NCBI RefSeq assembly: GCF_025403405.1
Contig: NZ_JANEZT010000009.1
Span: forward strand, 1 to 40,928
Direction of reading: 5' to 3'
Length of the DNA stretch: 40,928 nt
Source: Frankia tisae
GTDB lineage: Bacteria; Actinomycetota; Actinomycetes; Frankiales; Frankiaceae
How positions within the stretch are numbered: position 1 is the first letter of the stretch; each line of letters begins with the position of its first letter. This document shows positions 1-40,928 of the stretch, piece after piece. The notes beneath the pieces were generated by a model that was not told the DNA's origin, ran no database searches, and saw nothing but the letters and a program-made list of their open reading frames with translations. Both the position numbers and the translations under genes were made by a program.

Positions 1-1060
1 GCCAGCTCTTCAGCGTGTTCACGCCGTGCTGCGCGAAGATCGGGTTGTGCGGGTCGGGCGGGGGAGCGTCGCCGATCTCGCGCAGGAGCTCCTCGGGTAG
101 GGGAACGGGTTCGAGGGTGGCGGACAGCCGCGGGCCGAAGAAGAACGCCACGGACAGCCGTTCGTGGCCCGGCGGTGGGCTGACGACCCGGTGCACCGTG
201 GCGCGGTAGTAGCCGCGGGTCGCCAGTTCGAACATCTCACCGATGTTGACGACGAAGGTTCCGGGCCTCGGGACCGCGTCGATCCAGCCGCCGGCGCCGT
301 CGGCCACCTGCAGCCCCGGGGCCGGCCCGAGCGCGTCCCCCGGTCGATCGGCAGCGCCGTCCCGGCCCTCATCGCCGGCAGCGCCGTCGCCCCCCTCGCT
401 CAGCGCCCGGACGTCGTCCTGGAGAACGAAGCTGAGGAAGCCGCCGTCCTTGTGGGAGCCGACGCCCTGGTCGTAGCCGGCGGGGTGGGCCGGGGGGGCG
501 GTCAGGTAACGGATCAGTTTCAGGTGCGAGCGGGGTTCGTCGGCGAAGGTCCGGTCGAGATGGTCGGCCGGCAGCCCCAGTGACTCGGCGAAGGCCCGGA
601 CCAGCAGGCGGGACAGCCCGCCGAGCTCGTCCATGTAGGCGAGCACGCTCGCACGCAGCTCGGGGACCTGGGCCGGCCACTGGTTGGGGCCGTCGAGGCG
701 CAGGTACGCCGGGTCGTGGGGGCCCAGTACCCGGGCCGGGCGTTCGTCGGAGATGTCGATCTGCTCGCGGATGTCGGGGTTGCCGCGGGTGATCTCGTGG
801 CCCAGGCGGGTGTAGCCGCGGAAATGCGGCGAATGGACGTTCTCGATCTCCAGCTTCGCCGCCTCGGAGAGGTGGAAGAAGCGGCGGCTGACGTCGAGCA
901 CGGCCGCGGTCCGCGCGGCGGGGATTCCGTGCCCGGTCAGGTAGAAGAAACCGGGACCGTGGCAGGCCGCGCGCAGCTGCGCGAGGAACCGCGTGCGGTC
1001 GGCGGTGCCGGCCCGGAACGGGCCGATGTCGAGGGTGGGCAGCGTACGGGCGCTGGTCAC
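1..1060 (-). CDS. 2-oxoglutarate/Fe(II)-dependent dioxygenase, isopenicillin N synthase-like (partial, 3' end off window)
   Basis: Reading starts at GTG 1060 (peptide VTSARTLPTLDIGPFRAG) after a GGGAGG ribosome site and stays open to base 1, giving 353 codons; the C-terminus lies outside the window. An N-terminal DIOX_N-like part (FFYLTGHGI, then the RRFFHLSEAAK region) is followed by the jelly-roll core. The iron ligands are visible: HKDGGFLSF gives the HxD pair near residue 225, VHRVVSP the distal His near 305, and ERLSVAFFF the RxS that binds 2-oxoglutarate. Such soluble enzymes hydroxylate, desaturate or cyclise small molecules; the substrate cannot be read from sequence. An acidic, Ala/Gly-rich stretch around residues 236-260 is a loop insertion. 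The leader peptide at 1113-1187 precedes it by 52 bp, so sulfur control is plausible. Family confidence is high, substrate unknown. Confidence 0.9.
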   Translation of the reverse strand, partial: MTSARTLPTLDIGPFRAGTADRTRFLAQLRAACHGPGFFYLTGHGIPAARTAAVLDVSRRFFHLSEAAKLEIENVHSPHFRGYTRLGHEITRGNPDIREQIDISDERPARVLGPHDPAYLRLDGPNQWPAQVPELRASVLAYMDELGGLSRLLVRAFAESLGLPADHLDRTFADEPRSHLKLIRYLTAPPAHPAGYDQGVGSHKDGGFLSFVLQDDVRALSEGGDGAAGDEGRDGAADRPGDALGPAPGLQVADGAGGWIDAVPRPGTFVVNIGEMFELATRGYYRATVHRVVSPPPGHERLSVAFFFGPRLSATLEPVPLPEELLREIGDAPPPDPHNPIFAQHGVNTLKSW

Positions 1061-1112
1061 GGTGGTTCGCCTCCCGGCGCGTCGGTGTCACTATCAGGAG
1101 CGGCGCGGGCGG

Positions 1113-1187
1113 TCAGGGACACAGCCGGCTGGCCACCTGCATGTGATCGACCGGACGGCGCCGGGTGAGCCGGATGCGCGAAGCCAC
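1113..1187 (-). CDS. Putative cysteine-responsive leader peptide (24 aa) upstream of the dioxygenase
   Basis: GTG 1187 to TGA 1113 encodes 24 residues ending RRRPVDHMQVASRLCP. This matches the pattern of short actinobacterial leader peptides found ahead of sulfur-metabolism genes: a basic run, (H/P)VD, xx(R/Q)VAS, then Leu-Cys at or near the end. Known examples are thought to couple translation through the Cys codon to expression of the gene behind. Here the TGT codon is followed by only one more codon and the stop. The dioxygenase start lies 52 bp downstream on the same strand. Two further peptides of the same type occur in this window, which makes chance unlikely. The start codon is the least certain part. 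Confidence 0.75.
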   Translation of the reverse strand: MASRIRLTRRRPVDHMQVASRLCP

Positions 1188-1680
1188 CCCGCCACTGTGC
1201 CAGGCGGGGGCACGCTCCGGGTGGCGTCCGGTCGAGCGTGGCCCAGACGTTCCCGGGCGTTCTGTGCACCTCTGGACCGATCGCCACGCACCTGGTTACA
1301 GTCAGGCTGTGGGAACTGGGCGGCCGCCACGGCCGGCGATTCTGGACGCGTTCTGGAATTCCCGTCGCGCGCACCACTTCGACCAGGTCTGTTGTTGATC
1401 AACCAGATCTTTTGTTGATCAACGTCTGACGGCGGCCTTCTCCGGGCCGGTCGCCAGCCGCCCCCGGCTCGGTGCACCAACGCCGTCTCCATAACCGTTC
1501 CCGCCACCCCCATCGCCACCCGCCACCTCGACGGGCGCGTCCTCGCTGGATGGCGGCGCCGGCAGGCGGGGCGCATTCTCGACGCGGCCGTTCCCGGCCC
1601 GCCGCCTGAATCCTTCCGGTCGCCGGGCGCTGACTTCCGCGCGCCCGCCGGCATCATTGCTGCCTCGCAAAGGGCGCTTC
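1188..1680. promoter_or_regulatory. Divergent intergenic control region
   Basis: This is the gap between the minus-strand leader peptide and the plus-strand transport operon. It holds the tandem 20-bp repeat at 1382-1423. A 29-codon plus-strand frame, GTG 1309 to TGA 1398, ends AHHFDQVCC and may be a degenerate leader. No full gene is supported; longer frames here have shadow-like composition rich in Arg and Pro. Confidence 0.55.
1382..1423. repeat. Tandem 20-bp direct repeat with two perfect GTTGATCAAC palindromes
   Basis: Positions 1382-1401 and 1402-1421 match at 18 of 20 bases. Each copy supplies most of a perfect 10-bp palindrome, GTTGATCAAC, at 1394-1403 and 1414-1423. The centre-to-centre distance is exactly 20 bp, about two helical turns, as expected for cooperative binding of two regulator dimers on one face of DNA. 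It lies between divergent genes, about 260 bp before the binding-protein gene and about 360 bp before the dioxygenase. No cognate regulator is identifiable. Confidence 0.7.
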
Positions 1681-3213
1681 ATGAGAATCAGAACTCTCGC
1701 CGCCACCGTCGCCGTCGCAGGTCTGGCCCTGGCGGCCTGTGGGTCGGACGGCGGCGGTAGTGGTGGTAGCGGTAGTGGCGGCGGGTCGGCGTCGACCGGC
1801 GGTCGCGCCAATCCCGACGCCACCGTCACCATCGGTGCCGTCCTCGAACCGACGAGCCTCGACATCACCCGGGCCAGCGGGGTCGCCGTCGGCCAGATCC
1901 TGCTCGGCAACGTGTACGAGGGGCTGCTGAAACGGGATCAGAAAGGCGTCGTGAGCCCGGCGCTCGCGACGGCCTACCGGATCTCTCCGGACGGGCGCAC
2001 GTACACGTTCACCCTCGCGGACAACGCCGCCTTCCAGGACGGCGCCCCGGTGCGCGCCGCGGACGTGGTGTCGTCGCTGACCCAGGTGATCGCCCCGAAC
2101 TCGACGAACCCGCACGCCAGCGACCTGGCCTCCATCTCCGCGGTCAGCAGCCCCGACGCGCACACGGTGGTGCTGACTCTGAAGGAGCGCGACAGCGGGC
2201 TGCTGTTCAACCTGACCGGCCCGGCCGGCGTCATCGTGCGCCAGAGCGCCACCGGCCTCGACGGTCGTCCCGACGGCACCGGGCCGTTCCGCTTCGACTC
2301 CTGGCGGCGCGGCGACAGCATCACGCTCGTGCGCAACGACGCCTACCGGGGGCCGAAGGCCAAGGTCGCCCGGGTGGTCTTCCGCTACCTCACCGACACG
2401 AACGCGCAGAACAACGCGGTGCGCACCGGTCAGGTCGACGTCGGCGTGATCTCCGACAACGACCTGGTCGACACCTACCGGGGCAACCCGAAGTTCGTCG
2501 TCGCCGAGGGCACGACCACCGACAAGTTCACCCTGGCGTTCAACCAGGACCGCGGGCCGCTGGCCGATGTCCGGGTCCGCCGCGCGATCCGCCAGGGCAT
2601 CGACAAGGACGGCCTGATCAAGGTGCTCGGCGCCGGGACCCGGATCGGCTCGCCCGTGCCGCCGTTGGACCCCTGGTACGAGGACCTCACGAATATCGAC
2701 CGGTACGATCCCGCGGGTGCCCGCCGGCTGCTCGCGCAGGCGGGGCACGGCGGCGGGCTGCGCCTCGGCCTCACCATCCCGAACATCTACCCGCCGAGCA
2801 TCGGCGACTACGTCACCTCGCAGCTACGCGAGATCGGCGTCACCGTCGAGGTGCGCCGCGTCGAGTTCCCCGCCTGGCTCACCGGCGTCTACACCAAGCA
2901 CGACTACGACCTGAGCATCGTCGACCACGCCGAGGCGCGGGACCTCGCCTTCTACGTCAAGCCCGGCTACTACTTCGGCGACCGTTCCCCGCAGGCCCGC
3001 GATCTCGCGAAGGCCGGTGCCACCGCCGCCTCCGACGCCGACCGCAACACGGCCCTGCGCGGCCTCGCCCGCCGCTACTCGGAGGACGCCATCGCCGACT
3101 GGCTGCTGCTCGGCAAGGCGCGGCAGGTCGCCCGGGTCGGCGTCACCGGCTACCCGACCGACGACGTCTCCGCGGTCTACGACCTGTCGAAGATCGAGGT
3201 GTTGAAGTCTTGA
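1681..3213 (+). CDS. ABC transporter substrate-binding lipoprotein, peptide/nickel family 5 (SBP_bac_5)
   Basis: The 510-aa product is the extracellular ligand-binding lipoprotein of an importer. ATG 1681 was chosen because it starts a clean lipoprotein signal: MRIRT, a hydrophobic run, then LAAC with the lipidated Cys at residue 20. A TTG 24 bp upstream would only add a charged extension. A Gly/Ser linker (residues 22-40) joins the family-5 fold: TVTIGAVLEPTSLD, then YTFTLADNAAFQDGAPVRAADVV (the typical F-DG-P-A-DV block), GTGPFRF, and YDPAGARRLLAQAG near the C-terminus. It is the first gene of an operon continuing through two permeases, two ATPases and three flavin oxidoreductases, so its ligand is probably an organosulfur compound or peptide-like conjugate rather than bulk peptides. 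That substrate guess is context only. Confidence 0.93.
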   Translation: MRIRTLAATVAVAGLALAACGSDGGGSGGSGSGGGSASTGGRANPDATVTIGAVLEPTSLDITRASGVAVGQILLGNVYEGLLKRDQKGVVSPALATAYRISPDGRTYTFTLADNAAFQDGAPVRAADVVSSLTQVIAPNSTNPHASDLASISAVSSPDAHTVVLTLKERDSGLLFNLTGPAGVIVRQSATGLDGRPDGTGPFRFDSWRRGDSITLVRNDAYRGPKAKVARVVFRYLTDTNAQNNAVRTGQVDVGVISDNDLVDTYRGNPKFVVAEGTTTDKFTLAFNQDRGPLADVRVRRAIRQGIDKDGLIKVLGAGTRIGSPVPPLDPWYEDLTNIDRYDPAGARRLLAQAGHGGGLRLGLTIPNIYPPSIGDYVTSQLREIGVTVEVRRVEFPAWLTGVYTKHDYDLSIVDHAEARDLAFYVKPGYYFGDRSPQARDLAKAGATAASDADRNTALRGLARRYSEDAIADWLLLGKARQVARVGVTGYPTDDVSAVYDLSKIEVLKS

Positions 3214-3225
3214 CCCGCCCGGTCG

Positions 3226-3251
3226 GCGGCTGCCCCGGCCGGGGCAGCCGC
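3226..3251 (+). promoter_or_regulatory. 26-bp perfect GC palindrome between binding protein and permease genes
   Basis: Positions 3226-3238 are exactly complementary to 3239-3251 (GCGGCTGCCCCGG and its mirror), so the transcript can form a very stable hairpin 12 bp after the binding-protein stop. There is no T-run. In importer operons such hairpins commonly protect the upstream message or partly terminate transcription, giving more binding protein than membrane subunits. That role is inferred here. Confidence 0.7.
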
Positions 3252-3277
3252 GGCAGCCGGGCCGGGGCGGCGCGTCG

Positions 3278-4228
3278 ATGGCGGTGATCATCCTGCGGCG
3301 CCTGGGTCTGCTGGTGGTCTCGCTGTTCGTTGCCAGCCTGCTCGTGTTCGCGCTGCTGCGGCTGCTGCCCGGCGACGTCGCCGACGTGCTGGCCGGGACG
3401 TCCGCCTCGCCCGACCAGGTGCTGCGGATCCGCCACGAGATCGGCGCCGACCGGTCCCTGCCCGCGCAGTACCTGGACTGGATGGGCGGCGTGCTGACCG
3501 GGGACTTCGGGGTCTCGGCGCTCAGCGGCGCCTCGGTGTCGGCGGAGCTCTCCGAGAAGCTGAGGGTGACCGCCCCGCTCGTCGGGGGCGCCACCCTGCT
3601 GGCGCTCGCGGTCGCCGTGCCGCTGGGCATCCTCGCCGCGGCACGCCACCGGCGGGCGTCCGGGGTCGCCCTGTCGGCGCTGAGCCAGCTCGGCCTCGCT
3701 GTCCCGGCCTTCTGGATCGGGCTGATGCTGATCACGGTGTTCGCGGTCGACTGGCGACTGCTGCCCGCCGGCGGGTTCCCCACCGACGGCTGGGCTGATC
3801 CGGTCGCGGCCGCGCGCAGCCTCGTGCTGCCCGCGGTCACCCTGGCGGTGGTCGAGGCTGCGGTGCTGCTGCGCTTCGTCCGCTCGGCGACCCTGGAGGT
3901 GCTGAACGCCGACTTCATCCGGACCGCCCGGGCGAAGGGCCTCACGCGCGGCCAGGCCCTTCGCCGCCACGGCCTGCGCAACGCGGCCCTGCCGGTGGTG
4001 TCGATTCTCGGCGTGGAGTTCGCGACGTTGCTGCTCGGCGCCGTCATCGTCGAGAACGTGTTCGCGCTGCCCGGGCTTGGCCAGATGCTCGTCGCCGACA
4101 TCGGCAACCGTGACCTGGTGAAGGTCCAGGGCACGGTGCTGCTGGTCACCGCGGCCGTGCTCGTCGTCGGCTTCGGCGTCGACCTCGCGAACCGGCTGCT
4201 CGACCCGCGGTTGCGGAGCGCCCGTTGA
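3278..4228 (+). CDS. ABC transporter permease, DppB/OppB type
   Basis: The 316-aa integral membrane subunit begins MAVIILRRLGLLVVSL, the usual short cytoplasmic start and first helix of DppB-type permeases. The conserved periplasmic block follows (LLPGDVADVLAG, then PAQYLDWMGGVLTGDFG). The binding-protein-dependent transport domain covers about residues 95-310. The EAA loop that docks the ATPase reads ADFIRTARAKGLTRGQALRRHGLRNA near residues 210-235. Length is normal. The stop overlaps the TTG start of the next gene by 4 bp, showing translational coupling. It pairs with the downstream DppC-type permease to make the transmembrane channel. Confidence 0.93.
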   Translation: MAVIILRRLGLLVVSLFVASLLVFALLRLLPGDVADVLAGTSASPDQVLRIRHEIGADRSLPAQYLDWMGGVLTGDFGVSALSGASVSAELSEKLRVTAPLVGGATLLALAVAVPLGILAAARHRRASGVALSALSQLGLAVPAFWIGLMLITVFAVDWRLLPAGGFPTDGWADPVAAARSLVLPAVTLAVVEAAVLLRFVRSATLEVLNADFIRTARAKGLTRGQALRRHGLRNAALPVVSILGVEFATLLLGAVIVENVFALPGLGQMLVADIGNRDLVKVQGTVLLVTAAVLVVGFGVDLANRLLDPRLRSAR

Positions 4229-5106
4229 CCGGGTCGGTGCGGGCGCTGGCCCGCGGCGTGTGGGGCAGCCGGTCCGGTCGGCTCGGCGCGGTCCTGTCCG
4301 GGCTCGTCGTCGTCGCGGCCGCCGTGTCGCTGGTCTGGACGCCCTACGACCCGACCCGGGTGGACCCGGCGGCGTCCTGGGCGCCGGTCGGGACCGCCCA
4401 CTGGTTCGGCGCCGACCGGCTCGGCCGGGACCTGTTCAGCCAGGTTCTCGTCGGTGCGCGCACCACCCTGGCGGTCGCGGTGGCGGCCACCGCGATCGCC
4501 GCGGTCGTCGGGGTGGGGCTCGCGCTGCTGGCGACCCTGCCACCGCGCCTGGTCGCCGAGGGGGTCGCCCACCTCGTCGACGTGCTGCTGGCGTTCCCGG
4601 TGCTGCTGCTCGCCATGGTGCTCGCGGCCGTGTACGGCGGCTCGCGCTGGACCGCGATCGTCGCCATCGGCGTCGGGGCGGGCATCGGGCTGGGCCGGGT
4701 CACCCGTGGCGAGGTCCGCCGGGTGCTGGGCGCCGACTACGTGCTCGCCGCGCGGGCCGCCGGCGCCGGCACCGGCCGGATCGTGCGCCGCCACGTGCTG
4801 CCGAACATCGCGCCGACGGTGTGGGTCCAGCTCTCGCTCATCCTCGGCCTGTCCGTGCTGACCGAGGCGGCGCTGTCCTACCTGGGCTTCGGCACCCCGC
4901 CGCCGACCCCGTCCTGGGGGCGGACGCTCGCCGAGCTCCAGCCGTACCTCACCCTGCGCCCACTGACGCTGCTGTGGCCCGGCCTCGCGGTCGTGCTGAC
5001 GGTCCTCGGCTTCAACCTGCTCGGGGACGGCCTGCGCGAGGCCGGCGACCCGCGGCTGCGCGAGCGGGCGGTCGAGCGCTCGGCCGAGCGGGCGGGCCAG
5101 ACATGA
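4225..5106 (+). CDS. ABC transporter permease, DppC/OppC type
   Basis: The 293-aa permease partners the DppB-type subunit. TTG 4225 overlaps the upstream stop; GTG 4237 is an alternative start. The C-type signature is present: one N-terminal helix, then HWFGADRLGRDLFSQVLVGART (close to the family G-D-LGRD-S-R block), a multi-helix core, and an EAA loop ADYVLAARAAGAGTGRIVRRHVLPN at about residues 170-194. The family motif LSYLGFGTPPPTPSWG follows near residue 218. Its stop overlaps the ATG of the first ATPase (ATGA). Family assignment is secure; transported compound unknown. Confidence 0.92.
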   Translation: MTGSVRALARGVWGSRSGRLGAVLSGLVVVAAAVSLVWTPYDPTRVDPAASWAPVGTAHWFGADRLGRDLFSQVLVGARTTLAVAVAATAIAAVVGVGLALLATLPPRLVAEGVAHLVDVLLAFPVLLLAMVLAAVYGGSRWTAIVAIGVGAGIGLGRVTRGEVRRVLGADYVLAARAAGAGTGRIVRRHVLPNIAPTVWVQLSLILGLSVLTEAALSYLGFGTPPPTPSWGRTLAELQPYLTLRPLTLLWPGLAVVLTVLGFNLLGDGLREAGDPRLRERAVERSAERAGQT

Positions 5107-5926
5107 CGGCCGATGTGGCGTTGCTGGAGGTGACCGACCTGCGGGTGCGTTTCGGCGGCGTCGATGTGGTGGACGGTGTCAGCTTCGCCCTGGCCGCGGG
5201 CGAACGGGTGGGGCTCATCGGCGAGTCCGGGTCGGGCAAGTCGCTGACCGCGCTCGCCGTTCTCGGCCTGCTGCCCCCGGGGGCGCGCGTCACCGGCAGC
5301 GCCCGCCTGCACGGCCGCGAGCTGCTCGGCGGCTCCGACCGGGAGCTGTCCCGGCTGCGTGGCCGCGAGCTCGCGATGATCTTCCAGGAGCCGTCGACCG
5401 CGCTCAACCCGCTGATGCGGGTCGGCCGTCAGATCTCCGAACCTCTACGACTGCACCGCGGGTACTCCCGCACAGCGGCGGCGACCGCCGCGGTGGAATT
5501 CGCCGCGGCGGTCGGGCTGCCGGACCCGCAGCGGCTCGTCCGGTCCTACCCGCACGAGCTCTCCGGCGGCCAGCGCCAACGGGTCTGCATCGCCGCGGCG
5601 CTGGCGTGCCGGCCGGCGCTGCTGATCGCGGACGAGCCGACGACGGCGCTCGACGTCACCGTCCAGGCCGAGATCCTCGCCCTGCTCGGCCGGCTCGTCT
5701 CCGAGGCCGGCACCGCTCTGCTGTTCATCACCCACGACCTGGCGGTGGTCGCCGCGGTGACCCGCCGGCTCGCCGTGCTGCGCCACGGCCGGGTCGTGGA
5801 GACCGGCGCGACCGACGACGTGCTGCGCGCCCCCGCCGACCCGCACACCCGCGAGCTGCTGGCGGCGGCCCGGCTCACCCAGTGGGATCTTCCGACCGCC
5901 GAATCCGCGGCGGCGAGGACGAGCCC

Positions 5927-5930
<4 letters not shown>
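5103..5930 (+). CDS. ABC transporter ATP-binding protein, DppD/OppD type
   Basis: The 275-aa cytoplasmic ATPase energises the importer. ATG 5103 overlaps the previous TGA. Motifs in order: Walker A GESGSGKS (about residues 39-46), Q-loop [11 protein letters not shown] (about 92), signature LSGGQRQR (about 152), Walker [13 protein letters not shown] (about 172) and H-loop ITHD (about 210). It is about 50 residues shorter than many DppD proteins, because the C-terminal Cys-rich oligopeptide-transporter extension is mostly missing; it ends soon after [10 protein letters not shown]. The GTGA overlap with the next ATPase indicates co-translation, and the two probably act as a heterodimer. Confidence 0.93.
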
Positions 5931-6784
<854 letters not shown>

Positions 6785-6858
6785 CCGGGCAGGCCGCCTG
6801 ACCCGACGGGAGCCGCCCGACCCAATGAGAGCCGCCCGACCCGGAGAGAAGGGACACG

Positions 6859-7992
6859 ATGACCGTACCCGGCGGACCCGGCCCGTTCAGGCTGGGCTTC
6901 CTGACCCATGTGCACGGCCGCGGACGGCCGGTCGGCGCCGTCTACCGCGAGCTGGTGGAGTTGTTCGTCGCCGGCGAGGAGCTCGGGTTCGACGGCGGCT
7001 GGCTCGCCCAGCATCACTTCTCGCCCGACTACGGTCGCCTGCCGTCGCCGCTGCTGCTGCTCGCCGCGGCCGCCCAGGCGACCCGGCGCATCGAGCTGGG
7101 CACCGCCGTCGTCGTCCTGCCGCTGGAGGACCCGATCCGCCTCGCCGAGGACGCCGCCGTCCTCGACGCGCTCAGCGGCGGTCGCCTGCAGCTCGGGCTC
7201 GGCACCGGCGGCCCGAGTGCCCCCGCCTTCGGCGCCTTCGGGCGCGACGCCGCCCGGCGCCGGGAGCTGTTCGCCGAGGCTCGCGCCCGGCTACGGGAGC
7301 TGCTCGCCGGCGAGCAGATCACCGGGACCGACGGGCTGCGGCTGCATCCGCCCGCGCCGACCCTCACCAGCCGGTTCTGGGACTCGACGACGAACGCCGA
7401 CGGGGCGCGGGCGGCGGCACGGGCCGGCGACGGGCTGCTGCTGGGCATCGGCCCGGCGGCTTCCGCGCAGCGTCCCCTCGCCGACGCCTACCTGGCCGCC
7501 CATCTGGCCGCCCATCTGGCCGCCCACCGGGCTGTCCACCCGGCTGTCCACCTGGCTGCCCGGCCGGTGCCCGCGGGGGCGCGGCTCGCCGTCTCGCACG
7601 GGGTGTTCCCGGGGCCGGACCGGCTGACCGCCCGGGTGGACCTGGCCCCCGACATCGCCCGGTTCCGCCCCTACCTGGGGCACTTCGGTTTTTCCCCCGA
7701 CCTCGACGACGGCGCCGCACTCGACGCGATGAACGTCCACCACGGCCCGGTCGGCGTGGTGATCCACAGTCTCGCGACCAACCCCGTCGGCCCCACCGCC
7801 GTGTCGTACTTCATCGCCGCGGTGCAGGGTGAGACCGGTGCGGCGGCCGATCTCGACGCGACGCTGCGCCGCATGGAGCTCATCGCCACCGAGATCGCCC
7901 CGGCACTGGGCTGGCGGCCCGCGGCCACACCCGTGCACGCACCCGTGCCCGACAGGCCGACTCCGATCGGCCCGGAGAGGAACAGTAGATGA
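6859..7992 (+). CDS. Luciferase-like (LLM class) flavin-dependent oxidoreductase
   Basis: The 377-aa soluble enzyme has an LLM TIM-barrel: LGFLTHVHG at the first strand, [12 protein letters not shown], then [41 protein letters not shown], the classical flavin-binding block split here over residues 75-115. A GAGAAGGGA ribosome site precedes ATG 6859. Residues about 213-235 are an Ala/His-rich run made of imperfect 12-bp repeats (7494-7560), a local expansion inside the barrel. The stop overlaps the next monooxygenase (ATGA). In context it probably processes or detoxifies the compound imported by the upstream transporter, together with the two NtaA-type enzymes. Cofactor (FMNH2 or F420H2) is undecided. 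Confidence 0.87.
7494..7560 (+). repeat. Imperfect 12-bp tandem repeats inside the LLM gene
   Basis: About five consecutive 12-bp units of the form GCC-GCC-CAT-CTG, drifting to GCT-GTC-CAC-CNG, encode an Ala/Val/His/Leu-rich stretch. Unit length is a multiple of three, so copy-number change keeps the frame. Confidence 0.7.
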
Positions 7993-9365
7993 CCACCACC
8001 CGCAATGGCCGTGGGCGGCGGATGCTGGCGTTCGGTGCCGTGCTGCAGGGCGCCGGCGGTCACATCGCCGGCTGGCGCCATCCGCTGTCGCCGCCCGACG
8101 GCGGGCTCGACCTCGCCCATCACATCCGGGTCGCGCAGACGCTGGAGCGCGGCACCTTCGACGTCGTGTTCGTCGCCGACCTCCTCGCGGTCTCGGGCGC
8201 GCACCTGGACTCGCTGCCCCGTACCGCCCGGTCGAACACGTTCGAACCCCTGACCCTGCTGGCCGCGCTGTCCACGGTGACCGAGCGGATCGGCCTGGTC
8301 GGCACGGCCAGCACGACCTACAACGAGCCGTTCCACGTCGCCCGCAAGTTCGCCTCGCTCGACCATCTGTCCGCCGGCCGCGCCGGCTGGAACGTGGTGA
8401 CCTCGGTGAGCCCGCGGGAGGCCGCGAACTTCGGGCGGGACACCCACCTCGAACACGGCCTGCGGTACAGGCGTGCCGCGGAGTTCGTCGACGTCGTCCG
8501 CGCGCTGTGGGACAGCTTCGACGACGGCGCCGTGCTGCGGGACGCCGCCGCGGGCCGCTACTACGACCCCGCCGGCCTGCACACCCCGCATCACCGCGGC
8601 GAGCACTTCACCGTGCGCGGGCCACTGAGCATCTCCCGCCCGCCGCAGGGCCACCCGGTCATCTTCCAGGCCGGTTCGTCCGAGGCGGGCAAGGACTTCG
8701 CCGCCCGCGACGGCGAGGTGGTGTTCACCGCGCAGCGCGAGCTGGCCGGCGCGCAGCGGTTCTACGCCGACGTGAAGGCGCGGGCCGCGGCGCGGGGGCG
8801 CAACCCCGACCATCTGCTGGTCTGGCCGGTCCTCGCGCCGATCGTCGCCGACACCGAGGCCGCCGCCCGCGCACGGCGCGACGAGCTGCTGGATCTCATC
8901 CATGACGACGTGGCCCGCCGCCTCGTCCAGGACACCGTCGGCGACCTGGACCTGTCCGGCTATTCGCTGGACGGGCCGCTGCCCGAGATCGGCGAGACGA
9001 ACGGCAGCCGCAGCCGCCAGGAGCAGATGGTCGGCCTCGCCCGCGGCGAGAACCTGACGATCCGGGAGCTCGCCCGGCGGTCCTCGGGCGGCGGCATGAT
9101 CACCGGCACGCCGGAGACGATCGCCGACCATATCGAGGAATGGTTCACCGGGCGCGGCGCGGACGGCTTCAACGTCGGCTTCCCCTACCTGCCCGGCGCC
9201 GCCGAGGACTTCGTCGACCACGTCGTGCCGGAGCTACGCCGCCGGGGCCTGTTCCGCGAGTCCTACACCGAGACCACGCTGCGGGGGCATCTCGGCCTGC
9301 CGCGGCCGGGCGCGCGGGACCGCGCCGAGCCCGGTGCCGAAACGAGCAAGGCGGGAGCCCGATGA
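7989..9365 (+). CDS. FMNH2-dependent monooxygenase, NtaA/SnaA/DszA family
   Basis: The 458-aa protein belongs to the family containing nitrilotriacetate monooxygenase, pristinamycin synthase SnaA and the DszA sulfone monooxygenase. These use reduced FMN from a partner reductase. Family marks: AFGAVLQGAGGHIAGWRHP, RGTFDVVFVADLL, LVGTASTTYNEPFHVARKFASLDHLSAGRAGWNVVTS split over residues 100-140, DSFDDGAVL, then RPPQGHPVIFQAGSSEAGKDFAA, and GTPETIADHIEEWF near the C-terminus. ATG 7989 and the next gene's ATG 9362 both overlap upstream stops. No flavin reductase gene is in the window, so reduced flavin must come from elsewhere. Position behind an importer and near ssuD suggests C-S or C-N bond cleavage of an imported nutrient. 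Confidence 0.92.
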   Translation: MTTTRNGRGRRMLAFGAVLQGAGGHIAGWRHPLSPPDGGLDLAHHIRVAQTLERGTFDVVFVADLLAVSGAHLDSLPRTARSNTFEPLTLLAALSTVTERIGLVGTASTTYNEPFHVARKFASLDHLSAGRAGWNVVTSVSPREAANFGRDTHLEHGLRYRRAAEFVDVVRALWDSFDDGAVLRDAAAGRYYDPAGLHTPHHRGEHFTVRGPLSISRPPQGHPVIFQAGSSEAGKDFAARDGEVVFTAQRELAGAQRFYADVKARAAARGRNPDHLLVWPVLAPIVADTEAAARARRDELLDLIHDDVARRLVQDTVGDLDLSGYSLDGPLPEIGETNGSRSRQEQMVGLARGENLTIRELARRSSGGGMITGTPETIADHIEEWFTGRGADGFNVGFPYLPGAAEDFVDHVVPELRRRGLFRESYTETTLRGHLGLPRPGARDRAEPGAETSKAGAR

Positions 9366-10723
9366 CATCGACCGAACCGCGGCGGACCGGTCAGGTGCAC
9401 CTCAACGCCTTCCTCAAGCCGCCGGGGGAGTTCCTCGCCGCCTGGCGCCACCCCCATGCCGTCGCCGACGCCGGGGTGAACATCCGGCACGTGATCGAGC
9501 TGGCGCGCACCGCCGAGCGGGGGACCTTCGACGCGATCTTTCTCGCCGATCTGGTCGGTGTCCCGCTGACCAGCCAGGAGGTGCTTTCCCGCGTCTCGGT
9601 CGTCAACGACTCGTTCGAGCCGACGACCCTGCTCGCCGCACTCGCCACGGCGACCACCCGGATCGGGCTCGTCGCGACGGCGTCGACGACCTACAACGAG
9701 CCCTACCACCTGGCCAGGACCTTCGCCTCGCTGGACCACATCTCCGGCGGGCGGGCCGGCTGGAACCTGGTCACCTCCCTCAACGACGCGGAGGCGCGCA
9801 ACTTCGGGCTGGACAGCCACGTCGACCATGAGCTGCGCTACGCGCGCGCCGCCGAGTTCCACGACGTGGTGACCGGCCTGTGGGACAGCTTCGACGACGA
9901 CGCCTTCCGCCACGACCAGGCGTCCGGGATCTACTTCGACGCGGAGAAGCTGCACTGGCTGAACCACACCGGGACGCACCTGCGGGTCGCCGGGCCACTG
10001 AACATCGCCCGGCCACCGCAGGGCCGGCCGGTGATCGTCCAGGCCGGCGCCTCCGAGACGGGCCGGGAGCTCGCGGCCCGAGTCGGCGAGGTGATCTTCA
10101 CCGCGCCGCCGACCCTGCCGCAGGCGCAGGCGCACTACGCCGACATGAAGGCGCGGGCCGCGGCCGCCGGGCGCAACCCCGACCACGTGCTCGTGCTGCC
10201 CGCGCTGTCCACGATCGTGGGGCGGACCCAGGCCGAGGCGGAGGACAAGATCGCCGCGCTGCGCTCGCTGCTCGACCCGCGGGTGGCACTCGCCGACCTG
10301 GCCTACCGGCTCGGCGGTTTCGATCTCACCGCGTTCCCGCTCGACGGCCCGCTGCCCGAGCTGCCGGCGTCCAACCAGAGTCTCAGCGGCCAGCGACAGA
10401 TTCTCGACCAGGCGCGGGCGGACAACCTGACCATCCGCCAGCTCGCCGAGCAGATCGCCCGGGACGACCGGACCCTCGTCGGCACGCCGGCGACCGTGGC
10501 CGACCACATCCAGGAGTGGTTCGAGCAGCGCGCCGCCGACGGCTTCAACGTGATCTTCCCGTATCTACCGGACGCCCTGGACGACTTCGTCGACCTGGTC
10601 ATCCCCGAGCTGCGCCGCCGCGGCCTGTTCCGCACCGCCTACACCGGGCGCACGCTGCGCGAGCACCTCGGCCTGCCGCGTCCACCGAGCCGCTACGCTG
10701 CCCGGTCGGAGGCGGCCACCTGA
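9362..10723 (+). CDS. FMNH2-dependent monooxygenase, NtaA/SnaA/DszA family (paralogue)
   Basis: The 453-aa enzyme is a clear paralogue of the gene immediately before it, with the same landmarks at the same positions: WRHPHAVADAGVNIRHVIELAR, RGTFDAIFLADLVG, the TASTTYNEPYHLARTFASLDHISG block, DSFDDDAFRHDQASG, RPPQGRPVIVQAGASETG and GTPATVADHIQEWFEQR. ATG 9362 overlaps the upstream TGA. Side-by-side duplicates suggest either two related substrates or consecutive steps. It is the last gene of the operon and ends 30 bp before the convergent methyltransferase remnant. No obvious intrinsic terminator with a T-run is visible. Confidence 0.92.
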   Translation: MTSTEPRRTGQVHLNAFLKPPGEFLAAWRHPHAVADAGVNIRHVIELARTAERGTFDAIFLADLVGVPLTSQEVLSRVSVVNDSFEPTTLLAALATATTRIGLVATASTTYNEPYHLARTFASLDHISGGRAGWNLVTSLNDAEARNFGLDSHVDHELRYARAAEFHDVVTGLWDSFDDDAFRHDQASGIYFDAEKLHWLNHTGTHLRVAGPLNIARPPQGRPVIVQAGASETGRELAARVGEVIFTAPPTLPQAQAHYADMKARAAAAGRNPDHVLVLPALSTIVGRTQAEAEDKIAALRSLLDPRVALADLAYRLGGFDLTAFPLDGPLPELPASNQSLSGQRQILDQARADNLTIRQLAEQIARDDRTLVGTPATVADHIQEWFEQRAADGFNVIFPYLPDALDDFVDLVIPELRRRGLFRTAYTGRTLREHLGLPRPPSRYAARSEAAT

Positions 10724-10753
10724 CGCGCCGCCACCATCGGGGCCCGGCCCGCA

Positions 10754-11344
10754 TCAGGGCTTGTAGCCGACCGCGCCGTAGATGCTCACCTGCGCGTCGG
10801 TCAGTTCCGACAGCGGGATGGCGTTTACCCGCGAGGCCGGGTCCGTCGCGCTCGCGCCGTCGCCGACCGGGGTCGTCTCGACCGGGGTCGTCTCGACCGG
10901 GGTCGTCTCGGCCGGGTCCGCGAGTTCGGGCCGCCGGCGGTGGACGACCTGCAGGCCGGGCTCGACGAGGTCCAGGCCTTCGAAGAACCGCTCGACCTGG
11001 GCGTGGGTGCGCAGGTGCATGGGGACGCCGCTGGCCAGGTAGGCCCGCTCGACCTCGCGCATCGCCGGATCCAGGTCGGCGGTCAGGTGGGTCAGCGAGA
11101 CGTAGCTGCCCGAGGGGAGCAGGTCGACGAGGCGACGCATGATCCCGTACGGGTCGTCGCCGCCCGGGATGAAGTGGAAGATCGCGATGAGTGACAGCGC
11201 GATCGGCCTGGTCAGGTCGAGGGTCTCGGGCAGCTCGGGGGCGGTGAGGATGCGCCGGGTGTCGCGCAGGTCCGCGTCGATGTAGGCGGTGCGTCCCTGC
11301 GGGGTGCTGGCGAGCAGGGCGCGGGCGTGCGCGAGCACGATCGG
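10754..11344 (-). pseudogene. S-adenosyl methyltransferase (PF04672 type), C-terminal half, separated from its N-terminal half
   Basis: Read on the minus strand from 11344, the frame gives PIVLAHARALLASTPQGR, DADLRDTRRIL, LDLTRPIALSLIAIFHFIP, DDPYGIMRRLVDLLPSGSYV and ends GYKP at 10754. This is the second half of the actinobacterial SAM-methyltransferase family; its missing first half, ending DNDPLVLA, lies at 17965-18441 on the same strand. The frame remains open to 11620, but everything before VPIVL is translated from inserted DNA (MCNQGVV) and has no family similarity. The glycine-rich SAM-binding motif is absent here, so this half cannot work alone. Three 15-bp repeats (10862-10906) add ETTPV repeats near the C-terminus. 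Confidence 0.85.
10862..10906 (-). repeat. Three perfect 15-bp tandem repeats
   Basis: The plus-strand unit GACCGGGGTCGTCTC occurs at 10862, 10877 and 10892, followed by a partial copy. On the coding strand it encodes ETTPV repeats in the methyltransferase tail. The length keeps the frame. Confidence 0.9.
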
Positions 11345-11368
11345 TACCACCCCTTGGTTGCACATGCC
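11336..11368 (+). repeat. Island left-end/attachment-like motif, copy A
   Basis: This 33-bp sequence contains CACGATCGGTACCACCCC then TTGGTTGCACATGCC. It sits exactly at the left junction with the methyltransferase gene. It matches copy B at 28 of 33 and copy C at 29 of 33 positions. Confidence 0.85.
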
Positions 11369-11571
11369 ACTCCGATGCCGATCCACGTATCGCAGGCATA
11401 CCAGCGCCCCGAGGCGCGGGCCGGTAGCGCCGCTGCTGTCCAGGGATTCAGCGGTGCAATGCTCCAACGGCGTGGGGCGGATGGGTGGCCGTCGCTGGTG
11501 CGGTGGCCTTTCGCTGCTGGGGGTGCGCTGGCCGTGGGTGTTGTTCGCGGGTGGTGTGGGGTGCTGATCGT

Positions 11572-13552
11572 ATGGCCGGTGGGGACGGCGGGGCGCAGCG
11601 CTTCTTCGTGTCGTACACAAGTATTGACGTCAAGTGGGCGGTGTGGGTCGCTTGGACATTGGAAGCCGCCGGTCATGAGGCGCTGATTCAGGCGTGGGAC
11701 TTCGGCCCGGGGTCGAATTTTGTCGACGAGATGCACCGGGCTTTGTCCGACGACCGGCGGATCGTGGTTGTCTTGTCGGCTGCGTATTTGACGTCGGCGT
11801 TCGCGACGACGGAGTGGCAGGCCGCGTGGGCGGCCGACCCGGCTGGCACAAAGCGTCTTCTGCTCGTCGCGCGGGTAGAGGACTGCGAGCGGCCGGGGCT
11901 GTTGCGCCCGGTCGTGTCGGTGGACCTGTTCGGTGTCGACCTGGATACGGCGCGGCGACGGCTGTTGGACGCGATCACGCCGCGCCGCCGAAAGCCCGGG
12001 GTAGAGCCTGCTTTCCCGCGATAGCGGGACCGGGCGCGAGAGCGCCGTCACCCTCACGGCACGATCGGGCGCTGTCCGTTCCCGTCGCCCGGTCGGCGTA
12101 TCTGGAGCAGGTGCGGCAGATCGCACCGCCACGCCTGCTTGGCAGGGAGGCGGAACTCGCCGGGCTGGCCGCGTTCTGCGCCGCCCCGGACGATGCGACG
12201 GGCAGCCGGTATGCGTGGTGGCGGGCGGCGGCGTGGACGGGGAAGTCCGCGTTGATGTCCCGCTTCGTGCTCGACCCTCCGCCGGGGGTGCGGGTGGTGT
12301 CGTTCTTCATCACCGCCCGATATGCGGGTAACAGCGACCGGGCCGCGTTCGTCGAGATCGTCACCGAGCAACTCGCTGAACTCCTCGGCGAGTCGGTTCC
12401 CCCCGTTTCAGGACGAGGGCCGCCGGGAGCGGCTGTGGTTCCAGTGGTTCGCGGACGCCGCCGCGTACTGCGAAGCCCGTGGGCAGTGGTTGGTGCTGGT
12501 CGTGGACGGACTGGACGAGGACCGGGGGGTGACCGGACCCGGGGCGCGCAGCATCGCCGGGCTGCTACCCGCCAACCCGCCGCACGGTGCGCGGGTGGTG
12601 GTCGCGGGCCGCCCGGACCCGCCGATCCCCGCAGATGTTCCCCCCGGCCATCCGCTGCGCGACCCGGTGATCATCCAGGTGCTGGACCGGTCCGAGCGCG
12701 CTGCCGCGATCAGGGCGGACATGCAGGCTGATCTGCTCCGGCTGTTGACCGGTCGCACGCAGGAACGGGAGCTGCTGGGTCTGGTGACCGCGGCGGGCGG
12801 TGGTCTGTCCGGCCGTGACCTCGAAGAGCTCTCGACCGATCACGACGTCACCGAATGGCACATCGAGCACCTGCTGTCCACCGTCGCCGGCCGCAGCTTC
12901 GCCAGCCGCGCCTCGCACTGGAACCCGACCGACGGACCGCGGGTGTACCTGCTCGGCCATGAGGAACTCCAACAGGACGCCATCCGCGCCTATGGGTCCA
13001 GGAGACTCGCCGCCTACCGGGACCGGCTCCACGCCTGGGCACAGGACTACCGGCAACGACGCTGGCCCCACGGCACCCCGGAATACCTGCTACGCGGCTA
13101 TTACCGGCTCCTGCTGGCAGCCGGTGATCTAGCTCGCGCCGTCGACTGCGCCACCGACCAGGCACGCCACGACCGGATGCTCGACCTGACCGGATGCTCG
13201 ACCTGACCGGCGGCGACACCGCGGCCTGCGCCGAGCAGCTCGCCCGTGGCATCACCCACCCGTACTTTCAGGCCCCGCGTTGGAGGCGGTGGTCGAGGCT
13301 CTGGTCCAGGCTGGGGCAAACGACCACGCTGAGCAGCTCGCCCGCACCATCACCGACCCGGACTCCCAGGCTCGGGCGTTGGTGGCGGTGGCTCTCGCTC
13401 AAGCCGACAGCTCTACGGTGGCTAACCGCCTTCTCGGCGCTGCGTTAAGCGTCGGCGACTGGGGCCGTCTGCCGCTCTGCGTAGTCGCAGACATGAGTTC
13501 AGACGCGATATGGGCGATTGCTGATGCGATTGCCAGCGATTGGGAAGGATAA
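11572..13552 (+). pseudogene. TIR-domain / STAND-like NTPase / helical-repeat protein, multiply frameshifted
   Basis: ATG 11572 opens a TIR domain (FFVSYTSIDVKWAVWVAWTL, WDFGPGSNFVDEMHRAL, VVLSAAYLTSAFATTEWQAA with the likely catalytic Glu), stopping at 12024. The NTPase part continues in another frame: RQIAPPRLLGREAELAGL, then AAAWTGKSALMSRF as Walker A. A second shift occurs at the C6 tract 12399-12404, and LVLVVDGLDED (Walker B-like) follows in a third frame. A 17-bp tandem duplication (13171-13204) breaks the frame again, and a further 1-bp loss near 13280 precedes AEQLARTITDPDSQARALVAVALAQA, one unit of the C-terminal repeat array. Intact relatives are single long proteins, some tied to NAD-consuming antiphage defence. 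This copy is almost certainly dead, although the TIR domain alone could still be made. Confidence 0.82.
13171..13204 (+). repeat. 17-bp perfect tandem duplication causing a frameshift
   Basis: GACCGGATGCTCGACCT at 13171-13187 is repeated exactly at 13188-13204. Because 17 is not a multiple of three, it moves translation from HDRMLDLTG into a stop at 13204-13206. Removing one copy restores the reading frame into GGDTAACAEQLARG. Confidence 0.95.
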
Positions 13553-13855
13553 TCGCTCTAGCCGCGTCCGCTTGATGGCCGGGCGCATAGTCACTGGAGC
13601 CGCGTCACACGACGGCGCAACGGCAGCGCATGCACGCAGCCGCCTTCGAGAGAGCGCAGTCCTGCCAACCGTTCGGGGCGTCGCGACCAGCAGGTTTGTC
13701 GGGTCACGCTAGATCATCTGTGTGCGCTTGGGGCTTGTTCGGAGTAACGCTACACGCGAAGGTTCCGCGGCGCGGCGGCTGGTACGTTCGCCCGCGACGC
13801 CTGGCGTGCGCAACCGGGCGAGCGATGGCCGCCAGGCGGAGGTGTGCGGGGCAAT

Positions 13856-13888
13856 CACGATCGGTACCACCCCTCGGCTACACACCCC
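13856..13888 (+). repeat. Island left-end/attachment-like motif, copy B
   Basis: It shares CACGATCGGTACCACCCCT with copy A, then CGGCTACACACCCC. It begins 36 bp after the inverted right-end relative at 13803-13820 and marks the start of the toxin-antitoxin module. Confidence 0.85.
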
Positions 13889-13917
13889 CGACTTGCGCGT
13901 CCACCGGCCACCCCGAT

Positions 13918-13936
13918 GTTGTACGTTTGTTGTACG
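13918..13936 (+). promoter_or_regulatory. Paired GTTGTACG repeats, likely antitoxin operator
   Basis: GTTGTACG occurs at 13918-13925 and again at 13929-13936, 11 bp apart (one helical turn), ending 8 bp before the antitoxin ATG. Ribbon-helix-helix antitoxins usually bind such spaced repeats to repress their own operon. Confidence 0.6.
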
Positions 13937-13944
13937 GTGACCTC

Positions 13945-14214
13945 ATGAGTGTCGGATTCCGCCCCACCGAAGAGGACCTCCGGATCGTTGAGGCCAACCG
14001 CCGTCAGGACGAGAAGACCAGCGACGTCATCCGGCGCGCCCTGCGACTGCTTGACCGGGAGGCGTGGGAGGTGCGTGCCCGCGAGGATATGTACCGGCTG
14101 CGGAACGAGGACCTGTCCGCCGAGCCCGATGCATGGGAATACGACACCAACGGCAACATCGTGATCACGGGTACGAACCTCGCGGTACCAGTCAGGCCGC
14201 AGGACCAACCGTGA
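13945..14214 (+). CDS. Ribbon-helix-helix antitoxin of a MazEF-like pair
   Basis: The 89-aa protein begins [20 protein letters not shown]. The N-terminal part (residues 1-45) fits a CopG/RHH DNA-binding fold, with [15 protein letters not shown] as the second helix that gives operator contact and dimerisation. The acidic C-terminal half ([18 protein letters not shown]) is the expected flexible toxin-neutralising tail. ATG 13945 was chosen over longer upstream starts because it lies just after the paired GTTGTACG repeats and removes a non-homologous Arg-rich extension. The stop overlaps the toxin's GTG by 4 bp. It lies in the island and may help keep the module from being lost. Confidence 0.85.
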
Positions 14215-14534
14215 TTCGTGGGGCGGTGTACCCGGTGGACCTTGGCGACGCCAAGCGCGGGCATGAGCAGCGGGGGCGTCGGCTCGGTCTCGTCATGAGT
14301 ATTGAGCAGAACGCATGGTCCACGGTCACGATCGTTCCCACGTCGACCGGCGCGCAGGCATCCGCCTTCAGGCCAGAGTTGATCATTGCGGGACGGTCGA
14401 CCAGGATCCTGATCGACCAGATCCGGACCATCGACAGCTCCTATGTCACGGGTGAACTCGTGGACTACCTCTCCCGCGACGACATGGCGCAGGTTGAGCA
14501 CACCCTTTCGCGCTATCTCGGCCTGCTTCGCTGA
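14211..14534 (+). CDS. MazF/PemK-family endoribonuclease toxin
   Basis: The 107-aa product starts at GTG 14211 ([17 protein letters not shown]), overlapping the antitoxin TGA. MazF landmarks: [10 protein letters not shown] (strand 1 with the catalytic-site Arg), [29 protein letters not shown] with the Thr-Ser after strand 3, [14 protein letters not shown] (the conserved xDQIRxxD block) and [14 protein letters not shown] at the end. Length is typical. Such toxins cut mRNA at short motifs when the antitoxin is degraded. The gene appears intact, unlike the neighbouring TIR gene. Confidence 0.92.
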
Positions 14535-14714
14535 CGCATCGCCCGGCGCTCCCCGTACATCAGCCTCCCCTCACGACTGGACACCCCCGGGCATCTTGTG
14601 GAAGGCCCCCCACCAGCAGCCTCTGCCTGGCGGACGGGACTCTGTGGGACATCTTCTCGATATTGTGAGAACGGCTGCCCCATCGACCCGATTTCGAAAA
14701 GGAGACGAAGATCG

Positions 14715-15338
14715 GTGGCAGGCGTCAGGCACGTGCTGTTCGACGCGGACGGAGTCCTTCAGGAGATCCCTGGAGGTTGGTACGCGGCGATGGAGCCGTA
14801 CCTGGGCGAGCGTTCGAGGGAGTTCCTCCACCGAACCTGGAAGGACGAGCTCCCGATGCTCGCGGGACGCGGTGACTACATGCCGGTGCTCGCGGCGACC
14901 CTGGCCGAGTTCTCTGTGTCGACACCGGTCGAAGATGTGTACCGAGACGTGTGGCACCGGATCGACGTCATGGACGAATCTCTAGCCCTGGTCCGGGCTT
15001 TCCGGCTCAGCGGCTACGGCGTCCATCTCGGCACGAATCAGGAACGGCGCCGCGCCTCCTACATGCGCTCGGCGCTTGGCTACGACCGCCTGTTCGACGT
15101 CAGCTGCTATTCCTGCGATCTCGGCATCGCCAAGCCTGCCCCTGCCTTTTTCGTCGAGGCTGCCCGCCGCATCGGGGTGGACTCGGCCAGTATCCTGTTC
15201 ATCGACGACAACGAGAAAAACATCGCAGGCGCCCGTATCGCTGGTCTCGCTGCGGAGCAGTGGAACATCACCCAGGGCCACGACACCCTGCTCCCCCTGC
15301 TAGCGCGACATGAGGTCGTCCCAGACCACCCGGCCTGA
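14715..15338 (+). CDS. HAD-superfamily hydrolase (phosphoglycolate phosphatase-like)
   Basis: GTG 14715 follows an AAAGGAG ribosome site by 11 bp and gives 207 aa beginning VAGVRHVLFDADGV. All four HAD motifs are present: DADGV (nucleophile Asp and acid Asp), GTNQ (motif II Thr), KPAPAFFVEAA (motif III Lys) and FIDDNEKNIAGAR (motif IV acidic pair). The cap is a small helical C1-type insertion at about residues 15-75. The enzyme probably removes phosphate from a small metabolite; the substrate is unknown. A longer frame to 14598 is rejected because it precedes the ribosome site and lacks similarity. It may belong to the toxin-antitoxin module, 180 bp downstream of mazF. Confidence 0.87.
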   Translation: MAGVRHVLFDADGVLQEIPGGWYAAMEPYLGERSREFLHRTWKDELPMLAGRGDYMPVLAATLAEFSVSTPVEDVYRDVWHRIDVMDESLALVRAFRLSGYGVHLGTNQERRRASYMRSALGYDRLFDVSCYSCDLGIAKPAPAFFVEAARRIGVDSASILFIDDNEKNIAGARIAGLAAEQWNITQGHDTLLPLLARHEVVPDHPA

Positions 15339-15644
15339 ACGCTCGCGGCGGGACTCCACCAGACGTCGGGCCGCCGGGACCGTGTCACCGGACAGTCCCT
15401 GGGCCGCTGCCGGCCGAGCCCCGCGGCATGTGCAGCCCGGGGACGGACGGACCCCAGACCGGCCAGATTGTCAAAAGGCACAGGTCAGAAGCCTAAAGAC
15501 GGGCAAGGACGGTCGGTACCACCCCTGGGTTGCGCATGCCTACTCTTGAGGCTCCCGTGGCGACGCCAGGCCGTTGGACAGCTGACGTCACCGTGGCACA
15601 GCCAGTGATTTGCGCGATCTACCGGGAGGGAAGACATTCGGGAC
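15339..15644. other. Gene-free junction between island modules 2 and 3
   Basis: No gene is supported. It contains the right-end relative GGCATGTGCAGCCCGGGG (15425-15442) and left-end motif copy C (15508-15540). The stretch 15412-15510 resembles the island's right border 17908-18008 over about 100 bp, including GGT-AGA-GCCT-AA spaced identically. Confidence 0.6.
15508..15540 (+). repeat. Island left-end/attachment-like motif, copy C
   Basis: GACGGTCGGTACCACCCCTG followed by GGTTGCGCATGCC matches copy A at 29 of 33 positions. It marks the start of the acetyltransferase module. Confidence 0.85.
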
Positions 15645-16781
15645 ATGCATCCGGTGGTCGACGTCGTGCTGGAGCCCGGTCTGCGCTACATGGAGACGAT
15701 CGAGTCGGGTGCGGGTGACCGGTCCGTGCGCTACTGCCGGCTCGTGGCAGACGAGGACACGCCCGTGGGCGAGCTGGAGGATTCCTTCCGGTGGCGTTTC
15801 GGTGCGATGGCGGTCGACGCCGAGGGTATCGGCGGGGTGGAGGTGCAACCGTCCTTCCGTCGGCGTGGCCACATGGGCCGGCTTCTCCGCCAGACGCTGG
15901 AGCGCATGTCACGCCGGGTGACCGTCGCGGCGGTCTCCGACGGTATCCAGGGCGTGTACGAGAAGTTCGGCTTCGCCACGTCCGTTGCCGAGGGCCACTT
16001 GGACCTTCGCGTTCGCGACGTCGAACGCGCCGCTGCCGCCGCTGCGCCGGCCACCGCGCGGGTCCGGCCTGGCTCGACCGAGGACCTGCCGGCGATGGTG
16101 GACCTTTACAACTCGACGCACGCCCACCGGCCGTGGACCCACGAACGCCCCGCGGACTGGAACCGTCTGGTAACCCGGACGACCTGGCGGCCAGGCTCGG
16201 AGATCCTCGTCGCGGAGGCCGAGGGGATGCTCGCGGGATATGCGATCGTGGCGGGCCGGTCGTTCGGCGACGGCTACTTCGGGCTGACTGTCCAGGAGAT
16301 GGCGGCCAGCGACGCGGACGTCGCCCTCTGTCTGCTCGCCGACGTAGCCGCGATGGCCTGGGAGCTGCGTGTCAGCGAGTTTCGGGTGCGGGAGCCGTCC
16401 GATGGCGTCGTGGGGCGGCTCGCGCGGCACCTGGGCTGCGCGTACCAGCAGGAGTTCCCGCCGACCGGCGGGATGATGGCCGCGATCCTGAACCGGCCGG
16501 GGCTGCTGGCAGCCCTTGAGTCGGAACTTCGGCGCCGGAACCGCGGCGCCGCCGTCGGCGCCGCCGTCGACGTCGCGATGGACGAGCTGGCCCGCGGGGA
16601 GCTCATCCCCGGCAATGGGCTTCTGGTCCGCCTGCTCCTCGGATACTCCTCGGCCGCTGACGCGTCGACGCTCGCGGCGGTCGTCCCGGAACACCATCGG
16701 CGAACATGCTCGGCGTGGTTTCCGGGTGGCGGCACGGCGGCGCTGCCGGTGCCCTACGCGCACGCGTTGGACCGGTACTGA
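15645..16781 (+). CDS. Eis-like GNAT N-acetyltransferase
   Basis: The 378-aa protein begins MHPVVDVVLEPGLRYMETIE after a GGGAGGG ribosome site. It has the two-GNAT-plus-C-terminal-domain layout of Eis-type acetyltransferases. GNAT 1 covers about residues 15-125, with the acetyl-CoA loop VQPSFRRRGHMGRLLRQTL (Q-x3-R-R-x-G-x-M/I), then YEKFGFATS. GNAT 2 covers about 135-275 (AMVDLYNSTHA; GYAIVAGRSFG; VREPSD). The C-terminal 90 residues resemble the SCP2-like end, although the usual terminal carboxylate region is short (YAHALDRY). Eis proteins acetylate amines such as aminoglycosides; whether this one gives resistance is unknown. Confidence 0.87.
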   Translation: MHPVVDVVLEPGLRYMETIESGAGDRSVRYCRLVADEDTPVGELEDSFRWRFGAMAVDAEGIGGVEVQPSFRRRGHMGRLLRQTLERMSRRVTVAAVSDGIQGVYEKFGFATSVAEGHLDLRVRDVERAAAAAAPATARVRPGSTEDLPAMVDLYNSTHAHRPWTHERPADWNRLVTRTTWRPGSEILVAEAEGMLAGYAIVAGRSFGDGYFGLTVQEMAASDADVALCLLADVAAMAWELRVSEFRVREPSDGVVGRLARHLGCAYQQEFPPTGGMMAAILNRPGLLAALESELRRRNRGAAVGAAVDVAMDELARGELIPGNGLLVRLLLGYSSAADASTLAAVVPEHHRRTCSAWFPGGGTAALPVPYAHALDRY

Positions 16782-17080
16782 ATCACCATCGGCACCGACG
16801 CGTTTGGCGAACTACGACGACGGTCGACCCACGGCCGGTGGCCAACAAGCTCGTTGCCAGGCACGGCGACTGGCCATGATCCAGCGATCTCTACAGTAGG
16901 CGTCGGGTACAGCTGAGCAACCGACCGTGTATATGAGCAGTACGTGAGCAGCGGTCAGATTTATCCGAGCAGTCGCCGCTCTCGGTGGCGTTCTGTCACA
17001 TGCTCTCGGGCGTCTACGAGCCACGGGCCGTTCTCGGTGAACATGCCCTCCGCATCGACCCGGCCCGGCGCAGAGGGCGC
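16782..17080. other. Intergenic stretch with GAGCAG repeats
   Basis: No gene is supported. Three GAGCAG copies lie in 16934-16973. The last is part of TTATCCGAGCAGTCG (16961-16975), which recurs exactly at 17779-17793 on the other side of the GNAT gene. Confidence 0.5.
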
Positions 17081-17533
17081 TCAGCCTGGCTTTTCCATGT
17101 CGACGAACTCCACGGCCCCGTAACCGTCGAACGTCTCGGCATGCCGGCCGGTCTCGGTGAAACCGAGGCGCTGGTACAGGCGGATGGCGCGTTCGTTGAA
17201 GGCGGCGACGTAGAGCACGACCCGGCGCTGCCCGTAGAAGGGGCGGGCGAACTCCAACCCGGCCAGCACGAACTGCCCGCCGAGCCCTCGGCCGGTGAGA
17301 TCGGGCCGCAGGCCGAACCCGTAGAACAGCGCGTCGCCGTGCAACTCGAAGAAGTAGAAACCCATGAGCGCACCGTCGTCGTCGCGCACAGCGAAGAAAC
17401 GCTCGGGGTTCTTCACGGGTAGGCCGTCGTCGTCGTAGAAGTCGTAGGGCGGGTCGTACCGCCAGGCGGTGCGCTCGCCGAACATGGCATCGTCCGCCGG
17501 TTCGATCCTCACTGCTTCACCCGTCCCGAACAC
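17081..17533 (-). CDS. GNAT family N-acetyltransferase
   Basis: The 150-aa single-domain protein begins MFGTGEAVRIEPADDAMFGE and ends FVDMEKPG. GNAT features: PERFFAVRDDDGALMGFYFFE (strands 2-4), YGFGLRPDLTGRGLGGQFVLAGLEFAR (acetyl-CoA pyrophosphate loop, R/G-R-G-L-G) at about residues 75-100, and AFNERAIRLYQRLGFTETGRH, the typical N-x-x-A-x-x-L/Y-x-x-x-G-F block. It resembles RimI/ribosomal-protein-type acetyltransferases, but no substrate can be named. It is on the opposite strand to the rest of the island and is bracketed by a 15-bp direct repeat (16961 and 17779). Confidence 0.88.
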   Translation of the reverse strand: MFGTGEAVRIEPADDAMFGERTAWRYDPPYDFYDDDGLPVKNPERFFAVRDDDGALMGFYFFELHGDALFYGFGLRPDLTGRGLGGQFVLAGLEFARPFYGQRRVVLYVAAFNERAIRLYQRLGFTETGRHAETFDGYGAVEFVDMEKPG

Positions 17534-17964
17534 CGATCCCGTCCCATCCGTTCAACTATCCCCCTGCGCGCTGGGCTGGGGGCACCTCCATCAAAATGCT
17601 GGCTTTACCACGTCCGCTGAGCACGAGGGGCAGACCGTCCAGCGACAACCCTCGTCCTCACCCCATTACACCGCCTCACGCGCCACGCTCACGCAAGCAC
17701 TGGTAGCAGGCCGACCAGCGCGCCGGCCGTGCGTCCCTACGGCTGGCGGGACGGGCTGTTGCTCCGAGAGTGCGCCGCCTTATCCGAGCAGTCGGGATGC
17801 TGACCAGTAGGTTTGCGTGATCGTATTGGGCCGTCTTCGACTTCTTCGGGGCTGGTTCGGGGACGGCGTCGTCAACAGGGTCTGGCCGCGCGGTGGTCGG
17901 CATACTGCACCCGAGCCGTGCGGCGTGTGCAACGCGGGTGCGGACCAAGGGCTGGCCCGACTAC
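17534..17964. other. Gene-free right part of the island
   Basis: No coherent protein is seen; the minus-strand frame at 17676-17948 is Arg/Ala-rich without family marks. The region holds the second TTATCCGAGCAGTCG (17779-17793) and the right-end relative GGCGTGTGCAACGCGGGT (17922-17939). Confidence 0.5.
17922..17946 (-). repeat. Island right-end motif (inverted relative of the left end)
   Basis: GGCGTGTGCAACGCGGGTGC then GGACC resembles the reverse complement of left-end copy A (GGCATGTGCAACCAAGGGG...GGTACC), matching 11 of the first 12 bases. Equivalent sequences end modules 1 (13803) and 2 (15425). Confidence 0.65.
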
Positions 17965-18441
17965 CTAATAAAGATGCTGGTGAGACGCCTGAACCTGCGC
18001 CAGCACGAGCGGATCGTTGTCGGTGTAGACGACCCGCGCGTCGGGGGCGACGTCCTGGGCGACCTCGTGCAGGTTCGGGGAGGTCGGGATGCCCGTGCCG
18101 ATGTCCAGGAACTGGCGTATCCCGAGCTCGGCGGCCAGATAGCGGGTCGTCCGGGTCATGAACAGGCGGTTCTGCCGGACCACGATCCGGGAGCTCGGAA
18201 ACACGCCGAGCATCTGTTCCGCGGTCTTGCGGTCGGCGGGAAAGTTGTCCTTGCCGCCGAGAAAGTAGTCGTACATGCGAGCCGGGTGAGGCACGTCGAC
18301 CTTCAGGTCCTGGCCTGCGCCGTCCGGTGCCTGTCCGGCCCGCGTGCCACCGGATTCCTCGGGGCTCTCGCCGACGGTGCTCAGTACGCTCTCGGTTCCC
18401 GTCACCGTGTCACGCCCTTCGTGTTGGCGGAATGTCACCAA
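17965..18441 (-). pseudogene. S-adenosyl methyltransferase (PF04672 type), N-terminal half
   Basis: From ATG 18441 (MVTFRQHEGRDTVTG) the frame reads HPARMYDYFLGGKDNFPADR, the hallmark of this actinobacterial family. It then reads RQFLDIGTGIPTSPNLHEVA (SAM-binding glycine motif) and VVYTDNDPLVLA, where family similarity stops at about 17998. A short inserted tail, VQASHQHLY, leads to the stop at 17965. The complementary C-terminal half is at 10754-11344. The protein keeps the SAM-binding loop but lacks the strands and helices after motif II, so activity is unlikely. GTG 18408 (VTGTESVL) is another possible start. The family is common and of unknown substrate in Frankia and Streptomyces. Confidence 0.87.
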
Positions 18442-18527
18442 ACCACCATAGTGGGTGACTTCGCGCCTGCGCTAAGAGACGGGATGTATCCGGCCGGTGT
18501 CCTGCCCCCGCGGGATAAGTCCGGGGT

Positions 18528-19637
18528 CTAGGGCGTCTCGGCGAGCAGGCCTCGGCGGCGCAGCAGGGGCAGAACGCCTTCGGCGAACCAGTACGCCTCC
18601 TCCAGGTGCGGATGGCCGGAGAGGATGACGTGCTCGATGCCGAGGTCGTGGTATTCCGCGATGCGGTCCGCGACCTCGGCGTGGCTGCCGACGAGCGCGG
18701 TGCCGGCGCCGCCGCGGACGAGGCCGAAGCCCGCCCAGAGATTCGGGGAGATCTCCAGGGCGTCGCTGCTGCCGCGGTGCAGGGCGGCCATCCGCTGCTG
18801 TCCCACGGACTCGGTCTGGGCGAAACGCCGCTGCGCCGCGGCAATCGCCGCCGGATCGAGCTGGGCGAGCAGTTCGTCGGCGACCGCCCAGGCGGCGCCG
18901 GCGGTGTCCCGGGTGATGACGTGCAGCCGGATGCCGAATTTCAGCTCGCGGTCCTGTTCTTTGGCCAGCGGCCGCATCCGGTCGAGCCGCTCGGCGACGG
19001 CGGCCGGCGGCTCACCCCACAGCAGGTAGACGTCGGACTGTCTGGCGGCGACGAGTTCGGCCGCGGGGGAGGCACCACCGAAGAAGATCGGCGGCGTCGG
19101 ATCGGGACGCTCCCGGACGGTGGCACCCCGCACCGCGTAGTGCTCGCCGTCGAAGGTGAACGGCTGGCCCGTCCACGCCCCCCGGACGATCTGCAGGAAC
19201 TCCTCGGTACGCCGGTACCGGGCGTCGTGGTTCAACCAGTCGCCGAAGCGCTGCTGCTCGTCGGCGTCGCCGCCGGTGACCACGTTGAGTAGCAGCCGTC
19301 CGCCGGAGATGTGCTGGTAAGTCGCCGCCATCTGCGCGGCGAGGGTGGGGCTGAGGAAGCCGGGCCGCAATGCCACCAGGAAACGCAGCCGGGTGGTCTC
19401 GCGCAGCAGGGCCGCGGTGGTGAGCCAGGCGTCCTCGCACCAGGTTCCGGTCGGGGTGAGCACGGCCTCGTACCCGAGGTGCTCGGCCGCGCCGGCGATC
19501 TGGGCGAGGTATTCGATGCTCGGCGGCCGCTGCGCGGCGGGCTGCAGGTGGGGGGCTTCCTTGGCGCTCACCGCGGCGGCGTCGAGGTTGCGGCTGTCTC
19601 CCGAGGTGGGCAGGAACCAGTGTGCATGCACGCTCAC
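18528..19637 (-). CDS. ssuD: FMNH2-dependent alkanesulfonate monooxygenase SsuD
   Basis: The 369-aa product starts MSVHAHWFLPTSGDSRN and follows SsuD throughout: GYEAVLTPTGTWCEDAWL holds the active-site Cys region, RFLVALRPGFLSPTLAAQMAAT, LLNVVTGGDADEQQRFGDWL, then RLHVITRDTAGAAW, and the highly conserved TESVGQQRMAALH, LEISPNLWAGFGLVRGGAGTALVG and VILSGHPHLEEAYWF. SsuD cleaves alkanesulfonates to aldehyde and sulfite using reduced FMN and oxygen in the cytoplasm. The partner reductase SsuE and the SsuABC importer are not in this window. It is preceded by a cysteine leader peptide (19793-19891), so it is probably induced when cysteine/sulfate is short. Confidence 0.94.
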   Translation of the reverse strand: MSVHAHWFLPTSGDSRNLDAAAVSAKEAPHLQPAAQRPPSIEYLAQIAGAAEHLGYEAVLTPTGTWCEDAWLTTAALLRETTRLRFLVALRPGFLSPTLAAQMAATYQHISGGRLLLNVVTGGDADEQQRFGDWLNHDARYRRTEEFLQIVRGAWTGQPFTFDGEHYAVRGATVRERPDPTPPIFFGGASPAAELVAARQSDVYLLWGEPPAAVAERLDRMRPLAKEQDRELKFGIRLHVITRDTAGAAWAVADELLAQLDPAAIAAAQRRFAQTESVGQQRMAALHRGSSDALEISPNLWAGFGLVRGGAGTALVGSHAEVADRIAEYHDLGIEHVILSGHPHLEEAYWFAEGVLPLLRRRGLLAETP

Positions 19638-19716
19638 GCGGATCTCCCGTATGCCGGAGGGCGAGGGGCAGGTACCGGAAGGACGAGCTGAAGGGCTTGA
19701 GCCTCGGACCGACGGC

Positions 19717-19736
19717 GCGTCCGGACCGGTGGACGC
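19717..19736 (-). promoter_or_regulatory. Possible attenuator hairpin between leader peptide and ssuD
   Basis: GCGTCC (19717-19722) pairs with GGACGC (19731-19736) around an 8-base loop, extendable by one C-G pair. It lies between the leader stop and the ssuD start. No T-run follows, so a Rho-dependent or translational mechanism would fit better than intrinsic termination. Role inferred. Confidence 0.35.
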
Positions 19737-19792
19737 GAGCCCCGCGATCCTGCCGGCGGATCAGCCGCTCGACGGGCCGGCCGCGACGCCGA

Positions 19793-19891
19793 TCAGTGGG
19801 ACATCGGGCGGCGCGGGACGCGACACAGCGCGCTGGCCACCCGGGCGAAATCCACGTGCAGGCGGCAGACCAGAGTGGGATCCGCGCGCAT
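19793..19891 (-). CDS. Putative cysteine-responsive leader peptide (32 aa) upstream of ssuD
   Basis: ATG 19891 to TGA 19793 encodes 32 residues. The core CRLHVDFARVASALCR is a near-consensus match to the actinobacterial sulfur leader peptides (R-x-HVD-xx-RV-x-S-x-LC). Two TGC/TGT cysteine codons flank the HVD block, and an RRP-rich tail of about nine residues follows the second Cys. It ends 155 bp before ssuD on the same strand. Its presence in front of a bona fide sulfonate monooxygenase supports the sulfur-starvation reading of the two similar peptides in this window. Confidence 0.85.
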   Translation of the reverse strand: MRADPTLVCRLHVDFARVASALCRVPRRPMSH

Positions 19892-20038
19892 GAAACAACC
19901 GTATGCCCCGGCCATGGTGCAGTCCACCGCCATGCCCGTCGTGCCCGGCGGGACGGCGTGTCGGCGGCACGAAACGCGCACCGGGCTCGGCTCGGCTCGG
20001 CTCGCGTCACGGTCCGGGGCGTCCGCGGCGGTGCGGCC

Positions 20039-21079
20039 TCAGGGACGCAGCAGCACCTTGATCGCCCGGCGCTCGTCCATCGCCCGATAGCCCTCGGCGA
20101 CCTCGTCCAACGGCAGTTCCAGATCGAAGATCCGCCCCGGCCGCACCCGGCCGGCGAGCACGTCCGCGAGCAGCTCGGGCAGGTAGGCGCGCACCGGCGC
20201 GACCCCGCCCGCCAGCCGCACGTTCTTCATGAACAACGGGCCCAGGGGCAGGTTGCCCAGCGGGGCGCCGACGCAGCCCAGCCGCCCGCCGGGGTGGGCG
20301 ACCGCGGCGGCCTGCTCCAGCGACTCCTGCGATCCGACGCACTCCAGGACAGCGTCGGCTCCATCGCCGAGCAGCTCGAGCACCTGCGCGATGCCCTCCG
20401 CCCCGCGACCGGCGACGATGTCGGTGGCCCCGAACTCGGCCGCGAGCTTCTGCCGGCTTGGCGTCCGCGACATCGCCACGACGCGCTCCGCCCCGAGGCG
20501 GCGGGCGGCGAGCACCGCGCACAGGCCCACGGCGCCGTCGCCGACGACCACGACGGTGGAACCCGGACCCACCCCCGCGCTGACCGCGGCGTGGTGACCG
20601 GTGCCCATCACGTCGGACAGCGCCAGGACGTCGGGCAGCAACGCGTCGGGCAGCTCGGTGCCGACCCGGACCAGGGTGCCGTCGGCCAACGGCGCCCGGA
20701 TCAGGTCACCCTGGCAGGCGTCGGAGCGGGCGCCGGACCCGTCGTCGGTTCCCCAGACCGAGCCGTTCTCACAGGAGGTCTGCAGGCCGGCGCGGCAGTA
20801 CCGGCAGGCGCCGCAGCTGATCAGGAAGGGGGCGACGACCACGTCGCCGGGCCGCACGGTGCCGACCTGGTCGCCGATGTCCTCGACGACCCCGACGAAC
20901 TCGTGCCCGATGCGCTTCGGGAACACGCTGGGCGTCTTGCCGCGGTAGGGGTGCAGGTCCGAACCGCAGATACAGCTCGCGGTGACGCGCACCACCGCGT
21001 CGGTGGGGCGCTGGACGACCGGGTCGGGGAACTCCCGCAGCGCGATCTTCCCGACGTCCTCCAGCAGGGTTGCTCGCAC
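20039..21079 (-). CDS. Zinc-dependent alcohol dehydrogenase family oxidoreductase (MDR)
   Basis: GTG 21079 (VRATLLEDVGKIALREF), after a GGGAGG ribosome site, gives 346 aa. Zinc-enzyme landmarks: SCICGSDLHPYRG (catalytic Cys and Asp/His), GHEFVGVVEDIGDQV, then the structural-zinc loop SCGACRYCRAGLQTSCENG with four Cys. The NAD(P) Rossmann motif VVVVGDGAVGLCAVLAARRLGA and the MSRTPSR stretch follow. It should oxidise an alcohol or reduce an aldehyde/ketone; formaldehyde- or threonine-dehydrogenase-like subfamilies are closest by motif. The minus frame stays open upstream to 22528, but that extension is antisense to the NmrA-like gene and has no similarity. Confidence 0.9.
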   Translation of the reverse strand: MRATLLEDVGKIALREFPDPVVQRPTDAVVRVTASCICGSDLHPYRGKTPSVFPKRIGHEFVGVVEDIGDQVGTVRPGDVVVAPFLISCGACRYCRAGLQTSCENGSVWGTDDGSGARSDACQGDLIRAPLADGTLVRVGTELPDALLPDVLALSDVMGTGHHAAVSAGVGPGSTVVVVGDGAVGLCAVLAARRLGAERVVAMSRTPSRQKLAAEFGATDIVAGRGAEGIAQVLELLGDGADAVLECVGSQESLEQAAAVAHPGGRLGCVGAPLGNLPLGPLFMKNVRLAGGVAPVRAYLPELLADVLAGRVRPGRIFDLELPLDEVAEGYRAMDERRAIKVLLRP

Positions 21080-21271
21080 AGTCCCACGCCTCCCTGACGA
21101 TCGTCCCAGCGGTTGCCCGCCGCGGTGCGATCCGACCGTGGCCCGGCCGGAACCGTACCTGCCACCTGGACGGTATCCGATCCGGTCAGATCGGGGCACC
21201 GGGGAGGCTCCCGCCGGCCGCTGCCGGCCGCTGCCGGTGGGCGGCCCCGGCCGATCGCTATCGTCCGTCCC

Positions 21272-21562
21272 ATGCCCGATGCCGTTCCCGAGCCCGCGGC
21301 GGGGGCGGGACCCGTCGAGGAGGCTCTGGCGGCGGCGCAGGCCCTGCTGCGCCGCAATCCGTACGGCTTCCTGACCACCCTGGGCACCGCGGCTCGCCGC
21401 GACGTCTCCGGCCGGGTCACCCACGACGGGGCCGTCCCTCCACGCCCGGCTCGTCCTCCACGCCCGGCTCGTCCAGCACCTCGCCGTGACCGACTCGTTC
21501 CCGTCGTCGTCGAGCGCCACGCCGGAATCTGGACGCCGACGCCGCCCGACCGCGCTCCCTGA
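21272..21562 (+). pseudogene. Remnant of a pyridoxamine 5'-phosphate oxidase-like (PPOX) protein
   Basis: ATG 21272 begins MPDAVPEPAAGAGPVEEALA and continues AQALLRRNPYGFLTTLGTAA, which resembles the first helix and strand of PPOX/flavin-binding proteins. The next recognisable part, HARLVQHLAVTD, is in another frame around 21450-21490. Between them an 18-bp segment (CCTCCACGCCCGGCTCGT) is duplicated in tandem at about 21436-21471, and further sequence is missing. Nothing recognisable follows, so only about 60 residues of a ~140-residue fold remain. The frame as annotated ends at 21562 with non-family residues. Confidence 0.6.
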
Positions 21563-21700
21563 CCCCGACCGGGGTGCTCTCGGCAGTGCGGCTACCCGAC
21601 TCGGAACGCCTCGACGCAGGTCACGCCCGCCGGGCCGGCCGATGCCGCACCATGGCTGAACGGTAGTACTGCCTGTGTATCGCGAGGAGGCTGCAGTCGT

Positions 21701-22555
21701 ATGACGGTTCTGGTGACGGGTGGGCGCGGGTCGGTCGCCCATGCGCTGATCGACGAACTGCTGGCCGTGGACGCGCCGGTGCGGGTGGTGAGCCGGGATC
21801 CGGCCCGGGCGGACGTGCCGGCCGGGGTGCAGGTCGCGGCGGCCGACCTCGCTCGGCCGGAGTCGATCCCGGCGGTGCTCGACGGCGTCACCGCCGTGTT
21901 CCTCTACGCGGAACCGGCGGGCATCGACGGATTTCTCGACGCCGCTGCGGCGGCGAAGGTCGAACGGATCGTGCTGCTGTCCTCGCAGTCGGCGCAGGAG
22001 TCCGATCGCTCGAATCCGATCGTCCACCGGCACGCGGTGGTGGAGGAGGCGATCGCGGCGTCCGGGCTGGCGTGGACCTTCGTCCGGCCTGGGGCGTTCG
22101 CCACGAACGCGCTGGGCTGGGCGCCGTCGATCCGGGCCGAGGGCGTGGTGCGCGGCGCCTACCCCGAGTCGCACTCCGCGCCGATCCACGAGCGGGACAT
22201 GGCGGCGGTGGCCGCCCGCGCGCTGCTCGAACCCGGCCACGAGGGGAAGCACTACGCCCTCACCGGCCCGGAGTCGCTGGCGGCGCGAGCGCAGGTCGAG
22301 CTGATCGGCGCGGCGATCGGCCGTCCCCTGCGCTTCGAGGCCCTCCCGCTCGACCAGGCCCGGGCGCAGATGTTGACGCAGATGAGCGCCTCCGCGTGGC
22401 CCGGGATCGTGGACACGCTGCTGCGTTACCAGGCGGACAGCGACGGCCGGCCGGTCGCGGTGTCGGACACCGTCGGCGCGGTCACGGGCCGGCCGGCGCG
22501 CACCTTCGCCACCTGGGCCGAGGACCACGCGCCGGCCTTCCGCGCCGGACGGTAG
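21701..22555 (+). CDS. NAD(P)-binding NmrA-like atypical SDR
   Basis: The 284-aa protein starts MTVLVTGGRGSVAHALIDEL after a GAGGAGG ribosome site. The N-terminal Rossmann motif TGGRGSVA replaces the usual TGATGxxG, and VRVVSRDPARA follows strand 2. IVLLSSQSAQ and the region SNPIVHRHAVVEEAI match the NmrA-type SDR, which lacks the classical Tyr-x3-Lys at the usual site. WTFVRPGAFATNAL and YALTGPESLAARAQVELIG are typical of azoreductase/NmrA-like actinobacterial relatives. Function could be quinone/azo reduction or redox sensing; undetermined. It is a single-gene unit with about 140 bp of upstream space. Confidence 0.87.
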   Translation: MTVLVTGGRGSVAHALIDELLAVDAPVRVVSRDPARADVPAGVQVAAADLARPESIPAVLDGVTAVFLYAEPAGIDGFLDAAAAAKVERIVLLSSQSAQESDRSNPIVHRHAVVEEAIAASGLAWTFVRPGAFATNALGWAPSIRAEGVVRGAYPESHSAPIHERDMAAVAARALLEPGHEGKHYALTGPESLAARAQVELIGAAIGRPLRFEALPLDQARAQMLTQMSASAWPGIVDTLLRYQADSDGRPVAVSDTVGAVTGRPARTFATWAEDHAPAFRAGR

Positions 22556-22679
22556 GTCTCGGCCTCGTCCTCGCCGGCCTGCAGAGCAAGACCGTCTCGC
22601 CGGGTGACGCCCGTGCCACCGGGCGGATCCGTCGACGCCCGTGCGGTTGTGTCGGCTCCGGTGGGAAACGACTTGTGCT

Positions 22680-23399
22680 GTGTTCGATCAACTCGTGGAC
22701 GCCATGTCCGGTGCCTGGTGGACCTACCTGCTGGTCTGGGGGATCTGCCTGCTCGACGCGGTCCTGCCGATCGTCCCCAGCGAGACGATGGTCATCACCG
22801 GCGGGGTGCTCGCGAGCTCCGGCGACCTCAACCTCATACTGATCATGGTTGCCGGGGCCGTCGGGGCGTTCGCGGGCGACAACCTCGCCTACGGCCTGGG
22901 GCACCTGTTCGGTGAGCGCGTCGCCCGCCTGGTCGTCCGGGGACCGCGCGGGGAACGGACGCTCGACTGGGCCCGGCGAACCCTCGACCGCCGCGGCGTC
23001 ACCCTGATCATCGCCGCCAGGTTCGTGCCGGGCGGCCGGACCGCCACCACCCTGGTGGCGGGCACCACCCACTTCGACTACCGGCGGTTCGTGCCGGCGG
23101 CCGCGGTGGGCGCCGTCGGCTGGAGCGGCTACAACGCGCTGCTGGGATTCGTGGGCGGGTCCACCTTCACCGACGCGCCGTGGAAGGGCTTCCTGCTCGC
23201 GTTCGGGCTGGCGGGGACAGTCACCGTGGCCATCGAGGCCGGCCGGTGGCTGTGGTCGCGCCGCCACCCCCAGCAGCCCCAGCATTCTCCGCAGCCCCAG
23301 CATTCTCCGCAGCCCCAGCATTCTCCGCAGCCTCAGCATTCCCACGAGGACCGCACCGCGGACAGGCAGCTGCACACCGGCGGGCGGCGTACTCCCTGA
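22680..23399 (+). CDS. DedA family membrane protein
   Basis: GTG 22680 (VFDQLVDAMSGAWWTYLLV) is preferred over a longer start at 22641, because family proteins begin shortly before this first helix. The product is 239 aa. DedA marks: ICLLDAVLPIVPSETMVITGG (E in the re-entrant loop), AFAGDNLAYGLGHLFGER and IIAARFVPGGRTATTLVAGT, the conserved F-x-R-x-x-P-G-x-R block. About four membrane helices follow. DedA proteins help flip lipid carriers such as undecaprenyl phosphate and maintain membrane homeostasis. The C-terminus carries four QPQHSP-type repeats from an 18-bp tandem array. Confidence 0.9.
   Translation: MFDQLVDAMSGAWWTYLLVWGICLLDAVLPIVPSETMVITGGVLASSGDLNLILIMVAGAVGAFAGDNLAYGLGHLFGERVARLVVRGPRGERTLDWARRTLDRRGVTLIIAARFVPGGRTATTLVAGTTHFDYRRFVPAAAVGAVGWSGYNALLGFVGGSTFTDAPWKGFLLAFGLAGTVTVAIEAGRWLWSRRHPQQPQHSPQPQHSPQPQHSPQPQHSHEDRTADRQLHTGGRRTP
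23274..23345 (+). repeat. Four 18-bp tandem repeats in the DedA C-terminus
   Basis: CAGCCCCAGCATTCTCCG starts at 23274, 23292 and 23310, with a degenerate fourth copy at 23328. It encodes QPQHSP units in the cytoplasmic tail. Frame is kept whatever the copy number. Confidence 0.95.
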
Positions 23400-23424
23400 G
23401 GGCCCCGTTACGAACGGCCCGTTC

Positions 23425-24435
23425 TCACGCGACCGTGAGCACGATCTTGCCCTGGATGTGCCCACGCGCAGCTCGTTCGTGTGCTCTTCGGGCATCCGCA
23501 AGCGGAAACGTGCTGTCTATGGCGATGCGAAGCGTGCCCGCATCGAGTAGGCGTCCGAGTTCTGCGAGCTGTGGGCCGTTCGAGCGTACCTGGGTACCCG
23601 AGGTCGTGACGCCTAGCTTCGCGGTCTCTGCGGGGTCGTAGTCGCCGAAGAACACCGGGTACAACGCGCCGCCGCGCCTGAGCGTGCGCAGGAAACGACT
23701 GCTGTCAGGACCGCCGACGGTATCAAGAACGAGATCAACGTTGTGCGCGACTTCCGCGGGACGGCTCTTGGTGTAGTCGATGAACTCGTCGGCGCCGAGC
23801 TCGCGCAGGAACGACTCATGCGCGCCCGATGCCACCGCGACGACGCGCGCACGCTTCCATTTTGCCAGCTGTACCGCGAAGTGCCCCACGCCGCCAGCGG
23901 CGCCATTGATGAGCACCGTCGTCTCGGCGTCCAGTGTCATCGGGTGATGCTGCGTCTCCTGAAAGGGCGATGGATGATCGTGTCCGAGCTCGATCAGGAA
24001 CTGCCACGCGGTGAGCCCTGCCATGGGCACCCCTGCGGCCTGCGCGTGATCGATGCGAGCCGGCTTGCGTGCGAGGTTCGACGCAGGCGCGGCCACGTAC
24101 TCGGCATAGGCGCTGCCCTCGAGGCTGGGAAAGCGAAGGAGGCCGAAAACTTCGTCGCCGGCAGAGAGGTCAGCTACATCCGCGGCGACGGCCTCGACAA
24201 CGCCTGACACGTCCGTTCCCGGAATGATGGGCAAACTCAACGGCGGCCTCATCGCAGGAGGCACGTTGGTCATTCCTTCGCGCACGTACCAGTCGGGGGG
24301 ATTGACGCCCACCGCGCGAACGTGAACGAGCACCTCACCCGGCTTCAGCTCGGGAATCGGCACCTCGTCGTAACGCAGCACCTCGGGACCACCAAAATCG
24401 TGTAGCCGAATCGCCTTCATCGTGTTTGTCGGCAT
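23425..24435 (-). CDS. NADP-dependent quinone oxidoreductase-like MDR protein
   Basis: The 336-aa enzyme starts MPTNTMKAIRLHDFGGPEVL after an AAAGGAG ribosome site. It is a zinc-free MDR of the quinone reductase type: VGVNPPDWYVREG, PIIPGTDVSGVVEAV, VFGLLRFPSLEGSAYAEYVA, VPMAGLTAWQFL, then the NADP motif TVLINGAAGGVGHFAVQLAK. The end, ARRAHERAARGHIQGKIVL, is typical. No zinc-binding Cys cluster is present. It should reduce quinones or enals using NADPH. It diverges from a TetR gene across a 204-bp gap containing the double palindrome at 24587-24622, so it is the likely target of that regulator. Codon use looks slightly less GC-biased than in neighbours. Confidence 0.9.
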   Translation of the reverse strand: MPTNTMKAIRLHDFGGPEVLRYDEVPIPELKPGEVLVHVRAVGVNPPDWYVREGMTNVPPAMRPPLSLPIIPGTDVSGVVEAVAADVADLSAGDEVFGLLRFPSLEGSAYAEYVAAPASNLARKPARIDHAQAAGVPMAGLTAWQFLIELGHDHPSPFQETQHHPMTLDAETTVLINGAAGGVGHFAVQLAKWKRARVVAVASGAHESFLRELGADEFIDYTKSRPAEVAHNVDLVLDTVGGPDSSRFLRTLRRGGALYPVFFGDYDPAETAKLGVTTSGTQVRSNGPQLAELGRLLDAGTLRIAIDSTFPLADARRAHERAARGHIQGKIVLTVA

Positions 24436-24586
24436 CGGTTTCTCCTTTCATTGCAGCTGGTGCCAGCGCCACGCGTGCCGCGAGGGCCGGTACTAACCAT
24501 GAGTGCTGTCGAGGTTGCGGTCGGTATCGCTGCCGGACGGCAACGGCGTCGACCCCCGGAGCGCCCGGCTGCCGGGTTACTCTTAA

Positions 24587-24622
24587 CGGAGCACTGCTCC
24601 AAATATATGGAGCAGTGCTCCG
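24587..24622. promoter_or_regulatory. TetR-type double-palindrome operator
   Basis: CGGAGCACTGCTCCA (24587-24601) and TGGAGCAGTGCTCCG (24608-24622) are perfect reverse complements separated by AATATA. Each arm contains a 13-bp palindrome, GGAGCA-N-TGCTCC. It ends 17 bp before the TetR start and lies about 150 bp from the divergent reductase, which fits dual repression. Confidence 0.88.
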
Positions 24623-24639
24623 ATTGTCAAGGTAGGCAT

Positions 24640-25257
24640 ATGCGAGCCGACGCCAGGAAGAACTACGACCACCTACTCGCCGTCGCGCGCGCCGTCGTGA
24701 CCGAGCAGGGCGCCGACGCATCGCTGCGCGACATCGCCCGCAGAGCAGGCGTCGGGCTCGGCACGCTGTACCGTCACTTCCCGACGCGGGAGGCGTTGCT
24801 CGAGGCCCTGCTCCGCACAGGCTTCGACGAGCTGACGGCACAGGCAGCCGAGTTCGAAACGTCGAGCTCGCGCGAGGATGCTCTCGTGTCGTGGCTACGC
24901 GACTTCGTCGCGTGCGCACAGGAGTATCGGGGCGTTGTGGCGCTGATGATGGCCGCCATCGAAGACACCGAGTCCGCACTCCATGCTTCGTGCGTCACGA
25001 TGCGCGCGGCAGGCACGCGGCTCCTCACCCGCGCTCAGGCCGAGGGGGTGGCGCGGGCCGACATCGATGGCACTGACCTGTTTGCGCTGGCCGGGGCGCT
25101 CGCGTGGCTCGGCGACCAACCCTCGCTCGCGCCGCGAGCCGATCATCTCTTCGGTGTTGTCGCGAGCGCGATCCTGACGAATCGAGCGAGCAGCGATGTC
25201 GGGGGGAACGCCGCCCTCGGGCCCGCCGCTGAAATTTTCGAGCAGGCGGACACATAA
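24640..25257 (+). CDS. TetR family transcriptional regulator (divergent from quinone reductase)
   Basis: ATG 24640 (MRADARKNYDHLLAVARAVV) gives 205 aa. The N-terminal HTH is SLRDIARRAGVGLGTLYRHFPTREAL at about residues 28-53, with the family YRHF recognition-helix end. The C-terminal ligand-binding domain includes FDELTAQAAEF and VALMMAAIEDTESAL. The start was placed here because the strong operator at 24587-24622 lies immediately upstream; longer frames would run through it. It probably represses itself and the reductase until an electrophile or quinone-like ligand binds. Ligand unknown. Confidence 0.9.
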   Translation: MRADARKNYDHLLAVARAVVTEQGADASLRDIARRAGVGLGTLYRHFPTREALLEALLRTGFDELTAQAAEFETSSSREDALVSWLRDFVACAQEYRGVVALMMAAIEDTESALHASCVTMRAAGTRLLTRAQAEGVARADIDGTDLFALAGALAWLGDQPSLAPRADHLFGVVASAILTNRASSDVGGNAALGPAAEIFEQADT

Positions 25258-25438
25258 CCGCCTCACTCCTGACGGTCAGCACCACCGGTGTCAGGGCAGC
25301 GGCGGCCGTCCCGGCTCCTCGGGGCCGCCACCGGTACTCACAGCGGCATCGGGTCGATGCCGCAGTCCGCCCGGCGCAGTCCGCCCGGCGCTGGTCGCTC
25401 GGTCGCTCGGTCGCTCGGCGGTGCTCGGCCGGTGCGGG

Positions 25439-26002
25439 TCAGCCTGCCAGCACGGCGGCGATTCTCGCCCCGGTGGGCCCATCCAGATCCGACACCGGGA
25501 TCCAGCGGTGGTCGGTGACCTCGTCGTGACGCAGGTCCACCGTGCCCGGACCGGTGGACCGCAGGATCTGGAAGATAAACCGGAAATCGTAATGCGTGTG
25601 CTCCGGTTCGCCCTTCTCCGGATTCTCGGGAATCGAATGGACGTCGATGTCCACCGGAATAGTACGCAGGGGCCGGACCGTCGAGGGGAGAACGCCGGTC
25701 TCCTCGGCGAGCTCCCGCAGGGCCGTGGCCACGAGCGTGGGATCGGTGTCGTCGACGTGGCCGCCGGGGAAAAGCCAGCGGTCGAGGGTGCGGTGGCGGA
25801 CCTGTAGAACGCGAAAGGTCGTGTTCACGGCGATCGCCCCGCAGGTCACGTGGCCTGGCAGGGTGGTGCGGGCGGTGACCGGCGCCGCGGTGGTCGCCAG
25901 CTCGAGCAGCGGGACCAGCCTCTCGGCCTCCCTCGGATGCGCGACCAGATAGTCCCGGACCACGGAGATCACCCGATCGTTCAATCTGTATTCCTCATTC
26001 AT
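25439..26002 (-). CDS. Nudix hydrolase
   Basis: ATG 26002 (MNEEYRLNDRVISVVRDYLV) gives 187 aa. A helical N-terminal section (residues 1-40) precedes the Nudix domain. HVTCGAIAVNTTFRVLQVRH is followed by WLFPGGHVDDTD and ATALRELAEETGV. The REL-EE-G metal site is intact, but the usual first Glu of the box is replaced in a DDTDP segment. Nudix enzymes hydrolyse nucleoside diphosphates linked to another group; substrate unknown. An upstream extension to 26095 lacks family similarity. It converges on the TetR gene. Confidence 0.88.
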   Translation of the reverse strand: MNEEYRLNDRVISVVRDYLVAHPREAERLVPLLELATTAAPVTARTTLPGHVTCGAIAVNTTFRVLQVRHRTLDRWLFPGGHVDDTDPTLVATALRELAEETGVLPSTVRPLRTIPVDIDVHSIPENPEKGEPEHTHYDFRFIFQILRSTGPGTVDLRHDEVTDHRWIPVSDLDGPTGARIAAVLAG

Positions 26003-26225
26003 CGTCGGTACTCGTCGTCTGTACGGGGTCGGTGCCGTCGGCCGATGGTCTTCGAATGCCGCCGCCTCATGATGGCACGGGCCGTGGCATTCCACGGCGC
26101 GGCCGCCGGCCAGGCCGCGGTGACGCCCAGCGAACGGATCAGCACTCGGCCCCGGTCGCCGCGGGCAAGGAGGCGGGCGTGGTCTGGTGGGCCGTCATTC
26201 CGGGGCGTCTCGCAGGTCTGTCGGA

Positions 26226-27482
26226 TCACGGGCTGGCGGCGGCGAGGGCGAGGGCCCGCAGGGCGAGCTCGGCGTGCAGCGCCGCGCCGTCGGGCAGGAC
26301 CGTCTCGTCGAAGCGGGCGCGCGGGCTGTGGTTGAACGGTGCGGTGCGCGGGTCCGAGCCGGCGGTGCCGGCGCCGATCGCGACGAAGGTGCCGGGTACG
26401 AGGGCCAGCACCCGGGAGAAGTCCTCCGAGCAGGCCAGGGGGTGCGTGAGCTCGGTGTAACGGCGTTCGCCGAACGTTTCCGCGACGGCGCGGGCGGCGA
26501 GCGCGGTCTCGGCGGCGTGGTTGACTGTCGCCGGCCGTTCCGGCACGAAGCCGATGTCCACCTCGACGCCGTGCCCGTCGGCGATCCCGCCGAGCAGCCG
26601 GCGCACGGCCGATTCGATCCGCTCGCCGGTGCGCGCGGAGAAGGTGCGCACGGTCGCCTCGAAGTACGCCTCGTCCGGGATGACGGTCCGCCGGGTGCCG
26701 GCCCGCAGCACCCCGACGGTCAGCACCACCGGGTCGAACACGTCGAACTGGCGGGTCACCATCGTCTGCAGGGCGAGGACCATCTCGGCGGCGGCGGTGA
26801 CCGGGTCGTGGGCGCGGTGCGGCATCGAGCCGTGCCCGCCCTCGCCGCGCACGGTGACGCCCAGCATCGCCGACGCCGAGGTGATCGCGCCGACCCGGCC
26901 GCAGAACTGCGCGCGGGGCAGCTCCCCGGAGAACACGTGCAGCCCGTAGGCCGCGGACACCCGGCGCCCGGAGGCGTCGAGCACGCCCTCGTCGATCATC
27001 TGCTGGGCGCCCTCCCAGCCCTCCTCTCCGGGCTGGAACATGAACACGACGTCGCCGGGCAGCCGGTCGCGGTGCGCGCTGAGCAGGTGGGCAGCGCCGA
27101 CCAGCATCGCCGTGTGCAGGTCATGGCCGCAGGCGTGCATGACGCCCTCGATGGTGGACGCGTGGTCGAGGCCGGTGCGTTCCTGCACGGCCAGCGCGTC
27201 CATGTCCCCGCGCAGCAGCACCGCCGGCGGGCGCGCGTTCGCCGCCGCCGCGGGATCCGGGTGGAGCGTGGCACTGGGCGCGGGTGCGGTGCCGCGCAGG
27301 ACCGCCGTCACCGAGGTCGCGCCGCGGCCGGTGGTGATCTCCAGCGGGAGCCCGGCGAGGGCGGCGAGCACCCGTTCCTGGGTACGCGGCAGGTCCAGGC
27401 CGATCTCCGGTTCCCGGTGCAGGTGGCGCCGCAGGAGCACGAGGTCGTCCGACATGGAGCGGGCATCGTCGAGCAGCGACAT
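26226..27482 (-). CDS. M20-family amidohydrolase (IAA-amino acid/hippurate hydrolase-like)
   Basis: ATG 27482 (MSLLDDARSMSDDLVLLRRH), behind GGAGAGG, gives 418 aa. M20D landmarks: LRRHLHREPEIGLDLP, VLLRGDMDALAVQE (metal Asp), GVMHACGHDLHTAML (metal Cys/His as in hippurate hydrolases), MFQPGEEGWEGAQQMI (catalytic Glu-Glu), YGLHVFSGELPRAQ and HPLACSEDFSRVLALVPG (C-terminal metal-binding region). These cytosolic metalloenzymes cleave N-acyl amino acids. In a plant-associated actinomycete, auxin conjugates are one possible substrate, but that is speculation. The frame extends upstream to 27665, but the extension is not family-like. Confidence 0.92.
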   Translation of the reverse strand: MSLLDDARSMSDDLVLLRRHLHREPEIGLDLPRTQERVLAALAGLPLEITTGRGATSVTAVLRGTAPAPSATLHPDPAAAANARPPAVLLRGDMDALAVQERTGLDHASTIEGVMHACGHDLHTAMLVGAAHLLSAHRDRLPGDVVFMFQPGEEGWEGAQQMIDEGVLDASGRRVSAAYGLHVFSGELPRAQFCGRVGAITSASAMLGVTVRGEGGHGSMPHRAHDPVTAAAEMVLALQTMVTRQFDVFDPVVLTVGVLRAGTRRTVIPDEAYFEATVRTFSARTGERIESAVRRLLGGIADGHGVEVDIGFVPERPATVNHAAETALAARAVAETFGERRYTELTHPLACSEDFSRVLALVPGTFVAIGAGTAGSDPRTAPFNHSPRARFDETVLPDGAALHAELALRALALAAASP

Positions 27483-27641
27483 GGCTGTCCTCTCCGCAGG
27501 CGGCGGCAAGCAGGCTTGACACGGATGATGTGCGAAGTCCGCGCGCACCGCGGCTTCGGCGGTCTGGAGGACCGATCGGTGGACCCGCTCACCGGCTCGT
27601 GCTGGAGCCTGATAGCTCAGACAACACCGAAGGCGGGCAAC

Positions 27642-27913
27642 ATGCACATCGACCGTATCGATCATCTCGTGCTGACCGTGGCCGGCATCGACCGCACCAC
27701 CGACTGGTACACGCGCGTCCCGGGCATGACGCCGGTGACGTTCCGCGGTGGCCGGCGGGCGCTGGCCTTCGGCCAGCAGGAACAGAGGAAGGGCCGGTTG
27801 GCCGCACGGGCGCCACCGGGTCGATTACCAGCTGCTACCTCGGCGACCCGGATGACAACCTGATCGAGATCAGCACCTACGACGACGCCGTGCCGCCGAT
27901 TGCCACCGGCTGA
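27642..27913 (+). pseudogene. VOC/glyoxalase-like protein with internal deletion
   Basis: ATG 27642 starts MHIDRIDHLVLTVAGIDRTT and DWYTRVPGMTPVTFRGGRRALAFGQQ, the first half of an actinobacterial VOC protein of about 125 residues. After FGQQ the sequence jumps to EEGPVGRTGATGSITSCYLG and DPDDNLIEISTYDD in a different frame. That is the last third, so roughly 35-45 codons are missing and the frame is broken. The metal-ligand His and the terminal Glu (NLIEIS) survive on separate sides of the break. Product would be non-functional. Confidence 0.78.
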
Positions 27914-28335
27914 CGGGCCTGCTCGGGCACGAGAGTGACCGGCCCGGCCGCGGTGGCGTCGGGCCCGTTCGGGACGCCCACGGCCCGCAGCAGCGCCCAC
28001 CGGTGCAGCCGCGGCCGCCACAGGGCGAGCACCACCGACGGGAACGTCTGCAGGATCCACACCCCGCCGAGCAGCTGCAGGTTGATGGAGTTCTGGGTGT
28101 CGAACCCGAGGACGAAGACCAGCGCACCGGCCTTGACCAGCAGCGAGGCGACCTTCGACACGCGTGCCTCCTCGGCCGCGGTCGCGCCCGGCCGCAGGTA
28201 CCCGACGTAGACCGTGCGGGTGAACAGGTTCGCCGCCGCAATCGACATGATCGCCGCAGGGACCAGCGCGCCGATGGCGACCGCGGCGAACGCGGCGCCG
28301 GTGAACCAGGCGGGGAACTCCCGTAGGTTGAACTG
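27877..28335 (-). pseudogene. Sodium:solute symporter, C-terminal fragment
   Basis: Minus-strand reading from about 28335 gives FPAWFTGAAFAAVAIGALVP, AAIMSIAAANLFTRTVYVGY, VSKVASLLVKAGALVFVLG and INLQLLGGVWILQTFPSVVL, then a hydrophilic tail to the stop at 27877. This is the last part of an SSS-family transporter of the monocarboxylate type, normally 500 or more residues. The preceding ten or so membrane helices are absent, and upstream DNA is occupied by a GPP34 remnant. An ATG at 28248 could express 123 residues, but transport is impossible. The 3' end overlaps the VOC remnant by 37 bp. Confidence 0.78.
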
Positions 28336-28446
28336 TCAGTGTGGGTGGAGGCTTTCAGCGTGCGACGTGTGGTCCGTTCCGGACGGGTGCGCATGGCGTC
28401 GCGGGGTGGGAGCGAGGCGAACCGCCGGCCCGCCCGGCCCGCCCGG

Positions 28447-28822
28447 TCAGCCGGATACCACGCTGGCGATGGTGATGGCGGTCCCGGCGGCAGCGGCGGC
28501 CCCATGCTGCGCAATTTCGATGACCTTGCGCACGATCGGGGCGATCGGGGTCTGTTCCGTCGCGTCCGCGATGCGCGCCTTGGCGTGGCGGCGGTCGGCG
28601 CGCGCGGGGGCGACGACCTCCAGCAGGCGGGACGGCCCGGACAGGGCGAGCACGGTGGCGGCCGACCACGCCGGCGTCGACCAGCCCGTCGACGACCCGT
28701 GACCAGCCCCCGCCGATCGCGGAGTCCAACCGGTAGAGCTGATCGACCGCCCGCCGCCCGCGGGCGGTGCCGAGCACGGCGTGGACGTCGGCGAGCAGCA
28801 GCAGGTCCTCGGCGAGCAGCAC
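28447..28822 (-). pseudogene. GPP34 (GOLPH3-like) family remnant, frameshifted
   Basis: The frame from 28822 gives LLAEDLLLLADVHAVLGTAR and AVDQLYRLDSAIGGGWSRVV, then DGLVDAGVVG, resembling the start and middle of actinobacterial GPP34 proteins. Near 28660 the similarity moves frame to LALSGPSRLLEVVAPARADR, ATEQTPIAPIVRKVIEIAQ and AAAAGTAITIASVVSG, the family-like C-terminal end. The normal protein exceeds 200 residues, and the central helices are missing. Family assignment rests on short motifs, so it is tentative. Confidence 0.5.
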
Positions 28823-28883
28823 GGCCGTCGTCCGCCTTCGGATCGGCGCGGCCGGGACCGCCGTCCCGGCTCCGTTGAGACGG

Positions 28884-29489
28884 TCACAGCCAGCCGGCGT
28901 CCTCGGCGACGCGCAGGGCCTCCATCCGGTTGCGGGTGCCGGTCTTCGCGATCACGGATGACAGGTAGTTGCGCACGGTGCCCTCGGAGAGGAACAGCCG
29001 GCCGGCGATGTCGGCGACGGTCGCGCCGTCGCGGGCGGCGACGAGGACGTCACGTTCCCGGCCGGTCAGCGGGCTCGCTCCGCCGGCGAGGGTGGCGGCG
29101 GCGAGGGTGGGGTCGACGACCCGTTCCCCGCGGGCGACCCGGCGGATCGCGTCGGCGAGGGCCTCGGCGGGAGCGTCCTTGACGACGAAGCCGAGCGCGC
29201 CGGCCTCCATCGCCCGGCGCAGGTAGCCGGTGCGGCCGAAGGTGGTCACGATCAGGACCCGGGTTGCCGGCGCGGTGGCGCGCACCGCCGCGGCGGCGGC
29301 CAGGCCGTCGATGCCGGGCATCTCCACGTCCATCAGCACGACGTCCGGGTGCAGCGCGCCGACCTGGGCCACGACCTCGTCGCCGCGGCCGACCTGCCCG
29401 ACGACCTCGATGTCGTCCTCCAGGGAGAGCAGCGCGGCGAGCGCGCCTCGGACGAGATGCTGGTCGTCGGCGAGCAGGACTCTGATCAT
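28884..29489 (-). CDS. NarL/LuxR-type response regulator
   Basis: The 201-aa regulator starts MIRVLLADDQHLVRGALAAL. The receiver domain has acidic D8/D9, phospho-acceptor D54 in VLMDVEMPGIDG, the Thr in LIVTTFGR and Lys in GFVVKDAPAEALADAI. A LuxR HTH (about residues 137-200) reads LTGRERDVLVAARDGATVAD, then RLFLSEGTVRNYLSSVIAK. The DesR-like sequence FGRTGYLRRAMEAGALG is typical of regulators paired with HisKA_3 kinases. Its ATG overlaps the kinase stop by 4 bp, so the two are coupled. It probably controls the upstream ABC-2 exporter genes. Confidence 0.94.
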   Translation of the reverse strand: MIRVLLADDQHLVRGALAALLSLEDDIEVVGQVGRGDEVVAQVGALHPDVVLMDVEMPGIDGLAAAAAVRATAPATRVLIVTTFGRTGYLRRAMEAGALGFVVKDAPAEALADAIRRVARGERVVDPTLAAATLAGGASPLTGRERDVLVAARDGATVADIAGRLFLSEGTVRNYLSSVIAKTGTRNRMEALRVAEDAGWL

Positions 29490-30865
29490 CGCGGTGTCTC
29501 TCCTGGGCCCGTCTGCGCGCCGTCCATGCCGGCGGCCGGCAGCAGAGTCCTCGCCGCCGGGGCCGGCGGCGAGGCGCTGGCCGGGGTCGGCGTCTGCGGC
29601 GGGACGACGACGCGCAGCCGGAAGCCGGGTGTCTCGGCGCCCACGGTCGCGGGCCCGGCCTCGAGCCGGCCGTCGAACGCCGCGACCCGCTCCGAGAGTC
29701 CCGCCAGCCCGGCGCCCCCACGCCCACCGCCGTCGTTCGGGGCCGCGCCGTGCGGACCGACGCCGGGCGAGCTGCTCCCAGGCGTGCTGCTCCAGCGCGG
29801 GCCGGTGCCGTCGTCGACCACTTCGATGCCGCGTTCGTCGACGGTGACCCGCAGATGGCTCGCGCCGCTGTGGCGTACCGCGTTCACCACCCCCTCGCGG
29901 AGCACCCAGCCGAACAGCTCCCGCAGGGCCCCCGGCACCCCGTCGACGGAACCGGGCAGTTCGGCACGGATCCCCGCCGCGGCGAGCACCTGGCGCGCCG
30001 CGGCGAGCTCGGTGACCAGGCTGACCTCCCGGTAGCCGGCGACCGTGGCCCGCACGTCGGCCAGACTCTGCCGGCCGAGGGCGGCGACCTCGGCCATCTC
30101 GACGGCGGCGCGTGCCGGATCCCGGCCTGCGAGCTTCGAGGCGAGCTCCGCCTTCACCGTGATCGTGGTGAGCGCGTGGCCGAGCAGGTCGTGCAGGTCG
30201 CGGGCGATGCGCAGCCGCTCCTGCTCCTTGGCCAGCCGTTCGATCTCCCGATGGGCGCGGGACAGCTCGACCTGGTTACGCGCACCGGCGCGGATCCCGA
30301 ACATGGTCAACGCGACGAACAGCACCGGCCCGGACAGCGACCACTGCTCGCCGTGCGTCTGCCACCAGCCGATCCGTTCGGGCAGCCAGGTGTCCACGGC
30401 GGCGATCGCGAGGATCAGCGGGAGGGAGACGATCGGGCGAAGCAGCAGGACCAGCGCCACGGCCAGGTAAGTCGTCATCACCAGGCCGCCGCCGCCGACG
30501 AGCGGCAGGTACGCGGCGATGCAGGCCGCCATGGCGACCAGCACCGGCACCCGCAGCTCGCGTCGGCCATGGAAGGCGATCAGCGGGATGGCCCACAGGT
30601 AGAGCAGGCTGAACGCGACGAGCACGCCGAAGCCGAACACGATGACGCCGACGCCGTCGTGCAGGGCGAACATGTCCGAGACGGCATAACCGAGATAGAT
30701 CAGGAACACGCTGGCGACCCGACGCCACCGCCACGGGTCCATGCCGACACGGCTCCGCTGATCCGGCAGCACCGGATGCGGCAGCGCCGGCTGCAACAGC
30801 CAGCGGCGCAGCACCCCCGGCGCGGACGTACCGCCCGCGCCGGTGTCGGCCATCCGCTCGGGCAT
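29486..30865 (-). CDS. Sensor histidine kinase (HisKA_3, DesK/NarX-like)
   Basis: ATG 30865 (MPERMADTGAGG) has a GGGGAGG site 8 bp upstream; a TTG two codons earlier is possible. The 459-aa protein has about five membrane helices within residues 50-180 (VASVFLIYLGYAVSDMFALH; VIVFGFGVLVAFSLLYLWAI). The dimerisation helix RIARDLHDLLGHALTTITVK carries the phospho-acceptor His at about residue 228. The HATPase end has VVNAVRHSGASHLRVTVD (N box) and GAGLAGLSERVAAFDGRLE (G box). An insertion rich in Gly/Ser/Pro lies between these boxes. It is co-transcribed with the ABC-2 exporter (16-bp gap) and the response regulator. Such kinases often sense membrane or cell-wall stress; the signal is unknown. 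Confidence 0.93.
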   Translation of the reverse strand: MPERMADTGAGGTSAPGVLRRWLLQPALPHPVLPDQRSRVGMDPWRWRRVASVFLIYLGYAVSDMFALHDGVGVIVFGFGVLVAFSLLYLWAIPLIAFHGRRELRVPVLVAMAACIAAYLPLVGGGGLVMTTYLAVALVLLLRPIVSLPLILAIAAVDTWLPERIGWWQTHGEQWSLSGPVLFVALTMFGIRAGARNQVELSRAHREIERLAKEQERLRIARDLHDLLGHALTTITVKAELASKLAGRDPARAAVEMAEVAALGRQSLADVRATVAGYREVSLVTELAAARQVLAAAGIRAELPGSVDGVPGALRELFGWVLREGVVNAVRHSGASHLRVTVDERGIEVVDDGTGPRWSSTPGSSSPGVGPHGAAPNDGGGRGGAGLAGLSERVAAFDGRLEAGPATVGAETPGFRLRVVVPPQTPTPASASPPAPAARTLLPAAGMDGAQTGPGETPR

Positions 30866-30881
30866 TGTCAACGCCTCCCCG

Positions 30882-31700
30882 TCAGGTGCGGAGCTGGTCG
30901 CGCAGGTAGGCGCGGCCGGCGACGGCGCCGAGGACGACCGTCCACACCGCCAGGGTGGCCAGGCCGCGGCCGCCGACCCAGCCGCCGGCGAGCACCGCCC
31001 GGCCGGCCTGGGCCGACCAGTACATGGGCAGCAGCTTCACGATATCGGCGAGCCAGCCCGGGAAGTTCTCCACCGGCACCCAGATCCCGCCGGCCAGGGC
31101 CAGCAGGCTGAACACCCCGCCGGTGATCGCCTGCATGTTCTCCGGGCGCACCAGGTAGCCGAGCCAGATCGCGAACGCCGCGAGCGGCACCAGGCCGAGC
31201 AGGATCGACGCCCCCGCGCCGAGGTACGTCCCGGCCGACAGGCGGACCCCGCGCATCGCGTCGCCGGCCGCGAACACGGCGACGATCGGCAGCACGGCCA
31301 GGGTGAAACCGGTGGTCACCTTGCCCAGCACGTACTGCGGGCCGGTCAGGGCGGTCAGCCGAAGCTGCCGGTTCCAGCCGATGGAGCGTTCGGTCGCGAT
31401 CCGCCCGGCGGTGCCGAGGACGGCGTTCATCGCCCCGAACGACGCCATGCTGATCATGATGTAGGGGGCGACGGTGAGGTCGCCCAGCCGGTCGTCGGCG
31501 CCCGAGGAGCTGAACGCGCCGAACAGGATGATCGGTAGGGCGAGACTGAAGATCAGCAGGCGGGTATTGCGCCAGACCCGGCTGACCTCGGACCGGACGT
31601 AGCGCAGGTACGTGACCGCCGCGCCGGTGATCGGGACCGCGGTGATCGGGGCATCGGCGGTGGGCACGGCTGCGGGGCTGGCTGCGGGGCTGGTGGTCAT
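30882..31700 (-). CDS. ABC-2 type transporter permease
   Basis: The 272-aa membrane protein starts MTTSPAASPAAVPTADAPIT and has about six hydrophobic helices: LLIFSLALPIILFGAFSSSG (residues 50-70), YIMISMASFGAMNAVLG, VTTGFTLAVLPIVAVFAAG, ASILLGLVPLAAFAIWLGYL, ITGGVFSLLALAGGIWVPVE and AVWTVVLGAVAGRAYL. This is the DrrB/NatB layout. WVPVENFPGWLADIVKLLPM is a family hallmark. Its ATG overlaps the stop of the ATPase gene (ATGA). It should form an exporter with the ATPase for a drug, lipid or peptide; substrate unknown. Confidence 0.92.
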   Translation of the reverse strand: MTTSPAASPAAVPTADAPITAVPITGAAVTYLRYVRSEVSRVWRNTRLLIFSLALPIILFGAFSSSGADDRLGDLTVAPYIMISMASFGAMNAVLGTAGRIATERSIGWNRQLRLTALTGPQYVLGKVTTGFTLAVLPIVAVFAAGDAMRGVRLSAGTYLGAGASILLGLVPLAAFAIWLGYLVRPENMQAITGGVFSLLALAGGIWVPVENFPGWLADIVKLLPMYWSAQAGRAVLAGGWVGGRGLATLAVWTVVLGAVAGRAYLRDQLRT

Positions 31701-32698
31701 GCCGAGGTCTCCTCACGGCCCGCGGCGGCGCCGGTGGTGGCTACGTCGTCGCTGGTCAGGGCGATGAAGGCGTCTTCCAGGCCGGCGCCGACGACCTCGA
31801 TATCCTCGGCCGCCGGGTGGGCGGCGAGCAGGGCACGCAGGGCCGCATCGCTGTCGGGGCAGGTCAGGGTGATCGATTCGCCGCGGCTCTCGACCCGCGC
31901 CACGCCCGGCAGCCGGCCGAGCCCGGCGAGCCCGGCGTCGTCGAGCCCACGCAGCGTGGCCCGGATCGTCCGGCCGCCGACGAGGGCCTTGACCTCGGTG
32001 GTCGGGCCGTCGGCGATGACGCGGCCGCGGCGCAGCAGGACGATCCGGTCGGCGAAGGCGTCGGCCTCCTCCAGGTAGTGGGTGGCGAACAGGACAGTGC
32101 GTCCGCCGGCCGCCCAGGCCCGCATCGCCGCCCAGAACGCCCGGCGGCTCTCCACGTCCATCGCGGCCGTCGGCTCGTCGAGGACGATGAGGTCCGGGTC
32201 GGGGAGCAGGGCGAGGGCGAAGCGGACCCGCTGGCGCTGCCCGCCGGAGAGCCGGTCGGTGCGGGCGTCGGCGAGATCGCCGATGCCGGCGCGGGCCAGC
32301 ACCTCGGCGGTCGGCAGCGCGTGGGGATAGAGGGCGCGCACCGCCGTCAGCATCTTCCCCACGGTGATCTCGGGCAGCAGCCCGCCGTTCTGCAGCATCG
32401 CGCCGACCAGCCCGGCGGTGCAGGCCTGGCGCGGGGCGCGGCCGAACAGTCGCACAGTGCCGGAGTCCGGGCGGGTCAGGCCGAGCAGCATGTCGATCGT
32501 GGTCGACTTGCCGGCGCCGTTCGGCCCGAGCAGGGCGACCACTTCGCCGGGCGCGATCGCCAGGTCGACGCCGTCGACGGCCTGCACGCTGCCGTACCGC
32601 TTGCGGACGCCGACCAGGTGCACGCTGTGCGGCGGCGTCGGGTCGGACTCGGCGCCGGCCCGGAACGCCGATCCGGGCGGCGAGGGGGTTCTCGTCAT
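31697..32698 (-). CDS. ABC transporter ATP-binding protein (DrrA/CcmA-type exporter)
   Basis: The 333-aa ATPase has an N-terminal Pro/Ser-rich stretch, then VGVRKRYGSVQAVDGVDLAI. Walker A is LLGPNGAGKSTTIDMLLG (about residues 52-62), Q-loop MLQNGGLLPEITVGKML, signature [13 protein letters not shown] (about 147), Walker B LIVLDEPTAAMD (about 170) and H-loop FATHYLEEADAFADRI. The C-terminal 100 residues (GGRTIRATLRGLDDAGL and onward) are the regulatory extension seen in DrrA-type proteins. It heads the exporter-kinase-regulator operon. The palindrome at 32756-32771, 58 bp before its start, is a likely control site. Confidence 0.93.
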   Translation of the reverse strand: MTRTPSPPGSAFRAGAESDPTPPHSVHLVGVRKRYGSVQAVDGVDLAIAPGEVVALLGPNGAGKSTTIDMLLGLTRPDSGTVRLFGRAPRQACTAGLVGAMLQNGGLLPEITVGKMLTAVRALYPHALPTAEVLARAGIGDLADARTDRLSGGQRQRVRFALALLPDPDLIVLDEPTAAMDVESRRAFWAAMRAWAAGGRTVLFATHYLEEADAFADRIVLLRRGRVIADGPTTEVKALVGGRTIRATLRGLDDAGLAGLGRLPGVARVESRGESITLTCPDSDAALRALLAAHPAAEDIEVVGAGLEDAFIALTSDDVATTGAAAGREETSA

Positions 32699-32755
32699 GG
32701 TCCGAGGGTCCCGGTTCGCGGCCGGCCGCCCCAGTCATCACCGTCACCGTCCCGC

Positions 32756-32771
32756 CATGACAACTGTCATG
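32756..32771. promoter_or_regulatory. Perfect inverted repeat CATGACA-AC-TGTCATG
   Basis: Seven-base arms around an AC centre lie between the TetR stop (32840) and the exporter ATPase start (32698). Size and placement suit a dimeric regulator, either the adjacent TetR protein or the operon's own response regulator. Confidence 0.6.
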
Positions 32772-32839
32772 CTGACGGAGAGATCAAGGATCTGCGCGCG
32801 CCACGTCGTCGGCGGTTGAGGCGGCGGTGGCGGCGGGGA

Positions 32840-33472
32840 TCAGGCGGCGGTGGCGCCGCCGGACGCGCCGAGGGCCCGGAAGACGAAGTCGGTAACCCGG
32901 TCCGCCGTCTCGTCGGTGCCGTCGGTGCCGTCGGTGCCGTCGGCCGACGGGCACAGGAGCTGGCGGTCCAGGGCCCGGCCGAGAACCGCCTGGATCTGCT
33001 CGGCGTCGGCCCGCGGGTCCGCCCAGGGGAAGGAACCATCCTCGACGCCTCGGCGCAGGATCGCCGCGAGGGCCTCTTCCTGCGTGGTCTGGAACCGCTC
33101 CCGTTCCGCGGCGAAACCGCGGGCCCGGCGGGTCTCCTCGGAGCTCAGGATCAGCGCGCGGCGGCGGCGGGGCTGCGTCGACATCAGGTGCAGCACGCCG
33201 TCGATCCAGCGGTGCAACGCCTCGCGGGCGGTCGCGGCCGCGGTGATCGACGAGGTCAGCTCGGCGGTGACGCGCTCGCAGTCGCGGCGGAACAGCGCCA
33301 GCAACAGGCTGTCCTTGGACGCGAAGTGGCGGTAGAAGGCGCGCGTCGACAGGCCGGCGGCGTGCAGGATGTCGGTGATCGACACGGAGACGCCTTCGCT
33401 CGCGAGCAGGCACCGGTAGGCGGCGTTCATGATCAGTTCTCGCTCGTCGTCCTGGTCGTCCAGGACCGCCAT
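32840..33472 (-). CDS. TetR family transcriptional regulator
   Basis: The 210-aa protein starts MAVLDDQDDERELIMNAAYR after a GAGGTGG site. The HTH is VSITDILHAAGLSTRAFYRHFASKDSL at about residues 29-55. The C-terminal domain (LHRWIDGVLHLM; ILSSEETRRARGFAAERE) is typical of actinobacterial TetR proteins with fatty-acid-like or drug ligands. A DGTDGTDGTD run near residue 177 comes from a 9-bp tandem repeat in a surface loop. It lies just upstream of the exporter operon on the same strand, with 141 bp between, so it is a candidate repressor of that operon. Confidence 0.9.
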   Translation of the reverse strand: MAVLDDQDDERELIMNAAYRCLLASEGVSVSITDILHAAGLSTRAFYRHFASKDSLLLALFRRDCERVTAELTSSITAAATAREALHRWIDGVLHLMSTQPRRRRALILSSEETRRARGFAAERERFQTTQEEALAAILRRGVEDGSFPWADPRADAEQIQAVLGRALDRQLLCPSADGTDGTDGTDETADRVTDFVFRALGASGGATAA

Positions 33473-33628
33473 GGTGCCACCTCCTCGCCCTCGTCACGTC
33501 CCGCCGCAGCGCCGGAAATGCCTTGACGATCATCCTACCGGCGTTGGGCCGCCCGCCCGAGCTCGACCCCACCTCCCGGCCCGGGGGGCCGCCGCGCGGA
33601 TCGGGCGGCCGTTTGCCAGGGTGGACGG

Positions 33629-34564
33629 ATGGACCTGCGTATCTTCATCGAGCCTCAGCAAGGCGCCTCCTACGAGCGGCAGCTCGCCGTGGCGAGGGCC
33701 GCCGAGGACGCCGGCTTCGACGGATTCTTCCGTTCCGACCACTACCTGCGGATGGGGCCGGGTGATCCGTCGCCGGGCCCCTCGGACTCCTGGGTGACGC
33801 TGGCGGCCCTGGCCCGCGAGACCTCGCGGATTCGGCTGGGCACCCTCGTCACCTCCGCGACCTTCCGGTTGCCCGGGCCGCTGGCCATCGCCGTCGCGCA
33901 GGTGGACGCGATGAGCGGCGGCCGCGTGGAGCTGGGCCTCGGCGCCGGATGGTTCGAGGCGGAACACACCGCCTACGGCATCCCGTTTCCCTCGGTCGAG
34001 GAGCGGTTCGACCGGCTGACCGAGCAGCTTGCGATCATCACCGGGCTGTGGGGAACCCCACCCGGCGAGACCTTCTCCCACGACGGCCGGTACTACCAGC
34101 TCGCCGACAGCCCGGCGCTGCCGAAGCCGGCGCAGCGGCCCCGGCCGCCGATCATCATCGGGGGAGCCGGGCCGCGGCGCACCCCGCAGCTCGCCGTCGC
34201 CTACGCGGCCGAGTTCAACGCCGCCTTCGCCCCCGCCGAGGTGGTCGGGCGGCGGTTCGCCCGAGTCCGGGAGGTGGCCGCGGCGGCCGGGCGGGATCCG
34301 GCGGGCCTCGTCTACTCCACGGCGAACGTTGTCGTCTGCGCGAAGTCGGACACTGACCTCGCCCGGCGGGCCGAACGCATCGGCCGGGAGGTCGACGAGC
34401 TGCGCGCCAACGGCTTCACCGGCACTCCCGAGGAGATCCTGGCCAAGCTCGCGACCTTCGGCCCCGACGGCGCCGGGGCCAGCCGGATCTACCTTCAGGT
34501 CCTCGACCTGGACGACCTCGACCACCTCGACCTGATCGCCGCCGAGGTGCTCCCGCACGTCTGA
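33629..34564 (+). CDS. LLM-class oxidoreductase, F420-dependent type
   Basis: The 311-aa protein starts MDLRIFIEPQQGASYERQLA and follows the F420-dependent LLM pattern: DGFFRSDHYLRMGPGD, SWVTLAALARETSRIRLGTL, SATFRLPGPLAIAVAQVDAM, then SGGRVELGLGAGWFEAEHTA, YGIPFPSVEERFDRLTEQL and PRPPIIIGGAGPRRTPQLA. The FFRSDHY and GLGAGWFEAEH blocks are those of mycobacterial F420 enzymes, so F420H2 rather than FMNH2 is the likely cofactor. Reaction and substrate are unknown. It is a single gene, divergent from TetR and convergent with the LysR gene. Confidence 0.88.
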   Translation: MDLRIFIEPQQGASYERQLAVARAAEDAGFDGFFRSDHYLRMGPGDPSPGPSDSWVTLAALARETSRIRLGTLVTSATFRLPGPLAIAVAQVDAMSGGRVELGLGAGWFEAEHTAYGIPFPSVEERFDRLTEQLAIITGLWGTPPGETFSHDGRYYQLADSPALPKPAQRPRPPIIIGGAGPRRTPQLAVAYAAEFNAAFAPAEVVGRRFARVREVAAAAGRDPAGLVYSTANVVVCAKSDTDLARRAERIGREVDELRANGFTGTPEEILAKLATFGPDGAGASRIYLQVLDLDDLDHLDLIAAEVLPHV

Positions 34565-34591
34565 GCGGGCCGGGGCGGCGGCCACCGGGCA

Positions 34592-34623
34592 TCGGCACCG
34601 CGGCACGTCGGCACCGCGGCACG
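34592..34623. repeat. Perfect 16-bp tandem duplication between convergent genes
   Basis: TCGGCACCGCGGCACG occurs at 34592-34607 and 34608-34623, in the 71-bp gap between the LLM and LysR stops. Each copy contains CCGCGG and could contribute to a bidirectional hairpin, but no T-run is present. Confidence 0.85.
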
Positions 34624-34635
34624 GTACAGGGAGTT

Positions 34636-35562
34636 TCAGGCTCTCCTGACGAGCTGGAGGCTCTCGACGACCGTCTCCGTCTCCGCCGCCGCCGGCTCGG
34701 CGAGCAGCCGCCCCAACGCCGCCGCGACCCGCTCCGAAATGATCGTGGCCAGGCCGTGCCGGGACCAGACCGCGAGCGGCAGCGGCGCGGGTTTCGGCAG
34801 GTCGTCGCGCGCCGCGAGTCCCTCGGGCGTCTGCCCCATGGTGGCCATCAACGCGACCCCCAGGCCGGCGCCCACGGCCGCCTGGACGCCGGCGAGCTGG
34901 ATCGCCTCCGCGCCGATCACCGCGGGGATCGCCTGCGAGGACAATGCCTCCAGCGCGCAGGTGCGCAGCGCGCAGGGATGGTCGAAGGCGACCACGGGCA
35001 CCGGCTGCGCCGCCGCCGGCCGCCGCCACATGGGGGAGGAATACCAGGTCAGCTCCAGCTCACCGACCGGCGTCGCGCGCAGGTCGTTGGGCGGGCCGAG
35101 CAGCAACGCCAGATCGATCCGCCCCGCGTCCAGCCCTTCGCGCAGGGTGGTGCCGCGGTCGATGCGGAAGCGGATGCGATAGCCGGGCAGGGACTGCTCC
35201 AGCGCCGCGGCGAGGAAGGGCAGCAGCTGCGCCGCGGCATGCTCCGTCGAGCCGATCACGACCGTCTGCTCGGTCTCCATGCCGAAACCGTGCAGGGTCT
35301 CGTCGTGGATGGCCAGGATCCGCCGGGCCTGGCGGAGCAGGTGCTCGCCGTCGGGGGTCAGCCGGGAGCCGCGTCCCTGGCGTTCGATCAGCGCGCGCTC
35401 CGTGGCGGACTCCAACCGGCGCACGTGCTGGCTCACCGCCGCCTGGCTCAGGTGCAGTGACGTCGCGGCCCGCTGGAAGCCGCCACACTCCGCGACAGCG
35501 ACGAAGCTGCGCAGCGGGGCGATGTCCAGTACTCGTCGCATGTCGGTCAGGGTACTGGACAT
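34636..35562 (-). CDS. LysR family transcriptional regulator
   Basis: The 308-aa regulator starts MSSTLTDMRRVLDIAPLRSF; ATG 35541 (MRRVLDIAPLRSFVAV) is an equally plausible start seven codons later. The winged HTH reads FVAVAECGGFQRAATSLHLSQ then AAVSQHVRRLE. The effector domain (VVIGSTEHAAAQLLPFLAAAL, FRIDRGTTLREGLDAGRIDL, ALLLGPPNDL, VGAGLGVALM) is of normal length. It diverges from the leader-peptide/NtaA operon across 350 bp, the standard arrangement for a LysR activator of an organosulfur operon. CysB/Cbl-like control by a sulfur metabolite is inferred from context only. Confidence 0.92.
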   Translation of the reverse strand: MSSTLTDMRRVLDIAPLRSFVAVAECGGFQRAATSLHLSQAAVSQHVRRLESATERALIERQGRGSRLTPDGEHLLRQARRILAIHDETLHGFGMETEQTVVIGSTEHAAAQLLPFLAAALEQSLPGYRIRFRIDRGTTLREGLDAGRIDLALLLGPPNDLRATPVGELELTWYSSPMWRRPAAAQPVPVVAFDHPCALRTCALEALSSQAIPAVIGAEAIQLAGVQAAVGAGLGVALMATMGQTPEGLAARDDLPKPAPLPLAVWSRHGLATIISERVAAALGRLLAEPAAAETETVVESLQLVRRA

Positions 35563-35912
35563 TCATAACCGAACGCGATTGATCGCCATAACGAAGCGTC
35601 GTTGGACATTTTGACGCCGGACCAGCATGCTCATCGACATGACCCAGTCGACGGCCGTGTTGCTCACGTGTTGCCGTTGGCTCGATCTTGCCCGTGGCCA
35701 GGCAGCGCTCTGTCGCTGACCTGACCGGTCGCTGCGCAGCCGCAGCCAAAGCCGTCGCCCGTCGCGACGCGACGTAGGTATCTCCCTCCCTTTTCCGCGT
35801 GCTTGAGCGCGCCCATTACGTCGTAACCGGAGCCGTAACCGGAACCGGATTCGTCCCGATGGACGCCGCTGTCGTCATGCGCGTTCCGTCCCCAGCTCGG
35901 GAAGGTCCCACC
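35563..35912. promoter_or_regulatory. LysR / NtaA-operon divergent control region
   Basis: Contents in order: AACGA-AGCG-TCGTT inverted repeat (35590-35603), a candidate regulator site; the leader peptide (35639-35719); a 12-bp direct repeat GTAACCGGAGCC/GTAACCGGAACC (35823-35846); and a GGGAAGG ribosome site for ATG 35913. The frame is open upstream to 35799 but the additional residues lack family similarity. Confidence 0.6.
35639..35719 (+). CDS. Putative cysteine-responsive leader peptide (26 aa) upstream of the NtaA-type gene
   Basis: ATG 35639 to TGA 35717-35719 encodes 26 residues containing TCCRWLDLARGQAALCR at the end. This follows the leader pattern (Cys-Arg-x-hydrophobic-Asp-Leu-xx-...-Ala-Leu-Cys) with Trp-Leu-Asp in place of His-Val-Asp. 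It carries tandem TGT-TGC codons plus a TGT two codons before the stop. The monooxygenase start is 193 bp downstream, leaving room for an attenuator. The pattern matches the peptides before ssuD and the dioxygenase, supporting shared control. Confidence 0.75.
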   Translation: MTQSTAVLLTCCRWLDLARGQAALCR

Positions 35913-37319
35913 ATGTCTGTTCGCACGCTCAAACTGGGCGCCGTCCTCATCGGCGTCGGCGGTCCGGGGCAGCACAACACGTGGCTGAGCCCCGAGCTCC
36001 CGGGTGACGCCAGCGTGGACGTCCGCTGGTACATCGCCCGCGCCCAGGAGGCGGAGGCCGCAAAGTTCGATCACGTCTTCATCGTGGACAGCCAGTTCAT
36101 CACCGCGGACTCCCCGAACCACTACCTCAGCCGGCTCGAGCCGTTGACGCTACTGTCCGCTATCGCCGTTCACACCCACCACATCGGCCTGGTCGGGACG
36201 ATCACGACGTCCTACAACGAGCCCTTCAACGTCGCCCGCCGCCTTGCCTCCCTCGACCACATCAGCGGCGGCCGCGCCGGCTGGAACGTCGTCACCAGTG
36301 GCGACTCCGGAACGGCGGGCAACTACAGCCGCGACGAGCACTACGACTATCCGACCCGTTACGGGCGCGCGTTCGAACACGTGGGGGTGGCACAGGCGCT
36401 CTGGGACTCCTACGAGGCGGACGCCTTCCCCCGCGACAAGCAGCGCGGCCAGTTCTTCGACCGCAGCCGTCAGCATGCGCTCAATCACAAGGGCGAATTC
36501 TTCTCCGTGGTCGGACCACTGAACCTGGAGCGCACTCCCCAGGGGCAGCCGGTCATCTTCCAGGCGGGCGACTCGGAGGAAGGGCGCGACCTCGGCGCGA
36601 GTATCGCCGACGCAATCTTCACCCACTCGCAGACGCTCGAGCAGGCGCAGGCATTCCGTACCGAGCTGCGGGCCCGGGCGGCGGCCAAGGGGCGCGACCC
36701 GGAAAACCTGCTCATCGTCCCCGGGATTTTCCCGATCATCGCCGACACCGATGAGCAGGCCCGTGCCAAGGAGGATGCGATCGTCGGGGAGGGCAGCTTC
36801 GAGCGGGCCCTGGCCGAGCTCGGCCGGCCCTTCGGCTGGCACGACTTCTCGCAGTACGACTTGGATGCGCCGTTCCCCGAGGTGGGGGAGATCGCCGAGC
36901 GCAGCTTCCGCACCCACGCGGACGCCATCACCACGCTGGCGCGGGAGAACAATCTCACGCTGCGCCAGGTGGTCGAGCGTCAGCTGCAGGCCCGCCGCTC
37001 GCCCTTCGTCGGATCGCCCCTGACCGTCGCGAACGAGATTGCGCGCTGGTTCGAAGGCGGCGGCTTCGACGGCATCAACATCACCGTGAACGTGCCGAGC
37101 GAGTTCGCGCGCTTCACCGATCAGGTGCTGCCGATCCTGCGCGAACGAGGCGTCGTCCGCGCCGAATACGAGGCGACCACGCTGCGCGGCAACCTCGGCC
37201 TGCCGATTCCCGAGAACCGGTACACGGCGGCCCGACGCCGCGAGGAGCAGTCCACCGGCCAGGAGCAGTCCACCGGCGAGGCGGTGGCCGACAGTACGGC
37301 CCCGGTGCTCGTCCCCTGA
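35913..37319 (+). CDS. FMNH2-dependent monooxygenase, NtaA/SnaA/DszA family
   Basis: The 468-aa protein starts MSVRTLKLGAVLIGVGGPGQ. Family landmarks: HVFIVDSQFITADSPNHYL, GLVGTITTSYNEPFNVARRL, ASLDHISGGRAGWNVVTSG, NYSRDEHYDYPTRYGRAFEH, RTPQGQPVIFQAGDSEEG and GSPLTVANEIARWFEGGGFD. It is more divergent than the two paralogues at 7989-10723 and likely acts on a different compound. The C-terminal tail has a duplicated EQSTG from an 18-bp repeat. It heads an operon with a binding protein and two permeases (44-bp gap), behind a leader peptide and a LysR gene, an arrangement that fits sulfur-source use. No flavin reductase is nearby. Confidence 0.91.
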   Translation: MSVRTLKLGAVLIGVGGPGQHNTWLSPELPGDASVDVRWYIARAQEAEAAKFDHVFIVDSQFITADSPNHYLSRLEPLTLLSAIAVHTHHIGLVGTITTSYNEPFNVARRLASLDHISGGRAGWNVVTSGDSGTAGNYSRDEHYDYPTRYGRAFEHVGVAQALWDSYEADAFPRDKQRGQFFDRSRQHALNHKGEFFSVVGPLNLERTPQGQPVIFQAGDSEEGRDLGASIADAIFTHSQTLEQAQAFRTELRARAAAKGRDPENLLIVPGIFPIIADTDEQARAKEDAIVGEGSFERALAELGRPFGWHDFSQYDLDAPFPEVGEIAERSFRTHADAITTLARENNLTLRQVVERQLQARRSPFVGSPLTVANEIARWFEGGGFDGINITVNVPSEFARFTDQVLPILRERGVVRAEYEATTLRGNLGLPIPENRYTAARRREEQSTGQEQSTGEAVADSTAPVLVP

Positions 37320-37363
37320 ACCACGCAACATTCCCGTCGAGATCCGAACAGAGAAAGAAGCCA

Positions 37364-38935
37364 ATGACCTCCGCGCAACATCTGCCGTCCGCCCGCCGCA
37401 CGAGACGCGGCGCCGTCCTCGGGGCCCTGGTGGCCCTCGCGGCCCTCGTCCTCAGCGCCTGCGGCTCCGGCTCCGGCTCCGGCACCGCGGCCGCCGGCGG
37501 CGGAGGCGGTGGCGGCAAATCGACCACTCTCAAATGGGCCTCCTCCTTCTTCCCGACGCACTGGGATCCGGTGGTCGGGGGTAGCGGTGCCCAGTTCCGC
37601 ATCCTCGCCCTGCCCTACGCGGCACTGACGAAGACGGACGCGAAGGGCAACGCCGTCCCGGATCTGGCACAGAGCTGGGTCTACAACGGGACCGGCGACG
37701 AGATCACGTTCCATCTGCGGCCGAACCTGACGTTCAGCGACGGCACTCCGGTCAACGCCGCGGCGGTCAAGAACGCCATCGACCGGGCCAAGACGCAGAA
37801 GAACTCGGCGCTGTTCGGTGACCTCACCTCGATCAAGTCGGTCACGACCGGCGGCGACCTGGACGTGGTCGTCCACCTCACCCAGGTCGATCACCAGATC
37901 CCGCTGCTGCTCGGTGAGCGCGTGCTGCAGATCGCCAGTCCCAAGGCCGCGGCGGACCCGGCGAAGCTCGACCAGAACCCGGTCGGCGCCGGACCGTTCA
38001 TCGTCACGCAGCTGATTCCGGGCACGAAGGTCGTGCTCAAGAAGAACCCGAACTACTGGGACGCCAAGAACATCCACATCGACAACGTGCAGCTGGTCTC
38101 GGCACCCGACGTGTCGACGGTCGTCTCCGGTCTGCAGACGGGCGTCTACAACTTCGCCGACCTCGCCCCGAGCCAGGCGAAGGCCGCCAAGGCGGCCGGT
38201 CTCGACGTCTTCGTGCAGCCGGGCTTCAACGCCTCGAACATCAGCCTGAACATCAACAAGGCGCCGTTCGACAACCCCAAGGTCGTCGACGCGGTCCGCT
38301 ACGCCACCAACCGGCAGGAGTTCGTCGACAAGCTCACCTTCGGGTACGGCAAGCCGACCAACCAGCCCTTCCCGCCGGGTTACGTCGCCTACGACGAGAA
38401 GTCGGCGAACCTGTACCCGTACGACCCCGCGAAGGCGAAGCAACTGCTCGAGCAGGCCGGCTTCAAGTCGGGCCAGATCAAGCTGGACCTGGTCATCCCG
38501 AAGGAGGACCCGGCGGCGGAGATCGTGCAGTCGCAGCTCGCGGCGATCGGGATCACCGTCACCATCAAGATCAACAAGAACTGGGCGACGCCCTTCTTCG
38601 CCAAGGATCTGACGTTCTCGCTGTACGGCACGACCGGTCGTGACTCGGCCGTCCAGACGCTCACGGCGCACTTCGGCCCGGACGGTCCGCTGAACCTCAG
38701 CTCGCCGTACGAGCCGGAAGGCTTCGAGGCCGCGATCGCCAAGGTCCGCCAGACGCCGCTGGACGCACCGGACTACCCGCAGGTCCTGCAGGCGGCCACC
38801 CGCGCGGGCCTGCAGAGCAAGGCGCTCGTCTTCGACTACTCCAGCCCGAACCTGTTCGCCAAGAGCAAGGCGATCTCCGCGTTGCCCGCCAACCCGGCCC
38901 ACATCGACTGGACCGGTGTGACCATCGGCGACTGA
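37364..38935 (+). CDS. ABC transporter substrate-binding lipoprotein (family 5)
   Basis: The 523-aa lipoprotein has a basic start (SARRTRRGAVLGALVALAAL) and a lipobox LSAC with the lipidated Cys at residue 33, followed by a Gly/Ser linker. An AGAAAGAAG ribosome site precedes ATG 37364. Family-5 marks: ITFHLRPNLTFSDGTPVNAA, VGAGPFIVTQ, NPNYWDAKNIHIDNVQL, and YPYDPAKAKQLLEQAGF. Early TLKWASSFFPTHWDPVVGG resembles binding proteins that sit beside NtaA-type monooxygenases. It should capture the substrate of the linked monooxygenase outside the cell and hand it to the two permeases downstream. Confidence 0.93.
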   Translation: MTSAQHLPSARRTRRGAVLGALVALAALVLSACGSGSGSGTAAAGGGGGGGKSTTLKWASSFFPTHWDPVVGGSGAQFRILALPYAALTKTDAKGNAVPDLAQSWVYNGTGDEITFHLRPNLTFSDGTPVNAAAVKNAIDRAKTQKNSALFGDLTSIKSVTTGGDLDVVVHLTQVDHQIPLLLGERVLQIASPKAAADPAKLDQNPVGAGPFIVTQLIPGTKVVLKKNPNYWDAKNIHIDNVQLVSAPDVSTVVSGLQTGVYNFADLAPSQAKAAKAAGLDVFVQPGFNASNISLNINKAPFDNPKVVDAVRYATNRQEFVDKLTFGYGKPTNQPFPPGYVAYDEKSANLYPYDPAKAKQLLEQAGFKSGQIKLDLVIPKEDPAAEIVQSQLAAIGITVTIKINKNWATPFFAKDLTFSLYGTTGRDSAVQTLTAHFGPDGPLNLSSPYEPEGFEAAIAKVRQTPLDAPDYPQVLQAATRAGLQSKALVFDYSSPNLFAKSKAISALPANPAHIDWTGVTIGD

Positions 38936-39027
38936 TCCGGCCCACCCCGACCGCACCTGCGCCGACCCGCGGCGCTCATCCCATGCCCACCCACGCCCAT
39001 CCGGCCTGAAGAGACAGGAGGCAACCC

Positions 39028-40062
39028 ATGGCGGTGAGCACGGCTGACCACGCGGTCGTTGCCGACCCGGGCGCAGCGCTCGCCGCCGCCAGGGCGCGGC
39101 GGGCCGCCGGCCGCGTCCTGGTCACCCTCGCCCGTTCGGTCGCGATCTTCGTCCCGGTCTTCCTGGTGGCGACCTTCCTGACCTTCGCCCTGCGGGCGAT
39201 CAGTGGCCTGAGCCCCGCCAGCATCCAGCTCGGGGAGAGCGCCACCCCGGACGCGGTCGCCCGCATCGAGCACCAGTGGGGCCTGGACCGCCCGTTCCTC
39301 GCCCAGTACTGGAGCTGGTTCACCGACATCCTGCACGGCCAGCTCGGCGCGAGCTGGTCCAACGGCACGAACATCTCCGAGCTGATCAGCAACGGCCTGG
39401 CCATCAGCCTGTCGGTGGTGACGCTGGCACTGGTCATCGGCGTGCTCTTCGGCTTCGGGCTCGGCACCCTGGCGGCGGTGCGCCGCACGACCTGGATCGA
39501 CCGGGCGATCACGGGCTTCCTGACGGTCTTCTCGGTGATGCCGCCCTTCGTGGTCGGCATCGTCCTGGTGACGGTCTTCGCCGTCGGGCTCGGCTGGCTG
39601 CCGGCCGCCGGCTACGTGCCGGCGAGTGCGGGGACGTGGCCGTGGTTCACCCACATCCTGCTGCCGGCGCTGGCGCTCAGCCTCGACCCGATGGCCGACG
39701 TCGCCCGCCAGCTTCGTTCCGGCCTCATCGCCTCCTACCAGGAGAACTACGTGACCGGGGCGATCGTGCGCGGGCTCAGCCCGCGGCGGATCTTCTTCCG
39801 GCACGTGCTGCGCAACGGAGTGGGGCCGGCCCTGAGCGTGCTGGGCTGGCGGTTCCCCACGCTCATCGGCGGCTCCGTGGTCACCGAGTGGATCTTCGGG
39901 CTGCAGGGCTTCGGCCGGTTCGCCAACGACTCCGCGCAGGCCGGGGACGTGCCGGCGGTCCAGGGCGTGCTCGTCGTCTCGATTGTGCTGGTCGTCACCT
40001 TCAACCTGATCGTCAACGTCGTCCTGGGCCGGGTCACCCCGGCCTCACAGCGGGGGGTGTGA
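39028..40062 (+). CDS. ABC transporter permease, DppB/OppB type
   Basis: The 344-aa permease starts MAVSTADHAVVADPGAALAA, with a longer cytosolic N-terminus (about 40 residues) than usual, after an AGGAGG ribosome site. The first helix SVAIFVPVFLVATFLTFALR and the block SPASIQLGESATPDAVARIE then WGLDRPFLAQYWSWFTDI are family-typical. The EAA loop ENYVTGAIVRGLSPRRIFFR lies at about residue 240, followed by HVLRNGVGP and GGSVVTEWIFGLQGFG. It is 1 bp apart from the next permease gene. It pairs with that DppC-type subunit. Confidence 0.92.
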   Translation: MAVSTADHAVVADPGAALAAARARRAAGRVLVTLARSVAIFVPVFLVATFLTFALRAISGLSPASIQLGESATPDAVARIEHQWGLDRPFLAQYWSWFTDILHGQLGASWSNGTNISELISNGLAISLSVVTLALVIGVLFGFGLGTLAAVRRTTWIDRAITGFLTVFSVMPPFVVGIVLVTVFAVGLGWLPAAGYVPASAGTWPWFTHILLPALALSLDPMADVARQLRSGLIASYQENYVTGAIVRGLSPRRIFFRHVLRNGVGPALSVLGWRFPTLIGGSVVTEWIFGLQGFGRFANDSAQAGDVPAVQGVLVVSIVLVVTFNLIVNVVLGRVTPASQRGV

Positions 40063-40063
40063 C

Positions 40064-40928
40064 ATGGTCCGTCGCGTCCTGGCGCTGCCGACCGGCCGGC
40101 TCGCCGTCGGCATCCTGTCCGTGATCGTCCTGCTGGCGATCCTCGGCCCGACCCTGGCTCCGCACAACCCGCTGGGGACGAGTGCACTGACCCTGGCCGG
40201 CCCCTCCTGGGAGCACTGGCTCGGGACGGACTACCTCGGCCGGGACGTCTTCAGCCGGCTGCTCGCCGGGTCACGCACCAGCGTGCTCGGCTCGGTCGAG
40301 GTCGCGCTGATAGCGCTGGCCGTCGGCGTCGTCCCGGGCATCCTGTCGGTGTACTTCGGCCGGGTGTTCGAGTGGTTCACCCTGCGGATCGCCGACACGC
40401 TCATCGCACTGCCGTTCCTCATCTACGCCGTGGCCGTCACCGCGCTGCTCGGCAACGGGATCCCGCAGGCGATGTTCACCGTCGGCGTGCTCGTCTCGCC
40501 GCTGTTTTACCGGGTCGCGCGAGCGGCGACCCTGACGGTCGCCCGGTCGCAGTACGTCGAGGCGGCACTGATCTCCGGCGCCTCGATCGGCCGGATCGCC
40601 CGCCGCCACGTGTGGGGAAAGGTGCTGCCGCCCGTCGCGGTGGCACTGGCCCAGACCATCGGTATCGGCTTCGTCGTCGTCTCCAGCCTGAGCTTCCTCG
40701 GCATCGGCGTGCAGCCGCCGGCGCCGACCTGGGGGGGCCTGCTCGCCTCCGACCTCGGCTACCTGTCCTACCAGCCGTGGGCTCCGGTCGTTCCCGCCGC
40801 CCTGATCATGGCGACGGTATGGGGCAGCAACCTGCTGGCCGATGCGATCCGCGACGTGTCCGGCGAGGCGGGGCGCGCGCTGCTGAACAACCGCCGGGCC
40901 CGCGCCCGTCGCCCCGCCCAGCCCGAAC
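40064..40928 (+). CDS. ABC transporter permease, DppC/OppC type (partial, 3' end off window)
   Basis: ATG 40064 (MVRRVLALPTGRLAVGILSV) opens 288 codons with no stop before the right edge. C-type marks: LAPHNPLGTSALTLAGPSWE, HWLGTDYLGRDVFSRLLAG, then helices, an EAA loop SQYVEAALISGASIGRIARR (about residues 165-184) and SSLSFLGIGVQPPAPTWGGL. The C-terminal DAIRDVSGEAGRALLNNRRA run is near the expected end, though a fusion to an ATPase domain cannot be excluded. The ATPase genes of this importer are expected just outside the window. Confidence 0.91.
   Translation, partial: MVRRVLALPTGRLAVGILSVIVLLAILGPTLAPHNPLGTSALTLAGPSWEHWLGTDYLGRDVFSRLLAGSRTSVLGSVEVALIALAVGVVPGILSVYFGRVFEWFTLRIADTLIALPFLIYAVAVTALLGNGIPQAMFTVGVLVSPLFYRVARAATLTVARSQYVEAALISGASIGRIARRHVWGKVLPPVAVALAQTIGIGFVVVSSLSFLGIGVQPPAPTWGGLLASDLGYLSYQPWAPVVPAALIMATVWGSNLLADAIRDVSGEAGRALLNNRRARARRPAQPE

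Follow-up and report, generated by a model that had tools for sequence, protein, structure and literature searches.

The window, a stretch of 40,928 nucleotides from Frankia tisae that was analysed as a whole, almost certainly carries an array of three cassettes (11343-18010) inside a Methyltransf_19 gene, which the array splits into two halves (Table 1). In five relatives (L058-L062) the orthologous gene is unbroken at the insertion site, and these empty sites define the borders of the array, the right one being a GG located 89 bp past 17922. The array is probably integron-like, that is, composed of non-autonomous cassettes inserted site-specifically, with one of many Methyltransf_19 genes as host.

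Table 1. Features of the cassette array and of the gene that it interrupts
Feature	Position	Strand	Content and evidence
C-terminal half of split Methyltransf_19 target gene	10754..11344	-	Pfam PF04672, E 2.8e-50, profile positions 106-256
Cassette 1	11343..13862	+	TIR protein 11485-12024, NTPase-like ORF 12322-13206; ends and empty sites
Left end (LE) of cassette 1	11343..11368	+	Core GG + TACCACCCCTTGGTTGCACATGCC; motif search, empty sites
Right end of cassette 1, degenerate, short	13803..13864	+	Core GG 13863-13864; junction model E 2.7e-4
Cassette 2	13863..15514	+	Antitoxin-position ORF 13927-14214, PemK toxin 14211-14534, HAD hydrolase 14715-15338 (Pfam)
Left end of cassette 2	13863..13888	+	Motif search
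Right end (RE) of cassette 2	15425..15516	+	Inverted arm 15425-15448, about 65 bp, core GG 15515-15516; right-end HMM, junction model, motif search
Cassette 3	15515..18010	+	Two GNAT acetyltransferases, 15645-16781 (+) and 17081-17533 (-) (Pfam)
Left end of cassette 3	15515..15540	+	Motif search
Right end of cassette 3	17922..18012	+	Inverted arm 17922-17945, tail, target-like segment, core GG 18011-18012; right-end HMM, junction model, empty sites
N-terminal half of split Methyltransf_19 gene	18011..18405 (start approximate)	-	Pfam PF04672, E 4.8e-50, profile positions 5-113

The TIR protein of cassette 1 matches Pfam TIR_2 (E 8e-31), and the NTPase-like ORF that follows it, which is without a Pfam match, is recognized by the PADLOC model STAND_TPR (E 2.6e-62). 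The ORF at the antitoxin position of cassette 2 is also without a Pfam match. Since a solitary toxin-antitoxin cassette found elsewhere contains no HAD gene and spans about 870-890 bp, cassette 2 probably represents two fused cassettes. Accordingly, of the three modules recognized in an earlier reading made from the sequence alone, all are discrete cassettes, but the one combining toxin-antitoxin and HAD genes looks fused. The same reading held that the modules encode no recombinase, and the Pfam scan of seven window-cassette proteins indeed revealed none. A counterpart of cassette 3 that is 97.4% identical belongs to an array in another genome (L036).

Cassettes start with GG-TACCACCCC..GGTTGCACATG and finish with GGC(A/G)TGTGCAAC.CGGGTACGGACC, followed by about 60 bp and then by the GG junction. 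When up to three mismatches were allowed, the left motif was found only at 11342, 13862 and 15514, each time exactly (0.03 matches expected), and the longer right motif GGCRTGTGCAACNCGGGTRCGGAC only at 15425 and 17922 (0 expected). In the whole genome of the strain, three mismatches gave seven matches for the left motif and seven for its reversed control; for this reason, only the five genomic matches with at most one mismatch were used.

The sequence-only reading had proposed that each module ends with an inverted relative of its starting motif, and the three strings that it quoted are located at 13803, 15425 and 17922. The pattern derived from them, GGC-TG-GCA-C--GGG, is exact at 15425 and 17922 but not at 13803, where one base is missing before GGG; it also matches exactly at 14260, inside the PemK gene. 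Shuffled sequences contained on average 0.03 matches to this pattern, and three were reached in none of 100 shuffles. Besides the motif searches, the alignment of right-end arms with left ends indicates that the inverted relation is real at the level of sequence: when four arms were compared with five left ends, 19 of the 20 pairings gave their best match with the cores aligned in register, although these are raw counts on related sequences and are not independent. The right ends at 15425 and 17922 are solid, whereas the 13803 copy is degenerate, so that inverted ends are well established for two of the three modules. The 13803 end was missed at E<0.1 by a right-end HMM built partly from this very copy, and it does not fold (z +2.1). 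On one point the earlier view has to be revised: the motif is not the end of the module but the inner part of the right end, the true ends lying 60-90 bp further on.

The target site reads GAGCACGATC-GG-(A/G)TCGTTGTC, and every cassette begins at the GG within it. The same gene position is used by eight complete islands that have a methyltransferase gene on either side. The placement of the island inside a methyltransferase gene at one exact site had not been part of the sequence-only reading. In the informative islands (the window and L043), sequence comparison places the exchange within (C)GG, a resolution of 3 bp, because mismatches two bases from the GG stay on their own side. An exchange at this position is what would be expected of a serine recombinase with a 2-bp crossover. 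In 14 right ends, the terminal 12 bp agree with the closest of eight target genes at 8-11 of 12 positions, as in attP/attB cores, which might hint at a phage-type tyrosine integrase acting in trans on a sequence of about 12 bp common to the cassette right ends and the target. The confinement of the exchange to about 3 bp, together with the absence of a consistent tyrosine integrase partner among the matches listed, makes this fairly unlikely. Outside the last 12 bp, the likeness of the right end to the target (28 bp) exceeds that of shuffled sequences (below 0.05) for just 7 of the 14 copies and is thus only suggestive.

The junction model yielded 87 matches in 23 of 35 Frankiaceae genomes, comprising 29 full junctions, at which tandem cassettes are separated by a shared recombination site, 24 right ends only and 34 left ends only. 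In the sample of the class Actinomycetes, 24 of 393 genomes had matches, including a single weak one among the 358 genomes outside Frankiaceae. The ten stretches returned by an exact-pattern scan of GTDB all bear titles of Frankia, Parafrankia or Pseudofrankia, and the exact left end is absent from viral contigs. The cassettes range from about 0.7 to 3.4 kb and carry varied cargo (GNAT, glyoxalase, toxin-antitoxin, PIN, globin). Individual cassettes are met again, about 90-97% identical, in other genes and in another order; the L036 array comprises four complete cassettes followed by the beginning of a fifth, and Frankia QA3 bears two arrays. Solitary cassettes with both ends, which the sequence-only reading suggested looking for, exist as five single-cassette islands elsewhere, flanked on both sides by a methyltransferase gene (L042, L043, L049, L114, L118).

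Such a distribution might also result from passive shuffling, in which the 120-bp junctions, being repeated, and the many methyltransferase paralogues would undergo homologous recombination while no dedicated enzyme is active at present. Indeed, the junctions are repeats, some cassettes are fused or decayed (L045, window cassette 2), and genomes contain at least 5-36 methyltransferase matches, the counts being lower bounds because only 40 candidates were scored. Shuffling would, however, explain neither the first precise entry at one GG of intact genes, nor the single-cassette islands, nor the conservation of both cassette ends across four genera, and we consider it rather improbable.

Alternatively, the array may be a true integron, in which an IntI-type tyrosine recombinase would act on single strands folded by their inverted arms into attC-like structures. 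The tandem arrangement of small, diverse cassettes would fit, and at 15425-15540 the arms of adjacent cassettes form an outer stem that only 1 of 200 shuffles equals (z -3.5). Yet stem strength is inconsistent, with z -0.8, -2.1 and +2.1 for the three further junctions that were folded, and of the 22 consensus pairs just 2 have a double change. A single-strand fold of the attC type was therefore set aside as not consistent from junction to junction. The consensus of attC boxes is GTTRRRY, from which GGTTGCAC differs, and the exchange takes place at (C)GG instead of within a GTT box. Inspected by eye, the tyrosine recombinases among the matches listed are not consistently near arrays, two of which have one within about 4-10 kb, and no intI was seen among them next to the window array. 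A true integron appears quite unlikely. The inverted arms and the conserved, apparently non-coding right end could also point to a transposase, IS110-like or other, that relies on a guide RNA of its own or on terminal inverted repeats, and a 2-bp core is compatible with IS110 too. At gathering thresholds, however, Rfam gave no match in the window, no gene of this kind was noticed among the arrays, and we regard this explanation as very improbable.

We favour, with a probability of about 0.6, the reading that the integron-like, non-autonomous cassettes are mobilised in trans by a large serine recombinase (LSR) of larger Frankiaceae elements. That non-autonomous cassettes are moved by a trans-acting enzyme, as the sequence-only reading suggested, is still the natural view, and a candidate now exists, but its role is deduced from shared sites and ends, and no close relative was found in the draft genome of the strain. 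The larger elements enter the same methyltransferase gene at the same GG: at four of eight LSR loci (L121/L126, L122, L150, L153), the right end of the element abuts the methyltransferase N-half at this GG; at a fifth (L152) it abuts the same bases of the target, where the N-half is recognized only weakly (E 7e-4). The end motif is present and the target absent at L151, L105 contains a remnant beside a cassette-type right end, and at L120 LE lies 8.4 kb from the LSR and the right end was not found. In G009:C11, LE and LSR may not be one element, since an intact methyltransferase gene lies between them. Four LSR-element right ends are related to LE in inverted orientation: in 20 of 20 comparisons, the best alignment was the one exactly in register about the GG, with matches at 11-15 of 22 positions (shuffle means 5.3-6.1), the sequences being related and the tests not independent.

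Of 393 Actinomycetes genomes, 6 encode, at the eight loci above, LSRs with at least 70% identity to P0001; these genomes are all Frankiaceae, and each has junction-model matches. Several observations count against the LSR. This co-occurrence in six of six genomes is not significant (p about 0.06, calculated by hand), no close LSR was found in 17 of 23 cassette-bearing genomes or in the draft genome of the strain itself (best match 39% identity), and the right ends of cassettes and LSR elements differ by about 60 bp. Furthermore, a circle closed by a B-GG-P' junction would present an attL-type site, and serine integrases are not known to insert such a substrate into attB unaided. Two other candidates were rejected: the serine recombinase of L119 (484 aa) uses the same methyltransferase site but has different ends, and the large insert of L054, judged by eye from its ORFs, apparently carries an unrelated insertion-sequence transposase.

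If an LSR is responsible, LE would represent the P' half of its attP, with the arm of RE as a displaced P half-site. Cassettes would circularise, then re-insert at intact methyltransferase sites or at existing junctions, and occasionally fuse by deletion. Because RE ends like the left half of the target, a target-like junction is left at the right of each inserted cassette, where another cassette could enter. It is tempting to speculate, albeit tentatively, that this is a serine-recombinase counterpart of the integron, in which the target half-site of RE rebuilds the insertion site so that arrays grow, the methyltransferase family provides dispersed landing sites and helper elements supply the recombinase.

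Integrons, the classical example of cassette capture, rely on a tyrosine recombinase. They share with the present arrays small, varied cassettes in tandem, inter-cassette repeats and the lack of an enzyme in the cassettes scanned; here, however, the crossover is at GG instead of GTT, the target is a coding gene family and the right end contains a target-like segment. SCC/SCCmec elements, which are inserted at rlmH by Ccr serine recombinases, resemble the proposed system in combining a serine recombinase, one gene site and recombinase-less elements in tandem. By its target, Methyltransf_19, the array does not qualify as an SCC element; moreover, it differs in having many paralogous targets rather than one, cassettes of about 0.7-3.4 kb, mid-gene insertion and a different candidate recombinase. 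In the tandem accretion of genomic islands, CIMEs and satellites, integrase-less elements borrow the enzyme of another element and stack at one site, much as proposed here, except that the stacking site is seemingly rebuilt by a half-site in each cassette's right end.

Among the open-access matches listed, no array of this kind was found in titles and the beginnings of abstracts. The parts consulted of a study of Frankia AICEs describe integrative elements, one of them with a serine recombinase (Faln2929), that target tRNA genes or, for Faln2929, an endonuclease gene; a figure legend includes an MT_19 methyltransferase gene among the genes drawn on them, whereas cassette arrays and a methyltransferase target are absent from that description (PMC3218068). 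If our reading is correct, cassette arrays evolved by a second route, probably by means of a serine recombinase and of a half-site able to restore its own target, family-wide in Frankia and its relatives, and this would explain the shuffling of defence-like, toxin-antitoxin and metabolic genes in these bacteria. The cassette system offers exact sites at which this can be tested.

Both flanks of the cassette array, to the left of position 11344 and to the right of 18011, are halves of one Methyltransf_19 gene (profile positions 106–256 in the C-half and 5–113 in the N-half), and the orthologues in five relatives (loci L058–L062) are uninterrupted across the site. Compared with these orthologues, matches of the left flank stop at 11344 and those of the right flank begin at 17996, the overlap being the common core. 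The eight empty sites compared read (GAG or CAG)CACGATC-GG-(A/G)TCGTTGTC, while the array has GAGCACGATC-GG-TACC at its left border and CAGCACGAGC-GG-ATCG at its right border. Two bases before the right-hand GG there is a G both in the window and in the same cassette of L036, a locus from another genome, as against T in the targets. This G thus belongs to the cassette, and the exchange therefore lies within CGG. The family is large, with at least 5 to at least 36 matches per genome, and the methyltransferase C-half abuts a left end in 12 of 15 array regions (exceptions: L045, L046 and L047). Insertion is precise at GG, the ends are common to the cassettes, and the same cassettes occupy different sites.

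The genome to which the window belongs, as a single contig, clusters with Frankia. Besides its three exact copies in the window (see the table), the left motif occurs twice on another contig, which makes five copies in this genome at no more than one mismatch. It occurs in 8 of 13 same-genus genomes, this one included (22 copies in total, against none for a reversed control pattern), and the named matches of the exact end-pattern scan are from Frankia, Parafrankia and Pseudofrankia. The sequence-only reading had placed an inverted relative of this motif at the end of each of three modules. This holds for the second and third; the strict pattern misses the first, whose right end is short and degenerate, and also matches once inside a gene. 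In the aligned junctions the left end reads CGGTACCACCCCNNGGTTGCACATG; the right end, about 90 bp long, runs GGC(A/G)TGTGCAACNCGGGTACGGACC, a spacer, then GCTGGTGAGAAGCCTGAACCTACGCCAACACGATCGG. As a side observation, the left end, in the window and at 17 other left ends, extends the truncated methyltransferase C-half in frame by roughly eight residues (MCNxGVVP) and provides a start codon; the start position is ATG or GTG in 17 of the 18, and CTG in L114.

Features of the window and of related loci
Feature	Location	Strand	Remark
Methyltransferase C-half	window 10754–11344	−	
Repeat in C-half	window 10864–10916		23 nt, three copies, 15-bp spacing
Exact left motif	window 11342, 13862, 15514		
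Left end supplying start codon	window 11344–11368		
TIR and NTPase	window 11485–13206		separate frames
Right-end motif	window 15425, 17922; degenerate copy at 13803		
Strict inverted match inside a gene	window 14260		
Methyltransferase N-half	window 18011–18405	−	
Predicted tRNA	window 38218–38314		four-base anticodon
Protein kinase on cassette	L034:2500–4035		matches PADLOC PD-T4-6 models
Element with recombinase P0004	L119:4532–16693		12.2 kb
CRISPR-like array	L121:1900–3124		at least 19 copies of a common ~30-nt repeat, 63–70-bp spacing
Eco57I/MmeI-type restriction-modification protein	L122:14638–18960		1440 aa

Complete islands, with the gene on both sides, number eight (the window, L035, L039, L042, L043, L049, L114 and L118). 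Solitary modules bounded by both ends, which the earlier reading had suggested looking for, do exist: L042, L043, L049, L114 and L118 each carry one left and one right end. L036 has four full cassettes and, where its contig stops, the beginning of a fifth; it shares the acetyltransferase cassette of the window at 97.4% identity. A glyoxalase cassette of 1,034–1,038 bp recurs in L035, L036, L039 and L043 at 90–96%, with differing gene copies and positions. The toxin-antitoxin cassette measures ~870–890 bp in L034 and L039, where the HAD gene is absent, but the window copy is joined to such a gene and the L045 copy to a HAD remnant and the glyoxalase cassette; the sequences thus point to fusion by deletion.

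Pfam assigns TIR, PemK, HAD and GNAT domains to the window cassettes, with no match for two of the seven ORFs scanned; none of the seven proteins is a recombinase, as the sequence-only reading had anticipated. Cassettes elsewhere carry glyoxalase, PIN, globin, aminoglycoside adenylyltransferase-like, protein kinase and short-chain dehydrogenase (with MerR) genes. The window copy of TIR-NTPase looks broken, judging from its counterpart in L036, a single ORF of 870 aa. A defence role for the L034 kinase is only a possibility, kinases being common.

The junction model, which uses sequence only and was built from 11 of the junctions that it then counts, gave 87 matches (29 full junctions, 24 right ends and 34 left ends) in 23 of 35 Frankiaceae genomes and four of seven genera; the order-level search yielded the identical 35 genomes. 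With stricter filters, a class-level scan matched 24 of 393 genomes, 23 of them Frankiaceae. The single match among the 358 genomes outside the family was weak (E 1.8e-4) and close to chance expectation.

One serine-recombinase family uses the same site as the cassettes. In L119, a different serine recombinase lies beside a methyltransferase gene that is interrupted at this position, and in L120 one lies about 8–10 kb from a left end, a cassette-type left end being found at 8.4 kb; no right end was found for the L120 recombinase element. P0001 has Resolvase and Recombinase domains, the zinc-ribbon falling below the cut-off. Its subfamily occurs at eight loci in 6 of 393 genomes, all six being Frankiaceae with junction-model matches. 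The element terminus TGC(A/G)TCCAT(A/G)GG..(C/G)GAC-GG runs straight into the methyltransferase N-half in L121/L126, L122, L150 and, with one base change, L153. L152 retains this terminus and the first target bases (N-half weak, E 7e-4), and in L151 the end is altered and the target absent. Recombinase remnants only, directly adjoining a cassette-type right end within an array, are present in L105; in G009:C11, a contig of another genome, a cassette-type left end lies ~30 kb from the recombinase with an intact methyltransferase gene in between. When reversed, four element ends agree with cassette left ends at 11–15 of 22 positions (shuffle means 5.3–6.1). All 20 comparisons matched best with no offset relative to GG, and the cassette right-end arm, with its core inverted, has the same symmetry in 19 of 20, although related sequences make neither set independent.

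Other features were seen at these loci. The P0004 element of L119, whose serine recombinase is different, has inverted ends of its own and interrupts another Methyltransf_19 gene at the identical position. The CRISPR-like array of L121 lies ~4 kb from the N-half flanking the serine-recombinase element, on the side facing away from that element. The restriction-modification protein of L122 lies ~3 kb past the N-half and therefore outside the element.

In the mechanism that we propose, the left end would serve the recombinase as its P′ half-site; the arm of the right end would correspond to a P half-site that has been displaced, and the terminus of the right end to a target-like half. If a circle were inserted, the borders would come out exactly as observed, and a target-like site would remain to the right. 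The right-end terminus and the target are alike at 8–11 of 12 bases; beyond these, similarity exceeds that of shuffles in 7 of 14 right-end copies. Against this mechanism stand the failure to find a close recombinase in the window's genome or in 17 of the 23 cassette-bearing genomes, the unusual substrate geometry and the difference between the right ends of the cassettes and of the helper, the larger recombinase-encoding element.

The system works like an integron, but does not pass the att test that defines one. SCC are stacked integrase-less elements, which the cassettes resemble, although target and enzyme differ. The sections covered of a survey of Frankia integrative elements (PMC3218068) and the passages covered of one of Frankia insertion sequences (PMC2770080) do not describe the array. 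Elsewhere in the window, the tRNA predicted by ARAGORN is probably a false positive.
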